From contig NZ_NMZQ01000003.1 of assembly GCF_010093125.1 (NCBI RefSeq), positions 62,001 to 126,000 on the forward strand: DNA of 64,000 nt, read 5' to 3'. Origin of the DNA: Veillonella sp. R32 (lineage in GTDB: Bacteria; Bacillota; Negativicutes; Veillonellales; Veillonellaceae). The position numbers and the translations under genes were made by a program. Below the pieces are notes generated by a model. The model saw only the letters and a list, made by a program, of their open reading frames with translations. It was not told the origin of the DNA and made no database searches. Positions 1 to 64,000 of the stretch are shown piece by piece. Each line of letters opens with the position of its first letter. Position 1 is the stretch's first letter.

Positions 1-27
1 ATCATAGAATCCTCTAATCTCAATTAA

Positions 28-750
28 CTACACAGCATTGCCGCGCTTATATTTACTCATCATATGTTCTAGTCGTTCAAAGATAAATTCAAAAACTATA
101 CCTAGGCCCCAATAAATGAGCGCTACCACGATATACGCTTCAAAATACGCCGAATTATCTTCTACATACAGCTTGGCGGCCCCTAATAATTCCACTACCG
201 TAATAACAAAAACGATACTAGTACTTTTCATAGTATTTAAAAACTGATTGGCAAACAAAGGCAAGGCAAATACAGCTGCCTGTGGTAATACAACCCGGCG
301 AAAAGCTTGTGCCCAAGTCATGCCAATAGCTAACGCTGCTTCCACCTGTCCCTTAGACACAGATTGAATGGCCGCGCGGAAAATTTCACTCAAATAAGCC
401 CCTGTATGTAAGGTTAAGCCCACAACAGCAACTAGCGAAGCCGGTACTTTTTCATAGGGTACATGCACGCCAGTTTGATCTTCTAAGGCTAAGAACAAAA
501 TAGGCAGGCCGTAATAGACTAAATACAAAAGCACCATGTTTGGCAGGCTACGACAAACGATGACAAACACATCAGCCAACTGGCTAAGCACGGGAATGCG
601 ATTAAGTTGTGCCACCGAACTAATAAGACCTAGCAAAATACCAAACCCAACGCTAGCAAAGGTAAGCCACAAGGTTACTTTTACATAGCCTAGGACATAC
701 CAAAAAGTCCCGCTTATATATTGAAAACTAATTATACTGGTTGATTCCAT
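28..750 (-). CDS. Polar amino-acid ABC transporter permease (first of a pair)
   Basis: Inner-membrane permease of the HisM/GlnP type. It has about five hydrophobic segments and the cytoplasmic EAA-loop region (EAALAIGMTWAQAFRRVVLP) that contacts the ATPase. I chose the ATG at 750, which gives 240 residues, because AAGGGG lies about 8 bases upstream of it. A GTG at 759 in the same frame would overlap the upstream permease gene by four bases. The gene is the last visible member of a binding protein-permease-permease set, so the ATPase gene probably lies left of the window. The substrate is inferred only as a polar amino acid. Confidence 0.9.
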   Translation of the reverse strand: MESTSIISFQYISGTFWYVLGYVKVTLWLTFASVGFGILLGLISSVAQLNRIPVLSQLADVFVIVCRSLPNMVLLYLVYYGLPILFLALEDQTGVHVPYEKVPASLVAVVGLTLHTGAYLSEIFRAAIQSVSKGQVEAALAIGMTWAQAFRRVVLPQAAVFALPLFANQFLNTMKSTSIVFVITVVELLGAAKLYVEDNSAYFEAYIVVALIYWGLGIVFEFIFERLEHMMSKYKRGNAV

Positions 751-755
751 GTGCC

Positions 756-1484
756 TCACCCCTTACTTGCTACGGTGCGTGCTACTGTATGCCGTCCTAC
801 TCGTTCACTAATGGAGTAACGACGCTCTAAGAACCGCCCAATTAACGAAATAATCAATACTAACATACCATAAATAATGGCTACATCCACAAAGAGTTCT
901 AAACTTCGCTGTGAGTTAGCACCCATCAAATCAGCACGGCGCATAATGTCTACTACGCCTACGATGAAAATTAACGAAGTTCCTTTCATCATGCCAATCA
1001 CACCATTAATGAGGGGCGGAATGGCCATAGTAAAGGCCTGTGGTAAAATGACCCGACGATAGCTTTGAAAGCTCGTCATTCCCAAGCTCATAGCCGCTTC
1101 TTTTTCACCTTGTGCTACTGCTTGAATGCTACTACGCAGAATTTCAGAACTATACGCCCCTATATGTAACGTAAATACAACGATAACAAATAACAAACCA
1201 GGCACATTTTTGGTACTAATGCCCATATGACTCAAAATTTCTGGTACTCCAAAATAAATCAAAAAGAGTTGTACTAAAAAAGGTGTACCCCGCATAAAAG
1301 AGACATAAACAGTAAGTGCCTGTCTTAAAACAGGCACTCGATTAACACGGGCAATGGCGATTAGGCATCCTAAGAGGATGCCTAAAATAGTTGCCACAAT
1401 CGTAATTGTTAAGGTTATATTGAGCGATGTTAATAGGATTGGAAAGGACTTCACCATATAGGCTACGTCAAAATACTGTCCCAT
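756..1484 (-). CDS. Polar amino-acid ABC transporter permease (second of a pair)
   Basis: A 242-residue HisQ/GlnP-type permease related to the neighbouring one. It contains the EAA loop (KEAAMSLGMTSFQSYRRVILP region) and hydrophobic segments at both ends. The start ATG is preceded by GGAGG at good spacing. It lies 20 bases downstream of the binding-protein gene and is nearly fused to the next permease gene. Two different permease genes suggest a heterodimeric channel, as in HisQM. The specificity cannot be read from the sequence. Confidence 0.9.
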   Translation of the reverse strand: MGQYFDVAYMVKSFPILLTSLNITLTITIVATILGILLGCLIAIARVNRVPVLRQALTVYVSFMRGTPFLVQLFLIYFGVPEILSHMGISTKNVPGLLFVIVVFTLHIGAYSSEILRSSIQAVAQGEKEAAMSLGMTSFQSYRRVILPQAFTMAIPPLINGVIGMMKGTSLIFIVGVVDIMRRADLMGANSQRSLELFVDVAIIYGMLVLIISLIGRFLERRYSISERVGRHTVARTVASKG

Positions 1485-1504
1485 ATTACTGCCTCCATTA
1501 ACGA

Positions 1505-2350
1505 TTATTTCTTGGCTGGCTCTACGGTGTAATCGCCACCTAAATACTGCTCAGATAATTTTTTAAGTGTACCATCTTCACGCATTGCTTTCACTTGTGC
1601 ATCAATTTTATCGGCTACTTTTTGCATTTCAGGGTCTTTACGAAGTAAGAAATAGGTTGGCACATCTGTTAATGTGTCACCTACCGCTTCAACTGGTAAG
1701 TTACGATCTTTTTGTGCTGTTGTTACCATGTATTCATATTCGCCAGCCGCATCAGCACGACCAGTGGCTACTAAATTCAAAGTTTCTACAGTACCTTTAT
1801 CAGTATAGATAATGTTAATTGGTGTGGTCGCCGTTTCGTTATATTGTTTTAATAAATCTACAAACTCAGAGTTAGTCGTAGCAGCTACGGTTTTCCCTTC
1901 TAAATCTTTTAAGGAGTGAATATCAGTACGACCTTTTTTAACAACTAATTTACGAACTGTATAGTTGTTAATTTCTTTTGTATAAATATATTTAGCCGCT
2001 CGCTGTGGGTTATTACGCATTTGGTTCGCAATCATATCCACTTGACCTGCATCCATAGCTACGAAAGCAGCATCTACAGCCATTGGTTTAAAGTTAAATT
2101 TCAAACTAGGGTCACGACGTTCCACTTCTTTCAAAATTTCTACATCATAACCAGTTAACGTGCCATCATCGTTCGTATAAGAAAATGGCTTAGAGGTACC
2201 ACGAGTGGCTACATTCACCACTTTAGCATCAGGGTTGGATGCCGTCGCTTTGTCGGCGCTATCATCACCGCCACAACCAGCTACAACACCTAAAGCAAGA
2301 ACTAAAGTGCCTAATAAGGCAGCGCGTTTCCAATATTTTTTAAAATTCAT
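1505..2350 (-). CDS. Amino-acid ABC transporter substrate-binding lipoprotein
   Basis: A 281-residue family-3 solute-binding protein. A lipoprotein signal (charged start, hydrophobic core, lipobox VVAGC at about residues 22-26) tethers it outside the inner membrane. The SBP_bac_3 features are visible: the start motif KPFSYTNDDGTLTGYDVEI, the central VDMIANQMRNNPQRA, and the two-lobe length. It is the first gene of the transporter set and delivers substrate to the two permeases encoded just downstream. The family handles polar amino acids such as glutamine, arginine and cystine, and I cannot choose among these. Confidence 0.92.
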   Translation of the reverse strand: MNFKKYWKRAALLGTLVLALGVVAGCGGDDSADKATASNPDAKVVNVATRGTSKPFSYTNDDGTLTGYDVEILKEVERRDPSLKFNFKPMAVDAAFVAMDAGQVDMIANQMRNNPQRAAKYIYTKEINNYTVRKLVVKKGRTDIHSLKDLEGKTVAATTNSEFVDLLKQYNETATTPINIIYTDKGTVETLNLVATGRADAAGEYEYMVTTAQKDRNLPVEAVGDTLTDVPTYFLLRKDPEMQKVADKIDAQVKAMREDGTLKKLSEQYLGGDYTVEPAKK

Positions 2351-2394
2351 TGTATTTCCTCATCTCTTTTCACAATATATATTATATTTTACAA

Positions 2395-3734
2395 TTACAG
2401 CTGTTCTAACACAGCTGCCATCGTTCCCTTAGGCCACTCTTTAATAGCAGCCAATACAGTCTGACTAAATTCCGCCGAAGTTGCGTTAGCCAGTTTAGTC
2501 GCTAGCAAATCCGCCGTAAAAGGATTATGCGGTGAACCTAATGGTGCCGCTTCGGTGTAACTAAATTCAGTGCCATCTTGCAAGCGAACCGTCACTTGTA
2601 TGATGCGTACATCTTTGGCCACGGCTGGCAAATCCGGGCTCCGTCTGAAACGACCTTCTGAAATAGCTTTAGTAAAGGCTTCTGGCACTGTTGGCGCTTT
2701 AAATAGTTCATCATCAATATAGCCTAAAGCTAACATTTGCCAACCTACAAACTCCATAGAAAAACGTCCTTCTTGCCCACTTTGAGGGGCCTTATAGCGA
2801 AGAGCCGTATCGGCCTTAGGCGGAAAATGGAAAATAACCTCTTTAATATCAGCCCAACCATAGCCTTGTGGCACTAATTGTTCTTCACGAATCGTCTTAC
2901 AAGCTGAAACGCCACAAATCGCTGCTGAACAATAAGGATGTAATTTCATCCACAAACCAGGCTCTTTAATCTGCCCCGGCTGTAGCCACTGAGATCGCCA
3001 TTCAGCAGGCGTAAGCGCTACTTGACCAAAGGTATTGAGCCAGCCAGTTTCATTATTAAATACATTTTGATTCGCCGTAAGCTTCGTATTTTGCAATAAC
3101 CAAAAAGCAAATACTGCATTGCGAGCGGCTAAGCCTGCATGAAGCGGTTTCGTATCGGAACCAGTTTCAAAGCCCATCCCCGCCGACTGTGTGCCCGCTA
3201 AGGATAATAATTGTGCCGTTTCACTAGCCTCTAATTTCGCCAATTTAGCTAGCGCTGCGGCCCCACCTAAGGGGCCCAACCAGCTACCTTATGATTCGGA
3301 TTTAAATAAGCACCTAATAAACCTTCTAATTCGGCCCCTACTACGTAAGCAGTCAGAATATCTAGAACTGTATTAGTAGGCTTTGCCACAGCCAATAAAA
3401 CCGAAAATAATACGGTACTGAAATGACCAGCAATATTAGCCTGCGCATCATCGTAGTCTAAATAATGCGAGCAAAAGCCATTGAAAAACGCTGTATACTC
3501 AGGCGCCGTTTCATAAGGTTGACCAATTAATTTCTGATTGCCTGTAGCCAGCCGTCGCGTGGCCACTTGTGCTGCTAACGCTACCACTTTAGGTTCCTTA
3601 CGAGCCGCTAAAGTAGAGGCCATATAGTCAATAAAGGCTACTTTGGCTAAATTCAGCAAGTCAGGACGATCCGTTATATCCGTAGTACGAATTAACTCCA
3701 CAATGGTGGCCGTATTTTCATCCATCCCTTTCAT
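2395..3734 (-). pseudogene. Broken MmgE/PrpD-family gene (2-methylcitrate dehydratase-like)
   Basis: Two reading frames together make one MmgE/PrpD protein of about 447 residues. The N-terminal part (3734 to about 3270) carries the family block HYLDYDDAQANIAGHFSTV and stops at a TAG at 3267-3269. The C-terminal part (2395-3279) resumes one base out of register with PLGGAAALAKLAKL. The break falls where the family normally reads G-(W/F)-H-P-T-x-x-x-G, and only GW remains before the shifted frame. That fits a small deletion of about 10 bases, although the ancestral sequence is my inference. The rest of the gene looks intact, so inactivation is recent or the frame call is a sequencing error. It follows the reductase gene by 9 bases. 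Confidence 0.8.
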
Positions 3735-3743
3735 ACGAGCCTC

Positions 3744-4835
3744 TTATTTAGCAAATTTTTCAGCACGGTCATTTGGTTCTGCCCAAATAGCATCCTCAGG
3801 TCCTTTTGGTACCAAACGTGGTAAATCTTCAATTGGCGTATGGTCTACATAGTAGAAACGTTTGCGCATAGAATCAAAGTCCGTATTGTTGCCAAAGGCA
3901 GGAATGGAATATAAATCTTTCGCATAATTCCAAAGATTTGGATAATCGACTAAGCGTTTTTTATTTACGAAGTATTTTTGGTAGAATACAAGGTCAAAAC
4001 GCTGTAACGTTACAAATAAACGAATATCTGGATCGGTAATCGTATCCCCCATGAGGTAACGCATACGACCAAGACGTTCTTCTAACCAATCTAACCGATT
4101 GAAAATACGGTCAAAGTAGAATTCGTAATCTTTCTGATTATTAACCATAGCAGCCAAATTAACGGCCAAGTTAACGTCAGCATAAATAACTTCATTAAGT
4201 GCATCAATGTCTTCACGTAAATCTTCTGGATAAATATCTGGTACAGAAGGATCCGCCAAGTCCTTGAAGGCCATAGCAATATCAGTAGTCAATACATGAT
4301 AGTCATTATTAACTACAGCCCCTGTTTGCACGTCTACAATAGCAGGTACGGTAGAACGTTGGTCATAATTAGGATCACCCTTGCGATAAGCTTCTCCTAG
4401 GGAATGAATTTTAAGAACAGGATCTACATCCCCTTCATCAAGGGTAAAAAACCAATCCCCAATAACGCCAGCTGGACGAAGTGGATCTACCACACCTTTA
4501 GAAATTACTTTATCTAAACCTAAATAGTCAATGGCAATTGACACGCGGTTTGCCCAAGGGCAGTGACGGGACCAAATTAAACGGTAACGTCCTGCTTCTA
4601 CTGGTAGTTCCCCTTCCCCATCACCAAAAGGTGTTGTGAATTGAGGTTCTTCTGGATCTGCATATTTTTGACGGCGATTAAAATTAGAAGCATCCCGTCC
4701 TTCATATTCTTTTTGTTCCCCCATAGCCCGTGGATTACTGGACTGAAATGGTGAAAAGTCAATAGGGCAAGCGTTCATTTTACGGGTAAAATGAATCTCC
4801 GCTCTAGCTTCTTCAATTGATTTATCTTTAATCAT
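3744..4835 (-). CDS. Glutathionyl-hydroquinone reductase-like (GST superfamily, YqjG/Ecm4 type)
   Basis: A 363-residue member of the Xi-class glutathione transferases. It has an N-terminal thioredoxin-like domain with the catalytic CPWA motif (RHCPWANRV, Cys at about residue 92) and a C-terminal helical domain with the family block DTITDPDIRLFVTLQRFD. The known activity of the family is reduction of glutathionyl-hydroquinones. Whether this anaerobe uses glutathione or another thiol is unknown. A strong promoter lies upstream, and the disrupted MmgE/PrpD gene and ABC transporter follow in the same direction. Confidence 0.85.
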   Translation of the reverse strand: MIKDKSIEEARAEIHFTRKMNACPIDFSPFQSSNPRAMGEQKEYEGRDASNFNRRQKYADPEEPQFTTPFGDGEGELPVEAGRYRLIWSRHCPWANRVSIAIDYLGLDKVISKGVVDPLRPAGVIGDWFFTLDEGDVDPVLKIHSLGEAYRKGDPNYDQRSTVPAIVDVQTGAVVNNDYHVLTTDIAMAFKDLADPSVPDIYPEDLREDIDALNEVIYADVNLAVNLAAMVNNQKDYEFYFDRIFNRLDWLEERLGRMRYLMGDTITDPDIRLFVTLQRFDLVFYQKYFVNKKRLVDYPNLWNYAKDLYSIPAFGNNTDFDSMRKRFYYVDHTPIEDLPRLVPKGPEDAIWAEPNDRAEKFAK

Positions 4836-4905
4836 AGTCTCTCTCCTCTTTTAACTATAAATTTTAAATCCTTCTTTTTAAATAGGATTAATTGACAAAA
4901 AAATA

Positions 4906-4966
4906 TAACACACAAAAGATGTATGTATGTGTGTTACATTTTACACTGTAAAGCAATTCCTGTCAA
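4906..4966 (-). promoter_or_regulatory. Promoter and palindromic operator for the reductase gene
   Basis: On the minus strand TTGACA (4966-4961) and TAAAAT (4943-4938) are separated by 17 bases, a near-consensus sigma-70 promoter. An 8-base inverted repeat, TAACACAC/GTGTGTTA with a 15-base spacer (4906-4936), begins immediately after the -10 box and covers the expected start point. It is followed by a T-rich run on the minus strand. The geometry suits a repressor operator or a leader attenuator. Confidence 0.65.
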
Positions 4967-5066
4967 TAAAGTATGATTAAAAATAGACTATCCCTCTCCC
5001 TATCATAGCCCCCTATTATTAGATGTAATTAGCTCTAATAACAGAACGTCAGTACATAGAATAGAT

Positions 5067-5105
5067 AGTCTATTTTGCTATACTATTTTGCTACACCACT
5101 TTGCT
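5067..5105. repeat. Three 13-base tandem repeats across the end of the MFS gene
   Basis: Three consecutive 13-base units on the minus strand read AGCAAAGTGGTGT, AGCAAAATAGTAT and AGCAAAATAGACT. The first unit is the last coding segment of the MFS transporter gene and its TAG stop overlaps the unit boundary. The other two lie in the 3' untranslated region. Confidence 0.7.
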
Positions 5106-6263
5106 CGTCAGCGCTTTCATACTGACTAAAGAAGCCACATGCTCAGCAACCACCAATATAGCTAACGGCCACATGGTATGACCCCCGCCAATCCCTACGA
5201 GTGGTGAAGCTATGGCTCCGGCTAAGAACGAAATAACCCCTAACCAACCTGATGCACTACCAGCCACCCCCTTATGCGCATTCATAGCACAGGAGAAACT
5301 AAGCGGTAAGGTACACCCACAACTAAAGATAACGAGCGCTAACGCTATCATAATAAACCAAGGACTATGTGGCTCTATAGCGGCTAAGACTAATAAAACG
5401 ATACCTAACATAGCCCCCCCTACATTTCCCCACCATAATACAGTATGTTCACCAAGGCTCTTACTAAGGCGACCAAATACTTGGGCCCCTATAGCTAAAC
5501 AACCAGAGCCAATACCGAAGAAAATACTAAATTGAGTAGGTGTAAAGCCATATAGGCCTTCCATAATAAAAGGAGATGCTCCAATATAACCAAAAAGTCC
5601 CATGGAAGCAAAGCCCTGCACTAAAAAATAACCACGATAGTTTTTGTTTCGCCACAAAGCGCCCATATTTTGAAGGGACTCTTTTAACCCACCTTGTAAG
5701 CGTTTTTCTACGGGCAACGTTTCCGGTAAGCTAGCCATAACCCATACCGCACCTATAAAACCACAAAGGGTTAATAATAAGAAAATAGCACCCCAATTCC
5801 AGTATTCCAGAATTAATCCACCCACAACTGGCCCAGCAATTGGCACAATGGATGTAATCAAGACTAACAAAGAAATAAAACGTGTCAATTCATTGCCCTT
5901 ATGAGTATCACAAGCAATCGAACGACTCAGCACAATACAACCAGCCCCAGCTAAACCTTGTACGAATCGCCACAATAAAAATAGGGGCAATGACGTAGCG
6001 GTACTACATAAAAAAGACGCCAAGGCAAACCCCATAAAAGACACCATAACGGGCCTACGCCGACCTATACCATCACTCCAAGGACCAATCAAAACCTGCC
6101 CTAGGGCTAAACCAATAAAACAGGCAGTCAAACTAAGTTGGCCACCTGATGCTGTCGTTCCTAAATCTCTTGCAATTTCCGGTAACCCCGGTAAATAAAT
6201 ATCAGTACTTAATGGCCCAATAGCAGCCATAAAAGCAACTAATACAATTACAAATATATTCAT
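5091..6263 (-). CDS. MFS multidrug exporter, Bcr/CflA type
   Basis: A 390-residue, 12-helix major facilitator protein. The N-terminus IGPLSTDIYLPGLPEIARDL is characteristic of the Bcr/CflA drug-resistance group. The loop 2-3 motif G-x-W-S-D-G-I-G-R-R-R-P is present. I start at the ATG at 6263 because AGAGGTG lies seven bases upstream, and a TTG two codons earlier is less likely. Proton-driven export from the cytoplasm is the family role and the substrate is unknown. Its 3' end runs into a short tandem repeat. Confidence 0.88.
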   Translation of the reverse strand: MNIFVIVLVAFMAAIGPLSTDIYLPGLPEIARDLGTTASGGQLSLTACFIGLALGQVLIGPWSDGIGRRRPVMVSFMGFALASFLCSTATSLPLFLLWRFVQGLAGAGCIVLSRSIACDTHKGNELTRFISLLVLITSIVPIAGPVVGGLILEYWNWGAIFLLLTLCGFIGAVWVMASLPETLPVEKRLQGGLKESLQNMGALWRNKNYRGYFLVQGFASMGLFGYIGASPFIMEGLYGFTPTQFSIFFGIGSGCLAIGAQVFGRLSKSLGEHTVLWWGNVGGAMLGIVLLVLAAIEPHSPWFIMIALALVIFSCGCTLPLSFSCAMNAHKGVAGSASGWLGVISFLAGAIASPLVGIGGGHTMWPLAILVVAEHVASLVSMKALTSKVV

Positions 6264-6362
6264 TAACAATCACCTCTCTTACGTAGTATAGCAGATAGCT
6301 GGAAAAGCGTATAATACCAGTTTCTCCCATTATATATAACAAATTTGTTATATATGTATAAA

Positions 6363-6393
6363 CAAAAAAGGGATTCCTTTGTGAGGAATCCCC
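6363..6393 (-). terminator. Terminator of the ompA-like gene
   Basis: GGGATTCC and GGAATCCC form a perfect 8-base stem with a 7-base loop, followed on the minus strand by TTTTTT. It is correctly placed downstream of the OmpA gene stop at 6484. Confidence 0.8.
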
Positions 6394-6397
6394 TGCG

Positions 6398-6416
6398 CAT
6401 GTATCCAAGATACATG
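6398..6416 (-). other. Second hairpin between ompA and the MFS gene
   Basis: CATGTATC and GATACATG form a perfect 8-base stem around a 3-base loop, five bases from the terminator hairpin. There is no T-run, so it may stabilise the ompA 3' end or serve as a protein site. Its function is unknown. Confidence 0.45.
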
Positions 6417-6483
6417 TTGCCTACCGAGGTAATTAGTGTAACACATATTACACAAAATGTAAAATATTTTACCGATAAATAAA

Positions 6484-7605
6484 TTATTTATTTTCCCAAA
6501 TATCTACACGACGGTTGTCAGCACGGCCTTGGTCAGTATCATTAGTGGATACTGGATTGTTTTCACCTTTATAGTTAAGCACTAACTGAGAAGCTGGTAC
6601 ACCTTGACTTTGTGCATACGCAGCTACATTGTCAACGCGGCGTTGGGAAAGAGCGTTATTATAGCTATCAGTACCTCTAGCATCTGTATTACCTACTAAT
6701 TTGAAAGTATGTGTTGGGTTAGCTTTAGCTACCTGTACAAAATGATCTAATTTAGATTGTTCGGTATTAAGAGGTTGATCTTCGTCAGAGCCGAAGTGAA
6801 CGCTTTCTAAATAGTAGTCATTACGAGGTACTGCCGCTTGCTGTACTACAGGCACTGCTTGAGGTTGTGGCTGTGGTGTATATACTGGAGCTGGCGTAGA
6901 TTCTGGAGCTTCTTCATGACCGCCACCAAAACGATAAGAAAGACCAGCAATGAAGCCTTTGTAGCTAATATTAGCATCATCAGCTACAATATCATAATCA
7001 CCTTTATCAGCTAACTTAGTATTAACATAGCGATAGCCTGCATTTACATCTAAATCAGGGGTAATGCTATAACCTAGACCAGCTTCCCAAATTGTTGTAT
7101 TTTTAGTACCAATAGCTGCTTTACCATATACATCCAATTTGTCAGTTAAAGGTGCTTTAGCAATAATACCAATTTGAGCTACATTGTTTTTCTGAGAAAC
7201 AGTTTCTCCTTCAAATTTAAGTTTGTTGTCAATGCGGTTCCAACCACCATAAACAGCAAAGTTTTTATTTAAGGAATAAATCGCATTTACTTCTTGGCTA
7301 TTACCATCTGTACCAATATCTCCAGTTTCATTGTTACCATCAGATTTTAAGCCATAGTAGTTATACTGTAAAGCCCAACGATCAGTTAAACCATATGTAA
7401 GACCACCTTGGAAGTTCCATTTGTCATCCGTTGTTACATTGCCACCTTCACCAAGTAATTTGTCAGAATCAGCACTAGCTTCTACATTCCAAGCCCCTAA
7501 ATCAACTTGCCATTGGCCTTCTTGCCATTGAGTTTGTGGTGTAGCAAAAGCTGCGGATGTTACGCAAGCTGCTACAGCTGCTAATAATAACGCACGTTTT
7601 TTCAT
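6484..7605 (-). CDS. OmpA-family outer-membrane porin with peptidoglycan-binding domain
   Basis: A 373-residue protein. Residues 1-21 form a Sec signal peptide ending AFA. Residues about 25-225 alternate in beta-barrel fashion and end in the aromatic strand SYRFGG. A Pro/Gln/Val linker (about 230-255) follows, then an OmpA_C domain to the end. Diagnostic positions are visible in NTDARGTDSYNNALSQRRVD and in DQGRADNRRVDI, which hold the Asp and Arg that bind diaminopimelate. It links the outer membrane to peptidoglycan, which is strong evidence for a diderm cell. The gene stands alone with its own terminator. Confidence 0.93.
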   Translation of the reverse strand: MKKRALLLAAVAACVTSAAFATPQTQWQEGQWQVDLGAWNVEASADSDKLLGEGGNVTTDDKWNFQGGLTYGLTDRWALQYNYYGLKSDGNNETGDIGTDGNSQEVNAIYSLNKNFAVYGGWNRIDNKLKFEGETVSQKNNVAQIGIIAKAPLTDKLDVYGKAAIGTKNTTIWEAGLGYSITPDLDVNAGYRYVNTKLADKGDYDIVADDANISYKGFIAGLSYRFGGGHEEAPESTPAPVYTPQPQPQAVPVVQQAAVPRNDYYLESVHFGSDEDQPLNTEQSKLDHFVQVAKANPTHTFKLVGNTDARGTDSYNNALSQRRVDNVAAYAQSQGVPASQLVLNYKGENNPVSTNDTDQGRADNRRVDIWENK

Positions 7606-7719
7606 AATATCTCCTCTTTTCTGAAACTTTAGTAATATAATAAAATATTACACTTGTAACATTATTATAGAATTATATCGATATAAAATCAATAGGATTT
7701 TAAGGAGCTATATGTCAAT

Positions 7720-8028
7720 TTATTCGCTGTCATCAGGATATAAGTTTTGAGCTTCCAAAATGGCTTCTTTTAGCATTTTTTCATTAAAACGGCGTACCAT
7801 GCCAGGAATACGGAACAAGTCAATAATCCCCCAAATACCAAAGCCACTAGCCGTTACCCAATACAACAAGTTAATAATTGGTTTTCTAAGATAAAAATAA
7901 TGCACTCCAAAAATAAACCACCATAAATATGCCATGCCTGTGTCTTTTTGACTGGTCATTTTTAATAATACATAGTCACGTTGTGCCTGTGTTAAATTTT
8001 GTAAAGCTACTAATTCGTTGGCCTGCAT
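7720..8028 (-). CDS. Small TM2-domain membrane protein
   Basis: A 102-residue protein. An N-terminal soluble helix (residues 1-30) is followed by the TM2 pattern of two hydrophobic helices (about 31-50 and 53-73). The aromatic turn GVHYFYLRKPIINLLYW and the motif GIWGIIDLFRIPGMV are typical of the domain. The C-terminal tail is acidic and predicted to be cytoplasmic. TM2 proteins have no agreed enzymatic function in bacteria. The gene is monocistronic, downstream of the rpsI terminator and a decayed 11-base repeat. Confidence 0.8.
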   Translation of the reverse strand: MQANELVALQNLTQAQRDYVLLKMTSQKDTGMAYLWWFIFGVHYFYLRKPIINLLYWVTASGFGIWGIIDLFRIPGMVRRFNEKMLKEAILEAQNLYPDDSE

Positions 8029-8105
8029 AGTAAAACCTCCCCTATGTGTATCCTTTGTTAAGTGTAATTATTTTCTATTATATCATAATGTCTTTTTTCT
8101 AGTAA

Positions 8106-8149
8106 TTTGTAACCTACTTGTAACCTTTTTGTAGACTACCTGTAGGCTA
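8106..8149. repeat. Four 11-base degenerate tandem repeats
   Basis: The units read TTTGTAACCTA, CTTGTAACCTT, TTTGTAGACTA and CCTGTAGGCTA, giving the pattern YTTGTARNCTW. They lie between the rpsI terminator and the TM2 gene. No open frame covers them. Confidence 0.7.
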
Positions 8150-8185
8150 CGCTTTGCTAACTCCCCCAATTTAAAGCAGATAGGT

Positions 8186-8220
8186 AAAAAAAACCCCACA
8201 AACCAGAGGTTTGTAGGGTT
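8186..8220 (-). terminator. Terminator of the rplM-rpsI operon
   Basis: On the minus strand AACCCTACAAACC pairs with GGTTTGTGGGGTT across a 3-base loop (one mismatch), followed by eight T residues. It starts 14 bases after the rpsI stop. Confidence 0.88.
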
Positions 8221-8233
8221 GCCATTTGTAATA

Positions 8234-8626
8234 TTAACGTTTCGAGAACTGAGACGCTTTACGAGCTTTTTTAAGACCGTATTTTTTACGTTCTTTCATA
8301 CGTGGGTCACGAGTTAAGAAACCAGCTTTTTTAAGAGATTGACGAAGTTCACCGTCAACACCTAATAAAGCACGGGAGATACCGTGACGAATTGCACCAG
8401 CTTGACCAGATGGGCCACCACCAGCAACGTCAGCGATAACATCATATTGTTCAACCGTACCAGTAAGGTTAAGCGGTTGTTTTACGATTAATTCCAAAGT
8501 CTTACGACCAAAGTAATCGCTAAGATCACGTTTATTGATTACAATTTTACCTGTGCCCGGTACCAGACGAACTCTGGCAACGGAAGATTTTCTACGACCT
8601 GTACCGTAGTACTGAGCTACTGCCAT
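8234..8626 (-). CDS. rpsI: 30S ribosomal protein S9
   Basis: A 130-residue protein, full length for bacterial S9. The N-terminus [19 protein letters not shown] and the basic C-terminal tail ending SQFSKR are family hallmarks, and the tail reaches the P-site tRNA. The block [19 protein letters not shown] is also present. A GGAGGAA-type ribosome site precedes the ATG. It follows rplM by 23 bases in the conserved L13-S9 operon and is closed by a strong terminator. Confidence 0.98.
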
Positions 8627-8649
8627 GTAAATGTTCCTCCTCCCGGTAA

Positions 8650-9090
8650 TTACCGAATATCAAATTCCAAAACTTCAGGTTTCTGAGCTGCATGTGGATG
8701 TTCAGAACCAGCGTAAACGTTCAATTTGCGATAAATTTGAGCGCCTAGTTTGTTCTTAGGAAGCATCCCACGAACTGCCATTTCCACAACGCGTTCTGGA
8801 TGTTTTTCCAACATGTTACCAAGAGTAACGAAACGGGAACCACCTGGGTAACCAGAATGGCGGAAATATATTTTCTGAGTTAATTTTTTACCTGTGAAAC
8901 GAACTTTCTCAGCGTTGATTACGATAACGTGGTCACCAGTGTCAACGTGTGGTGTGAAAGTCGGTTTATTTTTGCCCCGAAGAACTTTAGCTACTTCGGC
9001 AGCAAGGCGTCCTAAAGTTTTACCTTCAGCGTCAACAACATACCATTTCCGTTCAACAGTGTTCGGATTGGCCATATATGTAGTTTTCAT
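8650..9090 (-). CDS. rplM: 50S ribosomal protein L13
   Basis: A 146-residue protein of normal L13 length. It carries the [15 protein letters not shown] start block, the [15 protein letters not shown] segment and the MLPKNKLG motif. The ATG at 9090 is preceded by GGAGG and matches the start used in Bacillus homologs (M-x-T-T-x-M-A). It heads the rplM-rpsI operon, has a near-consensus promoter and a structured leader, and encodes an early assembly protein of the large subunit. Confidence 0.98.
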
Positions 9091-9214
9091 GCTGCTAATT
9101 CCTCCTCATAACGACTACTTTACCAAAAAGCATCCTGCTCTCTTTCCGGGGCTAATGGAATAAGATACAAATGCTTACCGAAATATTATACGTGATTTAA
9201 CAGTAGCCTGTCAA
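9091..9214 (-). promoter_or_regulatory. rplM promoter and candidate L13 leader
   Basis: On the minus strand TTGACA (9214-9209) and TATAAT (9190-9185) are 18 bases apart, a strong promoter. The leader of about 90 bases contains AAGCAT and ATGCTT arms enclosing a TTCC-(9 bases)-GGAA stem. A leader at this position is known in Firmicutes (the L13 leader) and binds the protein for autoregulation. Assignment to that family is inferred from position and pairing only. Confidence 0.6.
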
Positions 9215-9241
9215 CCACTATTTCTAATAATTTAGTTGGAT

Positions 9242-10171
9242 TTACTCTTCCCCAATAATGCGCACTTCCGTTTCTAAATTAACACCATGCGCTTCGGCTA
9301 CACGGGCTTGTACATTATGAATTAAATCCAGTACATCTTTGGCTGATGCGCGGCCCTTATTGATTACAAAGCCTGCATGCTTTTGCGACACTTCTGCATC
9401 TCCTACGGCCAAGCCCTTTAAGCCCGTCTGTTCAATCAAGGTGCCTGCAAAATAGCCAGGTGGCCGCTTGAACGTCGAACCGGCACTAGCGTATTCTAAT
9501 GGCTGTTTACTTTCACGGCGCTGCGTCAAATCTTCCATAGTAGCTAGAATCGTATCTTTATCACCAGCCTGTAAGGTAATATCCACTTCGCCAATAATTT
9601 CATGACTTTCATGGAAACGACTATGACGATAGGCAAAGGCCAATTCTTCGGCGGTATATTCATTAATATGTCCCGTCATATCTACGGCCCGCACCTTAGT
9701 GACGATTTGACACATTTCACCGCCATAAGCACCAGCGTTCATAAAGACAGCGCCCCCTAGGGTACCAGGAATGCCAATAGCAAATTCTAGGCCTGTTAAA
9801 CCAGCAGCATAAGCAAATTCAGACGCATCTTTTAACATATACCCTGCGCTAACTGTCATAATACTATCGATAGCAGCCATAGTTTCTTTCATCTCACTAA
9901 GAGATAATACTACGCCACGAATTCCGCCGTCTAATACTAGCACATTAGAGCCACTGCCTAAAATAGTAAGCGGCACCTGTGCTTTATGAATGGCTGCTAA
10001 CACTTGGCTCAATTCATGCATCGTCTGAGGTGTTACAAAAATATCGGCTGGGCCACCAATTTTAAAAGTCGTATGAGCAGCTAGTGGTTCTTCACAACGC
10101 AGGGCCGTAGCCGGTACAATATGCTGTAAATCAGCATATAACGCTTGTAAATTACTGTTTAGCTTTTTCAA
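9242..10171 (-). CDS. murB: UDP-N-acetylenolpyruvoylglucosamine reductase
   Basis: A 309-residue flavoenzyme that reduces UDP-GlcNAc-enolpyruvate to UDP-MurNAc with NADPH in cytoplasmic peptidoglycan synthesis. The FAD-binding blocks HTTFKIGGPADIFV, LGSGSNVLV and GIPGTLGGAVFMNAGAYGGE are intact, as are YRHSRF and the late GSTFKRPPG (catalytic Ser region). The protein aligns with type II MurB and includes the HAGFVINKG block. The start is a TTG at 10171 inside the end of ylbF (20-base overlap), because no ATG precedes the FAD domain. That implies translational coupling. Confidence 0.95.
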   Translation of the reverse strand: MKKLNSNLQALYADLQHIVPATALRCEEPLAAHTTFKIGGPADIFVTPQTMHELSQVLAAIHKAQVPLTILGSGSNVLVLDGGIRGVVLSLSEMKETMAAIDSIMTVSAGYMLKDASEFAYAAGLTGLEFAIGIPGTLGGAVFMNAGAYGGEMCQIVTKVRAVDMTGHINEYTAEELAFAYRHSRFHESHEIIGEVDITLQAGDKDTILATMEDLTQRRESKQPLEYASAGSTFKRPPGYFAGTLIEQTGLKGLAVGDAEVSQKHAGFVINKGRASAKDVLDLIHNVQARVAEAHGVNLETEVRIIGEE

Positions 10172-10505
10172 GAATTTTCATTCCTTCTGTAATAGGTTCA
10201 CTAATGATACGATATACATCATTGGATACTTGTGTCCAACGTACATGGGCTTGCAAATAAGTTTGCGCTCCAGAGTTTGCTTGAATCATAGGCATTAATT
10301 CTTCTAATTTTTTACCAATTTCTTCCGCTTCAGGCGCTTCGGCCATTTTAGCGTATTCCCACTGCATCTGTTGCATTAAGAATTGTTCAATTAAGCCTTT
10401 AGCCGTTGCATCACTTTCAACAGCTGCCTGTGCTTCCATTAAAGCTTTGTACTCTTCGCTTTCACGCATTGCTTTTTGTAATTCATACGCTTTGTCGTAA
10501 TTCAT
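10152..10505 (-). CDS. YlbF/YmcA-family regulator
   Basis: A 117-residue, almost entirely helical, acidic protein of the YlbF (Com_YlbF, DUF964) family. The start MNYDKAYELQKAMRESEEYK matches the family. I chose the ATG at 10505, with AGGTGG 11 bases upstream. A GTG at 10520 would overlap trmL by 11 bases. In Bacillus, YlbF works with YmcA and YaaT on RNase Y-dependent mRNA processing, and whether that holds here is unknown. It sits between trmL and murB with overlaps on the murB side, so the three are probably co-transcribed. Confidence 0.85.
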   Translation of the reverse strand: MNYDKAYELQKAMRESEEYKALMEAQAAVESDATAKGLIEQFLMQQMQWEYAKMAEAPEAEEIGKKLEELMPMIQANSGAQTYLQAHVRWTQVSNDVYRIISEPITEGMKILEKAKQ

Positions 10506-10509
10506 GGAT

Positions 10510-11001
10510 TTAATTACCACCTTTCATCGTTAAATGACCTAAATTTTTTAAATCTGGAAAATTCAATTGCCGCATTGCTTCATAAGCAATAATAGCTACT
10601 GAATTGGATAAGTTCAAAGAACGTGCTTCTTCAATCATAGGAATGCGAATGGTTTGCTCATAATTAGCAGCCAACAAATCTTCCGGTAATCCTTTGGTTT
10701 CCTTACCAAACACTAACATATCGCCAATTTCATACTGCACTTCGGCATAGGTATGTTTTGCCTTAGTAGTGGCATAGAAATATCGACGATCAGGATATTT
10801 AGCATACACTTCTTGTAAATTTTCATGGACCTGAACATCTACTAAGTGCCAATAATCTAGACCAGCCCGTTTCAAATATTTATCTTCTAGTTTAAACCCC
10901 AAAGGTTTTACTAGATGAAGTGTCATATGATTGGCTGCACAAAGGCGCGCAATATTTCCTGTATTACCAGGAATTTCTGGTTCTACTAATACTATTTCCA
11001 T
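10510..11001 (-). CDS. trmL: tRNA (cytidine/uridine-34 2'-O)-methyltransferase TrmL
   Basis: A 163-residue SPOUT methyltransferase, the minimal length of TrmL without an extra RNA-binding domain. The N-terminal block VEPEIPGNTGNIARLCAA, the middle block VFGKETKGLP and the C-terminal knot IPMIEEARSLNLSNSVAI are all present. It methylates the ribose of the wobble base of tRNA-Leu isoacceptors using S-adenosylmethionine. It is the first gene of the trmL-ylbF-murB group. Confidence 0.93.
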   Translation of the reverse strand: MEIVLVEPEIPGNTGNIARLCAANHMTLHLVKPLGFKLEDKYLKRAGLDYWHLVDVQVHENLQEVYAKYPDRRYFYATTKAKHTYAEVQYEIGDMLVFGKETKGLPEDLLAANYEQTIRIPMIEEARSLNLSNSVAIIAYEAMRQLNFPDLKNLGHLTMKGGN

Positions 11002-11084
11002 AAGTCATCCTTCTTTTTACTATTTAGTCTAACATCTTATTTTACCTAATTCTGGAGAGGGCTTCAAGTCTTTTCTCAAAAAGC

Positions 11085-11188
11085 CCTAAGGCTCTACTCA
11101 ATTAAGTCCTAAGACCCTACACAAATTCCCCCTAAGGAGATACTTTTAAGGAGATACTCCATTTACTCCTAAAGGGCTACTCAATTTA
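11085..11188. repeat. Degenerate 20-23-base repeats following moaC
   Basis: About five variants of a unit like CCTAAGGCTCTACTCAATTA run back to back from 11085 to the moaC stop codon at 11186-11188. The recurring pieces are CCTAAG, GAGATACT and CTACTCAATT. The copy nearest the gene contains the moaC TAA stop (minus strand TAAATTGAGTAG). Confidence 0.6.
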
Positions 11189-11674
11189 GCGGGACGCTAG
11201 CGTATCATTAACAAAGTGACCACTCTTACCGCCTGATTTTTCCACTAAATACACCGGTCCTATAACCATTGTCTTATCAATAGCTTTGCACATATCATAA
11301 ACTGTTAGCAACCCTACTTGCACGGCTGTCAACGCTTCCATTTCTACACCTGTTTGTCCCGTTGTTTTAACAGTCGCCTCAATGCGCACCGCCTGTTTAG
11401 CGACGTCTAGCTCACAAATAACAGCCACCTTACTTAAGCTTAAGGGATGACATAGGGGAATGAGATTGGCCGTCTGCTTAGCCCCCATAATCGCTGCTAA
11501 TTGAGCCACTGCCAATACATCACCTTTTTTCAACGTCCCCGCTTCTATACGTTTATAAATTTCTTCATTTACGGTAATAAAACCTTCCGCTACTGCCACG
11601 CGAGTTGTCACAGCTTTATCACTCACATCTACCATACGAGCATTGCCTGCTTCATCAAAATGGGTTAATTCCAT
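11186..11674 (-). CDS. moaC: Cyclic pyranopterin monophosphate synthase
   Basis: A 162-residue MoaC, full length, which catalyses the second step of molybdenum cofactor synthesis with MoaA. The blocks [28 protein letters not shown] and [11 protein letters not shown], together with the later DMCKA and KSGGKSGH, contain the conserved Lys, His and Asp of the active site. I use the ATG at 11674 because GAGGATAACT precedes it and homologs begin LTHxxxxGxAxMVDV. An upstream ATG five codons earlier is less likely. No other Mo-cofactor genes are adjacent. Confidence 0.95.
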
Positions 11675-11773
11675 AGTTATCCTCATCATATGTAATCTAT
11701 ATATTTCAATCTCATTCTATGGTATCATTAAATATATAAGTAGTCTAATATTTTAATCACAAGGAGGCATCTT

Positions 11774-12445
11774 ATGGCAGTTACATTAACATATTATGGT
11801 CATTCCACGTTTTTACTCAGCAATGGCGATGTATCCATCGTCTGTGATCCATTCTTTAACGGCAATACTTGGGAAATAGCTAAACCAGAGGACATTCACT
11901 GTCAATATATTTTTGTTAGCCATGGCCATGGCGATCATTATGGCGATGCCGATACCATTGGTAAAGCTAATGATGCTTTGCTTATTTCTACTGCTGAAGT
12001 AGCTCACAAAGCTGAAGAAGCAGGCTTAAGAGCTCACGCTATGCATCTAGGTGGTAAATTTGATTTTGAATTTGGTTCCGTTCGCCTCACCCCGGCCTTC
12101 CACGGAGCAGGCATCCCTGGCGGTCATGCAGCGGGTGTTATCTTCAACTTTTATGGTAAAACCATTTATTTCGCTGGCGATACAGCCTTCTTTAGCGATA
12201 TGCAATACTTAAATCGCTTTGGTGACATTGATTATGCCCTCTTACCAATTGGTGATAATTTCACCATGGGCGTCGAAGATGCCTTACTAGCCGCTTCCTT
12301 AATTAAAGCCAAAGTAACTATTCCTATCCACTATAAAACGTGGCCCGTGATTGACAAGGATCCTTATGAATATGTAAAACAGCTGGAAACTAAGCACAAT
12401 CAAAAAGGCCTCGTTGTTGATCCAGGCACAACAATTACTTTATGA
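11774..12445 (+). CDS. UPF0173 metal-dependent hydrolase (metallo-beta-lactamase fold)
   Basis: A 223-residue one-domain MBL-fold protein. The metal ligands are visible in VSHGHGDHYGD (HxHxDH), in AFHGAG, in the Asp of FAGDTAFF and in IPIHYKTWP near the C-terminus. The start is backed by AGGAGG. The family (YtkL of Bacillus) is widespread but has no established substrate. It is a single-gene plus-strand unit divergent from moaC and ends at a strong bidirectional terminator. Confidence 0.9.
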   Translation: MAVTLTYYGHSTFLLSNGDVSIVCDPFFNGNTWEIAKPEDIHCQYIFVSHGHGDHYGDADTIGKANDALLISTAEVAHKAEEAGLRAHAMHLGGKFDFEFGSVRLTPAFHGAGIPGGHAAGVIFNFYGKTIYFAGDTAFFSDMQYLNRFGDIDYALLPIGDNFTMGVEDALLAASLIKAKVTIPIHYKTWPVIDKDPYEYVKQLETKHNQKGLVVDPGTTITL

Positions 12446-12462
12446 TGTAATCGTAACCAACC

Positions 12463-12511
12463 AAAAAGGAGCTATCCCTCACGGCTAAGCCGAGGGGTAT
12501 AGCTCCTTTTT
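12463..12511. terminator. Strong terminator after the UPF0173 gene
   Basis: AAAAAGGAGCTAT pairs with ATAGCTCCTTTTT, extended inward by CCCTC/GAGGG and CGGC/GCCG. It has A- and T-runs on both sides, so it can act in both directions. Confidence 0.9.
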
Positions 12512-12649
12512 AGTATTTCGCCTATTTTAATTCATACATAACATTTACACAACTTACTACTTACATTTATGTATTCATTACTAATCTGTTGGCACGTCAT
12601 TGCTAAGCAATAGCATACCGGTTTACTTATTCTGTTATTTACGGTTACC

Positions 12650-13012
12650 TTACTTCTTTGGTTTTTCGACTACAGGGTCGTATTTCTCAAAAAATGTGGC
12701 CAACTGTTTACGCAACTGCTGGCGCTGTGAAGGCTTCAAGGCATAGTGTTTGCCATTAAAGGCAACTTCCTTGTTTTTGATAACAGCCCATAAGTCGTAG
12801 ACTGGAGGCAAACTAGGTTTGACCTCAGCCAATTCATCTAAGGACACACCATAATATACGGCTAATTGCTTTAACGTTTCCAAATCAGGCTCACGGTATC
12901 CAGTTTCATAATTGGATAAAGCAGCATTACTAATACCCACACTATTAGCTACTTCTAATTGACTTTTACCGGTCCTCATACGAACTCGTTTAAGATTTTT
13001 ATATAACGCCAT
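12650..13012 (-). CDS. XRE-family helix-turn-helix regulator
   Basis: A 120-residue protein. Residues about 8-62 are a Cro/CI-type helix-turn-helix (KRVRMRTGKSQLEVANSVGI, then NAALSNYETGYREPDLETLKQLA). The C-terminal 55 residues are basic and unrecognised, and may bind a ligand or another protein. It is transcribed alone, upstream of the terminator region of the hydrolase and downstream of purD. No partner toxin or phage genes are nearby, so its target cannot be inferred. Confidence 0.85.
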   Translation of the reverse strand: MALYKNLKRVRMRTGKSQLEVANSVGISNAALSNYETGYREPDLETLKQLAVYYGVSLDELAEVKPSLPPVYDLWAVIKNKEVAFNGKHYALKPSQRQQLRKQLATFFEKYDPVVEKPKK

Positions 13013-13138
13013 ACTATCACGCCCCGCTTCATTGGCCTATCATATACTACTCAAAATAGACAAATTCTGTCTCTATTATACACCTATTTTTCAATAAGCG
13101 TAAATATTTTGATTTAATACTTCACAAATCGCTGAATT

Positions 13139-14410
13139 TTAAACTAAATGAGCAAATGCCTTTTGTCCAATATCTTTACGATACTGACAACCTTCAAAGC
13201 GAACGTTACGCACACGACCATAGGCTACATCCAATGCACTTTGTAAGTCCTTACCAAGCCCAACAATCCCTAATACGCGACCACCAGCCGTTTCAAAATG
13301 ACCATTATTAAAACTAGTCCCCGAATGGAATATTAAGGTATTGTCAGTGAACTGTAAATCCCCCTCAATTACATCACCTTTATGAGAGGTCTCAGGATAG
13401 CCTTTAGAGGCTAAAATAACACAAGCAGCACTACCGGCTTGCCAGCTCACCATATCAGCTGTCAACTGGCCCGTAGCACAAGCGAGCATAATCTGGCCTA
13501 AATCACTAGCTAATAAAGGTAAAACAACCTGCGTTTCTGGGTCACCAAAACGGGCATTAAATTCCACTACTTTAGGCCCTTCTGGCGTAATCATAAGACC
13601 TGCATATAAACAACCTACATAGGGCATGCCTTCCGCTTTCATAGCCTGTACCATAGGCACTAAAATTGTATGATACGCTTCGTCAAGTAAATCCTTAGTC
13701 ATTACCGGTGCAGGCGCATACGTCCCCATGCCACCCGTATTAGGGCCCTTATCACCATCAAAAATACGCTTATGATCCTGCGAAGAAATCATCGGCACCA
13801 CAGTCGTCCCATCGACAAAGGCTAATAAAGATGCTTCTTCCCCAGCCATAAATTCCTCAATCACTACGGTATGCCCTGCATCGCCAAAACGATTCGCAGA
13901 TAGCATATCAGCTACCGCTGCTTTCGCTTCCGCCACAGTCATAGCTACGACTACGCCCTTACCAGCAGCTAGACCATCTGCCTTAATCACAATAGGCGCC
14001 CCTGTTTCATCAATAAAAGCATTCGCCTTATTAACATCGGAGAATACACCATAAGCTGCCGTAGGAATATTATATTTTTTCATCAAGTCTTTGGCAAAGA
14101 CTTTTGACCCTTCCAATTGGGCTGCTGCTTTAGATGGACCAAATACAGCTATGCCAGCAGCACGCACCACATCAGCAAGTCCAGCTACCAACGGTGCTTC
14201 TGGACCGATAACCACTAATTCAATATGTTCTTTTTGTAAAAACGCTACTACTTCATCAAAATTTTGCCAATCTAAGGCTACACAAGTCGCCACATCGGCC
14301 ATAGCTTGACTACCAGGCAAAGCATACACGCTATCAACTGACGCACTTTGAGCTAATTTCCAGACTAAAGTATGCTCACGACCACCCGATCCAATTACGC
14401 AAACTTTCAT
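13139..14410 (-). CDS. purD: Phosphoribosylamine-glycine ligase
   Basis: A 423-residue ATP-grasp enzyme joining phosphoribosylamine and glycine, step 2 of purine synthesis. It shows the N-domain ([13 protein letters not shown]), the ATP-grasp blocks ([51 protein letters not shown]) and the metal-binding [10 protein letters not shown] start at 14410, where AAGGAGG precedes the ATG. It is the last gene of the purE-C-F-M-N-H-D operon, 18 bases after purH. Confidence 0.97.
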
Positions 14411-14428
14411 ATATCCTCCTTGGGTCAA

Positions 14429-15958
14429 TTAGTGTTTAAAATGACGTACATGGGTAAATACCATGGCAATGCCCGCTTCATCTGCTTTGGCAATGGATTC
14501 TTCATCACGGATAGAGCCACCTGGTTGAATAATGGCCTTAATGCCATGTTCAGCGGCTGTCGCTACCGTATCACCAAAGGGGAAGAAAGCATCAGAAGCC
14601 AAGACAGCACCTTGTGCCTTTTCACCGGCTTCTTCAAGAGCAATTTTAGCGGCTCCTACACGGTTCATCTGACCAGCCCCAACGCCTAAAGTCTGGTTAT
14701 CTTTAGCAATTAAAATAGCATTAGATTTTACATGTTTCACAAGTTTCCAAGCAAAACGAAGCGCATCCCATTGTTCTTTGGTAGGTTGTACTTTCGTCAC
14801 TACTGTATAAGACGTTTCATCTTCTCGCAAATCATCTTCCGTCTGTACTAATAAACCACCCGATACTTTTTTCACAACCACTTGATCAGCGGCTGGTTTT
14901 GCCAATTCAATGAGGCGAATATTTTTCTTAGCTTCTAAAATAGTAAGGGCTTTAGCAGAAAATTTAGGGGCCATAATCACTTCTAAGAAGATTTTACTCA
15001 TTTCAGTAGCCGTAGCTTCGTCCACTTCTCGATTCAGCGCTACAATGCCACCAAAGGCCGATACAGAATCGGCTTCATACGCCTTAACATATGCTTCCGC
15101 TAAATTAGCACCAATAGCTGCGCCACAAGGGTTCGTATGTTTAATAATACAAGCAGCAGGTTCTTCAAATTCCCACACCATATTCCAAGCGGCTTCCATA
15201 TCAACAATATTATTGTAAGATAATTCTTTCCCATGAAGCTGTTTCATAGCGCCCATACCGGTAGCTTCACCAATTTCTTTATAAAAAGCAGCTTTTTGAT
15301 GCGGATTTTCACCATAGCGAAGGTCTGCTACTTTTTCATAGGCCTGTAAATATTCTGGTGGGAATGGCGTCTGCCCTAATTGTTCACTAAAATAATTGGC
15401 AATAGCCGTGTCGTAAGCCGCCGTATGCGCAAAAGCTTCTTTCGCCAAAGCAAAACGGAATTCACGCCCTAAATCACCATCAGCTTGCAAACGAGTAATA
15501 ACTTCCTCATACCGTTCAGGATTAACTACAATCCCTACATAAGCATTATTCTTCGCCGCTGAACGAACCATCGTAGGACCACCAATATCAATGTTTTCAA
15601 TCGCTTCTTCTAGTGCTACATTAGGTTTTGCAATGGTTTCACGGAAGGGATAGAGGTTGACAACCAGTAAATCTAAAGGCTGAATACCATAATCTGTCAT
15701 AGCCTTTACATGCTCAGCATTATCACGAACCGCTAAAATACCACCATGCACCATAGGATGCAATGTTTTCACACGGCCATCCATCATTTCAGGGAACTTC
15801 GTCAATTCATCCACTTGATGAACTGCTACGCCTGCTTCAGCTAAGGTACGGAAAGTACCACCAGTCGAGTAAATAGTTACGCCTAAAGCAGCTAAAGATT
15901 TAGCAAATTCCACAATACCTGTTTTATCGGACACACTGATAAGTGCATTTTTAATCAT
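14429..15958 (-). CDS. purH: Bifunctional AICAR formyltransferase / IMP cyclohydrolase
   Basis: A 509-residue protein of normal length. The N-terminal MGS-like cyclohydrolase domain (residues 1 to about 145) carries ALISVSDKTGI, YSTGGT and MMDGRVKTLHPM. The AICAR transformylase domain carries the active-site KHTNPCGAAIG (Lys-His) and SDAFFPFGD. It performs the last two steps to IMP. I use the ATG at 15958 with AGGAGG upstream. It follows purN by 60 bases. Confidence 0.97.
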   Translation of the reverse strand: MIKNALISVSDKTGIVEFAKSLAALGVTIYSTGGTFRTLAEAGVAVHQVDELTKFPEMMDGRVKTLHPMVHGGILAVRDNAEHVKAMTDYGIQPLDLLVVNLYPFRETIAKPNVALEEAIENIDIGGPTMVRSAAKNNAYVGIVVNPERYEEVITRLQADGDLGREFRFALAKEAFAHTAAYDTAIANYFSEQLGQTPFPPEYLQAYEKVADLRYGENPHQKAAFYKEIGEATGMGAMKQLHGKELSYNNIVDMEAAWNMVWEFEEPAACIIKHTNPCGAAIGANLAEAYVKAYEADSVSAFGGIVALNREVDEATATEMSKIFLEVIMAPKFSAKALTILEAKKNIRLIELAKPAADQVVVKKVSGGLLVQTEDDLREDETSYTVVTKVQPTKEQWDALRFAWKLVKHVKSNAILIAKDNQTLGVGAGQMNRVGAAKIALEEAGEKAQGAVLASDAFFPFGDTVATAAEHGIKAIIQPGGSIRDEESIAKADEAGIAMVFTHVRHFKH

Positions 15959-16018
15959 AGAAAACCTCCTGCATCTGGCATGGACTGCCCAAATGGGCAC
16001 AAAAGGACCGCCCTAAGG

Positions 16019-16636
16019 CTAGTCCTCAATGTGCACAATATGATTCTTAATCGTTAATTTGTCCTCACAAAAGAGGGCCAATGCTTTTTTATATGTTTTA
16101 TGTTCTTCTGGCAGAATACGAGCTGCCAATGTATCTTCTGTATCATCCGCATAGACTGGCACGACAGCTTGCATAATAATCGGCCCCGAATCCATACCGG
16201 TATCCACAAAGTGAACGGTACAACCGCTAACTTTAACCCCCGCTGCTACGGCTTGCCCTTGCGCGTGTAGGCCTGGGAAAGATGGCAATAAAGCGGGATG
16301 AATGTTCAAAATCTTATATTCATAGGGCTTAATAAAGGTTGGCCCTAATAAGCGCATATAACCAGCTAAAACTATCGCTTCTGGCTCATAAGGTGCAATA
16401 GCCGCTAACATAGCTTCTTCAAACGCTTCTTTGCTAGCATACGCCTTCCGTTCCACTACAACAGACGGTACACCCCACTCTTTAGCACGCCCTAATACAG
16501 GCGCATCGTGATGGTCGCTTAGCACAACCACCACGTGAGCCTTAATTTCACCGGCTTGAATCGCTTCATACAAAGCGGCTGCGTTAGAACCACGTCCACT
16601 AGCAAAAATAGCAATTCGCTTAGCCAACGAAGTCAC
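16019..16636 (-). CDS. purN: Phosphoribosylglycinamide formyltransferase
   Basis: A folate-dependent GAR transformylase of about 202-205 residues. Catalytic Asn and His lie in LNIHPALLPSFPG and the Asp in VDTGMDSGPI. The N-terminal ASGRGSN binds phosphate. The gene overlaps the end of purM by 17 bases if the GTG at 16636 is used. A TTG three codons later overlaps less and has better ribosome-site spacing (GGAAGG, 11 bases). The start is therefore uncertain, but coupling to purM is clear. Confidence 0.95.
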   Translation of the reverse strand: MTSLAKRIAIFASGRGSNAAALYEAIQAGEIKAHVVVVLSDHHDAPVLGRAKEWGVPSVVVERKAYASKEAFEEAMLAAIAPYEPEAIVLAGYMRLLGPTFIKPYEYKILNIHPALLPSFPGLHAQGQAVAAGVKVSGCTVHFVDTGMDSGPIIMQAVVPVYADDTEDTLAARILPEEHKTYKKALALFCEDKLTIKNHIVHIED

Positions 16637-17684
16637 GCCCTTCCATGATTACTCGTTCGTCACTAGCCGCTTCAATACGACCAATTTCATAAACCGTTTC
16701 ATTTACTTTAGCCAACTGGGCTTTCACGGCCGCTAAATCTTCTGGTGCAACCACTAAAATCATACCAATCCCCATATTGAAGGTACGGTACATTTCTTTG
16801 GTTGCTACATTACCCCATTCTTGTAATTTTTCAAAAATAGGTAATTTAGGCCATGCATCAGCATTGACACGGGCCGACGTTCCTTCTGGCAAAATACGTG
16901 GAATATTATCATAGAAACCACCACCAGTCACATGAACCATGCCTTTTAATAAACCTTTACGGGTCAATGGCAATACAGCCTTAGGATATAAACGGGTAGG
17001 CGTTAATAATTCTTCCCCTAACGTTTTGCCAAACTCAGGTACTTCATCAGTAAGTTTCATGTTCTGCACGTCAAATACAATTTTACGCACTAAGGAGAAG
17101 CCATTGGAGTGAACACCTGTCGATGGTAAGCCTAGTAAAATATCGCCCGCTTTAATATTTTCACCAGTTAATAAGCGTGGACGATCAACAATCCCTACCG
17201 CAAAACCAGCCACATCATAGTCACCATCGCCGTAGAAGCCAGCCATTTCAGCTGTTTCACCACCGAGCAAAGCACACCCAGACTCTTCACAAGCTTCCGC
17301 TACACCACGAACAATCGTTGCCACTTGTTCTGGCACTAATTTGCCAACCGCAATATAATCAAGGAAAAACAAAGGTGTTGCCCCTTGTACTAAAATATCA
17401 TTCACACTCATTGCTACGCAGTCTTGACCGATAGTATCATGTTTGTCCATCATAATAGCCAAACGCAATTTAGTCCCTACGCCGTCGGTGCCAGATACTA
17501 GCATAGGTTCTTTCATATCAAAACCAGCTAAGGAGAATAAACCACCAAAGCCACCAATATCGCCAACTACACCAGATGTATACGTGCGTCTTACCGCCGC
17601 TTTCATTAAATCAACGGCTTTATTACCGGCATCGATGTCAACACCAGCATCACGATATGTTACGCCACCTTTATTCGAGCACAT
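16620..17684 (-). CDS. purM: Phosphoribosylformylglycinamidine cyclo-ligase
   Basis: A 354-residue AIR synthetase, step 5 of the pathway. The ATP-binding blocks GTDGVGTKL, MSVNDILVQGATPLFFLDY and GGETAEM and the C-terminal GGGFYDNIPRI are intact. The start ATG at 17684 is inside the last codons of purF (14-base overlap) with GAGGGAGG immediately upstream, so translation is coupled. PurM supplies AIR to PurE, which is encoded by the first gene of the same operon. Confidence 0.97.
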   Translation of the reverse strand: MCSNKGGVTYRDAGVDIDAGNKAVDLMKAAVRRTYTSGVVGDIGGFGGLFSLAGFDMKEPMLVSGTDGVGTKLRLAIMMDKHDTIGQDCVAMSVNDILVQGATPLFFLDYIAVGKLVPEQVATIVRGVAEACEESGCALLGGETAEMAGFYGDGDYDVAGFAVGIVDRPRLLTGENIKAGDILLGLPSTGVHSNGFSLVRKIVFDVQNMKLTDEVPEFGKTLGEELLTPTRLYPKAVLPLTRKGLLKGMVHVTGGGFYDNIPRILPEGTSARVNADAWPKLPIFEKLQEWGNVATKEMYRTFNMGIGMILVVAPEDLAAVKAQLAKVNETVYEIGRIEAASDERVIMEGRDFVG

Positions 17685-19095
17685 ATTTTCCTCCCTCGTC
17701 TTGGTCTTCCGGAACTGTTACGGCATAATCGCCATCAAAACAAGCAAAGCAAAGCTCTGCTTCTGGTACGCCGCTCACAGCGCGGCATAAGCCTTCACGG
17801 CTTAAATAGTGAAGTTTATCCGCTTGGATATATTCTCTAATTTGCTCAATCGTATGGGTTGCAGCAATTAATTCTTTACGCACCGAGGTATCAATCCCGT
17901 AATGGCAAGGATATTCAATGGCTGGAGAGCTAACGCACATATAAACTTCTTTAGCTCCTGCTTCTTTAAGCATGCGCACAATGATGCCACTTGTAGTACC
18001 GCGAACGATGGAATCATCAATTAAAACAATTCGTTTCCCTTTCACTACATCGGCTACCGCATTAAGTTTCATACGCACCGCTAATTCACGCTGTGCTTGA
18101 TCTGGCTTAATAAAGGTACGACCCATGTAGCGGTTTTTAATTAGCCCTTCTCCGAAAGGAATCCCCGATTCGCGAGCATAGCCTAGCGCTGCCGTTGTAC
18201 CAGAGTCTGGAATGGACATAACTAAATCCGCTTCATATTTCGTTTCCCGTGCTAATTCACGGCCCATATTTAAACGAGCTTGATATACACTTTGACCGTC
18301 AATTTCACTATCGGAACGAGCAAAGTAAATGTATTCAAATACACAAAGGGCTTTATTAATATCAGCTTTAGATTCTACGAATAAACGGCTTCTGACACCA
18401 CTATCATCAATGATAACCATTTCACCTGGATCAATATGGCGCACAAATTCAGCCTTAATGGCATCAAGAGCACAAGTTTCTGAAGATAACACATAGCCAT
18501 GTTCCGTCTTCCCTAAACAAAGCGGACGGAATCCATTGGCATCACGGACGCCAATCAATTTATCATTAGTGCTAATAACCAACGAAAAGGCCCCTTCAAT
18601 GCGTCGCACGGCTTCTATGATGCGTTCTTCGGTATTAGCTGCTTTAGAACGGGCAATTAAGTTTACAATCACTTCAGAATCCATGGTAGTCTGGAAAATA
18701 GAACCACTGTCTTCTAATTCACGCCGTAATTCTAAAGCATTTGTCAAATTACCATTATGAGCTACCGCCATATCGCCCCCTTGGTAATGAATCACCAAAG
18801 GTTGAATATTTTTAGGATTATTAGAACCCGTTGTGGAGTAGCGTACATGACCAGAGGTAATAAAACCACCTGGCACATCTGGCAATTGTTTAATCGCCTC
18901 TGTAATAAGACCCATGCCTTTAGTTACTTCAATATTGGTACCATCACTAATAGCAATACCGGCACTTTCTTGACCGCGATGTTGCAGAGCAAATAATCCC
19001 CAGTAAGTAAAATTACCTACGTTTAACTGACAATCATAAATACCAAATACGCCACACTCTTCATGCCACTTGTCAAATATAGAGTCGTAATGCAT
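17671..19095 (-). CDS. purF: Amidophosphoribosyltransferase
   Basis: A 474-residue enzyme catalysing the committed first step. The glutaminase nucleophile is the Cys in EECGVFG (residue 14), exposed after removal of a short propeptide as in the Bacillus type. The PRPP site is IVLIDDSIVRGTTS. The C-terminal LCFACF Cys pair fits the 4Fe-4S cluster of the oxygen-sensitive Bacillus-type enzyme, consistent with an anaerobe. It lies 12 bases after purC and overlaps purM. Confidence 0.97.
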   Translation of the reverse strand: MHYDSIFDKWHEECGVFGIYDCQLNVGNFTYWGLFALQHRGQESAGIAISDGTNIEVTKGMGLITEAIKQLPDVPGGFITSGHVRYSTTGSNNPKNIQPLVIHYQGGDMAVAHNGNLTNALELRRELEDSGSIFQTTMDSEVIVNLIARSKAANTEERIIEAVRRIEGAFSLVISTNDKLIGVRDANGFRPLCLGKTEHGYVLSSETCALDAIKAEFVRHIDPGEMVIIDDSGVRSRLFVESKADINKALCVFEYIYFARSDSEIDGQSVYQARLNMGRELARETKYEADLVMSIPDSGTTAALGYARESGIPFGEGLIKNRYMGRTFIKPDQAQRELAVRMKLNAVADVVKGKRIVLIDDSIVRGTTSGIIVRMLKEAGAKEVYMCVSSPAIEYPCHYGIDTSVRKELIAATHTIEQIREYIQADKLHYLSREGLCRAVSGVPEAELCFACFDGDYAVTVPEDQDEGGKYVLE

Positions 19096-19107
19096 GATTA
19101 TCTCCTA

Positions 19108-19812
19108 TTACGCACGTTCGCCAGTAAGGCGGAATAACATTTCTTTATAGGCATCTTCTACATTGCCAAGGTCACGACGGAAACGGTCTTTGTCAAGTTT
19201 TTCGTTAGTTTCACTATCCCAGAAACGGCATGTATCAGGGGAAATTTCATCACCTAACAAAACTTCACCTTTGTGAAGACCAAATTCCAATTTAAAGTCA
19301 ACCAAGGTTACTTTCTTTTCCGCTAAGAATTTTTTAAGGATTTCATTAACTTGCATAGCATATTTACGAACAAGTGCTACTTGTTCTTCCGTAGCCCAAC
19401 CTAACGCTAAAATCTGATCTTCATTGATGAATGGGTCACCTAAATCATCATTTTTATAGCAAAATTCAAGGATAGGACGTTTGCAAGGTGTACCTTCTTC
19501 AATACCAAGACGTTTGGACAAGGAACCAGCAATAATGTTACGAACGATAACTTCCAATGGTAAAATTTCTAATTTTTTAACTAATTGGTCACGATCATTA
19601 AGACGTTTGATGAAATGATTAGGTACACCTTCTTTAGTCAATAATTCAAAGAAGAAAGAGGAAATTTTATTATTTAAAACCCCTTTATCATGAATCGTCC
19701 CTTTTTTCTCGCCATTAAAAGCAGTGGCATCATCTTTATAGTGAACTAAATATTCATTAGCGTTTTCTGTTTCAAATACTTGTTTTGCTTTGCCTTCGTA
19801 TAACATTTTCAT
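19108..19812 (-). CDS. purC: SAICAR synthetase
   Basis: A 234-residue phosphoribosylaminoimidazole-succinocarboxamide synthase of the bacterial short type. [28 protein letters not shown] and DFKLEFG are conserved blocks, and SPDTCRFWD is the nucleotide-binding end. The ATG at 19812 has AGGAGG at good spacing, and earlier in-frame starts lack one. It sits second in the operon, 102 bases after purE, the only sizeable gap within the operon. Confidence 0.97.
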
Positions 19813-19914
19813 GGTATTGCCTCCTATTGACATATTCTAATACCTTTATACAAGGAGATATCCTATCTCCTATTAATTAACTAACGGAATGAGCGCTTCT
19901 TTTATATCTTTTTA

Positions 19915-20406
19915 TTATTTATTCAATTCGGCTTGTAATTTTTCATTTTTAGCAATAACAGCTTTAGCCATATCTTCCCGATATGTTTTATATTGAGCTT
20001 TCAAAGCAGCATCTTGAGCGGCGCCAATCTGTACAGCAAATAAAGCTGCATTTTTAGCCCCGTCAACGGCCATAGTCGCTACAGGCATACCTGATGGCAT
20101 TTGTACAATCGCCAACAAGGCGTCAATCCCTTTTAGCGCCGTAGCATTTAGCGGTACACCAATAACAGGTAATACGGTGAAACTAGCAATAACCCCAGGT
20201 AAATGAGCGGCCGCACCAGCACCTGCAATAAATGCAATGGCTCCTTCAGCTTCTAAACGAGTTACAAATTTTTTCACTTCTTCTGGCGTACGATGGGCCG
20301 ACGCAATAACCATTTCATAGTCAATGCCAAATTCCTTCAATACGTCTGCGGCTTTCTTCATAACTCCTAAATCAGAGTCACTACCCATTACGATGCCAAC
20401 TTTCAT
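19915..20406 (-). CDS. purE: N5-carboxyaminoimidazole ribonucleotide mutase
   Basis: A 163-residue PurE. The MGSDSDLGVMKKA, SAHRTPEEV and AGAAAHLPGV blocks form the CAIR/N5-CAIR site and look class I. Class I enzymes normally need PurK to make N5-CAIR, and no purK is present in this window. It is the first gene of the purine operon, with AGGAGG before the ATG at 20406. Upstream lie a near-consensus promoter and two palindromes. Confidence 0.96.
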   Translation of the reverse strand: MKVGIVMGSDSDLGVMKKAADVLKEFGIDYEMVIASAHRTPEEVKKFVTRLEAEGAIAFIAGAGAAAHLPGVIASFTVLPVIGVPLNATALKGIDALLAIVQMPSGMPVATMAVDGAKNAALFAVQIGAAQDAALKAQYKTYREDMAKAVIAKNEKLQAELNK

Positions 20407-20469
20407 GTGAGTCCCTCCTAAATTAACTGACAAAACTACCTTGCCGTAACGATAACAATTTCTATCTAA

Positions 20470-20498
20470 ATTCTAACAAACCCAAACTTATTAGTCAA
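20470..20498 (-). promoter_or_regulatory. Promoter of the purE-C-F-M-N-H-D operon
   Basis: TTGACT (20498-20493) and TAGAAT (20475-20470) are 17 bases apart on the minus strand. A TG one base before the -10 box makes it an extended -10 element. Transcription would start about 60 bases before purE. Confidence 0.75.
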
Positions 20499-20500
20499 TA

Positions 20501-20564
20501 TAATATTCGAATATTAATTTATTTATTTTTATTAATGTTCGATGCATTCCGAACATTAATAAAA
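20501..20564. promoter_or_regulatory. Two palindromic operator candidates upstream of purE
   Basis: A perfect 16-base palindrome TAATATTCGAATATTA (20501-20516) lies just upstream of the -35 box. A second element has 15-base perfect arms, TTTTATTAATGTTCG (20527-20541) and its complement (20550-20564), with an 8-base centre. CGAAC within ATTCCGAACATT resembles the Firmicute PurBox (A-WWW-CCGAAC-WWT). Binding by a PurR-like regulator is inferred. Confidence 0.55.
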
Positions 20565-20593
20565 AGACTCCCCAAAATTAATTAGGGAGTCTT
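20560..20593 (-). terminator. Terminator of the xpt operon
   Basis: AAGACTCCC and GGGAGTCTT form a 9-base stem around an 11-base loop, followed on the minus strand by TTTTT. It starts right after the stop of the gene ending at 20600. Confidence 0.85.
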
Positions 20594-20599
20594 GTAACA

Positions 20600-21091
20600 T
20601 TATTCACCATGTTCATGGGCATGCGCAAGAAAGGGATCTGGCAATTGCGAAATCCCCATAGCTTCTTTAAGGGCTGGTACCGCCTTTGGCATATATTGTA
20701 CGATTTGATTCATCAACACATACAATAATTGTGGCTCAAAGGAAGAGTTTGAACACATATATACACAGTCCAAATATAAGCTATTATCGTCATGCTCTAC
20801 ATAATATTTGAAGTTTTTATAAATACTGTTTTCACGATTGATAAAGTCCACAATCGCTTGGTAGTTATGAGCCGTTACTACATTGCCACCTACCACTACG
20901 CGTACAACGCTGTAAATCGTAGCATCAAGCAGCACGAAAATAGGCATATCGCCAATATCTGTCTGCATATACGAGCGATATACAACGGTATCTTCATCAT
21001 CTTGAATCTCACGTTTATCAAAGCAAGTTATGTCTTCCTCAACTAAGAACTTCTCAAAAATAGCGCTTTTTTCATTCTTAGGCTTTGCCAT
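20600..21091 (-). CDS. Conserved hypothetical protein, paralog of its upstream neighbour (YbjN-like)
   Basis: A 163-residue soluble protein. I do not recognise it with certainty, but the size and alternating pattern recall YbjN/type III chaperone-like folds. It aligns over its length with the next protein: FEKFLVEEDIT against FDQFLKDRDVT, VVYRSYMQTDIGDMPIFVLLD against VVYRGYFDVAAQQLPLFIVLD, and IYKNFKYYVEHDDN against KFKIFKYYLGEDDN. It ends in a His-rich tail (AHAHEHGE) and is the last gene before the terminator of the xpt operon. Confidence 0.75.
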   Translation of the reverse strand: MAKPKNEKSAIFEKFLVEEDITCFDKREIQDDEDTVVYRSYMQTDIGDMPIFVLLDATIYSVVRVVVGGNVVTAHNYQAIVDFINRENSIYKNFKYYVEHDDNSLYLDCVYMCSNSSFEPQLLYVLMNQIVQYMPKAVPALKEAMGISQLPDPFLAHAHEHGE

Positions 21092-21161
21092 ACTGCACCT
21101 CTTCTACTTGTGGACTCTTACTAGGCGAAGGGCCTAGCACTCATGAATAAGAAACTAAGGC

Positions 21162-21656
21162 TTAGTTAACTTTGTCCTTCTTATCTTTTTTACCTTTTTC
21201 TTTAGTAGTCACTTCTTCACCATCTAATACTTTACCAAGAATGCTTGGATAGTATTCTTTAATATGTGGTTCTAATACTTCGAGTAAAAGGCCTACCAAT
21301 AAATTAGGGTCAAACGTTTCTTTAGCAGCTGGTAAGCTAATATCCATATATACTACATTATCATCTTCGCCTAAGTAATATTTAAAGATTTTAAATTTAC
21401 CATTTAATTCATTAAGATATGCCACTACGTCAGCTTGTTTTTCAGCAGGCACAGCCCCGGTAGTCACTACTAAACGAATTAAGTTAAAAACAGTGTCATC
21501 TAACACTATAAACAATGGCAACTGCTGAGCAGCCACATCGAAGTAACCACGATATACTACAGAATGCACATCATCTTGATGTTCTTCCTTAGTGAACCAG
21601 TTGGTAACATCGCGGTCTTTTAAAAATTGATCGAATTGTTCTGCTTTTGTGTTCAT
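21162..21656 (-). CDS. Conserved hypothetical protein, tandem paralog (YbjN-like)
   Basis: A 164-residue protein, clearly a tandem duplicate of the following gene over about 140 residues. Its tail is different and very basic (TKEKGKKDKKDK). A ribosome site AAGGGAG precedes the ATG. It lies 43 bases downstream of xpt, so the three genes are probably one transcript. The YbjN-like fold is suggested by size and pattern only. A role with the phosphoribosyltransferase is not established. Confidence 0.75.
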   Translation of the reverse strand: MNTKAEQFDQFLKDRDVTNWFTKEEHQDDVHSVVYRGYFDVAAQQLPLFIVLDDTVFNLIRLVVTTGAVPAEKQADVVAYLNELNGKFKIFKYYLGEDDNVVYMDISLPAAKETFDPNLLVGLLLEVLEPHIKEYYPSILGKVLDGEEVTTKEKGKKDKKDKVN

Positions 21657-21699
21657 TGTTACATCTCCCTTTTATATAATCTATTAATACAGAAACGAC

Positions 21700-22275
21700 T
21701 TAGTCGTCAATAAAAACGCAATGGTCATCTTCAAACTTAGCAATACGCACTAATGACTGCACATCATAGCCAGCTCGTTCTAAACGTTCACGACCAGGTT
21801 GGAAGGATTTTTCAATGACAATGGCAATCCCTTCTACTGTATCGCCAGCACTTTCTACTAATTTTACAAGCCCCATAGCAGCTTCCCCACTTGCTAAGAA
21901 GTCGTCAATAATGAGAACTTTCTCGCCTTTTGGTAAGAATTTCTTAGAAATAGTTACATCATAGTTTTCTTCCTTAGTATAGGAATATACTACCGAATGA
22001 TATACATCATCAGTCATAAGAATGGATTTTTTCTTGCGTGCAAACACAAGGGGTACATCCATTTCAATGGCTACTTGTAAAGCTACCGCGATGCCAGAAG
22101 CCTCAATGGTCACAATACGTTGAATGCCCTTATCTTTAAAACGCGCCGCAATTTCCTTACCAATAGCAACAAACAATTTAGGATCAATTTGATGATTCAA
22201 AAAGCTGTCCACCTTTAAGACGCGATTGTTTAAAACAATGCCTTCCTCCATAATGCGTTTTTTTAACAATTCCAT
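21700..22275 (-). CDS. xpt: Xanthine phosphoribosyltransferase
   Basis: A 191-residue type I phosphoribosyltransferase that salvages xanthine to XMP. The PRPP-binding motif is VLIIDDFLASGEAA, and FLNHQIDP and FARKKKS are typical of Bacillus-type Xpt. It is 191 residues against about 194 in the family, and the ATG has AAGGAG upstream. It heads an operon with two paralogous hypothetical genes next to the de novo purine operon, so purine control is likely. I see no purine riboswitch in the short leader. Confidence 0.95.
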   Translation of the reverse strand: MELLKKRIMEEGIVLNNRVLKVDSFLNHQIDPKLFVAIGKEIAARFKDKGIQRIVTIEASGIAVALQVAIEMDVPLVFARKKKSILMTDDVYHSVVYSYTKEENYDVTISKKFLPKGEKVLIIDDFLASGEAAMGLVKLVESAGDTVEGIAIVIEKSFQPGRERLERAGYDVQSLVRIAKFEDDHCVFIDD

Positions 22276-22312
22276 ACGAGAGTCTCCTTGTTGCGTTATT
22301 TTTATTACTTAC

Positions 22313-22349
22313 GTACTCATTATGAGTACTAATACTACACTTGATTATA
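22313..22349 (-). promoter_or_regulatory. xpt -10 element and leader palindrome
   Basis: TATAAT (22349-22344, minus) is a perfect -10 box with no good -35 match. GTACTCA-TTA-TGAGTAC (22313-22329) is a perfect inverted repeat just downstream of the predicted start and could be an operator or a small RNA hairpin. Confidence 0.45.
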
Positions 22350-22357
22350 CTACAATA

Positions 22358-23239
22358 TCACTTCTTTAGAAGAAGGTCAATAAATTTTGCAGCCCCTTGC
22401 GACACTGGCAATAAGCGCGAGCGTACTAAGGCGATTTTACGCGGTGGTACTACAATATCCGTTTTAATTTCTACCACACGACCTTCTTTTAATTTCTGTT
22501 TCACTAAAATATCTGGTACTAAGGAAATACCCATATTAATCTCAACTAAGTCCATGAGTACATCAAGGCTTCCTAATTCAAAAGATGGTTTTTTGCACGC
22601 TTTGCCCGTTAAATTATCAAAGAATTCACGGCTAGCCGCCCCTTGCGTTAAAAGCAATAAAGGTTCTTGCATTAAACGATTTAAATCAATGCTCCCCATC
22701 CCTTTATAAAATGGACCACCCACAAAGATGTCCTGCATAGTCTGCAATTCGATGACTTCTAATTGTGGATTGGCTTCTAAGCCTTCATAGGTATTAACGA
22801 TAGCCATTTGGGCTTCTCGGTTTTCTACCATCTGCACGCAAAGTGGTGACGGACGGTTCGTAATCTGTAGCCCTGTTTCCTGTTCTTGTTCTTGCCACTT
22901 TTTAAAATAAGGCAATAAGAAGTGACGACACAAAGTGTCGGTGGCTGCTAGTTTTACACTTTCTTGTTCATGTGTAAGACGATCTTGTAATTGTGTTACC
23001 CCATTATCTAAAATAGAGAACGCTTTCGCCACTGTATCGAAAAGTTCTTTTCCTTCAGGTGTAAATGAAACAGACTTGGTAGTTCGTTCAAATAAAACGA
23101 TATCCAATTCCTTTTCTAGCTGCTTAATACTTTGACTAATAGCAGACTGAGATACCCCTATCTCCTTGGCTGCTTTAGAAAAGGATAAGTGCAAGCCTAC
23201 CCCTAAAAAAGTACGATACAAATCTGTGGAAATGCTCAT
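22358..23239 (-). CDS. LysR-family transcriptional regulator
   Basis: A 293-residue protein. The N-terminal winged helix-turn-helix is classic (LSFSKAAKEIGVSQSAISQSIKQLEKELDIVLFER, about residues 17-51), and the periplasmic-binding-like effector domain follows. The ATG at 23239 gives the normal LysR start, and an upstream in-frame extension has no support. It is divergent from purL and downstream of nothing obvious, so it could control itself or purL. No effector can be inferred. Confidence 0.9.
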   Translation of the reverse strand: MSISTDLYRTFLGVGLHLSFSKAAKEIGVSQSAISQSIKQLEKELDIVLFERTTKSVSFTPEGKELFDTVAKAFSILDNGVTQLQDRLTHEQESVKLAATDTLCRHFLLPYFKKWQEQEQETGLQITNRPSPLCVQMVENREAQMAIVNTYEGLEANPQLEVIELQTMQDIFVGGPFYKGMGSIDLNRLMQEPLLLLTQGAASREFFDNLTGKACKKPSFELGSLDVLMDLVEINMGISLVPDILVKQKLKEGRVVEIKTDIVVPPRKIALVRSRLLPVSQGAAKFIDLLLKK

Positions 23240-23384
23240 ATTATATCTTTTATCTCCTTTACAACAACTACCACTCAATACCCCATAAATATTGCCAATA
23301 CCTAGCAAGGCATATAGCTTATTTATTGATTAGCAAAACTAATCTCTAAAAAGAAATTATTAACCTCCTCTAATTAAATTTTTC

Positions 23385-23413
23385 TTTACTAATAAGTCTA
23401 AACCGTATATACT
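23385..23413 (+). promoter_or_regulatory. Candidate purL promoter
   Basis: TTTACT and TATACT are 17 bases apart. The first half, ACTAATAAGTCT, nearly repeats the purE promoter segment ACTAATAAGTTT at the same position relative to the -35 box. Confidence 0.55.
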
Positions 23414-23504
23414 AGAATTGTCAATATAGGTATATTATATCTATATTTCAGCATCTGCACAATAGTTAGTGCATTCATTGACGACCATTAAGAGGAGGCT
23501 TACT

Positions 23505-26500
23505 ATGTCAATTCATCGCATTTTCGTCCGTAAACGTGAAAGCTTTGCGCACGAAGCTACATCTATGTGTCACACTATTCGTACGGAACTAGGTATTCCC
23601 GTTGACTCCGTAACGATTTACGAACGCTATGACATTGAAGGCGTATCTGCAGACGACTTAGCCCAAGCTAAGCAACTCATCTTCTCCGAACCACCGGTGG
23701 ATGAACTATTTGACACCCTCCCTCAAACGGAACAGACTCATATTATTGCCACAGAATACGTACCTGGCCAATATGATCAACGAGCTGATTCGGCGGAACA
23801 ATGCTTAGCTATGTTAACTCTTAAATCAGGCGCTACGGTGCGCACAGCCCGTGTATTTGCCTTGGAAGGTGATTTAAGTGCTAAAGACATTGCCCGTATA
23901 AAACATTATTATATCAATCCTGTAGACTCAAGAGAAGCATCACTTGAATTACCTACTACATTACAACTCAATGTGCAACCAGCGCAACCAGTTGCTAGCT
24001 TAGAAAACTTCATCACCGCTAGCCCTGAAGAATTACAAAACTGGCGCCAAGAATTAGGGCTCGCTATGAGTGCTGCTGACATCGAATTAATTCAAGACTA
24101 TTTTGCCCATACAGAAAAACGCAATCCAACTATTACGGAAATTCGCGTATTAGATACCTATTGGTCTGACCATTGCCGTCATACAACGTTTATGACAGAG
24201 TTAACCGATATTACCATCGATAATTCTCCTGAAACAGTGCCTATTCAGGCAGCGCTTGCCGAATATATGGATGGTCGTCGTCACCTCTATGCAAGTCGTG
24301 AAAAGGCCCGTACATTAATGGATATGGCCACCTTAGCAGTTAAAGAGTTACGGGAACAAGGGGGCTTACAAGAAATTGATGAGTCTGATGAAATCAATGC
24401 TTGTACCATCGTGGTACCTGTCGAAGTCAATGGCCAAACTGAAGAATGGCTCTTACTCTTCAAAAATGAAACTCACAATCATCCTACCGAAATCGAGCCG
24501 TATGGTGGCGCCGCTACCTGCTTAGGTGGTTGTATTCGTGACCCATTGAGTGGCCGTGCCTATGTATATCAAGCTATGCGTGTTACTGGTTCAGGTAATC
24601 CGTTAACACCACTTAGTGAAACCTTAGAAGGTAAATTGCCACAATCTCAAATCACTACAGGGGCCGCTCGTGGCTACAGTTCCTATGGCAACCAAATCGG
24701 CCTAGCCACTGGTGAAGTACGTGAATATTACCATCCTGGCTATGTAGCTAAGCGTATGGAAATCGGGGCTGTAGTAGGCGCTGCGCCTCGCACCAACGTA
24801 CGTCGCGAACCACCAGTACCTGGCGACATCGTAGTACTCTTAGGTGGTAAAACAGGTCGTGATGGTTGTGGTGGCGCTACTGGTTCCTCCAAAGAACACG
24901 ACTTATCCTCCCTAGCGACTTGTGGTGCCGAAGTACAAAAAGGGAATCCTTTAACCGAACGTAAAATTCAACGCTTATTCCGTCACCCTGAAGTAACTAC
25001 CCTCATCAAACGTTGTAACGACTTTGGTGCCGGTGGCGTATCCGTAGCTATTGGGGAATTAACGGATGGCTTACTTATCAACTTAGATACAGTTCCTAAA
25101 AAATATGAAGGCCTTGACGGCACGGAGCTCGCCATTTCAGAATCGCAAGAACGAATGGCTTGCGTTATTGCCGCTCAGGATTGGGATGCCTTCCGGCAAT
25201 ACTGTGATGAAGAAAATCTAGAAGCTACTGTCGTAGCTGATGTTACGGATTCCAATCGCTTAACCATGACTTGGCAAGGCGTTAATATTGTCGATATTTC
25301 AAGAGATTTCTTAAATACTAATGGAGCTAAACAAAGCCAAGCCGCTCATGTGGTAGCACCTATAGGAACTTACTATGAAGACCCTATCGTTGATGATATT
25401 AAAGAACATTGGCTAGCCACTATGAAAGATTTAGCCGTAACCTCTCAACAAGGTTTAGGTGAACGCTTTGACAGTACTATTGGAGCTGGCACCGTACTTA
25501 TGCCATTTAGTGGGCTCTATCAAAAAACGCCCGTACAAGGGATGGCCGCCAAATTACCAGTATTACATGGAGAAACTACTACGGCCAGTCTTATGACGCA
25601 TGGCTTTGATCCTTATATTTCTGAATGGAGCCCTTTCCACGGTGCGCAACAAGCCATTTTACTTTCTGTTGCTAAAATCGTAGCCTTAGGCGGTAAACGA
25701 AGCTCCGTTTATTTAACTTTACAAGAATATTTTGAACGACTCAATCAAGATACAAAAGCTTGGGGCAAACCAGTAGCGGCACTCTTAGGGGCCTATGAAG
25801 CGCAGAAACAATTAGGCATTGGTGCCATTGGTGGTAAGGACTCTATGTCCGGCACCTTTATGGACCTAACGGTGCCACCTACCCTCGTATCTTTCGCTGT
25901 CACAACGGCTAATGTAGACGATATTATTACCCCACATCTAAAAGAAGTAAGGCATGTACTCTTACATGTAAATACACCTCGTAAAGCAGATGCTACACCA
26001 GACTGGGCTATTTTCAAAGCCCAAGCAGATCGCATTACACAACAAGCGCAAGCAGGTCATGTAGCAGCCGCTTACGTAGTCGAAGCTGGTGGTATCGCCG
26101 CCGCCATCACTAAAATGGCGCTGGGCAACCGCTTAGGCGTAGACTTAATTGATGATGTTGAACCGATGTTATTCGCTTCCTATAGTGGTTCCTGGATTAT
26201 TGAAACCGATGCGGCTACGGCTAGCGAATGGGCCAAACATGAGCATGTAACCTTACTAGGTACCATCATTGAAGAGCCAGAGATTTCCATTGATGGCGAA
26301 GACCTTGCGTTAAGCGAATTAGAAAAAGCCTATGAAAGCACCTTAGCGCCTATCTTCCCATTAACCGCTAAATCCGGTCAGGGTGAAGCCGTGGCTTACA
26401 TTCATGACCAACAGGCTAAACCTCGCCAAAGCCCAAGCATTGCTACACCAAAGGTTATCATTCCAGTTTTCCCTGGCACGAACTGCGAATATGATTCAGC

Positions 26501-27245
26501 CCGTGCTTTTGAAAAAGCCGGTGCTAAAGCAGACATCGTTATTATTCGCAATCGTACAGTAGCCGAACTAGAAGAATCCATCCAAGTAATGAAACAAAAG
26601 CTAGACGAAGCACAAATTCTCTTCTTCCCTGGTGGTTTCAGTGCTGGTGATGAACCAGATGGCTCTGGCAAATTCATGGCCACCCTCTTCCGTAATCCAT
26701 ACCTTAGCGAATCATTACATAATTTATTGCATAACCGTGACGGTTTAGCACTAGGTATTTGTAATGGCTTCCAAGCCCTCATTAAACTAGGCCTGTTACC
26801 ATATGGTGACGTTGCCCCTATGACGGCTGATAGCCCTACTTTAACGTACAACACAATTGGTCGCCACTTATCTGGCATGGTACGGACGAAAGTTATTTCT
26901 ACCAAATCCCCATGGATGAGCCTCACTAAGGCTGGTGAAATTTATACAGTGCCAATTTCCCATGGTGAAGGTCGTTTCATCGCCTCCCCAGCTCAAGTGG
27001 TTGAATTCAATCGCAGCGGCCAAATTGCCACCCAATATGTTGATTTAGAAGGAATTGCCTCCTATGATGCCCGCTTCAATCCAAACCAATCCGTAGCAGC
27101 TATCGAAGGCCTATTTAGTCCTGATGGTCGCGTCTTTGGTAAAATGGGACATATTGAACGTACCAGTTATGGCATTGCTAAAAACATTCCTGGCAAACAG
27201 GGCATGCCAGTCTTTGCCTCTGGGGTAGCTTATTTTAAAGACTAA
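23505..27245 (+). CDS. purL: Phosphoribosylformylglycinamidine synthase, single chain
   Basis: A 1246-residue fused FGAM synthase containing both synthetase and glutaminase, so separate purQ and purS are not needed. The synthetase part shows NETHNHPTEIEPYGGAATC, GAGGVSVAIGELTDG and later GGKDSMSG. The C-terminal glutaminase carries VFPGTNCEYDSARAF, the nucleophile Cys in LGICNGFQAL and His-Glu in ISHGEGRF. This layout matches the clostridial-type large PurL. I start at 23505, where AGAGGAGG precedes the ATG. It is transcribed away from the rest of the purine operon and ends in its own terminator. Confidence 0.96.
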   Translation: MSIHRIFVRKRESFAHEATSMCHTIRTELGIPVDSVTIYERYDIEGVSADDLAQAKQLIFSEPPVDELFDTLPQTEQTHIIATEYVPGQYDQRADSAEQCLAMLTLKSGATVRTARVFALEGDLSAKDIARIKHYYINPVDSREASLELPTTLQLNVQPAQPVASLENFITASPEELQNWRQELGLAMSAADIELIQDYFAHTEKRNPTITEIRVLDTYWSDHCRHTTFMTELTDITIDNSPETVPIQAALAEYMDGRRHLYASREKARTLMDMATLAVKELREQGGLQEIDESDEINACTIVVPVEVNGQTEEWLLLFKNETHNHPTEIEPYGGAATCLGGCIRDPLSGRAYVYQAMRVTGSGNPLTPLSETLEGKLPQSQITTGAARGYSSYGNQIGLATGEVREYYHPGYVAKRMEIGAVVGAAPRTNVRREPPVPGDIVVLLGGKTGRDGCGGATGSSKEHDLSSLATCGAEVQKGNPLTERKIQRLFRHPEVTTLIKRCNDFGAGGVSVAIGELTDGLLINLDTVPKKYEGLDGTELAISESQERMACVIAAQDWDAFRQYCDEENLEATVVADVTDSNRLTMTWQGVNIVDISRDFLNTNGAKQSQAAHVVAPIGTYYEDPIVDDIKEHWLATMKDLAVTSQQGLGERFDSTIGAGTVLMPFSGLYQKTPVQGMAAKLPVLHGETTTASLMTHGFDPYISEWSPFHGAQQAILLSVAKIVALGGKRSSVYLTLQEYFERLNQDTKAWGKPVAALLGAYEAQKQLGIGAIGGKDSMSGTFMDLTVPPTLVSFAVTTANVDDIITPHLKEVRHVLLHVNTPRKADATPDWAIFKAQADRITQQAQAGHVAAAYVVEAGGIAAAITKMALGNRLGVDLIDDVEPMLFASYSGSWIIETDAATASEWAKHEHVTLLGTIIEEPEISIDGEDLALSELEKAYESTLAPIFPLTAKSGQGEAVAYIHDQQAKPRQSPSIATPKVIIPVFPGTNCEYDSARAFEKAGAKADIVIIRNRTVAELEESIQVMKQKLDEAQILFFPGGFSAGDEPDGSGKFMATLFRNPYLSESLHNLLHNRDGLALGICNGFQALIKLGLLPYGDVAPMTADSPTLTYNTIGRHLSGMVRTKVISTKSPWMSLTKAGEIYTVPISHGEGRFIASPAQVVEFNRSGQIATQYVDLEGIASYDARFNPNQSVAAIEGLFSPDGRVFGKMGHIERTSYGIAKNIPGKQGMPVFASGVAYFKD

Positions 27246-27335
27246 ATCTACCTAGTTGCAGGTCCATTTCAGTCATTGTATCCTTAAATACTACCACTAA
27301 CTAGGCGTATTATTTCAAAAAATGCATACTTAAAG

Positions 27336-27366
27336 AAAAAAACGGCATGACAAATGTCGTTTTTTT
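27336..27366 (+). terminator. Terminator of purL
   Basis: ACGGCAT pairs with ATGTCGT (one G-T pair), flanked by A6 and T7 runs. Confidence 0.8.
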
Positions 27367-27476
27367 CATATCTATAGGTTGCGTATCTATATGATTACTA
27401 GTATCATAATAGTTGGTGAATAAGTTTAGAGACATAACCAGCTCTTGTTATTCTTAAGTTGAAAGGATGTAAGGAC

Positions 27477-28715
27477 ATGCATTGCGCACAAAAATTAACA
27501 GATAATATTTATTGGATAGGTAGCAATGATTGGGATACAGAACGTTTTGAAAATCTATTCCCTATTCCTATGGGTGTTAGCTACAATTCCTATTTTATTG
27601 ATGACGAAAAAACTTGTATCGTAGACTCTGTCGATGATAGTATTCGTCAAGAATTCTTTGACAATGTGGAGCACTTGCTCAATGGCCGTGAATTAGATTT
27701 CGTAGTTGTAAATCATATGGAACCAGACCATTGCTCTACCTTAATCGAATTAGTCGATCGTTACCCAAATGTTAAACTTGTAGGTAACCGCACCACTTTC
27801 CGCTTATTTGAACAATTTTATGGTCGCCCTTGCCCAGATAACTACTATGAAGTCAAAGAAGGGGATACCATTGAATTAGGTAAATATACCCTACACTCTT
27901 ATACAATGCCAATGGTTCACTGGCCAGAAGTGACTTGCACCTTTGAATCAACTAACGGCATTTTATTCTCCGCTGATGCGTTTGGTACTTTTGGTACAAT
28001 CAATGGTAATATCTTCGCTGACCAGCTTGATTTTGAACGTGTTTATGAAGATGAAGCTCGTCGTTACTACACCAATATCGTTGGTAAATATGGTGTACAA
28101 GTTCAAAATGCCATTAAGAAAGCGTTGCCTTTAGGGATTAAAATGATTGCCCCTCTTCACGGGCCAATCTGGCGTACCCCTGAAAGCATTAAATATATGA
28201 TTGAAAAATATATGCACTGGAGCACCTATTCAGCAGAAAAGAAAGGTGTCGTTATTGCCTTTGGTTCCATGTATGGCAACACCGCTGAAATGGCACAGCA
28301 GTTGGCTAAATTATTATCCCTCCGTGGCATTACAGATATTAAAATCTATGACGTATCCAAAACCAATCCATCCTACATCATTGCTGATGCTTGGAAATAT
28401 AGTCATCTCGTATGCATGGCGCCAACTTACAACTTAGCGTTGTACCTTACTATGGAAAACTTGCTCTATGAATTGAAAGCTCTTAACTTCCATAACCATA
28501 AGGTATCCATCGTAGGTAACCACTCTTGGGCTTCTGCTGCTATGAAACGAATGGTCGAATACTTCACCAATGAATTTAAGGATATGGAAATTGTAGGCAC
28601 CCCACTGGATATTCGTGGCGCTTTACATCCACAACAATTGCCACTTTTTGAAAAATTGGCTGATGATATTGTAGCTTCCATCGAAGCCACTGAAATTCAA
28701 ACCTTTAGTTTATAA
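27477..28715 (+). CDS. Flavodiiron protein (A-type flavoprotein, oxygen/NO reductase)
   Basis: A 412-residue two-domain enzyme. The N-terminal beta-lactamase-like diiron domain has the ligand motif NHMEPDHCS (H-x-E-x-D-H) and later His/Asp ligands around PMVHWPEV and FSADAFG. The C-terminal flavodoxin domain begins about residue 255 with the FMN loop FGSMYGNTAEMA. Such proteins reduce oxygen or nitric oxide to protect anaerobes. The ATG at 27477 has AAAGGA upstream, and a TTG six codons earlier is less likely. It is a single-gene unit. Confidence 0.94.
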   Translation: MHCAQKLTDNIYWIGSNDWDTERFENLFPIPMGVSYNSYFIDDEKTCIVDSVDDSIRQEFFDNVEHLLNGRELDFVVVNHMEPDHCSTLIELVDRYPNVKLVGNRTTFRLFEQFYGRPCPDNYYEVKEGDTIELGKYTLHSYTMPMVHWPEVTCTFESTNGILFSADAFGTFGTINGNIFADQLDFERVYEDEARRYYTNIVGKYGVQVQNAIKKALPLGIKMIAPLHGPIWRTPESIKYMIEKYMHWSTYSAEKKGVVIAFGSMYGNTAEMAQQLAKLLSLRGITDIKIYDVSKTNPSYIIADAWKYSHLVCMAPTYNLALYLTMENLLYELKALNFHNHKVSIVGNHSWASAAMKRMVEYFTNEFKDMEIVGTPLDIRGALHPQQLPLFEKLADDIVASIEATEIQTFSL

Positions 28716-28798
28716 TATATACGCTCAATATAAGCTATAAGCTGGTTATTATAAAATAAATATAGAATCTTATAATATAGAATCTTACCAATAAGAAA

Positions 28799-28850
28799 CC
28801 CTCCACGGTGACCGAATTCGAACGAATAGAGTCATCATGGAGGGCTTTTT
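28799..28850 (+). terminator. Terminator of the flavodiiron gene
   Basis: CCCTCCA and TGGAGGG close a long stem extended by GGTGAC/GTCATC, followed by CTTTTT. The convergent PhnA-like gene ends eight bases further on. Confidence 0.8.
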
Positions 28851-28857
28851 ATTTAAA

Positions 28858-29193
28858 TTATAATTTTTTTACGAATTCTGATTTTAACGCCATAGCGCCA
28901 AAACCATCAATCTTACAATCAATATTATGCTCCCCATCAACGAGGCGAATATTTTTAACCCGCGTCCCCTGTTTTAATACAGAAGCACCTTTTACTTTTA
29001 AATCTTTAATAATAGTCACGGAATCGCCATCTTGCAGAATATTGCCATTCGCATCCCGCACAACTAGACCAGTTGCCTCACTTTCCGCTTCAGCAGCCGT
29101 CCATTCATGAGCACACATAGGGCATACATACATATGACCATCCTCATATGTATATGCTTCACCACATTTTGGACAATTAGGTAACGTTGCCAT
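28858..29193 (-). CDS. PhnA/YjdM-family zinc-ribbon protein
   Basis: A 111-residue protein. An N-terminal zinc ribbon has two Cys pairs (NCPKCGE and [10 protein letters not shown]), followed by the PhnA domain [25 protein letters not shown] and [23 protein letters not shown]. It matches the full length of E. coli YjdM (formerly PhnA). Despite the name, no phosphonate genes are nearby and the function is unproven. It is convergent with the flavodiiron gene and transcribed alone. Confidence 0.9.
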
Positions 29194-29317
29194 TCAAATC
29201 CTCCTTTAAAATACGTTTTTTCTAATAGATATATTATATTTTACCAAAATTTCAACATATTTTAAAATAAAATTCCTACTTTTACCTGATTTCATACATA
29301 TTGTTAGTAATTGTATT

Positions 29318-29406
29318 TTGACAGTAGGCAAGCACCAATAATTAGTATATACTAAATTAATAATTAAAGTATCTATTAAATTAAAGAAATCTGGTGTATA
29401 CTAAAG
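29318..29406 (+). promoter_or_regulatory. rbs operon promoter region with palindrome
   Basis: TTGACA (29318-29323) lies 19 bases before TAGTAT. That -10-like box is inside a perfect 14-base palindrome, TTAGTATATACTAA (29342-29355). A related half, GTGTATACTAA, recurs at 29395-29405. This suggests a repressor site over the promoter. The 19-base spacing is wide. Confidence 0.5.
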
Positions 29407-29436
29407 AAATGCACATTAAACGTTAGGGAGGTTTCC

Positions 29437-30327
29437 ATGAATAACATTGTGGTTATCGGCAGTTGTAACATAGATATTACCGTATTGGCTCCAAAGCGTC
29501 CCGCTGCTGGTGAAACGATTTTAGGTACTGGCTTAAATATTTCACCTGGTGGCAAAGGCGCCAACCAAGCGGTGGCCGCTGCCAAACTAGGTGCTCAAGT
29601 CACTATGGTTGGCTGCATTGGCAACGATGCATACGGTCAAATGATTAAGGACAATTTACAACATTATAAGATTAATACAGACTATCTAATAACCTTAGAT
29701 AATGAAAATAGCGGTACAGCTCATATTACCTTAGCAGAAGGCGATAATAGTATTATTGTACTATCTGGCGCGAACGCTAGCGTTTCAAAAGAGGTCGTTG
29801 ACCAAGCATGGGACGCTATCAAAAAAGCTGATTTAGTGATGGTGCAAAATGAAATTCCTTTACCTACAATCGGCTATATTACCGAAAAATGCGCCAAAAA
29901 CGGGATTAAAGTGCTCTTAAATCCAGCACCGGCCGCTGATTTAGAAGCACAATGGCTCACTGATGCCACCTATATCACCCCCAACGAACATGAGCTAGCT
30001 TCACTCTATCCAGCTAATAATACAGACGATGTAATTTTAGCTAACGAAGGCAAAATCATTGTAACCCTAGGTAGTGAAGGCGTAGCCTATGCTCAAGATG
30101 GAGAACTCCGTCGCATGCGTAGCTTTAAAGTAACACCAGTAGACACAACAGGCGCTGGCGATACCTTTAATGGAGCTTTTGCTACAGCTATTGTCAATAA
30201 TAAATCCATAGAAGAAGCCGTTCATTATGGTAATGCAGCGGCCGCCCTTTCCATTTTAAAATTAGGTGCTCAAGAAGGCATGCCTACGGCGGAAGAAGTA
30301 GCAGCCTTTATCGCTGAAAGGAGCTAA
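29437..30327 (+). CDS. rbsK: Ribokinase
   Basis: A 296-residue PfkB-family kinase that phosphorylates ribose at O5. GSCNIDITVLAPKRPAAGETI and PGGKGANQAVAAAKLG form the sugar site, and DTTGAGDTFNGAF holds the catalytic Asp and anion hole. The start is supported by TAGGGAGG. It is the first gene of an rbsK-D-A-C-B operon, with rbsD beginning one base after its stop. No LacI-type regulator is adjacent. Confidence 0.95.
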   Translation: MNNIVVIGSCNIDITVLAPKRPAAGETILGTGLNISPGGKGANQAVAAAKLGAQVTMVGCIGNDAYGQMIKDNLQHYKINTDYLITLDNENSGTAHITLAEGDNSIIVLSGANASVSKEVVDQAWDAIKKADLVMVQNEIPLPTIGYITEKCAKNGIKVLLNPAPAADLEAQWLTDATYITPNEHELASLYPANNTDDVILANEGKIIVTLGSEGVAYAQDGELRRMRSFKVTPVDTTGAGDTFNGAFATAIVNNKSIEEAVHYGNAAAALSILKLGAQEGMPTAEEVAAFIAERS

Positions 30328-30328
30328 T

Positions 30329-30742
30329 ATGCAAAAAGGTGGTATTTTAAATAGTCATATAGCTAAAGTATTAGCTGATCTCGGTCACACCGATACTATT
30401 TGTATTGGCGATTGCGGTCTTCCTGTACCAGCAGGCGTTTTAAAAATTGACTTAGCCCTTCAATTTGGCACCCCTAGCTTTGAAGACGTCGTACGCCTAC
30501 TTAAAGCTCATATGCAAAGCGAAGCTATTCATGTGGCCGAACCAATTAAAACGGAAAATCCTAAAAACTATGCTGTTCTTCAAGAATTATATCCCGAAGA
30601 ACGCTATCAATGGATTCTAACGAGTCACGACACCTTCAAAGAAGCAACCAAGCAGTGTAAATGTATCATTCGCACCGGTGAAACGACCCCTTATGCCAAT
30701 GTAATTTTACATGCCGATTGTATCTTCAACGAAGAAAAATAG
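30329..30742 (+). CDS. rbsD: D-ribose pyranase
   Basis: A 137-residue RbsD, which interconverts ribose ring forms for the kinase. The start MQKGGILNSHIAKVLADLGHTD with the catalytic His and the block CIGDCGLPVPAGVLKIDLAL are diagnostic, as is the C-terminal RTGETTPYANVIL. Its ribosome site AAAGGAG is inside the end of rbsK. It is of full length. Confidence 0.96.
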   Translation: MQKGGILNSHIAKVLADLGHTDTICIGDCGLPVPAGVLKIDLALQFGTPSFEDVVRLLKAHMQSEAIHVAEPIKTENPKNYAVLQELYPEERYQWILTSHDTFKEATKQCKCIIRTGETTPYANVILHADCIFNEEK

Positions 30743-30816
30743 GTAATCCTACCTACTAGACATACCTCGTCTGGTTACTATACACACAGACAAATACAAT
30801 TATGCAGGAGAATATA

Positions 30817-32298
30817 ATGGAAATTAAAATGACCGGCATTGCCAAAGCCTTCGGCACTAATCAAGTGCTTAAGGATGTAAATATTACTTTAAAAGCCGGC
30901 GAAGTTCATGCCCTTATGGGCGAAAATGGGGCTGGTAAATCCACCCTTATGAACATTCTTACGGGCCTTCATAAAGCTGATGCTGGCACCATCACAATCG
31001 ATGGTGTGACCACTACCTATAGTAGTCCCCGTGAGGCTGAAAAGCATGGCATTGCCTTTATCCATCAAGAACTCAACATTTGGCCTAATTTAAGCTTGTT
31101 AGAAAATCTCTATTTAATGCAACCAAAGACTAATAGTTTAGGTATGCTCAATAGACAAGCGATGCTACAAGAAGCTAAGGCTAAATGCGAAGAAATGAAA
31201 ATTGACCTTCCTTTAACTAAAGAAGCTGGACTTTGCTCTGTAGGCCAACAGCAAATGGCTGAAATTCTACGAGTCCTAATGCTCAATGCCAAAGTCGTTA
31301 TCATGGACGAACCATCCGCTGCTTTAACGGAACGTGAAACGGCCACCCTGTTCCGTATGATGCGTCAATTAAAAGAGCACGGCGTTGCCATTGTCTATAT
31401 TTCCCATCGCATGGAAGAAGTATTTAGTGAATGTGATGTCATTACCGTTATGCGTGATGGTCACACTATCAGTACTAAACCCGTTAAGGAAACAACCGTT
31501 GACGAAGTAGTTCGTGATATGGTAGGTCGCTCCATTGATGAGTTTTATCCTGATCGCACCACAACGCCTGGTGACGTAATTCTAACAGTAAAGGGCTTAA
31601 AACCAAAAGAATTTAAAAATACGATTTCTTTTGATTTACGGAAAGGTGAAATTCTCGGCGTAGCCGGCCTTATGGGGGCTGGTCGTACGGAAATTATGAG
31701 AGCTATCTTTGGCATAGACTCCCATGAAGGGGGCGAAATTACCTTACAGGGTAAACCGCTTCATTTCAAAAAACCAGAAGATGCTATTAAAGCGGGCATT
31801 GCTTTCATTACAGAAGACCGCAAAGGGGAAGGCTTAATATTAGACTTTTCTATTGGCTCTAATATTACCTTACCAAATCTAAAACAAGTCTGCCCTACCC
31901 ACGTTTTAAATAAAAATAAACTCTTTGACTTTGCTGACAGCTTATCTAAAAAGTTAGGTGTAAAAACACAATCGGTTCATTTGCCGGCGTCCTCCCTCTC
32001 TGGTGGGAATCAGCAAAAAGTTGTAATCGCCAAATGGATTGGCTTATCCCCTTCAATTATCATCATGGATGAACCAACAAGAGGCATTGATATTGGAGCC
32101 AAACGAGATATTTACGACTTAATGAATGAATTAACTAGCCAAGGGGTTTCCATCATCATGGTTTCCTCTGAGCTACCAGAAGTATTAGGAATGAGCGATC
32201 GGGTCATGGTCATTCACGAAGGAGCCGTAGCCGGTATTTTAGACCGTTCTAAAGCCACCCCAGAAGCCATCATGAACCTAGCTACAGGAGGACAATAA
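30817..32298 (+). CDS. rbsA: Ribose ABC transporter ATP-binding protein
   Basis: A 493-residue protein with two fused ABC domains. The first has a canonical Walker A (GENGAGKST) and VIMDEPSAAL. The second has the degenerate P-loop GLMGAGRTE and a signature LSGGNQQK, as in RbsA/MglA. I start at 30817, where AGGAG precedes the ATG, and an upstream in-frame start adds five unsupported residues. It powers import through RbsC and RbsB. Confidence 0.96.
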   Translation: MEIKMTGIAKAFGTNQVLKDVNITLKAGEVHALMGENGAGKSTLMNILTGLHKADAGTITIDGVTTTYSSPREAEKHGIAFIHQELNIWPNLSLLENLYLMQPKTNSLGMLNRQAMLQEAKAKCEEMKIDLPLTKEAGLCSVGQQQMAEILRVLMLNAKVVIMDEPSAALTERETATLFRMMRQLKEHGVAIVYISHRMEEVFSECDVITVMRDGHTISTKPVKETTVDEVVRDMVGRSIDEFYPDRTTTPGDVILTVKGLKPKEFKNTISFDLRKGEILGVAGLMGAGRTEIMRAIFGIDSHEGGEITLQGKPLHFKKPEDAIKAGIAFITEDRKGEGLILDFSIGSNITLPNLKQVCPTHVLNKNKLFDFADSLSKKLGVKTQSVHLPASSLSGGNQQKVVIAKWIGLSPSIIIMDEPTRGIDIGAKRDIYDLMNELTSQGVSIIMVSSELPEVLGMSDRVMVIHEGAVAGILDRSKATPEAIMNLATGGQ

Positions 32299-32301
32299 AT
32301 A

Positions 32302-33237
32302 ATGAATCGAAATGTAACAGACACTATCAAAAAATTAGGCCCTCTCATTGGTCTAATTGCCTTATTTATTATTATTGCAAGTCTTAACGACAGTTTCTTA
32401 GATTTTTCTAACTTACGCAACTTATTACGACAAGTATCTATCAATGCCATCATTGCTTTTGGTATGACCTTTGTTATTTTAACCGCCGGCATCGACTTAT
32501 CTGTCGGATCTATTCTAGCATTATCCAGTGCGATTATGGCTAACTTTATTGTTGGTGGCATGAATCCAGAAGTAGCGATTGTAGCCGCTGCAGGCGTAGG
32601 TATCATCTTAGGTGGTATCAATGGTATCGTTATTGCCTATGGCAAAGTAGCCCCATTTATCGCGACCTTAGCCACTATGACCATCTATCGCGGGGCCACC
32701 CTCGTATTTACCGATGGTAATCCAATCAGTGGTCTTACTACGGATCCTACATTCCATGCCTTTGGGCAAGGCGATATTGCAGGTTTACCAATCCCAGCTA
32801 TTACGATGTTTCTTTCCTTCCTCATCCTATGGTTTGTGTTACAAAAAACATCTTTAGGTCGTCAGACCTATGCCATCGGTGGCAGTGAAAAAGTAAGTTA
32901 TATTGCAGGGATTAAAATCAACCGTGTTAAAATCTTTGCTTATGCCTTAACAGGTATGCTCAGTGCTATTGCGGGGGCCATTATTACCTCTCGTCTTAAC
33001 TCGGCGCAACCTACTGCAGGTATGGGCTATGAACTTGATGCTATCGCGGCCGTTGTATTAGGCGGCACAAGTCTTGCTGGTGGCCGTGGTCATATCGTAG
33101 GTACTTTAATCGGTGCCCTCATTATCGGTACCTTAAATAATGGTTTAAATATTCTCGACGTTTCCAGTTTCTATCAACAAATTGTAAAAGGTATTGTAAT
33201 TTTACTTGCTGTCCTTGGGGACCGCAAAAAAGCGTAG
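32302..33237 (+). CDS. rbsC: Ribose ABC transporter permease
   Basis: A 311-residue BPD_transp_2 permease with about eight to ten hydrophobic segments. GMTFVILTAGIDLSVGSILALS and GIKINRVKIFAYALTGMLSA, together with the late GGTSLAGGRGHIVGTLIGAL, are hallmark RbsC blocks. It starts three bases after rbsA with an overlapping ribosome site (AGGAGGACAA), so the two are translationally linked. Confidence 0.96.
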   Translation: MNRNVTDTIKKLGPLIGLIALFIIIASLNDSFLDFSNLRNLLRQVSINAIIAFGMTFVILTAGIDLSVGSILALSSAIMANFIVGGMNPEVAIVAAAGVGIILGGINGIVIAYGKVAPFIATLATMTIYRGATLVFTDGNPISGLTTDPTFHAFGQGDIAGLPIPAITMFLSFLILWFVLQKTSLGRQTYAIGGSEKVSYIAGIKINRVKIFAYALTGMLSAIAGAIITSRLNSAQPTAGMGYELDAIAAVVLGGTSLAGGRGHIVGTLIGALIIGTLNNGLNILDVSSFYQQIVKGIVILLAVLGDRKKA

Positions 33238-33246
33238 GAGGTTAGA

Positions 33247-34158
33247 ATGAAAAAATTATTAACAATCATCGCTGCTATGGTACTAGTGATTGGCTTAATC
33301 GCTGGCTGTGGCTCCAACTCTTCTAACGGTGGCGATGGCGACAAAAAACAAGGTACTATCGGCTTCTCCGTTTCTACCTTAAACAACCCATTCTTCGTCT
33401 CTTTAAAAGATGGTGTTGAAAAACAAGCCAAAGAATTAGGTCTTAAAGTTAAAATCGTGGACGCTCAAAATGACCCAGCTAAACAAGCTAATGATGTTGC
33501 TGACTTATTAGAAAGTGGCGTTTCCATTTTAATCGTTAACCCAGTGGACTCCGCTGCCATTGCTACTTCCGTAGAAGCAGCAAATGCTAAAAATATTCCA
33601 GTAATTACCGTTGACCGCTCTACTGACAAAGGTAAAGTTGTAGCTCATATCGCTTCCGATAATGTAAAAGGTGGTGAAATGGCAGCCCAACTTATCGTCG
33701 ATAAATTAGGCAATGGTGCTAAAGTTGCTGAAATCGAAGGTATTCCTGGTGCTTCCGCTACTCGTGAACGTGGTCAAGGTTTCCACAATGTAGCAGATAA
33801 ATCCTTAGACGTAGTAGCTAAACAAAGTGCTGATTTCGACCGCACAAAAGGCTTAAACGTATCCACTAATATTCTTCAAGCTAACCCTGATGTAAAAGCT
33901 ATCTTCGCTCATAACGATGAAATGGCCCTTGGCGCTATTCAAGCTGCTAAATCGGCAGGCAAACAAATTTTCATCGTAGGCTTTGATGGCACCGAAGATG
34001 CTCAAAAAGCTGTACAAGATGGTACTTTAGCAGCTACTGTAGCGCAACAGCCTGAATTAATGGGTAAAATTGCAGTAGATACAGCAGCTAAAGTTATCAA
34101 AGGTGAACAAGTAGACAGCAAAATTCCTGTAGAATTAAAAGTTGTAACTAAACAATAA
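33247..34158 (+). CDS. rbsB: Ribose-binding lipoprotein
   Basis: A 303-residue periplasmic-binding protein of the ribose/galactose type. The signal ends in the lipobox LIAGC, so it is anchored, unlike the soluble E. coli RbsB. The family blocks TLNNPFFVSLKDGVEKQA, NPVDSAA, VDRSTDKG and AHNDEMALGAIQAAKS are present. It is the last gene of the operon and is followed by a clear terminator. Confidence 0.96.
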   Translation: MKKLLTIIAAMVLVIGLIAGCGSNSSNGGDGDKKQGTIGFSVSTLNNPFFVSLKDGVEKQAKELGLKVKIVDAQNDPAKQANDVADLLESGVSILIVNPVDSAAIATSVEAANAKNIPVITVDRSTDKGKVVAHIASDNVKGGEMAAQLIVDKLGNGAKVAEIEGIPGASATRERGQGFHNVADKSLDVVAKQSADFDRTKGLNVSTNILQANPDVKAIFAHNDEMALGAIQAAKSAGKQIFIVGFDGTEDAQKAVQDGTLAATVAQQPELMGKIAVDTAAKVIKGEQVDSKIPVELKVVTKQ

Positions 34159-34203
34159 TACCCATTTACCTCACGTTTGATAGAAACTCTTATAGAAACT
34201 ATC

Positions 34204-34252
34204 AAAGGCCCCTATAGCTAACCACCTCGGCTAGTTATAAGGGCCTTTGCTT
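34204..34252 (+). terminator. Terminator of the rbs operon
   Basis: AAAGGCCC and GGGCCTTT form the base of a stem extended by TATAGCTA against CTAGTTATA, followed by a T-rich tail. Confidence 0.82.
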
Positions 34253-34283
34253 TATATAAACAAACCATATATATAATACGCTA

Positions 34284-34321
34284 TATAAGCTATATACGAC
34301 TCTATAAGCTATATACGCCCT
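34284..34321. repeat. 19-base direct repeat
   Basis: TATAAGCTATATACG occurs at 34284-34298 and 34303-34317, a 19-base period. A weaker trace of the unit precedes it. Confidence 0.55.
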
Positions 34322-34499
34322 ATGCTTCACTATTCATGCATAATGAGTATAATAAGTATAATTATTTTGCATTTTATTTTAAATAATCTATTTTATTCAG
34401 CTTTAAAGAGTGGTAAAATAGACAGTATATTAATTGTCGGATTAACCGACCTACCTCGGATGGTTTCACCCCTCCGATAGATGAAAGGAGACATTGATT

Positions 34500-35012
34500 A
34501 TGAGTAATTCTAATGTAACTGCTACTGACAAAAAGCTACTCGACCTTTTGGCCGCGGATGCTAATTTAACCCATGGCCAATTAGCCGCCATGCTAGGTGT
34601 AGCCGAAGCCGAGGTATCTGAACGTATTGCCGCCTTAGAAGCACAAGGTATTATTAAAGGCTATCAAGCAGTCATTGATTGGGAAGCCATTGACGCTAAT
34701 AAAGCAACCGCACTCATTCAATTACAAGTTACGCCAGAACCAGAACAAGGCTTTGATAAACTAGCTCACCGAATTATGCAATTTGAAGAAGTGGAAGGGG
34801 TTTACCTTATGTCTGGCGGCTATGACTTAACCGTCATTATCCAAGGTAAAAGCATGCGTGACATTGCCCTTTTCGTAGCCCGTCGCTTATCAACCCTAGA
34901 AGGGGTGCGCGGTACTGGCACACACTTCATTCTTAGCCGTTACAAAGACCGTAACGTAATCTACCATGATGAGGTACAAAAAGAAACAAGGAGCAATGTG
35001 TTCTATGATTAA
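34500..35012 (+). CDS. Lrp/AsnC-family transcriptional regulator
   Basis: A 170-residue regulator. The N-terminal helix-turn-helix (LLDLLAADANLTHGQLAAMLGVAEAEVSERIAALEAQGII) is followed by the RAM effector domain with VEGVYLMSGGYDLTVII. I choose the ATG at 34500 with AGGAG at good spacing. It overlaps the aminotransferase gene by eight bases. In Firmicutes this pairing is common, and the regulator probably senses an amino acid and controls the enzyme. That ligand is unknown. Confidence 0.9.
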   Translation: MSNSNVTATDKKLLDLLAADANLTHGQLAAMLGVAEAEVSERIAALEAQGIIKGYQAVIDWEAIDANKATALIQLQVTPEPEQGFDKLAHRIMQFEEVEGVYLMSGGYDLTVIIQGKSMRDIALFVARRLSTLEGVRGTGTHFILSRYKDRNVIYHDEVQKETRSNVFYD

Positions 35013-36183
35013 TTATGATCAATTTTTAAATCAAGAATTAGCTAATGTAAAACCCTCCGGTATTCGCCGTTTTTTTGACATTGCTAGCGAAATTGATGAT
35101 GTAATCTCACTCAGTATTGGTGAGCCTGACTTCTCTACTCCGTGGCATATTCGCGAAGCTGGTATCGATTCATTAGAAAAAGGTAAAACCTGGTATTCCC
35201 CTAATCGTGGCTTTGCTGATTTACGCGAAGAAATTAGCCGTTGGTTTAACCGTAAATATGGTGTAACCTATGCCCCTGACACGGATATTTTAGTCAGTGT
35301 AGGTGGTTCAGAAGCTATTGATTTAGCTCTGCGCAGTTTACTCAATCCAGGCGACGAAGTCCTTATTCCCGTACCTAGTTTCGTATGTTACACCCCACTA
35401 ACGGAAGTAGCTAAAGGTGTAGCTGTCCAAGTTGAAACGAAAGCAGAAAATAATTTCCGACTCACAGTGGCCGACATCGAAGCCCATATTACACCACGGA
35501 CTAAAATTTTAGTATTACCGTTCCCTAATAACCCAACTGGTGCGGTAATGCGTCATGAACACTTAGAAGAAATCGCCACCGTCATTCAAAAACATAATTT
35601 ATTTGTTATTTCTGACGAATTATATAGCGAGCTTACCTATGGATCCGAGCCCCATGTTACCATCGCTTCGATTCCAGGTATGAAAGAACGGTCTATCGTT
35701 ATTAATGGCTTTTCTAAAGCCTTTGCTATGACTGGCTGGCGTCTAGGAATTGCTGTTGGGCCTAAAGAAGTGATTGCCCAAATGACCAAACTTCATCAAT
35801 ACGGTATTATGAGTGCCCCATCTATTGCCCAATATGCCGCTATTGAAGCGCTCAAAAATGGTGACAAAGACATTGAATACATGCGCGATCAATACGATAT
35901 TCGGCGTCGCCTATTAGTAAATACATTCAATGAACTAGGTCTTACCTGTTTTGAGCCAGAAGGTGCTTTCTATGTGTTCCCAGATATTCGGTCTACTGGT
36001 TTGGACTCTGAAACCTTCTGTGAAAAACTACTCTACGCTAAACATGTAGCCATCGTACCAGGCAATGCCTTTGGCGATTGTGGGGAAGGTTTTGTGCGCG
36101 TAGCCTACGCCAACTCCTTAGCTAATATTAAAGAAGCATTAAAACGAATTAAAGAGTTTTTAGTGGAAATAAAACAAGCGTAA
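35005..36183 (+). CDS. Class I/II pyridoxal-phosphate aminotransferase
   Basis: A 392-residue fold-type I aminotransferase. Conserved features are SIGEPDFSTP, the PLP lysine in INGFSKAFAMTGWRLG, the substrate-binding Asn in PNNPTGAV, and the Arg in GFVRVAYANS. The ATG at 35005 has AAGGAG upstream and lies inside the end of the Lrp gene, so the two are coupled. Related enzymes are aspartate, alanine or aromatic aminotransferases, and I cannot fix the substrate. Confidence 0.92.
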   Translation: MINYDQFLNQELANVKPSGIRRFFDIASEIDDVISLSIGEPDFSTPWHIREAGIDSLEKGKTWYSPNRGFADLREEISRWFNRKYGVTYAPDTDILVSVGGSEAIDLALRSLLNPGDEVLIPVPSFVCYTPLTEVAKGVAVQVETKAENNFRLTVADIEAHITPRTKILVLPFPNNPTGAVMRHEHLEEIATVIQKHNLFVISDELYSELTYGSEPHVTIASIPGMKERSIVINGFSKAFAMTGWRLGIAVGPKEVIAQMTKLHQYGIMSAPSIAQYAAIEALKNGDKDIEYMRDQYDIRRRLLVNTFNELGLTCFEPEGAFYVFPDIRSTGLDSETFCEKLLYAKHVAIVPGNAFGDCGEGFVRVAYANSLANIKEALKRIKEFLVEIKQA

Positions 36184-36195
36184 ATAACCAACTAT

Positions 36196-36238
36196 AAAAG
36201 CCGTAGGCTTCCTAGCAATGCTAGGGCCTACGGCTTTT
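36196..36238 (+). terminator. Terminator of the Lrp-aminotransferase operon
   Basis: AAAAGCCGTAGG pairs with CCTACGGCTTTT, extended by CCTAGC/GCTAGG around a short loop. The stem is long and its flanking A/T runs allow action in both directions. Confidence 0.9.
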
Positions 36239-36320
36239 CCTATATACCTGGCTTTAAACATATTTAGATATTTTTTAAATATATTTAGGTATACATTTAG
36301 ATTTATTTTTTGATTTATTT

Positions 36321-37889
36321 TTAAATATATTTTTTAGCTAGTGCTTCAAACTCATCGCTATGATCTTTAATCCAAGTATCATATGGTTGCCCCGCTTTGT
36401 TAAGAACGGTTGCCAAATCTGCAAAGAAAGCAGGCAAATCAGCTGTCGTAATAGCCCCTAAAGGTTCACCAAAAGTAACAAAACCTAATTCATCACTACC
36501 ACCTTTAAAGAGATTAAACGCTGGCTGTGGCTTGCCATCTACCTGTTTCACAAAGCCATGAAGACCAAGCGTACCAATTTGATGAGTACCACAAGAGGAT
36601 GGACAACCGGAAATGTGAATCTTAGGCAATAAGCTATCATCAATACCTTCTGCCGCTAAATGAGCTAAGATATCTTTATAAGCCGATTGAGAGTTTTGGA
36701 AACCAACCTGACATTTAGCCGCCCCTACACAGCATACGCTCGCCGAGAAATCAGAGGTAGAGCTATCATCTTTAATCAATTCATATACTTTACGAGCTTC
36801 CGTAGCCGTTAAATTAATGAAATAAGTACCTTCTTCACCCGTCATACGTGCTTCAGCTCCGTCAATAGACCCTACATACTGGAACACATCACGAGCTACT
36901 ACTGGTTGCGCATGACCACCTACTGGATGATAATACACATAATACAAGCCATCCTGTACTTGTTCGCCAATAAGGCCCTGTGCATTAGCCAATTCTTCAG
37001 CAGTTAAATGTTCATTACCTGTTTTAGTAATTGTCGTATCTGGCAATTCAAAACTTAAGTTTTCTGTACGTTTAACAAAAGTTAAGAACTTATTGAAAGC
37101 TTCGCGGAATTTATCTTCGCCCATATCCGCTACCATATAACGAGTACGGTTCTTACTCCGTGTTTTATAGTCTGCATTTTCAATAAAAGTACGAACTATC
37201 GCTTTGATGTAATATAAAATATCTGCAGGATCTACTTTTTCAGCCAATAAAATCCCTTTACGAGGATTGCCACCTAAACCACCAGCGGCATATACAGTAA
37301 AGGTACCATCAGCTTGTGCCCAGAAACCTAAATCTTTAAACGTAACGTGAGTGCTATTTTCAAGTCCATTAGTAAAGGCTATTTTTAGCTTACGAGGCAT
37401 TTTAAAATCAGGAATTAACGTAAGGATGTATTCACTAGCAATCTGCACATATGGTGTAATATCAAATGGTTCACCAGCCACTACGCCCCGTAATGGGCTG
37501 GCTGCAATATTACGAGGATGGTCACCGCCACCACCACGGGAATAAATGCCATTCGCATGACATTCTCTAAACATTTCAATAACTTGAGGCCCTTGTAATC
37601 CATGGATTTGAATCGATTGGCCCGTTGTAAAATGTAAATGTGGTAATTCAAAACGAGTAAACATATCTGCTAAGAAGGCTAATTGCTGTTGCGTAATGCG
37701 CCCCCCTGGCAAACGCAAACGATACATAGCCGTATTAGCGCCACGTTCTGCATACGTCCCAAAAGGACCGGATAGTCCTTTATAATCGTTGACAGAAATT
37801 TCTTTCTTAAAAAATTGTTCGCTAGTCTTAGCGAAGGTGGGTAAATCTTTAATGAGGCGATCCTTCACCTCGTTGGTCAAAAATGTCAT
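36321..37889 (-). CDS. Siroheme-dependent nitrite/sulfite reductase
   Basis: A 522-residue ferredoxin-type reductase with the two repeated ferrodoxin-like halves. The siroheme-4Fe4S ligands are in CCVGAAKCQVG (C-x5-C) and CPSSCGTHQIG (C-x3-C). RLPGGRITQQQLAFLADM and FTTGQSIQIHG belong to the first half. The family reduces nitrite to ammonia or sulfite to sulfide, and the sequence alone does not decide which. A promoter with an inverted repeat lies just upstream, suggesting it is regulated individually. Confidence 0.9.
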   Translation of the reverse strand: MTFLTNEVKDRLIKDLPTFAKTSEQFFKKEISVNDYKGLSGPFGTYAERGANTAMYRLRLPGGRITQQQLAFLADMFTRFELPHLHFTTGQSIQIHGLQGPQVIEMFRECHANGIYSRGGGGDHPRNIAASPLRGVVAGEPFDITPYVQIASEYILTLIPDFKMPRKLKIAFTNGLENSTHVTFKDLGFWAQADGTFTVYAAGGLGGNPRKGILLAEKVDPADILYYIKAIVRTFIENADYKTRSKNRTRYMVADMGEDKFREAFNKFLTFVKRTENLSFELPDTTITKTGNEHLTAEELANAQGLIGEQVQDGLYYVYYHPVGGHAQPVVARDVFQYVGSIDGAEARMTGEEGTYFINLTATEARKVYELIKDDSSTSDFSASVCCVGAAKCQVGFQNSQSAYKDILAHLAAEGIDDSLLPKIHISGCPSSCGTHQIGTLGLHGFVKQVDGKPQPAFNLFKGGSDELGFVTFGEPLGAITTADLPAFFADLATVLNKAGQPYDTWIKDHSDEFEALAKKYI

Positions 37890-37952
37890 AATCTGTCCCT
37901 CTCAATCTTTTGCAATGACATACCTATATCAAGATGATATACAACTATTCCA

Positions 37953-38005
37953 ATCGTAACACGTCCCCTGAACCGCGTCAATACTGAATGCAGTGCAGGG
38001 GACGT
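37953..38005 (-). promoter_or_regulatory. Promoter and inverted repeat for the nitrite/sulfite reductase
   Basis: TTGACG (37981-37976) and TACGAT (37958-37953) are 17 bases apart on the minus strand. The 10-base arms ACGTCCCCTG (37961-37970) and CAGGGGACGT (37996-38005) are perfect complements. One lies in the promoter spacer and the other upstream of -35. They are GC-rich in an AT-rich gap. Confidence 0.65.
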
Positions 38006-38136
38006 TCTAAATATATCCACAATGAGAATACACAAAGAGCTTTTTATTTTTCATTTTGTATAACTGAAATTGTTTTTCAGTTTGTTAAACTGTAATACCA
38101 CCCTATGTTATAACTACTACTAGAAACCTCTACGAA

Positions 38137-38190
38137 CAGGTCCTTTTATTCATTTAAGACCTTTTATTCATTTGAAATCATTTACTCATT
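38137..38190. repeat. Three 18-base repeats across a stop codon
   Basis: Units at 38137-38154, 38155-38172 and 38173-38190 share the core TTTATTCATT, with TTTACTCATT in the last. The 38173 unit contains the TAA stop of the gene ending at 38182. Because 18 is a multiple of three, each unit repeats a TAA in the same frame. Confidence 0.75.
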
Positions 38191-38970
38191 GGAGTCCTTT
38201 AATTCAGGGAAGTAGATACTCCGCTGTGCATCTAAGCGATCAATAAAAATTCGTTCATCCTCGATGCCAGCTATACGTAACTCATGAATCCATTGTTTCA
38301 TAAAGCCATGACCGCCTAAAACTACAAAACGAGAATGAGTTTTTATTTCATTATCATTCAACAAAGTTTGTACAGTCTGTTCAAAGGCATACCGATTGCT
38401 TTTAAAAATATATTGCACTCGATCATCTGACACCATCAAGTCACGCAACTCTTCTACCGGCTCTACCACATTGACGCAAATAATCGGTCCTTCATTCCCT
38501 TTTTCTAACAAATCACGTATAAAAGCATGCATACTAGATAGCCCTACCCCTTGTGTCAGCAATACCAATGGCCCTTCAGTAGGCACTGCTAAGTGATTGT
38601 TAACTTCAAGAATAAATAAACTATCCCCCACCTCATACGTCGCTAAATCAGCTTTAAAAATAGACGGATTATCAGGAATCCTCGTAGAGAATACGACTAC
38701 CCCGTCTTGAGGGCGTGTCGATATGGATACAATTCTTGTATATTTAGGATCAAAGGATGCTGCTGTCAATCGGGTTGACTCTGCTTGTCGCGTTGCTAAA
38801 TCACAGCCTTTAATCCGCGACCCCATAGTAGGGTCTAAGCCTTCAAATAGGCCAAGTTTCATATTAGCACCACCGGCCCAAGTCATACCTTCTGGTATAG
38901 CTAACGTATAGGTGCGCATAGAACGCCCTAAGCGGCGACACTCTAAAATTTCTGCGATTCGTACTGCCAT
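38182..38970 (-). CDS. Ferredoxin reductase-like flavin/NAD oxidoreductase
   Basis: A 262-residue protein with the two-domain shape of the ferredoxin-NADP reductase superfamily. An N-terminal beta-barrel (about residues 1-125) has a long insert GLFEGLDPTMGSRIKGCDLA. A nucleotide-binding domain follows with LVLLTQGVGLSSMHAFIRDLL in the usual G-x-G-x-x-S/T position and GHGFMKQWIHEL near the end. No iron-sulfur Cys motif is visible. It is downstream of the FloA group in the same direction. The electron partner is unknown, and the adjacent nitrite/sulfite reductase is a possible one. Confidence 0.75.
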   Translation of the reverse strand: MAVRIAEILECRRLGRSMRTYTLAIPEGMTWAGGANMKLGLFEGLDPTMGSRIKGCDLATRQAESTRLTAASFDPKYTRIVSISTRPQDGVVVFSTRIPDNPSIFKADLATYEVGDSLFILEVNNHLAVPTEGPLVLLTQGVGLSSMHAFIRDLLEKGNEGPIICVNVVEPVEELRDLMVSDDRVQYIFKSNRYAFEQTVQTLLNDNEIKTHSRFVVLGGHGFMKQWIHELRIAGIEDERIFIDRLDAQRSIYFPELKDSNE

Positions 38971-39002
38971 AGGAGAAAACTCCTTTCTATATTGCAGTGT
39001 GT

Positions 39003-39761
39003 TTATCGTCGATAAGCCCCCTGTTGCTTAGCCTTAGGTGGCTGTAAAATAAGAGACCACACAATCCCTGCTTTTAAACCTCCCGGTGGTAATGCAGGGG
39101 CACGTTTCCCTTTAGCCGCTACTTGTGCCGGCTCCCACGTACCACCGGAAGACATCGATTGTACTGTTTTAGTTTGTGAAACGCTTGATTTTCCTGTGGC
39201 AACACTAGCTAAGCTTACGTTGCGCACACTGGTTTCACGCCCTGTATTTACTACTTTCCTATCTTCTTTTGGAGTTTTTATTAGTATTGAGGTACTACCG
39301 GATTGTCGTTGCCTGCCATCAGCTCTTCCCGATGATTGACTCTCATCAAAACGTCCAGATGCTTGACTGTCATCAACGTGCCCAGATGCTTGACGGCCAT
39401 CAGAACTACGCTCAGTTGTCAAAACTGCAATGACCTCACTAGCCTTGGCTTGCTCATTACTTGCTCTGTCTTGCGATGTTTCGTTAGGCCTTTCCTTTCG
39501 TTCCATCTTTATGCCATAGTATTCTTCCATAGCTTCCCAAGACATGGCCTCTTTTGATTTTTTAGGAGAGGTTGTCGCCTTTGGCCCTGGTCGAGACTGT
39601 TTGCTTGGCTCCGACCAATCATAAGGTTCTCGCTCCGTTGAAGTACTGTCCATTGAATCTGACGGATTTTGTTGCTCTTCATTACGAGAACGCTTTTTCT
39701 TCCGACTATCAAAAATAACAGAGCCTAATACTAATAAAAACACGAGTAAGCCTAAATCCAT
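39003..39761 (-). CDS. Low-complexity membrane-anchored protein with nine-residue repeats
   Basis: A 252-residue protein that I do not recognise. Residues 3-17 are one hydrophobic segment, followed by a basic stretch (SRKKKRSR), so the N-terminus is probably outside or in the membrane and the rest cytoplasmic. The rest is charged and Ser-rich. The middle carries degenerate nine-residue repeats such as DGRQASGHV, DDSQASGRF and DESQSSGRA, also visible as 27-base DNA repeats. The end is Pro-rich. It sits 17 bases after floA, so a link to membrane microdomains is plausible but unproven. Confidence 0.6.
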   Translation of the reverse strand: MDLGLLVFLLVLGSVIFDSRKKKRSRNEEQQNPSDSMDSTSTEREPYDWSEPSKQSRPGPKATTSPKKSKEAMSWEAMEEYYGIKMERKERPNETSQDRASNEQAKASEVIAVLTTERSSDGRQASGHVDDSQASGRFDESQSSGRADGRQRQSGSTSILIKTPKEDRKVVNTGRETSVRNVSLASVATGKSSVSQTKTVQSMSSGGTWEPAQVAAKGKRAPALPPGGLKAGIVWSLILQPPKAKQQGAYRR

Positions 39762-39778
39762 AAATTAGCCTCCGCTAC

Positions 39779-40786
39779 TTACTTCTTACGCCCATCTTGC
39801 TGTGTTGTTAATTCGGTCATTTCACCATCTGCAATGGTTTCACGCATCTTGGTGTCAGCCATAATATTATTCATATTATAGTAATCCATCACACCCATAT
39901 GACCATCGCGCAAAGCTTGTGACAAGGCTTGTGGTACTTCGGCCTGTGCTTCTACTACCTTAGCCTGCATTTCTTGCGTATACGCTCTCATTTCTTGTTC
40001 TTTCGCTACCGCCATAGCTCGCCGTTCTTCCGCTTTTGCTTGGGCAATATTTTTATCTGCTTCAGCTTGATCTGTCATAAGCTGAGCCCCAATATTACGT
40101 CCCACATCTACATCCGCAATATCAATGGATAGGATTTCAAAAGCAGACCCTGCATCAAGCCCTTTATTCAATACAGTGCGTGAAATATGATCTGGATTTT
40201 CCAATACATCCGTATGTTCTTCTGAAGAACCTACCGTTGTAACAATCCCTTCACCAACACGGGCTATAATAGTAGCCTCACCAGCACCACCTACTAAACG
40301 ATCAATATTAGCACGCACCGTTACACGAGCCCGCACCTTTAGTTCAATACCATTTTTAGCCACCGCAGAAATGGTAGGCGTTTCAATAACTTTTGGATTT
40401 ACGCTCATCTGTACGGCTTCTAATACATCACGACCTGCTAAATCAATAGCCGCCGCCCGTTCAAAGGTCAAAGGAATCGAGGCCCGTTCGGCTGCAATTA
40501 ACGCATCCACTACGCGGTCAACATCGCCACCAGCTAAATAATGTGCTTCTAACTGATTAACATTAACCGTTAAGCCTGCTTTATTAGCCTTCACTAGCGG
40601 TAATACAATCTTCGAAGGTGATACTCGACGTAAACGCATCCCTATCAATGTAAAAATACCAACATTTACACCTGCAGCTAATGCGGAAATCCACAGCCCC
40701 AAAGGCACAAAATGGAAAAATAAAGATATAACCACAATAGCAGCAAAAATTACAAAAATAAAGCTAACGCTCAATAACTCTTCCAT
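39779..40786 (-). CDS. floA: Flotillin-like protein FloA
   Basis: A 335-residue YqfA/FloA protein. It has an N-terminal membrane hairpin (about residues 3-45), an SPFH-type domain with [31 protein letters not shown], and a helical coiled-coil C-terminal part rich in Ala/Gln/Glu ([24 protein letters not shown] region). It forms membrane microdomains. It follows NfeD by 12 bases, the usual operon partner. Confidence 0.95.
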
Positions 40787-40798
40787 ACATCCTCCTCA

Positions 40799-41260
40799 TT
40801 ATACTTTTCTAACTACAATACGACCACCTGTTACTTCCACAACAATTACCTCAGTACCAGGTTCATAAAATTCACCGTCCGTCACTACATCAACTGGTTT
40901 ATTATCAAACAAAACCCGACCAGCCGGACGCAATACAGATTGGGCTATACCAGTTTTGCCAAGTAAATCCCTGCGTTCTTCGCTACCGCTATAACCTCGT
41001 TCTTTCGTAGATTCTAAGGTCAATGTCAAAGCTTTGCCAAGACGACTATGGGGCGCCTTTTTAATCAGCCAAATACCCACTATTAGGGCAATAATGGCTA
41101 CTACTGCCACAACCAGAGCCGCCAGTAAGCCTGCACCTAGGTATAAATAAAGAGCCCCCAATAGAGCCAATATACCTAATAAGCCAAATATGCCAATACC
41201 AGGTACTAACGATTCAATACCTAGTAAAACTACGCCACCAATGACTAAATATGTAATCAT
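40799..41260 (-). CDS. NfeD-family membrane protein
   Basis: A 153-residue protein. Three hydrophobic segments (about residues 3-60) with the block GIESLVPGIGIFGLLGILALL are followed by a C-terminal OB-fold domain (about 90-153) with LLGKTGIAQSVLRPAGRVLFDNKPVDV. This is the short NfeD form without the protease domain. I start at 41260, where AAAGGAGGAG precedes the ATG. It is the first gene of the nfeD-floA group and is thought to aid assembly or stability of flotillins. Confidence 0.9.
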   Translation of the reverse strand: MITYLVIGGVVLLGIESLVPGIGIFGLLGILALLGALYLYLGAGLLAALVVAVVAIIALIVGIWLIKKAPHSRLGKALTLTLESTKERGYSGSEERRDLLGKTGIAQSVLRPAGRVLFDNKPVDVVTDGEFYEPGTEVIVVEVTGGRIVVRKV

Positions 41261-41358
41261 GCCTCTCCTCCTTTCACCATTCATACAGCCTTATTTATAT
41301 AATTCGATACACCCCCATAAAATACCTTTTTTACAGCACCTAAAATTTTGATGAAGTC

Positions 41359-41399
41359 AAAAAAATCCCCTTTATTGCCAGGAAACAATAAAGGGGAAC
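41359..41399 (-). terminator. Terminator of the ogt gene
   Basis: TCCCCTTTATTG pairs perfectly with CAATAAAGGGGA around an 8-base loop, with seven T residues after it on the minus strand. Confidence 0.9.
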
Positions 41400-41408
41400 T
41401 TTTCGTGT

Positions 41409-41960
41409 TTATACCGTATTCTTCGTAGTTCGCTTTGGCCACTTTAATTGACTTACATCAATACCTTCTAATTCAAGAAGTTTGACTTTAACCGCCAAAC
41501 CACCAGTATAACCAGTTAAGTTATTATGTACGCCAATCACGCGGTGACAAGGTATAATAATAGGAATTGGATTATGCCCCACCGCACCACCAATGGCTCG
41601 GGCCCGAATTCCTGTATTACTATCCTTAGGGTATAACTTTTTAGCTAATTCACCATAAGTTACTAGCAAACCGGCAGGAATACGACATAATTCTTGCCAC
41701 ACTGATTGTCGAAAATCAGTGCCGAATAACCGAATTTGCGGTAATGTTTTAGGTGGCTTGCCTTTAAAATAGTCTGTTAGCCAAGCAAAGGTCTCATCAA
41801 AAATCGGTAAATTCTCTTCAATCACCGTAACCGTACTGGTCGGCAAGGTATATTGCTGAGATGGCATTGCTAACCCCACCAAATTTTCTCCATCACTATA
41901 TAAAGTAATGGCACCTATTGGTGAAAATGTTTTAGTATAGGTATATAAAATTTCAGACAT
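41409..41960 (-). CDS. ogt: Methylated-DNA-protein cysteine methyltransferase
   Basis: A 183-residue suicide repair protein that moves the methyl from O6-methylguanine to its own Cys. The active site IPCHRVIG and the DNA-binding helix GAVGHNPIPII are intact, and the N-terminal ribonuclease-like domain is present. I start at 41960 because AAAGGAGG precedes that ATG. It is monocistronic with its own terminator. Confidence 0.95.
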   Translation of the reverse strand: MSEILYTYTKTFSPIGAITLYSDGENLVGLAMPSQQYTLPTSTVTVIEENLPIFDETFAWLTDYFKGKPPKTLPQIRLFGTDFRQSVWQELCRIPAGLLVTYGELAKKLYPKDSNTGIRARAIGGAVGHNPIPIIIPCHRVIGVHNNLTGYTGGLAVKVKLLELEGIDVSQLKWPKRTTKNTV

Positions 41961-42105
41961 AAAAACCTCCTTTGCTGTGGAATTGTACATTTTGTGATAA
42001 TTTGTCCATTTCTAGGTGTACATCTGAGACAAGTTATTTTATAATAGTCTTATACGTAGATTATACTAATTTAAAGTCGTAATTGTCTATGAAAGGAGTT
42101 TTATT

Positions 42106-42480
42106 ATGAAACCAGTATTTACAGAAAATGCCCCTAAAGCACTTGGCCCTTACTCCCAAGCCATCAAAGCAAATGGCTTTGTTTTTATTTCTGGCCAAGG
42201 TGGCATTAATCCTGAAACCGGCAAATTAGTAGATGGTGGCGTTGAAGCAGAAACATTACAAGCCATGAAAAACATTGAAGCTATTCTAAAAGAAGCTGGT
42301 ACTGATTTCTCCAAAGTTGTGAAAACAACTTGCTTCTTAGCTGATATTAATGATTTTGCAAAATTCAATGCAATTTATGCAGAATACTTCACTAGCAAAC
42401 CAGCTCGCAGCTGTGTAGCTGTTAAAGAATTACCTGCTAACTTCTCTGTGGAAGTTGAAGTGATTGCTGTAGCTGAATAA
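42106..42480 (+). CDS. ridA: RidA-family reactive imine deaminase
   Basis: A 124-residue RidA protein that hydrolyses 2-aminoacrylate and similar reactive imines made by PLP enzymes. The blocks ALGPYSQAIKANGFVFISGQ, VVKTTCFLADINDFAKFN and PARSCVAVKELP (key Arg) are all present, plus the terminal Glu region VEVEVIA. It has a GAAAGGAG ribosome site and its own terminator. Confidence 0.96.
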   Translation: MKPVFTENAPKALGPYSQAIKANGFVFISGQGGINPETGKLVDGGVEAETLQAMKNIEAILKEAGTDFSKVVKTTCFLADINDFAKFNAIYAEYFTSKPARSCVAVKELPANFSVEVEVIAVAE

Positions 42481-42484
42481 TAAT

Positions 42485-42550
42485 AAAAAGGCACTTCTCT
42501 TATAGTAAGCCCATAAACTTACTTAACTAAGAGAAGTGTTTTTCTTTTTT
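42485..42550 (+). terminator. Terminator of ridA
   Basis: GCACTTCTCTTA pairs with TAAGAGAAGTGT and is followed by TTTTTC. It has A-rich sequence on the other side. Confidence 0.82.
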
Positions 42551-42568
42551 TAGGCAAACCCAAACTAC

Positions 42569-43744
42569 TTATAACTCCGTCGTAGGCGTAGGATGCAACC
42601 AATCACTCCAACTCAATTGGAAATTAGTAGGATAGTTCTGTTGCACATATCGATAAAATTTCCGAATCATCATGGCTTTTTCGTCATAGTAAGGTGCTTT
42701 CCAAGTGTCTTCTGAAGTAGTATAGGCTACATTATTGCCCCCGATTAGCTGTTGTCGTTTCAAAATATCAGCCAAAGGTATATTCGGATTGTTCATAATG
42801 TCATACATAACCATAAAAGCAGTGGTTCGCCCTTTACCAGCTTCGCAATGGAAGTGTAGCCAAGCGTTTTTCGGTAATGTTTTATAAAAAGCAATAAAGC
42901 GGTCAATGCTCGCTTCATTAGGCCAAATATGATCGGTTGCCGTAAGGCGCATATATTTTAAGCCGGCTTCTTTAGCCACCATTTCTTCCGTTTTCACAGA
43001 CTGGGCCACTATCGTCTCCGCTTTACCGGCTTCTTTCGCTTTATCTAAAGGCGCCACTGTAATCGCTGTGTTTAATACTGTCGGAATCAACGCTTTTTCC
43101 TTAGACACTATAGTTTGTTGTGTTTCTCCTACATTTCCCCAATTACGTTTACCATACTGGCTTATAGGCATGCCATTGACAAAAATATGTGTTTCCTGAC
43201 GCAAATCAACAATATAAATAGGCCCATCTGTTTTAGTCCGTAATGTACTAGCCAATTGCTTAAATTGTGCTTCGGTTGGCTGGGCACTGCCTGACATACG
43301 GAGGCTATCTAAGCCTTCGCGAGTAGGCAATTTACTAAAACCAATCTCGCCCACCGCTTCAACGGGATAGGTTTCATCCCCTTCAACTTCATTGGCTTTT
43401 TTAAACTTATAATGGTCTTGGGTCGTTCTAAAATTAGTAGGCAAGGTAGTACTAGCTTCGCTATCTACCCGCCACATATATGGTTTATACGGATTAACAA
43501 GCCTTGTATCAGCATACATGGTATTCGGATTTATAGCCCTATGAGCCGCTTTTTCTACTGTATTAACGACACTTTCGTGAGCTACTTCACTTTCAAGCCG
43601 GCTCGCTTGCGTTGGTAATTGTAAACGTGGAATAGCAGCTTTAGGTAATACTGCTTCATTGGCAAAAGCCGTGCCATATAAAGTAGTGCCTACTATTGTC
43701 ATTAAGGCAGCTCGTTGCCATATGGCACTAGATTTTGATTTCAT
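42569..43744 (-). CDS. Secreted PTP-like inositol polyphosphatase (cysteine phytase)
   Basis: A 391-residue protein with a Sec signal (residues 1-28, ending FANEA). The catalytic P-loop HCEAGKGRTT fits C-x5-R-T of the PTP-like phytases described in Selenomonas and other Negativicutes. Upstream lie the general-acid region DHIWPNEASID and the family block LRQETHIFVNGMPISQYGKRNWGN, and the end has NFQLSWSDWL. It likely acts in the periplasm on myo-inositol phosphates or phosphoproteins. It is the downstream neighbour of a protein that shares a piece of its N-terminus. Confidence 0.88.
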   Translation of the reverse strand: MKSKSSAIWQRAALMTIVGTTLYGTAFANEAVLPKAAIPRLQLPTQASRLESEVAHESVVNTVEKAAHRAINPNTMYADTRLVNPYKPYMWRVDSEASTTLPTNFRTTQDHYKFKKANEVEGDETYPVEAVGEIGFSKLPTREGLDSLRMSGSAQPTEAQFKQLASTLRTKTDGPIYIVDLRQETHIFVNGMPISQYGKRNWGNVGETQQTIVSKEKALIPTVLNTAITVAPLDKAKEAGKAETIVAQSVKTEEMVAKEAGLKYMRLTATDHIWPNEASIDRFIAFYKTLPKNAWLHFHCEAGKGRTTAFMVMYDIMNNPNIPLADILKRQQLIGGNNVAYTTSEDTWKAPYYDEKAMMIRKFYRYVQQNYPTNFQLSWSDWLHPTPTTEL

Positions 43745-43863
43745 GGCAAATTCCTTTCTTTACTAACTTTCGATTAGGTACATAAAACTCATAGTCACTA
43801 TAAAAAGTACTTTAACTGTATCAATAAAACCCGATTTAATCAAGATATAGGTTTTGTTAAAAC

Positions 43864-43896
43864 AAAAAAGCCTGTAAATCCTTAATTCACAGGCTT
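43864..43896 (-). terminator. Terminator of the repeat-protein gene
   Basis: AAGCCTGT and ACAGGCTT form an 8-base stem with a 13-base loop, followed by TTTTTTG on the minus strand. Confidence 0.8.
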
Positions 43897-43910
43897 CCTT
43901 GTTTGTGTTG

Positions 43911-43970
43911 TGTGTGTTTTTGTGTGTTTTTGTGTGTTTTTGTGTGTTTTTGTGTGTTTGTGTGTGTGTT
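43911..43970. repeat. 10-base simple-sequence array
   Basis: Four perfect copies of TGTGTGTTTT are followed by two degenerate copies. They lie between the stop of the repeat-protein gene and its terminator, so they would be transcribed as ACA-rich RNA. Confidence 0.85.
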
Positions 43971-44022
43971 TAGTTCTGTGTGTTGTGTTTTAGAGAGAAT
44001 CTTTTAAAGCTCAATGAGGCCT

Positions 44023-44817
44023 TTAAAAGGTTGCTTCAGGGATAGAAGCTTGTGGATGCTTCTGAGATTGTTCTTCTTGTGAGGAGCTATCTTGTTGCAT
44101 CCGGTCACCACGATGTGGTGGTGGCATAGGTGGTCGGAAATCACTACCTTGTGGACCAGCCATAGGCGATTGCATCATAGGAGGCATTCCTTGATGATTT
44201 TCAAAACCATTCATTGGTGGTTGTCCCATTGGTGGCATGCCTTGATGACGTTCATCACCATTCATTGGTGGCTGTCCCATTGGGGACATTCCTTGATGAC
44301 GTTCATCACCATTCATCGATGGCTGTCCCATTGGGGACATTCTCTTTTCAGAGTTAACATGCTTACCCTCGTGACGTTCCTGGGAGTGCTTTACTTTAGT
44401 GTCTGCATTAGCGCGTTCAGGTGTGTCTCCATTGGCTTTATCAGGCTGATACTGACGCTCTTGGCTATGATGTGCTTTCCGATCATAATCAGTTGGCATA
44501 TGGCCTGCATTTGTACGAGAAGCACCATATGAAGTATTTGGCATCAAGAAAATAGCTGCATTAGCTTCTACTTGATTATGTGCCATTGAACGGGCTCGTA
44601 CCATATCATCATAAGCAGTCGGCATAGTATTCGTTTCACTTTCCAATGCCATTTGTTGAGGCCCTTTCATAGAAACACTTGTTCCTACTGTATTGGGAGA
44701 AGTGGTTGCCTGTTGTGTCGCTGACGTCTCAGCTGCCAGTGATGTGCCCCAAAGCATGCCACCGAGTACACCTAGCAAAGCAACCTTTCTCAGTAAATTT
44801 TGAGACGGTTCTTTCAT
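44023..44817 (-). CDS. Secreted Met/Pro/Gly-rich repeat protein
   Basis: A 264-residue protein of unknown function with a Sec signal (residues 1-29, ending LAAE). The middle is hydrophilic. Residues 160-210 are three near-identical 17-residue units built from MSPMGQPPMNG and DERHQG, with a fourth decayed unit to about 227. The C-terminus is Ser/Gln-rich. The segment LESETNT...PNTSYGASR resembles LESEV...PNTMYADTR of the adjacent phytase, suggesting shared N-terminal ancestry without the catalytic domain. The Met- and His-rich repeats could bind metal, which is speculation. Confidence 0.7.
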   Translation of the reverse strand: MKEPSQNLLRKVALLGVLGGMLWGTSLAAETSATQQATTSPNTVGTSVSMKGPQQMALESETNTMPTAYDDMVRARSMAHNQVEANAAIFLMPNTSYGASRTNAGHMPTDYDRKAHHSQERQYQPDKANGDTPERANADTKVKHSQERHEGKHVNSEKRMSPMGQPSMNGDERHQGMSPMGQPPMNGDERHQGMPPMGQPPMNGFENHQGMPPMMQSPMAGPQGSDFRPPMPPPHRGDRMQQDSSSQEEQSQKHPQASIPEATF

Positions 44818-44855
44818 ATTAAGACTCCTTTGCTATACCATAAAAGGGAGATACT

Positions 44856-44924
44856 ATAGCAATCTCTTACAATGAGTTTTAATACGAGGTGAAAACTCAT
44901 TTCTTTGTAAGAGTTTCTTGCTAT
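44856..44924 (-). other. Long bulged hairpin upstream of the repeat-protein gene
   Basis: Three paired blocks occur in order: ATAGCAA/TTGCTAT, TCTTACAA/TTGTAAGA and TGAGTTTT/AAAACTCA, with small bulges of 2 and 5 bases and an 11-base loop. That makes 23 paired positions. It ends about 38 bases before the gene start, so it would lie in the leader. Confidence 0.65.
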
Positions 44925-45037
44925 GTGTATAGAATACCCCTACAAAATGAATTCCACATGTGAAAACTGTGAGAGTTGAGTGAAGTTTTCTCATGAATAT
45001 TCACACGGATTTCATGAACAGACTGATAATCCCTATT

Positions 45038-45060
45038 AACACTAGAAAATACCTAGTGTT
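45038..45060. other. CTAG-cored inverted repeat upstream of tadA
   Basis: AACACTAG and CTAGTGTT are perfect 8-base arms with a 7-base centre. A similar ACTAG-(7)-CTAGT core recurs in the terminator after tRNA-Ser at 45818-45838. Confidence 0.5.
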
Positions 45061-45223
45061 ATAAACAATTTAGTTATTATTAGATTTTCCTATTATAAGT
45101 TCTTTTTAAACAGAAGTATCATAAAAAGTATCATACTATATATTAAACATACGAGTAATCCACCTATAGTCAAACAACAGGCTTTTAGTATATAGTATAT
45201 ATAGTAATAGCAAGGAGGTAATC

Positions 45224-45721
45224 ATGACAGATCAGGAACATATGCAAGAAGCACTTATTGAAGCACGTAAAGCTTATACCTTAGGCGAAATTCCTATTGG
45301 TGCCATTATTGTAAAAGATGGCACTATTATCTCACGTCATCATAACCGTCGCGAACTAGACCATGATGCCACCGCACACGCTGAAATTTTAGTCATTCGC
45401 GAAGCTTGTGAAATACTTGACCGTTGGCGGTTGACCGGTTGCACGCTTTATGTTACTATAGAGCCATGTCCGATGTGCGCTGGTGCTATTATTAACAGTC
45501 GAATTGACCGCGTTGTATATGGTAGCAGTGATTACAAAGGAGGCGCTGTAGAGTCGTTATTTAACGTACTTACCCATCCAGGCTTAAATCACGAACCAGA
45601 AATTTTAAGTGGTGTCCTCGCTGATGAGTGTAGTCAGATAATGAAAGACTTTTTTAAAGAGCGTCGTAAAAAACGGAGAAGTACCCAAGAGGCTGAAGGG
45701 TCCGCACTCGAAATGCGGTAG
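45224..45721 (+). CDS. tadA: tRNA-specific adenosine deaminase TadA (3' end overlaps tRNA-Ser)
   Basis: A 165-residue zinc deaminase that converts A34 of tRNA-Arg(ACG) to inosine. Zinc ligands and catalytic Glu are in HAEILVI (HAE) and PCPMCAGA (PC-x2-C). The start has AAGGAGG. Residues 1-150 are the normal enzyme and finish in the usual basic tail FFKERRKKR. Residues 151-165 (RRSTQEAEGSALEMR) and the TAG stop are encoded by the first half of the tRNA-Ser gene that begins at 45675, on the same strand. No earlier stop exists in frame. Confidence 0.95.
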   Translation: MTDQEHMQEALIEARKAYTLGEIPIGAIIVKDGTIISRHHNRRELDHDATAHAEILVIREACEILDRWRLTGCTLYVTIEPCPMCAGAIINSRIDRVVYGSSDYKGGAVESLFNVLTHPGLNHEPEILSGVLADECSQIMKDFFKERRKKRRSTQEAEGSALEMR

Positions 45722-45766
45722 GTCGGCAAAACCGGCGCGGGGGTTCAAATCCCTCCTTCTCCGCCA
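45675..45766 (+). tRNA. tRNA-Ser (anticodon CGA)
   Basis: A complete class II tRNA. The acceptor arms are GGAGAAG (45675-45681) and CTTCTCC (45756-45762), with discriminator G and an encoded CCA (45764-45766). The D arm lies around CCCAAGAGGCTGAAGGG. The anticodon stem is CCGCA/TGCGG with loop CTCGAAA, anticodon CGA at 45709-45711, reading UCG. The long variable arm GTCGG/CCGGC is typical of serine tRNA, and the T arm contains GGTTCAAAT. The first 47 bases are also the end of tadA. Confidence 0.96.
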
Positions 45767-45805
45767 TCTATATGCCCTGTTTTTCAATTAATTCCAATAA
45801 TAATC

Positions 45806-45856
45806 AAACCTCTTACAATACTAGGTAATATCTAGTATCATAAGAGGTTTTTCTTT
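45806..45856 (+). terminator. Terminator after tRNA-Ser
   Basis: AAACCTCTTA pairs with TAAGAGGTTT, enclosing an inner ATACTAG/CTAGTAT stem, and is followed by TTTCTTTTT. It closes the tadA-tRNA unit and faces the convergent secreted-protein gene. Confidence 0.85.
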
Positions 45857-45917
45857 TTGTCAACTCATCAGAAATTAGCCATAGTTTTCAACTGTTTCCG
45901 TCTAATTTCCGTCTAGC

Positions 45918-46670
45918 CTACTTAAAGCTCTTGATATAATTTTCAAACACTGGCGCAAACGCTTTTCGTTCTACATCAGAGGTAATCATCACATAGGCCA
46001 CTGGATTGGGCTGTTTTAAAATCATCGCCCCCTGCACATAGAATGGCACCTCAACACCTTGCGCATTGATAAATAAGCGGGTGTCTGCTATATAGGTAGG
46101 ATACTGGGTACCTTTTAATTCAGTCCAAGGCGTTTGATCTGCCATGTCAACTATCATATTCAGGCTTGGTGAATTGGTAGTCCCCTTTGTTAACGCACCT
46201 TGTAAAAATGTATTAATCTGCTGTTCACTCTGAAGCCACATTGCATTAATCATAGGCAACTGTGCTTTTACAAATGTTGGATTTAATAGAGCGGAAAATC
46301 CCTTTGTATTTTCTTGAGTGAGCTCCATAGTAAATACATTAGCTGTTTTCAAAGATTTTTTATCTTTTAGCTGCCACTGATAAGCATCAACGGCTTCACC
46401 TAATTTAAAATCCTTATTTTGAATTGCTTTGCCCGTTTCTTCAATGGCAGTTTTTTCTACTAAATCAAGATAGCCTGGAATCAACATACTATTTGATAGG
46501 CGACTTACCGTTACATTACTTGGCAAATTAGCAGTACCACCAATTACTTTTTGGGCCACTGCTTTGCCATTAGTATTCGCTGACAAACTAGCCGCATTAA
46601 CAGCCGGCACAGTAGTGACTAGACCGACTAAGCAAGTCGCTGTCAACGCCCATTTCTTCCATTGTTTCAT
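45918..46670 (-). CDS. Secreted protein of an unrecognised family (paralog 1 of 3)
   Basis: A 250-residue protein with a Sec signal (KKWALTATCLVGLVTTVPAVNAA). I do not recognise the family. It shares with the next protein the blocks VTVSRLSN, DAYQWQLKD, DQTPW, the sequence around PTYIADTRLF, and PNPVAYVMITSDVE followed by FAPVFENYI. No catalytic motif is obvious. I use the ATG at 46670 because AGGGGG precedes it, and upstream in-frame ATGs are less supported. It is the last of three tandem genes. Confidence 0.78.
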   Translation of the reverse strand: MKQWKKWALTATCLVGLVTTVPAVNAASLSANTNGKAVAQKVIGGTANLPSNVTVSRLSNSMLIPGYLDLVEKTAIEETGKAIQNKDFKLGEAVDAYQWQLKDKKSLKTANVFTMELTQENTKGFSALLNPTFVKAQLPMINAMWLQSEQQINTFLQGALTKGTTNSPSLNMIVDMADQTPWTELKGTQYPTYIADTRLFINAQGVEVPFYVQGAMILKQPNPVAYVMITSDVERKAFAPVFENYIKSFK

Positions 46671-46710
46671 TAATAAGCCCCCTATTTTAAATTTCATACA
46701 TATATCCTTC

Positions 46711-47592
46711 TTACAGCTCCTGAATAAACTGTACAAAACGAGGCGCAAACACGTCTTTTTCTACATCTGAAGTAACTAATACATAAGCTACTGGATTTGG
46801 TTCAGTTAATACCACGGCACCTTGTAAATAATATGGTAATTCTAAACCATTAGCTCCTGCAAAAAAGCGTGTGCTTGCCATGTAAGCAGGATGTGTACTA
46901 TGAGGTAAACGAGCCCAAGGTGTTTGGTCTTTCAATTCGGCTTCAGTATACGCAAATGCAGCCGCACCGCTGTTCATAGCTAGGGCTTGTACTTTTTTAT
47001 ATAATTTACCATCACTTTGGAGCCATTGCTCATTTATACTTGGCAATTGACTATCGATAAACTCTTTATGAGCTAGATTAGAAAAACCATTCGTTGTTTC
47101 TGGTGTTAACACTAGACCAAAAACGGTAGCCGTCTTACGGCCGTCTGCATCCTTTAACTGCCACTGATACACATCTATTTTTTCACCAAGACGATAGTCA
47201 TTCATATATTTCAATTGTTTCTGTTGCCGTTCATACGCTTTTAAGCTAGCTTGCCGTTCGTCACCAGTTAACAATTTATTATCTTCCCAACTCCGCAAAC
47301 GAGGCCCCTTTGCCACATCTTCTTGTAAATTTTTTTCGATTAATTCTGCAAAAGCAGGGACAATCACAGTATTAGATAAACGACGAATTGTCACATCACG
47401 AGGCACTGTAATAGGGCCTGTATGACCTAATACTTCTATAGTTTCATTAGTTACAGCTTGGCTTGTAACGACTGAAGGTGTAACAGCTTGAGCTGTCCCA
47501 TCAGTAGCCATCGGCGTGGCCCCTTGACCATAAAAAGGTAAACTAGCCACAACTAAAGCCGCCACTAAGGCACTGCGTTTCCAAAATTTCAT
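46711..47592 (-). CDS. Secreted protein of the same unrecognised family (paralog 2 of 3)
   Basis: A 293-residue protein with a Sec signal (KFWKRSALVAALVVASLPFYGQG). It is collinear with its downstream neighbour: VTIRRLSN, DVYQWQLKD, DQTPW, TRFFAGANGLELPYYLQGA and PNPVAYVLVTSDVE. A charged insert of about 35 residues (GPRLRSWEDNKLLTGDERQA) distinguishes it. The ATG at 47592 has AAGGAGGAG upstream. Tandem arrangement and similarity indicate gene duplication. An extracytoplasmic role is inferred from the signal only. Confidence 0.78.
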   Translation of the reverse strand: MKFWKRSALVAALVVASLPFYGQGATPMATDGTAQAVTPSVVTSQAVTNETIEVLGHTGPITVPRDVTIRRLSNTVIVPAFAELIEKNLQEDVAKGPRLRSWEDNKLLTGDERQASLKAYERQQKQLKYMNDYRLGEKIDVYQWQLKDADGRKTATVFGLVLTPETTNGFSNLAHKEFIDSQLPSINEQWLQSDGKLYKKVQALAMNSGAAAFAYTEAELKDQTPWARLPHSTHPAYMASTRFFAGANGLELPYYLQGAVVLTEPNPVAYVLVTSDVEKDVFAPRFVQFIQEL

Positions 47593-47605
47593 AGCGTTCT
47601 CCTCC

Positions 47606-48943
47606 TTATTGAATTCCATAGGTTGCTTTTAATTGTTTTTCCCAATAATTAAAATCCCCATCATTCGTAGCTAAGAAGGTAAATACAGGGCCTTCTTTTT
47701 CAAAACGGATTATATTAATACTCCCTACAGGGATTTCGTAACTATCAAAGGTAAGTGCCATGCGACTGTCCATATATAAAGCAGGGCCTAATTTAGAATT
47801 TACCGGTTTAATTTGGCCTAACGTATCCGCTTCTAAATTCGAGGTATCAAAAAATTTCTGTAACCCTTCACGAACTTTCACAGACATCGCTAATTTCTCT
47901 TTAGCCCGCTCATTGGTAGTAGCATCCTTAGCCAATTGCTTTTCATGATTTACTAAATCAGCCACGATAGCTTTCACGAATTTATCCTTATATAGGTTCA
48001 CAAAGGTATTAAATGTAGTCGCATCTTGTGAAGTTTTAACCGCTTTATAACCATCAATCGTGGCTTGACGGAACGCTTCAGGGCTATAGGAAGTTGGGTA
48101 TGGTGCTAGCCAAGCTTCGTTTTCTGCTAACACGGTGGTATTAAAGTCTTTCATAAACTGCCAGGTATGAAACATCTTTTCAGAATCAGCTGAGGTAGCA
48201 AACGCCGTCGCATCTGGTACATTGCGCACAATACCCGTAGCCTGCTGAGCTGTTTCTAACGAATCTAATAAGTTCAAGCTACCCCCGCGTATATTAGTGC
48301 TTGGTGCCGTTGTACCATCCACTTCTTTAGCCAACGCTTGCCATAAAGCTTTCGTTAGCTTTAATTCAGCCCGCTCACCTTGAATATAATCTTTGCCCAG
48401 CGCCACATCCACTACATAGGCGGTGTGAACACCTTTTGCATCTTCCCCACGTAGTTGATAGGCATTCCAATCTCTGAAAATTTCACCTTGAAACTGCTGC
48501 AACTCAGGTACATTCACTTCTTTAACCTTTGCTAACTGACGAATATTATTTACATATTCCTCATTAAATTGTTTAGCGGAAAGAAACGCCGTACCATCAA
48601 TCATACCTTGTGGCGTTATCATTCGTTTTAGATCGAATACCGTTACGCCCTGAGGTACATTCAACTTTTTATTGTCCACTGTTGTAAGCACGGAACTAAC
48701 TAATACTGGTTGAACTCCTTTTGCCGTTGTCATCGCTACTGTGGAAGTGGCCGCCTCTTCTTTCACGCCTTCCCCTACCACGCCTACCGCTTTGTTATCT
48801 TTAGCTGCAGACTGCGAAGCTTCGCTTACGGCATATACCATACCTAAGGCTGCACTATTTACTTCAGCGCCTTGCACAGCACTTCCCAAACTGCTCCCTA
48901 AAAGTGCTGCCATTACTAACCCATATATTTGTTTTCGTTGCAT
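47606..48943 (-). CDS. Secreted protein, distant and longer relative (paralog 3 of 3)
   Basis: A 445-residue protein with a Sec signal ending near VQGAE. The order of blocks parallels the other two: VTVFDLKR, then DWNAYQLRGEDAKGVHTAYVV, then YMDSRMALTFDSYEIPVGSI and FTFLATNDGDFNYW at the end. It also has an extra helical middle domain of about 180 residues. I know no function. It is the promoter-proximal gene of the trio, 13 bases upstream of the next. Confidence 0.72.
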   Translation of the reverse strand: MQRKQIYGLVMAALLGSSLGSAVQGAEVNSAALGMVYAVSEASQSAAKDNKAVGVVGEGVKEEAATSTVAMTTAKGVQPVLVSSVLTTVDNKKLNVPQGVTVFDLKRMITPQGMIDGTAFLSAKQFNEEYVNNIRQLAKVKEVNVPELQQFQGEIFRDWNAYQLRGEDAKGVHTAYVVDVALGKDYIQGERAELKLTKALWQALAKEVDGTTAPSTNIRGGSLNLLDSLETAQQATGIVRNVPDATAFATSADSEKMFHTWQFMKDFNTTVLAENEAWLAPYPTSYSPEAFRQATIDGYKAVKTSQDATTFNTFVNLYKDKFVKAIVADLVNHEKQLAKDATTNERAKEKLAMSVKVREGLQKFFDTSNLEADTLGQIKPVNSKLGPALYMDSRMALTFDSYEIPVGSINIIRFEKEGPVFTFLATNDGDFNYWEKQLKATYGIQ

Positions 48944-49072
48944 CTAACTCACTCCTTTGCCCATAATCAAAATTTAATATATAATTAATATATAACTAAA
49001 ACGTATAATTTTCATGAATTTTCAGAATGTACGCAGTATACTTTAATTGTATATACCCACACAAAACGTAAT

Positions 49073-50539
49073 TTATTCATGGTGATTACGTTTTACTTTT
49101 TGTAACAATAATTCTTGTTTTAATTCATGTAGTTTCTGACTAATATTAACCTTAACTACTGGCGGACGATTCAAGCGCAAATATTCTGGCCATAGCAATT
49201 TAATTTGTTCATTGGCATAGCTTACAATGTCAGGTAAACTTGGTAAATCATATACCAATTCGCCCTTCTCAAAAATAGGCACTAACAAATCAATTACGTC
49301 AAAGCTATCCGCTTCTAAATGCGTACATTTCCAAGGATACATAGGATTTTCAAAGGTATATGGCTTCGTTGTATCAATAGTTTCATCTACCAAACAAATC
49401 AAATCGCCTATCAACTTACGATTACGACGATTAATGAGTCGCAATACCTTTTTACAGCCTGGATTTGTCACTTTTTCAACATTATCTGAAAACTTCATTG
49501 TTGGCATAAACTGCCCCTGATCATTCCATTGACCAGCCAATTTATAGACGCCACCTAAAGCCGAAGTGCCATCCGCTGTAATAAGTTTAGTCCCTACCCC
49601 CCACGAAGTAATTGCACTATGCTGACTTTTTAAATCAGCAATTCGATGCTCATCTAAATCATTGGATGCAAAAATCGTAGCATCTTCAAAGCCGGCTTCT
49701 TTTAACATTTGAAACGCTTCTTGAGATAGATAGGATAAATCACCACTATCTAAGCGGATACCATACCCTTTAGGCATTGTACCACCACGACGTTCTTTCA
49801 CTTCTTTAAATACTTGAATCGCATTGGGCACCCCTTGTTGCAAGGTATCATACGTATCGACTAAGAGAACTAGCATATTTTCATATTGCGCGGCATAAGA
49901 ACGAAACGCCGTCAATTCATCAGGGAAACTCATAATCCAGCTATGAGCCATCGTCCCCACTGGTTTAATACCATATTGAGCCGCGGAATACACATTACTG
50001 GTGCCATTAAAGCCACCAATAATAGAAGCCCTAGCACCATATACAGCTGCATTCGTCCCCTGCGCACGGCGCATGCCAAATTCGGCCAGACTATCGGTAC
50101 CAGCTACACTGCGAATACGGCGCGCTTTAGTGGCTATTAAAGACTCATGATTTAAATACATAGATAAAGGTGTTTCAATGAGCATCGCTTCGTCCTTAGG
50201 AGCTTCAATGCGCACTAATACTTCACCAGGAAATACAATGGACCCTTCAGGTGCTGCATACACAGTTCCGGTAAAACGAAAATCTTTTAAATACTCTAAA
50301 AAATCATCCTCAAACAAACCAGTATGGCGTAAATACGCAATATCTTCTTCGTTGAAGGATAGATTTTTTAAATAGTCAATCACATGCTCTAATCCTGCTA
50401 CCACCGTATAAGCTCCATTAAATGGATTTTTACGATAAAAACGGTCAAATACGCAAGGCGTACGGTGTAAATTTTCTTTAAATAAGCCTTGCATCATAGT
50501 AAACTGATACAAATCTGTTAATAAGGCTTTACTAATCAC
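49073..50539 (-). CDS. pncB: Nicotinate phosphoribosyltransferase
   Basis: A 488-residue enzyme of NAD salvage that converts nicotinate and PRPP to nicotinate mononucleotide. LLTDLYQFTMMQG, FDRFYRKNPFNGAYTV, EFGMRRAQG, GTMAHSWIMSF (phosphorylated His region) and GIRLDSGDLSYLS are conserved. The start is a GTG at 50539 with GAGGAA upstream, giving the usual beginning VISKALLTDLYQ. Upstream codons in frame lack support. It is transcribed alone and divergent from the EamA gene. Confidence 0.95.
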   Translation of the reverse strand: MISKALLTDLYQFTMMQGLFKENLHRTPCVFDRFYRKNPFNGAYTVVAGLEHVIDYLKNLSFNEEDIAYLRHTGLFEDDFLEYLKDFRFTGTVYAAPEGSIVFPGEVLVRIEAPKDEAMLIETPLSMYLNHESLIATKARRIRSVAGTDSLAEFGMRRAQGTNAAVYGARASIIGGFNGTSNVYSAAQYGIKPVGTMAHSWIMSFPDELTAFRSYAAQYENMLVLLVDTYDTLQQGVPNAIQVFKEVKERRGGTMPKGYGIRLDSGDLSYLSQEAFQMLKEAGFEDATIFASNDLDEHRIADLKSQHSAITSWGVGTKLITADGTSALGGVYKLAGQWNDQGQFMPTMKFSDNVEKVTNPGCKKVLRLINRRNRKLIGDLICLVDETIDTTKPYTFENPMYPWKCTHLEADSFDVIDLLVPIFEKGELVYDLPSLPDIVSYANEQIKLLWPEYLRLNRPPVVKVNISQKLHELKQELLLQKVKRNHHE

Positions 50540-50670
50540 AATAAATTCCTCATATCTCCATAAATTAATGTATACATCGAGTAACAATTTACAAGCACTA
50601 CTATTTAAGCTACAATTGTTAGTGCCTATCTTTATATAATTCTATATTCATAGAAAGGAATCCTCTTTTT

Positions 50671-51564
50671 ATGTTACAGGCTCGCTTATGTTTATTACTC
50701 ACTGCTTTTGTTTGGGGTTCTACCTTTGTAGCCCAACGCTTAGCTTCTGATTTAGTAGGACCACATACGTACAATGCCACTCGATTTTTATTAGGTGTTC
50801 TTACCGTAAGTCCCTTGCTATTATTTATGAAACAAAGTGCACCGCCACAAAAAGCGCGCGTCTCCCTTTTATGGATATCCTTATTATTAGGCTTTTTATT
50901 ATTCTTAGGCGCTAGTCTACAACAATACGCCATTGCTTATACTACCGCTTCTAAAGCAGCCTTTCTTACGGCCCTGTATATCGTAATTGTACCTATCTTA
51001 GGCTTATTCATAGGGCAACAGCTTAGTCTAGCTGCCTTAGCCGGGGTCTTTTGTTCTGTTGTTGGCGCTGCCTTATTAAGCTTAAAAGAAAGTTTTGTGC
51101 CCTCCTATGGCGATGGCATTATCTTAATTTCCACTTTATTTTGGGCCCTTCACATCGTCCTCTTAAGTACCGTAACCAAACAATATAATCCCTTTAAGTT
51201 AGCTCTGGGGCAATTTTTAGGCTGTGCCTTCTTCTCTGGACTGGCCGCCCTTTGGTCAGAACCCTTCTCTTGGCAAATGATTAAAGACTCTTGGCTATTT
51301 ATCGCTTGGGGCGGTGTGCTATCTGCTGGACTTGGTTTCACGGGGCAACTCTTAGGGCAACGAAAATTACCAGCTACCCAAGCGTCCCTTATTATGAGCC
51401 TTGAAATTGTATTCGCTGGCATTATGGGCTATTTAATTTTAGATGAACGGCTTAACTCGCAAGAAATTTATGGACTCATTGCCATGTGCCTTGGCGTATT
51501 ATTAGCCCAACTACCTTGTCCTCCGCAATTATATATTGGTCCCCTTTGTCGTCGAAAGGAGTAA
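50671..51564 (+). CDS. EamA/DMT-family transporter
   Basis: A 297-residue membrane protein with ten hydrophobic segments arranged as two EamA repeats (about residues 5-135 and 150-285). AFVWGSTFVAQRLASDLVGP in the first repeat and LIMSLEIVFAGIMGYLILDERLN in the second are typical. The family exports or exchanges small metabolites, and the substrate is unknown. It is followed after six bases by menA. Confidence 0.9.
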   Translation: MLQARLCLLLTAFVWGSTFVAQRLASDLVGPHTYNATRFLLGVLTVSPLLLFMKQSAPPQKARVSLLWISLLLGFLLFLGASLQQYAIAYTTASKAAFLTALYIVIVPILGLFIGQQLSLAALAGVFCSVVGAALLSLKESFVPSYGDGIILISTLFWALHIVLLSTVTKQYNPFKLALGQFLGCAFFSGLAALWSEPFSWQMIKDSWLFIAWGGVLSAGLGFTGQLLGQRKLPATQASLIMSLEIVFAGIMGYLILDERLNSQEIYGLIAMCLGVLLAQLPCPPQLYIGPLCRRKE

Positions 51565-51570
51565 ATATTG

Positions 51571-52467
51571 ATGACATTTTCACAATTGTATCGATTAGCT
51601 AGACCTCGCACCTTAACGGCTGCCTTCAGCCCCGTTATCTTAGGCGCTACCTTTGCTAGTACGATACATCCCCAAGCTCAAAGCACCGCTTTAAGCTTGT
51701 TTTATACCTTATTGATTTTAATCTGTGTAATGAGTGCACAAATTGCCGCTAATATTTGGAATGAATATTTTGATTTCAAATCAGGCCTTGATCTTAATCA
51801 AGCCGCTGGCAATAGTGGTACCATCGTGCGTGAAGGAATTTCACCGACTCAAGTAAAACGACTTGGGTATATATTTACTATTACACCACTTGTACTAGGT
51901 ATTTTACTGGCTGCCCAAGTGTCTTGGTGGCTCATTCCAGCCGGTACGGTGTGCATCTTAATCAGTCTATTTTATTCCGGAGGGCCTAGACCTATTTCAC
52001 GGACTCCCTATGGCGAATTAGCCTCTGGCGTAGCTATGGGCTTTGCCATTGTATATATCACCGCCTATACCTGGACAGGCACCCTATTTTGGGACTTTTT
52101 AATTCCTGCTATTCCGTCTACTATTTTAATTGGCAACATTATGATGACCAATAATTTACGCGACTTCAGTAATGATAAAGCCCATGGTCGTCGTACCTTA
52201 GTGATTCTACTAGGCAAAGACCAAGGCATTCGCCTATTACGAGCCCTCTTTATAGGCTGTGTACTTTGGCTCTTACTGTGGGCCTTGCTAGGCAAACTTC
52301 CTTATGCGACCTTGCTAGGTGCTCTATCCTTAATTCCTGCGTTTAAAAGTTCTGTCATTTTAGCACGCTACGCCGATGTGGTAAAAATGAACGAAGCTAT
52401 GAAATTCACTTCCATAAGCGTTACCGTGTATCATGTGCTAGTCAGCGTGGGACTATTAATTGGTTAA
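51571..52467 (+). CDS. menA: UbiA-family 1,4-dihydroxy-2-naphthoate polyprenyltransferase
   Basis: A 298-residue inner-membrane prenyltransferase of menaquinone synthesis. The two Asp-rich motifs that bind prenyl diphosphate through magnesium are visible in NIWNEYFDFKSGLD and NNLRDFSNDKAHGRRT, with eight to nine hydrophobic helices. I start at 51571 with AAAGGAG upstream. Other men genes are not in the window, so MenA rather than another UbiA member is judged from motif detail (the GRRTLVILLG block). Confidence 0.85.
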   Translation: MTFSQLYRLARPRTLTAAFSPVILGATFASTIHPQAQSTALSLFYTLLILICVMSAQIAANIWNEYFDFKSGLDLNQAAGNSGTIVREGISPTQVKRLGYIFTITPLVLGILLAAQVSWWLIPAGTVCILISLFYSGGPRPISRTPYGELASGVAMGFAIVYITAYTWTGTLFWDFLIPAIPSTILIGNIMMTNNLRDFSNDKAHGRRTLVILLGKDQGIRLLRALFIGCVLWLLLWALLGKLPYATLLGALSLIPAFKSSVILARYADVVKMNEAMKFTSISVTVYHVLVSVGLLIG

Positions 52468-52473
52468 AATTTT

Positions 52474-52526
52474 AAAAGGCTGTAACAAAATGATGGATAA
52501 ATTCCACATTTTGTTACAGCCTTTTT
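52474..52526. terminator. Bidirectional terminator between menA and the VWA gene
   Basis: AAAAGGCTGTAACAAAATG pairs perfectly over 19 bases with its complement at 52507-52525, leaving a 14-base loop and flanking A/T runs. It serves both converging genes. Confidence 0.92.
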
Positions 52527-52531
52527 AGATT

Positions 52532-54145
52532 TTATTCATCCCAATCCTTCTCTTGATTAGCCATAGAGAAACCTTCTTGGTTATTCATGGAGTATCCGTC
52601 AGTGCGCTCATAATCAACGGTCATATCATATTCTTTAACCGTTTGAGCTAACCGTTTCACTAAGCCCCACGGTGTTTCAACAGACAATTTCGCCTCTTCC
52701 CCCACGAGGACCCACAAGATTTTATAATGTTTAGGATTTATTTTTAAATGTTTTTCCCCTTTACCATCAGTGAAGTAAATCAATAAATCGGCCTGTAAAT
52801 CATTGGCATAGGACACAACAGGGCTAAACAAGGTACTTCCTCGAGCCGTAACACGAGGCTCTACATCCTGAATTTTCTTCACTGTATACGTACGCCGAAT
52901 GACACTATCGCATTCTACTACGGTAATTTCAAAATCATAACTCTTTGTAATTTCAAGCACTTCTAACATAGCTTGACGGAAAGCTCCATCCGTAATACTG
53001 CCACTACAGTCTAACGCCACTACAATCTTAGCCCGCCGTTTCCGCAAGGTCCCACGTAACTCCAAACGTTCTGGTTGACGACGACTACGACGTGTCGTTG
53101 TCTTACGATGACCATACGCCACGGATCCAATGAGCCGTTTCAAATACACAGACCAAGGTAAACTAGCACGATGCGACTTCATCTCACTCAGTAACCCCGA
53201 CAAATAGCCTGGCAATTCTCCTTTTGAGGACGTATCCACCACCTTATCCGTCAATTGCTGTTGTGAATCTCCATCCACTTGATCCGACTCCGCCCAAATA
53301 TCATGACTCTTCGTCGCATCAAAGGAATCCGCCACATCCGTAGGGCTCATTGGCACATCACTTAAACCATCTTCTATTTCCGTAGCCCCATCCGTTTCAC
53401 GAGCCATATCAATATGGGCTTGAATCTCATCTACATAGTACTCTAGCGGTTTAAAAGCCACTACATGAGTACCAAAATTCTTATTAAGCCATTTCACATC
53501 AATGGCCCCTGGTGGTAACGGCTCAATGTAGTTATTTACCACAATGTCCATGGCTAAATTAATAGCTAACGGGGTATACCGTTCATACAGTCGCTTAGCA
53601 CGAATGAGATGCAAGGAAATAACATGTAAAATTTCATGTTTAATAGAGCTCATCATCTGTGCCGGCGTCATATCAAGAAATATAAGTGGATTAAAATACA
53701 TAACATAGCGACTGCCTTTGAAATTAATACCCGTCCCACTGGTCATGGTGAAACGAATTTCTTGCCCCACTTGCAAGAAAAAATAGCCATAGAATGAGTC
53801 ATTTTCAATAAGGCGCAAATTTAATTTTGAAACGAATTTTAAAAATCGCTGTTTAAAATCCTCACTGGCTTCTACATCTACCATCCCCACCGCTAAATCG
53901 CGTTTGCCTGCGGCCAAAGCAGCGGCTTCGGTAATGGCATAGCCAATAGAATTTGTATACGCATTATCTTTTATTTCTTGTGCTCGTTGTAACGCTTCGC
54001 GCTCTTGTTGCCAGGCTATGACAATCTGTTTGGCTTCCTTCAATAATTGTATGCGCGTCGCTTCTAACGGGTCATTGGACGTAGGCGTCACCGTAACCAC
54101 TGAGTCACGACGCGTGACAATATCGATTTCACTATTAATAGACAT
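52532..54145 (-). CDS. VWA-like / putative metallopeptidase protein (DUF2201 type)
   Basis: A 537-residue cytoplasmic protein. Residues about 85-250 form a zinc-metallopeptidase-like domain with HEILH at 170-174. A linker rich in Asp/Ser (250-310) follows. Residues 372-485 form a von Willebrand A domain whose MIDAS motif is DCSGS (379-383), with the later Thr in GSTLF and Asp in FTDGKG. Proteins of this type pair with MoxR ATPases. Here the ATG shares its A with the TAA of the ATPase gene, so the two are translationally coupled. The biological target is unknown. Confidence 0.82.
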   Translation of the reverse strand: MSINSEIDIVTRRDSVVTVTPTSNDPLEATRIQLLKEAKQIVIAWQQEREALQRAQEIKDNAYTNSIGYAITEAAALAAGKRDLAVGMVDVEASEDFKQRFLKFVSKLNLRLIENDSFYGYFFLQVGQEIRFTMTSGTGINFKGSRYVMYFNPLIFLDMTPAQMMSSIKHEILHVISLHLIRAKRLYERYTPLAINLAMDIVVNNYIEPLPPGAIDVKWLNKNFGTHVVAFKPLEYYVDEIQAHIDMARETDGATEIEDGLSDVPMSPTDVADSFDATKSHDIWAESDQVDGDSQQQLTDKVVDTSSKGELPGYLSGLLSEMKSHRASLPWSVYLKRLIGSVAYGHRKTTTRRSRRQPERLELRGTLRKRRAKIVVALDCSGSITDGAFRQAMLEVLEITKSYDFEITVVECDSVIRRTYTVKKIQDVEPRVTARGSTLFSPVVSYANDLQADLLIYFTDGKGEKHLKINPKHYKILWVLVGEEAKLSVETPWGLVKRLAQTVKEYDMTVDYERTDGYSMNNQEGFSMANQEKDWDE

Positions 54146-55266
54146 TATAAACTCCGTTGCAAATCAAAAAACGTATTTACAAAGTCATCACTTTTAATGG
54201 CTTCCCCATAAAATTTAGGAAAATTATTACGAATATCCTTCATCACTGCCATCTGTAAATCTTCTGGATAGTGTTTCATAAACTCCATGAAACGTGTCAT
54301 TAATCCCTGTGCTGTCGTTTCATCTACAAACAATTGATGCGCCCGCAATTCCATGTGACGCATTAAGTTTTTAGCCGTTAAATATAAACGTGTATGGCCT
54401 TCCTGCTGCAAACGAGCCACTACTGAATCGGCTAAGGTATCACCACTAAATACATCGTCAAAGGTAATTAATGGATCGTGGTCAGCCGCTACAAAGCTAA
54501 CAAATTCTTGCGCAATCACTTTCCCTACATTACCACGAATTACATTAAAGAACACATCTTTACCGATAGCTTCCGGATTTTCTTTATACATAGCATATAA
54601 AGCGGATACACGTTCATAACTACGAGGCGTTGCATAAATATCATCTTCATTCATTTTATGCAAATATTCAGGATACGTACTAATGAACTCCATCACCATA
54701 GGCTCTAACTTTACATCAGCAGCCCAGTCCAACCACTGCATATAGTCAGGTTCCATTTGAAGCCACACAAAACGGTTCTGCTGCGCCACATCCATTTCTA
54801 CCGTCTGATAGTCATAACTATTAGTAGGGTTCATGGCCGCTACAATATGAACATCGTTTCCTAAGGTAAAGCCGTTAATCTCACGATTTAAAATTAAATT
54901 CATCAACTCTTGTTGTACCGCATGTTCACAACGGTTAATTTCATCAATAAAGAGTAATACTGTATGACCTGCCGCTAATTCATCAGCAATTTTTTTCAAT
55001 TTATAGTGAATAGCATACACTGTCACTTTCTCAGTAGCCATCGTACCATCATCCATTTGACGAGCAAAACTATCTACCGTTGGTAACCCACCAATTTCCC
55101 CTTCTTTTAATAAGTTCCCATCAATCGTTACTAGCGACCAATCCTTTTTCATTGCTAACTTATGGGCCAACGAAGTCTTACCAATCCCTGTTTCACCAAT
55201 TAACAACGGCACCTGACCCGCTGCCAACACTAATTCTACACTTTTCATTGTTTCAACAAAATTCAT
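54145..55266 (-). CDS. MoxR-type AAA+ ATPase
   Basis: A 373-residue AAA+ protein. It has Walker A GETGIGKT (residues 24-31), Walker B LLFIDEIN (104-111), a sensor-1 loop AAMNPTN (143-149) and an arginine-finger candidate in AQQNRFVWL. MoxR proteins act as chaperones or activators with a VWA partner, here the overlapping downstream gene. The C-terminal 130 residues are helical and less conserved. It lies 43 bases after the repeat-protein gene. Confidence 0.88.
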   Translation of the reverse strand: MNFVETMKSVELVLAAGQVPLLIGETGIGKTSLAHKLAMKKDWSLVTIDGNLLKEGEIGGLPTVDSFARQMDDGTMATEKVTVYAIHYKLKKIADELAAGHTVLLFIDEINRCEHAVQQELMNLILNREINGFTLGNDVHIVAAMNPTNSYDYQTVEMDVAQQNRFVWLQMEPDYMQWLDWAADVKLEPMVMEFISTYPEYLHKMNEDDIYATPRSYERVSALYAMYKENPEAIGKDVFFNVIRGNVGKVIAQEFVSFVAADHDPLITFDDVFSGDTLADSVVARLQQEGHTRLYLTAKNLMRHMELRAHQLFVDETTAQGLMTRFMEFMKHYPEDLQMAVMKDIRNNFPKFYGEAIKSDDFVNTFFDLQRSL

Positions 55267-55309
55267 ATATACTATCCTTTTACTTTTTAATGCTTACTAT
55301 TTTCTATTC

Positions 55310-56116
55310 TTAAAACTTCAATAATTCATCAACAGCTACGCGACGCGCTTGCTGAGTCCCATATTGATCAATCAACCCTACTACATCTGCTTCAAAGCCT
55401 TTATTATGCTTGCCAATATATGTACAGTTCAATAAATCACGCACATATTGCTCACTCATAGTTTCATCAGCTACTACTTTTTTTAAGGTCTCTTCCAAAT
55501 AAATAGGCGGAATCATATAACCGGCAGGCAAATATTTCGTAATCAAACTACTAATTGTAATAAAATGTAAGGCTTGATCGACCGTTACCTCCCCTAATAA
55601 GCGCACCGCCTGAGGGTCTAAAGACACCGCCAAATCAATCGCTTGTGCCGTAGGTTCTTTAATATAGCTAAGAGCTTGATAATTTTGTTTAACGGCTGCC
55701 AGTTGCACCGCTTCCGAGGGCTTTTCAATAAATTTAATAGCATCGTAGTTCGACTCAACAGCCAACAACTGTAACTCCTCGCTAGGGTTGTCTAAATATT
55801 GAATAGCCCAGCCAGATTGGGCCAAGGCTATGCGAATTAAATCTTCATCGGGATTATCAATCAATTCTAAATTATTCCACCCCTTGGAAACAACTAATTC
55901 CAACAATTCATGGGACGGATTTTTAATGTACTGAATCGCCCGTGGCGCATTTGTCATCGCAATATCTACCATTTCAGGGGTAGGGTCCTTTATATATTGA
56001 AGCACCATGCCATTCTTGCGAAGTGCTATCAACTTCATCTCTTCTGTGGGATTCTCTATTTGCGCAATCGCATACGGATTGATGCTTACAATCCGCAAAT
56101 TTTTCTCGTTATCCAT
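55310..56116 (-). CDS. Protein of eight tandem 22-residue helical repeats
   Basis: A 268-residue soluble protein. Residues 13-188 are eight consecutive repeats of exactly 22 residues. Each has a hydrophobic pattern A-I-x-x-I, then NP(S/T)-x-E, then an A/V-containing helix, for example AIQYIKNPSHELLELVV. A non-repeat helical domain (189-268) follows. The pattern recalls DUF4116-type helical repeats and predicts a curved solenoid for protein binding. It is the first gene of the repeat-MoxR-VWA operon, so an adaptor or substrate role for the ATPase is inferred. Confidence 0.75.
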   Translation of the reverse strand: MDNEKNLRIVSINPYAIAQIENPTEEMKLIALRKNGMVLQYIKDPTPEMVDIAMTNAPRAIQYIKNPSHELLELVVSKGWNNLELIDNPDEDLIRIALAQSGWAIQYLDNPSEELQLLAVESNYDAIKFIEKPSEAVQLAAVKQNYQALSYIKEPTAQAIDLAVSLDPQAVRLLGEVTVDQALHFITISSLITKYLPAGYMIPPIYLEETLKKVVADETMSEQYVRDLLNCTYIGKHNKGFEADVVGLIDQYGTQQARRVAVDELLKF

Positions 56117-56317
56117 ATGACATCCTTACTTTACTCTCTTTTAATTTATTCCTTTATAGATACGCCTTTATAATATTCCCCCGCTAACTACCTGCCACTA
56201 CTTACAGCTAGCTACCGAGCAGTCTACTATTTAATTGCATTCTATTATATTGAATAATTTCGTTTCTATATATATGATACCATTTCTCAATGATTTTGTC
56301 GTTAAAAAGATATATTA

Positions 56318-57841
56318 TTATCCCTCTAATATCATTTGAAAGTCTCGTTGCAAGGTGTTACGGGCCCTTTCTAAAGCAGATTGCGCCTCACTTAACCAAT
56401 AAACCTTATTGTCTAAAGTAAGCCGCCCTTGTTGTAACATATACGCCATTTCAGACTTTTGCGGGCCCCCTTTAACGGCACGATGTTGTACAATTTCAGT
56501 AGGATTCAAAGCAGCTTTAAAACGTTGCTCACTCATAGGAAATATACTTGGCAATTCTATATCGTTAATCGTTTCAGCAATATTTGTATAAATTTGGACC
56601 ACCACTTCATAAGGAAAGTCCAACGGCTTTAGCCCATGCTGTCTTGCATAACTTACCACTTCTGACGCTACATGATGACCGATGCGGAACGGAATATCAT
56701 ACTCACGCATTAAAATATCAGCCACTTCTTGTGAAGCCGTCCAATCTAAATTCAATTCTTCTAATGCGCGCTTTTTATCCACCTGTAACACTTGCAAACA
56801 ATGAGTAAATAAAGTTACCACCGACTGAGCAGACGTTAGCAACTCTACTAAATCAAGCCCCCTAGCATCCGCCATACCAGGTGGCACATTATGAGCCCGC
56901 ATCACCGCTGTATATCCCTCGCCTAATAAAGTAGAGGCCTTCGTGCGCGTTGCATTCAACAACCCTGGATTACGCTTCTGTGGCATAGCACTTGAAACAT
57001 AAGTATTACCTTGCCCTTCTTGTAATATAATCCAAGGCCGCGGTTGCGCATACTGTTGCATCACGTCAGCAATAAAATTGCCTACATGAATAGCCAAACT
57101 ATTGGTAAGTGAAGCCAAGTCTGCCGCATATTCTAACGTATATACCTGTGTAGCATCATAGCAATTATAGGCTAAGGCTTTAAATCCCAAATATTGAGCC
57201 ATCGCTTCGCGATCCAAGGGCCATCCCGTTCCATTGAGTACCATAGCCCCCATAGGACTACGATTAATTCGTTTATATACAGCCTGCAAACGATCTAAAT
57301 CCCGTGAAAAGCCCTCAAAAAATGCATGCAAATAATGTCCATAGGACGTTGGCTGGGCCGCTACCCCATTTGTATACGCAGGCACAATCGTTTCTTTATG
57401 TTCATTGGCCAATTCTAAAAGAACCTTAGTAAGCCTCCCTAGCGCCTTACCTAGCGCTAATAAAGCCGTTCTTAACACAGCCATATTCGCTGTAGTCAGC
57501 ATATCTTGACTAGAACGGCCTGCATGAATGCGACTCACTTCAGCCCCTGATTGCTGCACCCACAACGCTTCAAAATCTACAACACTTTGAGCTCTTGTTT
57601 GTGTCGTATCGCCCTTCTCTAATACCTGTTGTAACCCCTTAGCAAATGCCTTAGCGGACTCTACATCTAATAAACCAATCCTAGAATTAATCACTAAGGA
57701 AGCTTTATTAATTTCACCTAACCAAAAGAACACATCTTCGGTGTTAGCACCAACTGCCAACAACCTATCATCACGAGAGGAATTATAGGGATTATATGCC
57801 CATTGTGTCTGTACTTTATCCTTAGTCTGTTCTTCTTTCAT
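56318..57841 (-). CDS. Argininosuccinate lyase-family enzyme
   Basis: A 507-residue member of the fumarase/aspartase superfamily. Conserved blocks are SRIHAGRSSQDM (T-G-R-S-x-x-D equivalent), GVAAQPTSYGHYL, and the signature SSAMPQKRNPG with the catalytic Ser. It is longer than usual ArgH (about 460 residues), and no other arginine gene is near. It could be argininosuccinate lyase or a related lyase of an amino-dicarboxylate. The ATG has AGGAG upstream. Confidence 0.8.
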   Translation of the reverse strand: MKEEQTKDKVQTQWAYNPYNSSRDDRLLAVGANTEDVFFWLGEINKASLVINSRIGLLDVESAKAFAKGLQQVLEKGDTTQTRAQSVVDFEALWVQQSGAEVSRIHAGRSSQDMLTTANMAVLRTALLALGKALGRLTKVLLELANEHKETIVPAYTNGVAAQPTSYGHYLHAFFEGFSRDLDRLQAVYKRINRSPMGAMVLNGTGWPLDREAMAQYLGFKALAYNCYDATQVYTLEYAADLASLTNSLAIHVGNFIADVMQQYAQPRPWIILQEGQGNTYVSSAMPQKRNPGLLNATRTKASTLLGEGYTAVMRAHNVPPGMADARGLDLVELLTSAQSVVTLFTHCLQVLQVDKKRALEELNLDWTASQEVADILMREYDIPFRIGHHVASEVVSYARQHGLKPLDFPYEVVVQIYTNIAETINDIELPSIFPMSEQRFKAALNPTEIVQHRAVKGGPQKSEMAYMLQQGRLTLDNKVYWLSEAQSALERARNTLQRDFQMILEG

Positions 57842-57944
57842 GGCTCCTCCTAAAATATATAAAATTAATAATGATTATAGAAATAAGTAAACTATTATGT
57901 TAATTAAACCATAACACGCTTTGATAGTTTTGTCATGGATAAGA

Positions 57945-57984
57945 AAAAGGAGCCCCTCCAGTCTAAAAACCGGAGGGGCTCCTT
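57945..57984 (-). terminator. Terminator of sodA
   Basis: GGAGCCCCTCC pairs perfectly over 11 bases with GGAGGGGCTCC around a 12-base loop, followed by CTTTTTC-type T-rich sequence on the minus strand. A weaker GGACT/AGTCC hairpin lies between it and the sodA stop. Confidence 0.9.
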
Positions 57985-58033
57985 TACATCATATATGGGC
58001 GGACTAGCGAGGAAGTCCGTCAACAGTCAGCTC

Positions 58034-58645
58034 TTACTTTGTAGCTGCTGCGTAATGTTTATTTACTTGATCCCAATTTACTAAGTTCCAGAATGCTGTT
58101 ACATAATCAGGACGTGCGTTCTTATATTTCAAATAGTACGCATGTTCCCAAACGTCAAGGCCTAGCACTGGAGTTTTACCTTCACTTAATGGGGAATCTT
58201 GATTTGGCGTGGAAACAACTTCTAATTTGCCATTGTTAACCACTAACCAAGCCCAACCAGAACCGAAACGACCAGTAGCAGCTTTGCCAAATTCTGCTTT
58301 AAAGTTTTCAAAGCTGCCAAAGGCTTCATCAATGGCGCCAGCAATAGAGCCCGTTGGGTTACCACCAGCATTCGGTGCCAAAATGTTCCAGAAGAATGTG
58401 TGGTTAGCATGACCGCCGCCATTGTTGCGCACTGCTGTGCGAATATCTTCTGGCACTGCGTTTAAGTCAGTAATCAACGCTTCTACATCTTTTTCACCCA
58501 ATTCTGGATGTTTTTCAATAGCAGCATTTAAGTTCACAACATATGTGTTGTGGTGTTTATCATGATGAAAATGCATTGTTTCAGCATCGATATGCGGTTC
58601 TAAAGCTTCATAAGCGTATGGTAATTCTGGTAATGTGTATGCCAT
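58034..58645 (-). CDS. sodA: Superoxide dismutase, Fe/Mn type
   Basis: A 203-residue enzyme of full length. The four metal ligands are in [20 protein letters not shown] and DVWEHAYYL (Asp and His). The start at 58645 has AAGGAGG upstream and gives the usual [19 protein letters not shown]. It detoxifies superoxide in the cytoplasm. It is monocistronic, with a strong terminator, and its promoter lies in the long gap shared with pflB. Whether Fe or Mn is used cannot be read reliably. Confidence 0.96.
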
Positions 58646-59290
58646 AAAAATACCTCCTTGCCCCATTGCGGGGAATCATAAGAAAGACCTTTACATATGT
58701 CCTTCTAAATAACAGTTAAAATATTGTTTCAAGTTTCAAAAACTAAATTCATATTTTTCAATCTTTTGGTATACTAATGATAACACTTTTCATTTAGTTT
58801 GTCTATAACTAGTTTTAAAAATATCGATTTATTTTTCATAAAATATAAATAAGCTTACACTTTATATCATTAAATATATACTTTATAAACATATTTTAAT
58901 TCTATATGATGAAATCAACGTATCAAGTAATAGAACGTCAAAACTTCAAAAACTAGCTCCTATACTGTCAGCTACCAAAGCTATCAAACACGGTTATTAC
59001 TTAATTTATAACACAATTACAGTTGACACATCTTCTACAACAGCACAAAACAATCCAATGCGACATTTTTCATCATATACCTACATTCAAAGGTTCCTAG
59101 TAAATATTATTTTTACAAACATAAATATTTTAATAAACCAAGTAAATCTTCTTATTTTTCTTCATCTTTTATTTTATGCATAACTCTAATCGAAAAATAA
59201 TATCATTACAAACATTGAATTAATACGTAATACAGTATACACTTAAAGTATCTTAATACCATTCTTTATTTCCTTAATGGAGGTGCTACA
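58646..59290. other. 645-base AT-rich divergent region between sodA and pflB
   Basis: The region holds the sodA leader and promoter (minus) and the pflB promoter zone (plus). I see candidate boxes such as TTGACA at about 59014 and GTATAC-containing stretches near 59236, but no convincing full promoter and no gene. The sequence is unusually AT-rich with many A/T tracts, which suggests a regulated, bendable upstream region, as pfl genes often have several promoters. No Rex- or FNR-like site is recognised. Confidence 0.4.
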
Positions 59291-61441
59291 ATGCAACATA
59301 CTGCATGGAAAGGCTTCATTACAGGTGTATGGGATAAAGCCATTGACGTTCGTGACTTTATCCAGCGTAACTATAACCCCTATGTAGGGGACGACTCATT
59401 CCTAGTAGGTCCTACTGAACGGACTCAACAGCTTTGGCAAGAAGTATTACGCCTTTACGAAGAAGAAAAAGCAAAAGGTGGCGTACTTGATGCAGATACT
59501 GATGTAGCCACATCGGTAGCTTCTCATGGTCCTGGCTATATTATTAAAGAGCTAGAGCAGATTGTAGGTCTACAAACGGATAAACCGCTAAAACGCGCGA
59601 TGTTCCCTTATGGCGGTCTACGAACAGCTAAAATGGCACTCAAAGAATACGGTTTTGATATGGACCCTCAATTAGAGGACTTTTTCCACAAACACCGTAA
59701 AACTCACAATGATGGTGTATTTGATGTGTACACGCCAGAGATGCGTGCCGCTCGTTCAGCCCATATCATTACAGGCTTACCTGATGCCTACAGTCGTGGC
59801 CGTATTATTGGTGACTATCGCCGCATTGCCCTCTACGGGATTGACCGCTTAATCGAGGAAAAAGAAAAAGAATTTTCCATCACCATGGGTGATATGACAG
59901 CTACCTTAATTCGTGACCGCGAAGAAATCCGCGATCAAATTCGCTCCTTAAAAGAATTAAAAGAAATGGCTGCCTCCTATGGTTTCGATATTAGCCAACC
60001 AGCCAAAGATACTAAAGAAGCTATTCAGTGGTTATACTTTGGCTATTTAGGGGCTATTAAAGAACAAAATGGGGCCGCCATGTCAATCGGTCGTAACACT
60101 GTGTTCCTAGATATTTATGCTGAACGGGACTTGCAAGAAGGCCGTTATACGGAAATGGAAATTCAAGAAATGGTCGACCATTTCATCATGAAACTCCGCA
60201 TGGTTCGCTTCGCTCGTATCATCGAATACAATAACCTCTTTACTGGCGATCCTGTTTGGACTACCGAATCCATCGGCGGTATGGGCTCCGATGGTCGACC
60301 TTTAGTTTCTAAAATGGCCTTCCGTTATCTCCATACATTAACAAACTTAGGCCCTGCCCCAGAACCAAATTTAACTGTACTTTGGTCTCCTCGCTTACCA
60401 GATGGTTTTAAACGCTTCTGCGCGAAATTATCCATTGAAACCTCGTCTATTCAATACGAAAATGACGAACTAATGCGTCCTAATAGTGGTGATGACTACG
60501 CTATTGCGTGCTGCGTTTCACCTATGCGTATTGGTAAGGAAATGCAATTCTTTGGTGCTCGCTGTAACCTCGCCAAATGCTTATTATATGCCATCAACGG
60601 TGGTATAGATGAAAAATTAAAGAAACAAGTAGGTCCTAAATATCGTCCTATTACCTCAGAATATCTTGATTTTGATGATGTAATGGAACGTTTTGACGAC
60701 ATGATGGAATGGCTCGCTGGCGTATATGTAAACGCCCTTAATATTATCCATTACATGCATGATAAATATGCCTATGAAAAGCTTGAAATGGCGCTTCATG
60801 ACCGCAAAGTAACTCGATGGTTTGCCACAGGGATTGCTGGTCTATCCGTAGTAGCTGATTCCTTATCGGCTATTAAATATGCCAAAGTAAAACCAATTCG
60901 CGATGAAAATGGTATCGCCGTAGATTTCGAAATTACTGGCGAATTCCCTAAATATGGTAATGATGATGATCGGGTTGATGACTTAGCAGCTACCGTAGTC
61001 TCTGCCTTCATGAATAAAATCCGCAAGCATCCTACCTATCGGGAAAGTGTGCCAACCATGTCCTTATTGACTATTACGTCTAACGTAGTATATGGCAATG
61101 CCACTGGTAGCACGCCAGATGGTCGTAAACAAGGCACGCCATTTGCGCCAGGGGCAAACCCAATGCATGGTCGTGATTCTCATGGTGCCGTTTCATCTAT
61201 GGCCTCAGTAGCCAAAATGCCTTGGCGCGACTGTAGTGATGGTATTTCAAATACCTTCTCCATCATTCCTGATGCCCTTGGCAAAAATGGGGAAACCATG
61301 GTTCGCATGAGTGATTTAGATATTAAATTAGATCTTGATGCCGTTTTACAAAGTGATATGCCTACAGGCTTACCTGTAAACAAGGAAAACTTAGCTTGCC
61401 GTGAACCAAATGTTTCCATTTCCGAAAAGGAGGACAAATAA
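59291..61441 (+). CDS. pflB: Pyruvate formate-lyase, large core subunit without glycyl-radical domain
   Basis: A 716-residue formate C-acetyltransferase core. The two active-site cysteines are at 407-408 in [13 protein letters not shown], and the pocket blocks FGARCNLAK and [24 protein letters not shown] are intact. Standard PFL is about 740-760 residues and ends with a glycyl-radical loop. Here the frame stops with SEKEDK just before that loop, which is encoded in a separate gene beginning one base after the stop. The core therefore needs that subunit for activity. The start has AATGGAGG upstream. Confidence 0.95.
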
Positions 61442-61442
61442 T

Positions 61443-61682
61443 ATGAGCAACCAACAACAAATCGACAATTTAGTAGAATTATTAGATGGTTATTCTGAAA
61501 AAGGTGGTCATCATCTTAACGTCAATGTGTTTGACCGTGAAATGTTACTGGATGCGCAACAACATCCTGAAAAGTATCCACAATTAACAGTGCGTGTGTC
61601 TGGCTATGCTGTGCACTTCAATAAATTGACAAAACAACAACAGGATGAAGTTATTTCTCGTACTTTCCACGAACAAATGTAA
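61443..61682 (+). CDS. Separate glycyl-radical subunit of pyruvate formate-lyase
   Basis: A 79-residue protein equal to the C-terminal end of PFL. The radical loop RVSGYAVHF has the radical Gly at residue 54, followed by [20 protein letters not shown] as in full-length enzymes. The upstream block [21 protein letters not shown] is also present. It has its own ATG with AAGGAGG inside the 3' end of pflB. The arrangement resembles the E. coli spare part GrcA/YfiD, but here it appears to be the only copy near a truncated core. PflA, encoded next, would install the radical. Confidence 0.92.
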
Positions 61683-61716
61683 TTCATCCTTCCCCCTTCT
61701 TAGTAATATATAGTAC

Positions 61717-61745
61717 AATAGGCTCCCCAAACCGAGGAGCCTATT
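61717..61745 (+). terminator. Hairpin between the glycyl-radical gene and pflA
   Basis: AATAGGCTCC and GGAGCCTATT form a perfect 10-base stem with a 9-base loop, followed by ATCTTATT rather than a clean T-run. It may terminate partially, lowering pflA relative to pflB, or protect the upstream mRNA. Confidence 0.6.
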
Positions 61746-61751
61746 ATCTTA

Positions 61752-61824
61752 TTAAGAAGAAGATAATATATAAATTAATAAGAATGGTAATATATTGAAT
61801 TAATAAGAAAGGTAATATATGCTT
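61752..61824 (+). repeat. Triplicated ribosome-site/start region before pflA
   Basis: Three consecutive units of 23-25 bases occur at 61752, 61775 and 61800. The second and third match at 20 of 21 positions: TTAATAAGAA-(T/A)-GGTAATATAT. The third contains the working ribosome site and ATG of pflA. The second has TTG at the matching place, and the first is decayed. Confidence 0.75.
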
Positions 61825-62574
61825 GGACGCATTCACTCACTAGAAACCATGGGCACCGTTGACGGTCCTGGGGTGCGTATGGTGCTATTTTTGCAGGGCT
61901 GCCCCTTACGCTGTGCGTATTGCCATAATCCAGATACGTGGGATGCGCAGCAAGGTAAAAATATAACCATCGAAGAGGTATGGACACAATTTGAGCGCAA
62001 TCGAAGCTTTTATAAAAATGGTGGTCTTACCGTAACTGGTGGTGAAGCCCTAATGCAACTGCCCTTTGTTATTGAACTTTTTAAGTATTTTAGAGCGCGC
62101 GGCATTCACACCTGTCTCGATACTAGTGGCATCTATTTTGAGGAAAGTCAACGAGAAGACTACGAAGAACTTATGTCGGTCACTAGTCTCGTCATTTTAG
62201 ATATTAAAGAAATTGACGATGAAAAACATCAAATTCTGACAGGGCAGAGCAATCAACAGATTTTAAAATTTGCCCGCTTCATTGACGAGCACAAAGTACC
62301 GATTTGGATTCGTCATGTTGTCGTGCCTACTATCACTGATAATGTAGACCGTTGGTATCGCCTTGGCTTTTTCGTAGGAAGCCTAAAGCACCTAGGAACT
62401 ATCGACTGCTTACCATACCATGTAATGGGCAAAAGCAAATATGAAGAAATTGGCCTTACCTATCGCCTAGAAGGAATTCCCCCAGCTAGTAAGGCCTTAG
62501 CTAGTCAGGCTTCTGCTGTAGTGCTGGAAGGTATTAAAGCCTATCGCCGACATTGGTGGAGTGCTTTGAAGTAA
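61819..62574 (+). CDS. pflA: Pyruvate formate-lyase activating enzyme
   Basis: A 251-residue radical-SAM protein. The cluster-binding C-x3-C-x2-C is CPLRCAYC (Cys 28, 32, 35), and TVTGGEALMQ is the SAM-binding GGE motif. The core motif TVDGPGVRMVLFLQGC is diagnostic for glycyl-radical activases. It installs the Gly radical on the 79-residue subunit. The start is at 61819, preceded by AGAAAGG. The gene is 137 bases after the glycyl-radical gene. Confidence 0.95.
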   Translation: MLGRIHSLETMGTVDGPGVRMVLFLQGCPLRCAYCHNPDTWDAQQGKNITIEEVWTQFERNRSFYKNGGLTVTGGEALMQLPFVIELFKYFRARGIHTCLDTSGIYFEESQREDYEELMSVTSLVILDIKEIDDEKHQILTGQSNQQILKFARFIDEHKVPIWIRHVVVPTITDNVDRWYRLGFFVGSLKHLGTIDCLPYHVMGKSKYEEIGLTYRLEGIPPASKALASQASAVVLEGIKAYRRHWWSALK

Positions 62575-62587
62575 AACTACATAACCT

Positions 62588-62662
62588 AAAAGAAGAAACA
62601 CGTCTCCCTCAACCCAACGACGTTTCGCCAATGGGTATTCAGTGAGAAGTGTTTCTTCTTTT
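62588..62662. terminator. Bidirectional terminator between pflA and bcp
   Basis: AAAAGAAGAAACAC pairs perfectly with GTGTTTCTTCTTTT over 14 bases around a 47-base internal region. It closes both convergent genes. Confidence 0.85.
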
Positions 62663-63127
62663 TTATAAGCCAAGGTCTTTTAATAATTGCCCCACATGTT
62701 CTTTAGCTTTCACGCCACGATAAATGTGAGTAAGAATTCCCTTTTCATCAATGACAAACGTAGAACGCTCAATACCAATAGATACTTTCCCGTATAATTT
62801 TTTCTCTTTCATAACGCCATAGGCATTACATAAAGTTTCTTCCGTATCAGCCAGCAAATCAAATTGCAAATCATATTTAGCTTTAAAATTAACATGACGT
62901 TTTACTGTATCTCGACTTACCCCAAGCACAACATAGCCTGCCTGTTTTAACGTTTCATAGGCTTCATTAAATTGCTGTGCCTCTACGGAACAACCATGTG
63001 TATTATCTTTAGGATAGAAGTATAAAATAACCTTCTGCCCTGCTAATTCTTTTAAGCTAACTACTGTATCGGCATCATTAACGATGGAAAAATCTGGGGC
63101 TTTATCGCCTACTTTTAAGTCTGCCAT
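62663..63127 (-). CDS. bcp: Thioredoxin-dependent peroxiredoxin (BCP/PrxQ)
   Basis: A 154-residue peroxiredoxin reducing peroxides in the cytoplasm. The active site PKDNTHGCSVEA contains the peroxidatic Cys and Thr. Most BCPs have Pro where His is found here (T-P-G-C). ILYFYPKDN and STFVIDEKG are family blocks. The usual resolving Cys five residues later is absent (SVEAQQF), so it is probably a 1-Cys form. The ATG at 63127 has AAGGAG upstream. Confidence 0.93.
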   Translation of the reverse strand: MADLKVGDKAPDFSIVNDADTVVSLKELAGQKVILYFYPKDNTHGCSVEAQQFNEAYETLKQAGYVVLGVSRDTVKRHVNFKAKYDLQFDLLADTEETLCNAYGVMKEKKLYGKVSIGIERSTFVIDEKGILTHIYRGVKAKEHVGQLLKDLGL

Positions 63128-63265
63128 ACCTATCACTCCTTGCATAGTATTTAAACATTCTGTTATTACAATCTCGAATAAACAATTGAGAATAACTACT
63201 ATTTTATTATACTACGAAGGAACTTAATCTTCCACAATATCATAAAGCTTTTTAAATATTCCCTT

Positions 63266-64000
63266 TTAATGCGCAAAATAATTAATAAACCACACTATAC
63301 AAGGCAAAGCAAACAAGTCAATCAAAAAGGCCCCACATAGCGGCACAATAAGAAATGCTTTGGTGGATGGGCCAAATTTTTCAGTAACCGCCTTCATATT
63401 AGCCATTGCATTTGGTGTAGCTCCCAAACCATGGCCTGCCATACCAGCACACATAATCACCGCATCATAAGAACGACCAAGCATAGGGAATACCAAATAT
63501 AAACAGTACAAAATCATAAAGAGCACTTGCGCACCAAGAACAACGAGCATTGGAATCGCTAAATCTACTAATTCCCATAATTTCAACGTCATCAACGCCA
63601 TCGATAAGAATACGCCTAAGCACACATCGCCAATTAAATTAATCGTCGGCGTATGAAGTTTCACCACTTTTAGTTGATCATTGAGATTTCGTAAAATAAC
63701 GGCAAAGAACATCGCCCCCACATAGCTTGGTAAAGCAATACCTAACGTCCCTTTTAACCAAGATGCCATCCATAAACCTACACTCATGCAAATGGCAATA
63801 ACACCACTATGGAGTAAAAAGGAGTGTGCCGATACTTCATTGGTTACATATTCGCTTTCTTCCGTTGTTGCTTCTTCCTTAGTTTCTAGCACCGAATTAG
63901 GTGCTCCTTCTACAGTTACAGCTTCTAATTCGCTAGAATGTAAATTATGCTTATTTAATAAATACTTCGCAATAGGACCACCAATTAAGCCCCCTGAAAC
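63266..64000 (-). CDS. gltS: Sodium/glutamate symporter, C-terminal part (runs off the window)
   Basis: The frame stays open to the right edge, so the gene is cut at 64000 and only the last 244 residues are visible. An internal GTG at 63892 could be mistaken for a start. GltS blocks visible are GLIGGPIAKYLL at the cut end, VGAMFFAVILRNLND, INLIGDVCLGVFLSMALMTLKLW and CAGMAGHGLGATPNAMANM. At least five transmembrane helices follow an acidic loop. The family imports glutamate with sodium. Confidence 0.9.
   Translation of the reverse strand, partial: VSGGLIGGPIAKYLLNKHNLHSSELEAVTVEGAPNSVLETKEEATTEESEYVTNEVSAHSFLLHSGVIAICMSVGLWMASWLKGTLGIALPSYVGAMFFAVILRNLNDQLKVVKLHTPTINLIGDVCLGVFLSMALMTLKLWELVDLAIPMLVVLGAQVLFMILYCLYLVFPMLGRSYDAVIMCAGMAGHGLGATPNAMANMKAVTEKFGPSTKAFLIVPLCGAFLIDLFALPCIVWFINYFAH

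What the first reader, a model, noticed from the sequence alone, without database searches (positions are those of the whole stretch)
45224..45766. tRNA-Ser(CGA) gene begins inside tadA and supplies its stop codon
The tRNA starts at 45675 while tadA runs to 45721, same strand. The last 15 codons of TadA and its TAG come from the acceptor, D and anticodon arms. If both are made from one transcript, RNase P cutting at the tRNA 5' end removes the tadA stop codon and leaves a non-stop mRNA for ribosome rescue. Unprocessed RNA gives TadA but no tRNA. The overlap thus sets tRNA maturation against production of a tRNA-modifying enzyme, a possible feedback circuit.
Basis: partly seen in the sequence, partly recalled or inferred. 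Interest (0 to 1): 0.75.

Follow-up and report, generated by a model that had tools for sequence, protein, structure and literature searches.

The report
tRNA gene supplies tadA's stop codon
In Veillonella bacteria, and separately in several other Firmicutes, the gene for the tRNA-editing enzyme TadA has lost its own stop codon and borrows one from the serine tRNA gene it runs into, so cutting out the tRNA must destroy the end of the enzyme's message; the arrangement is real and recurrent, but nothing here shows that it works as a control circuit.

Summary
tadA (45224-45721, +) ends in TAG inside a complete CCA-encoding tRNA-Ser(CGA) gene (45675-45766, +): a 47-nt overlap. A cut at the tRNA 5' end leaves 150 codons plus one base and no stop. 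The overlap occurs in 27 of 28 Veillonellaceae genomes, in two reading frames with different tails (STQEAEGSALEMR* or KEKYPRG*). It also occurs, apparently independently, in a second Veillonellales family and in four other Firmicutes families. tadA followed by tRNA-Ser(CGA) is an old pairing: found in 66 of 100 other Negativicutes loci and 58 of 68 other phylum loci, often 0-15 nt apart. In the latter group tadA commonly sits between tRNA genes, with its substrate tRNA-Arg(ACG) nearby. No conserved promoter lies in the 3' end of tadA; the terminator follows the tRNA. Best reading: one tadA-tRNA transcript, spacer shrinkage, stop loss, and a dispensable tail. TadA translation and RNase P maturation then compete on each RNA, and tmRNA/SmpB and RqcH (all present) clear the non-stop product. 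The feedback-circuit idea is unsupported: tRNA-Ser(CGA) is not TadA's substrate, sister genus G007 has a normal stop, and the tail sequence is not conserved. Transcript and protein data are missing.

The parts
45224..45721 (+). tadA, tRNA adenosine(34) deaminase, 165 aa
   Evidence: ORF; NCBIfam NF008113 190 bits, cut-off 150; PF14437 157 bits; solved TadA structures match up to E 1.4e-51
45213..45219 (+). Shine-Dalgarno-like AAGGAGG upstream of the tadA ATG
   Evidence: read directly from the sequence
45675..45766 (+). tRNA-Ser(CGA), 92 nt, CCA encoded; the only copy found in the genome
   Evidence: ARAGORN, Rfam 52.9 bits, genome tRNA census
45675..45721 (+). overlap of tadA and the tRNA gene, 47 nt
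45674..45675 (+). expected RNase P cut (between 45674 and 45675); leaves 150 codons + 1 nt
   Evidence: tRNA 5' end; arithmetic; cleavage itself is inferred
45719..45721 (+). TAG stop of tadA = tRNA nt 45-47, first bases after the anticodon stem
45806..45861 (+). hairpin with T-tract on both sides: likely terminator after the tRNA (two-way)
   Evidence: fold -22.5 kcal/mol, z -4.8; terminator scan finds it on the - strand
45105..45196 (+). candidate tadA promoter region (TTTAAA-18-TATCAT; TAGTCA-18-TATAGT)
   Evidence: consensus matches only

Best explanation
tadA and tRNA-Ser(CGA) form one two-gene transcription unit: tadA promoter, tadA, tRNA, terminator. The pairing is ancient in Firmicutes; the spacer is often only a few bases. 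In the Veillonella ancestor tadA lost its own stop and reads into the tRNA gene, which happens to hold in-frame stops in two of its three frames. Full-length TadA with a short tRNA-encoded tail is made only from uncut transcripts, by ribosomes that finish before the tRNA is folded and cut. RNase P cleavage releases the tRNA and leaves a non-stop mRNA of 150 codons plus one base, whose ribosomes are cleared by tmRNA-SmpB or RqcH. The tail is dispensable: many TadA proteins end at the equivalent of residue 149. The overlap is most likely a tolerated outcome of spacer shrinkage in an mRNA-tRNA operon, with a built-in but probably unselected limit on TadA output per transcript. Shown: anatomy, conservation, repeated origin, presence of rescue factors. 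Inferred: co-transcription, RNase P order, rescue, neutrality.
For: Overlap in 27/28 Veillonellaceae genomes and six named genomes. Two frames with different tails: 47-nt overlap in 24 genomes, 22-nt in 3, matching the only two frames with a stop inside the tRNA. Graded series of gaps outside the family: 66/100 loci have tRNA-Ser(CGA) within 200 nt, 28 at 0-15 nt, one overlap; in f2, close relatives have gaps of 5, 0 and -24 nt. Overlaps in four further families. No conserved promoter motif in the 3' end of tadA: best scores 7-8 of 12 against 7.9-8.6 on average elsewhere in the gene; the GATAAT of the window is not kept. Terminator after the tRNA. Last invariant TadA residue is R148 and many TadAs stop at 149; the tail has low model confidence, 65 then 53, against over 90 for most of the core. 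tmRNA, SmpB and RqcH present.
Against: No transcript, ribosome-profiling or protein data were available. Retention over a genus-wide radiation could reflect selection. Absence of a consensus promoter is weak evidence against a tRNA promoter inside tadA. The last ten codons before the tRNA are somewhat more conserved at codon level (0.70 against a mean of 0.54), which I attribute to AAA/CGT codon bias and leader constraints but did not prove.
Confidence: 0.65

Rival explanations
1. Selected regulatory switch, in the spirit of the first reader: the overlap is kept because RNase P cleavage caps TadA made per transcript, tying enzyme output to tRNA maturation.
For: Kept in 27/28 genomes of the family; overlap label needs 6 changes on the wider TadA tree, at least 3 forced by well-supported branches; in all 24 frame-A genomes base -1 is C, which can pair with G73 and lengthen the acceptor stem, a feature reported to hinder RNase P binding when leader pairs with RCCA (PMC9433436 abstract).
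Against: tRNA-Ser(CGA) is not a TadA substrate; sister genus G007 lacks the overlap; the C at -1 is also the first base of an Arg codon; the gap distribution runs smoothly from tens of bases to overlap, as drift would give.
Confidence: 0.17
2. Independent promoter: most tRNA-Ser(CGA) is made from a promoter inside tadA, and the overlap is merely shared DNA with little conflict.
For: Loci with longer gaps have TATAAT-like boxes just before the tRNA (for example L239, L278, L282; read), so a separate tRNA promoter can exist in relatives.
Against: No conserved -10/-35 pair in the 3' end of Veillonella tadA. With no terminator between the genes, tadA transcripts would still carry the tRNA and be cut.
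Confidence: 0.13
3. ArfA-like non-stop expression: RNase P wins almost always, so TadA is made mainly from non-stop mRNA and is tagged by tmRNA or released untagged as a 150-residue enzyme, making TadA level follow ribosome-rescue capacity.
For: arfA mRNA is cut by RNase III before its stop and its product is controlled by trans-translation (PMC3989581). The RNase P product here would be a complete TadA by length. Runaway transcription in B. subtilis (PMC13323073 abstract) would let the tRNA fold before the ribosome arrives.
Against: Nothing is known of processing order in Veillonella; a needed enzyme routed mainly to degradation would be costly.
Confidence: 0.12
4. Assembly or annotation artefact.
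For: None found.
Against: Same architecture in many independent assemblies and in other families.
Confidence: 0.01

Closest known systems
E. coli arfA, a gene expressed from mRNA made non-stop by RNase III (PMC3989581)
   Same: A processing endonuclease is expected to remove the stop codon in normal life, leaving a product that is still active-length and a substrate for trans-translation.
   Different: Here the nuclease would be RNase P, the structure cut is a functional tRNA gene, the protein is not a rescue factor, and cleavage is inferred, not shown.
tRNA punctuation in mitochondrial transcripts, with genes whose stop is missing or at the tRNA border (PMC9674279)
   Same: tRNAs flank and release mRNAs by RNase P; cleavage defines the mRNA 3' end; non-stop mRNAs arise.
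   Different: In mitochondria stops are completed by polyadenylation; here the stop lies inside the tRNA and cannot be completed after the cut. Bacterial chromosome with tmRNA.
Bacterial mixed mRNA-tRNA operons, such as E. coli secG-leuU (own knowledge; the search returned papers naming these genes but I read none for this)
   Same: Protein gene and tRNA on one transcript, separated by processing.
   Different: There the protein gene keeps its own stop upstream of the tRNA.

Membership tests
TadA (tRNA adenosine-34 deaminase) | Sequence family above curated cut-off with HAE and PCxxC zinc motifs | tested here: met
   NF008113 190 bits against cut-off 150; motifs conserved in alignment A1
tRNA-Ser(CGA) | Class II tRNA fold, CGA anticodon, CCA end | tested here: met
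   ARAGORN and Rfam, fold
Programmed non-stop mRNA made by an endonuclease (arfA kind) | Cleavage site lies upstream of the only in-frame stop | tested here: met
   150 codons + 1 nt before the tRNA 5' end; next in-frame stop inside the tRNA
Programmed non-stop mRNA made by an endonuclease (arfA kind) | Cleavage occurs in vivo before or during translation and the protein is tagged by tmRNA | not testable with these tools
   needs RNA end mapping and proteomics; tmRNA, SmpB and RqcH genes are present
mRNA-tRNA transcription unit (punctuation type) | Same strand, no terminator or promoter between, terminator after the tRNA | tested here: met
   consensus scans only
Feedback circuit of TadA on its own tRNA | The overlapping tRNA is a substrate of TadA | tested here: not met
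   overlapping tRNA is Ser(CGA); the A34 tRNA found, Arg(ACG), is elsewhere in this genome; TadA target from PMC13170351

The most novel reading that the evidence does not exclude
RNase P routinely turns tadA mRNA into a non-stop message, so TadA supply in Veillonella and several other Firmicutes lineages is set by the race between ribosomes and tRNA maturation and by tmRNA capacity: a bacterial counterpart of tRNA punctuation that evolved several times at the same gene pair.
Probability: 0.15. Interest if true: 0.8.

Novelty: new variant of a known kind. Interest (0 to 1): 0.55.

Why it matters
A protein gene whose only stop codon lies inside a functional tRNA forces a choice on each RNA molecule between making protein and making tRNA. 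That it recurs at the same gene pair makes a natural series (gap of tens of bases, abutting, overlapping) for testing what RNase P cleavage costs a neighbouring mRNA and how much routine non-stop mRNA a bacterium tolerates. It also shows that tadA often sits inside tRNA gene clusters, near its own substrate tRNA-Arg(ACG), in other Firmicutes. I found no paper describing either point in the open-access library searched, which does not hold most subscription journals.

Tried and rejected
Internal tRNA promoter: scanned the last 150 nt of tadA in 34 Veillonellaceae loci; no conserved site. The window's GATAAT at 45637-45642 becomes GATTAT, AATTAT, AATCAT, ATTGAT or GATGAT elsewhere. Conserved tail peptide: rejected, two frames give two tails. 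Selection on the TAG inside the tRNA: uninformative, since T at that first position is universal in the 66 tRNAs compared outside the family and TAG itself occurs in 26 of them; only the frame-B clade, which does not use it, has CAG. Argument that a stop should have been regained by drift: judged too weak, as few single changes before the tRNA make a stop. Codon-conservation test: no promoter-like block. A tRNA census of eight overlap genomes gave only a list without anticodons and did not tell whether L302's genome has another tRNA-Ser(CGA). Literature searches found no report of this overlap.

Full report
WHAT IS THERE. The window lies in a 2.24-Mb genome of a Veillonella relative; its closest named relatives in the collection are all Veillonella. 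tadA occupies 45224-45721 on the + strand and ends in TAG. It is a true TadA by NCBIfam and Pfam. tRNA-Ser(CGA) occupies 45675-45766 on the same strand with its CCA encoded. The overlap is 47 nt. The bridging codon CGG takes one base from the leader and two from the tRNA; 15 codons in all, RRSTQEAEGSALEMR, depend on tRNA bases, and the TAG is tRNA nt 45-47, directly after the anticodon stem. A cut at the tRNA 5' end leaves 150 codons plus one base and no stop.

TRANSCRIPTION UNIT. Candidate tadA promoters lie at 45105-45196 by consensus only. A stable hairpin flanked by T-tracts follows the tRNA (45806-45850 and the T-run to 45861, and for the other strand). There is no terminator between tadA and the tRNA. 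The best promoter-like matches in the last 150 nt of tadA score 7-8 of 12 in 34 loci, against means of 7.9 to 8.6 elsewhere in the same genes, and fall at different places. The GATAAT seen in the window is not conserved. Co-transcription is therefore the best reading, but it is not shown.

CONSERVATION IN THE FAMILY. All 28 family genomes have tadA next to tRNA-Ser(CGA). In 24 the overlap is 47 nt with the tail ..RRSTQEAEGSALEMR or a close variant; in 3 (G004-G006) an extra base before the tRNA shifts the frame and TadA ends ..KEKYPRG* at a TGA in the tRNA D region, a 22-nt overlap. Named V. magna, V. rogosae, V. atypica and Veillonella sp. VA139 and VA142 have the first form and Veillonella sp. 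KGMB01456 the second. The one exception, G007 (genus g2), ends TadA with its own TAG, 31 nt before the tRNA. Of the three frames that could enter the window's tRNA, only the two observed meet a stop inside it. So the tail sequence is dictated by the tRNA and frame, and the overlap needs no more than loss of the original stop.

WIDER COMPARISON. In 100 other Negativicutes loci, chosen for spread and not at random, 66 have tRNA-Ser(CGA) within 200 nt after tadA, 28 at 0-15 nt, and one, G038 (L201), overlaps by 24 nt; its relatives G036 and G037 have gaps of 0 and 5 nt. In 68 loci from the rest of the phylum sample, 58 have tRNA-Ser(CGA) within 400 nt. Five overlap by 14 nt, with TadA ending ..DG* or ..GG* at the TGA of the D-stem (four of them ..RRDG* or ..RDG* or ..RRGG*), and one overlaps by 56 nt; Rfam confirms these tRNAs. 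In L302 the tRNA is cut short after the anticodon arm, yet tadA still uses its TGA. On a TadA tree the overlap state needs 6 changes, at least 3 forced by well-supported branches; on the Negativicutes tree at least 2. TadA is short, so deep forks are weak. In 41 of the 68 loci a tRNA, mostly tRNA-Arg(CCU), ends within 150 nt (median 26) before the putative tadA start, and tRNA-Arg(ACG), the TadA substrate, lies within 1.2 kb upstream in at least 34 (a lower bound, because many stretches held only 600 nt upstream).

WHAT THE TAIL DOES. The last invariant residue of TadA is R148 and many TadAs end at residue 149. The solved S. aureus protein (2b3j; organism from own knowledge) ends at the equivalent of about residue 154. 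In the AlphaFold2 model most of the core is above 90, residues 151-160 average 65 and 161-165 average 53. The RNase P product, 150 residues, would be a full TadA by length. I conclude that the tail is probably dispensable.

HOW IT MOST LIKELY WORKS. On each transcript a ribosome can reach the TAG only if the tRNA has not yet been cut out. RNase P cleavage yields tRNA-Ser(CGA) and a non-stop mRNA. tmRNA with tag AKENFALAA, SmpB and RqcH are present to clear stalled ribosomes. Which step usually wins is unknown. In B. subtilis RNA polymerase outruns ribosomes (PMC13323073 abstract), which would favour RNase P; whether that holds in Veillonella is unknown. C at -1 in all 24 frame-A genomes can pair with G73; leader pairing with the RCCA end hinders RNase P binding (PMC9433436 abstract), so cleavage may be slowed, but the same C also starts an Arg codon.

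The non-stop consequence is sound. The feedback claim is not: TadA edits tRNA-Arg(ACG) (PMC13170351), here in two copies on another contig, and a second tRNA-Ser with UGA anticodon may also read UCG (wobble is own knowledge). TCG makes up 7.6% of Ser codons in the window's long ORFs. Retention through the genus may mean selection or only that a stop is hard to regain without trimming conserved arginines. I give a selected regulatory role 0.17 and ArfA-like expression 0.12.

NOVELTY. Removal of a stop by a processing nuclease is known for arfA (PMC3989581), and mRNA release by tRNA excision is known in mitochondria (PMC9674279). The combination, in a bacterial chromosome, recurrent at one gene pair, was not found in the papers searched. 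I rate it a new variant of a known kind.

Noticed in passing
L288, L292, L298-L302, L305-L308, L311, L313 and others: Outside Negativicutes tadA often sits inside a tRNA gene cluster of the order Ser(UGA)-Ser(GCU)-Arg(ACG)-Arg(CCU)-tadA-Ser(CGA)-Ser(GGA), that is, beside its own substrate tRNA-Arg(ACG).
   Followed up: partly
L302, just after the tadA stop: tRNA-Ser(CGA) is truncated after the anticodon arm, with no ARAGORN or Rfam hit, yet tadA still ends at its TGA: an apparent fossil of the overlap.
   Followed up: partly
L298, 1 nt after the tadA stop: A 5' half of tRNA-Ser(CGA) abuts tadA, and a complete tRNA-Ser(CGA) lies 78 nt after the stop; possible scar of duplication or integration.
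   Followed up: no
window 44857-44925: Long near-perfect inverted repeat (TAGCAATCTCTTACAATGAGTTTT .. AAAACTCATTTCTTTGTAAGAGTTTCTTGCTA) between the ORF 44023-44817(-) and tadA.
   Followed up: no
window 44023-44817 (-): 264-aa ORF with an apparent signal peptide and tandem Met/Pro/Gly/His-rich repeats (MSPMGQPPMNGDERHQG-like).
   Followed up: no
window 45918-48943 (-): Three neighbouring ORFs with apparent signal peptides (276, 302, 445 aa); at least the first two look like paralogues.
   Followed up: no
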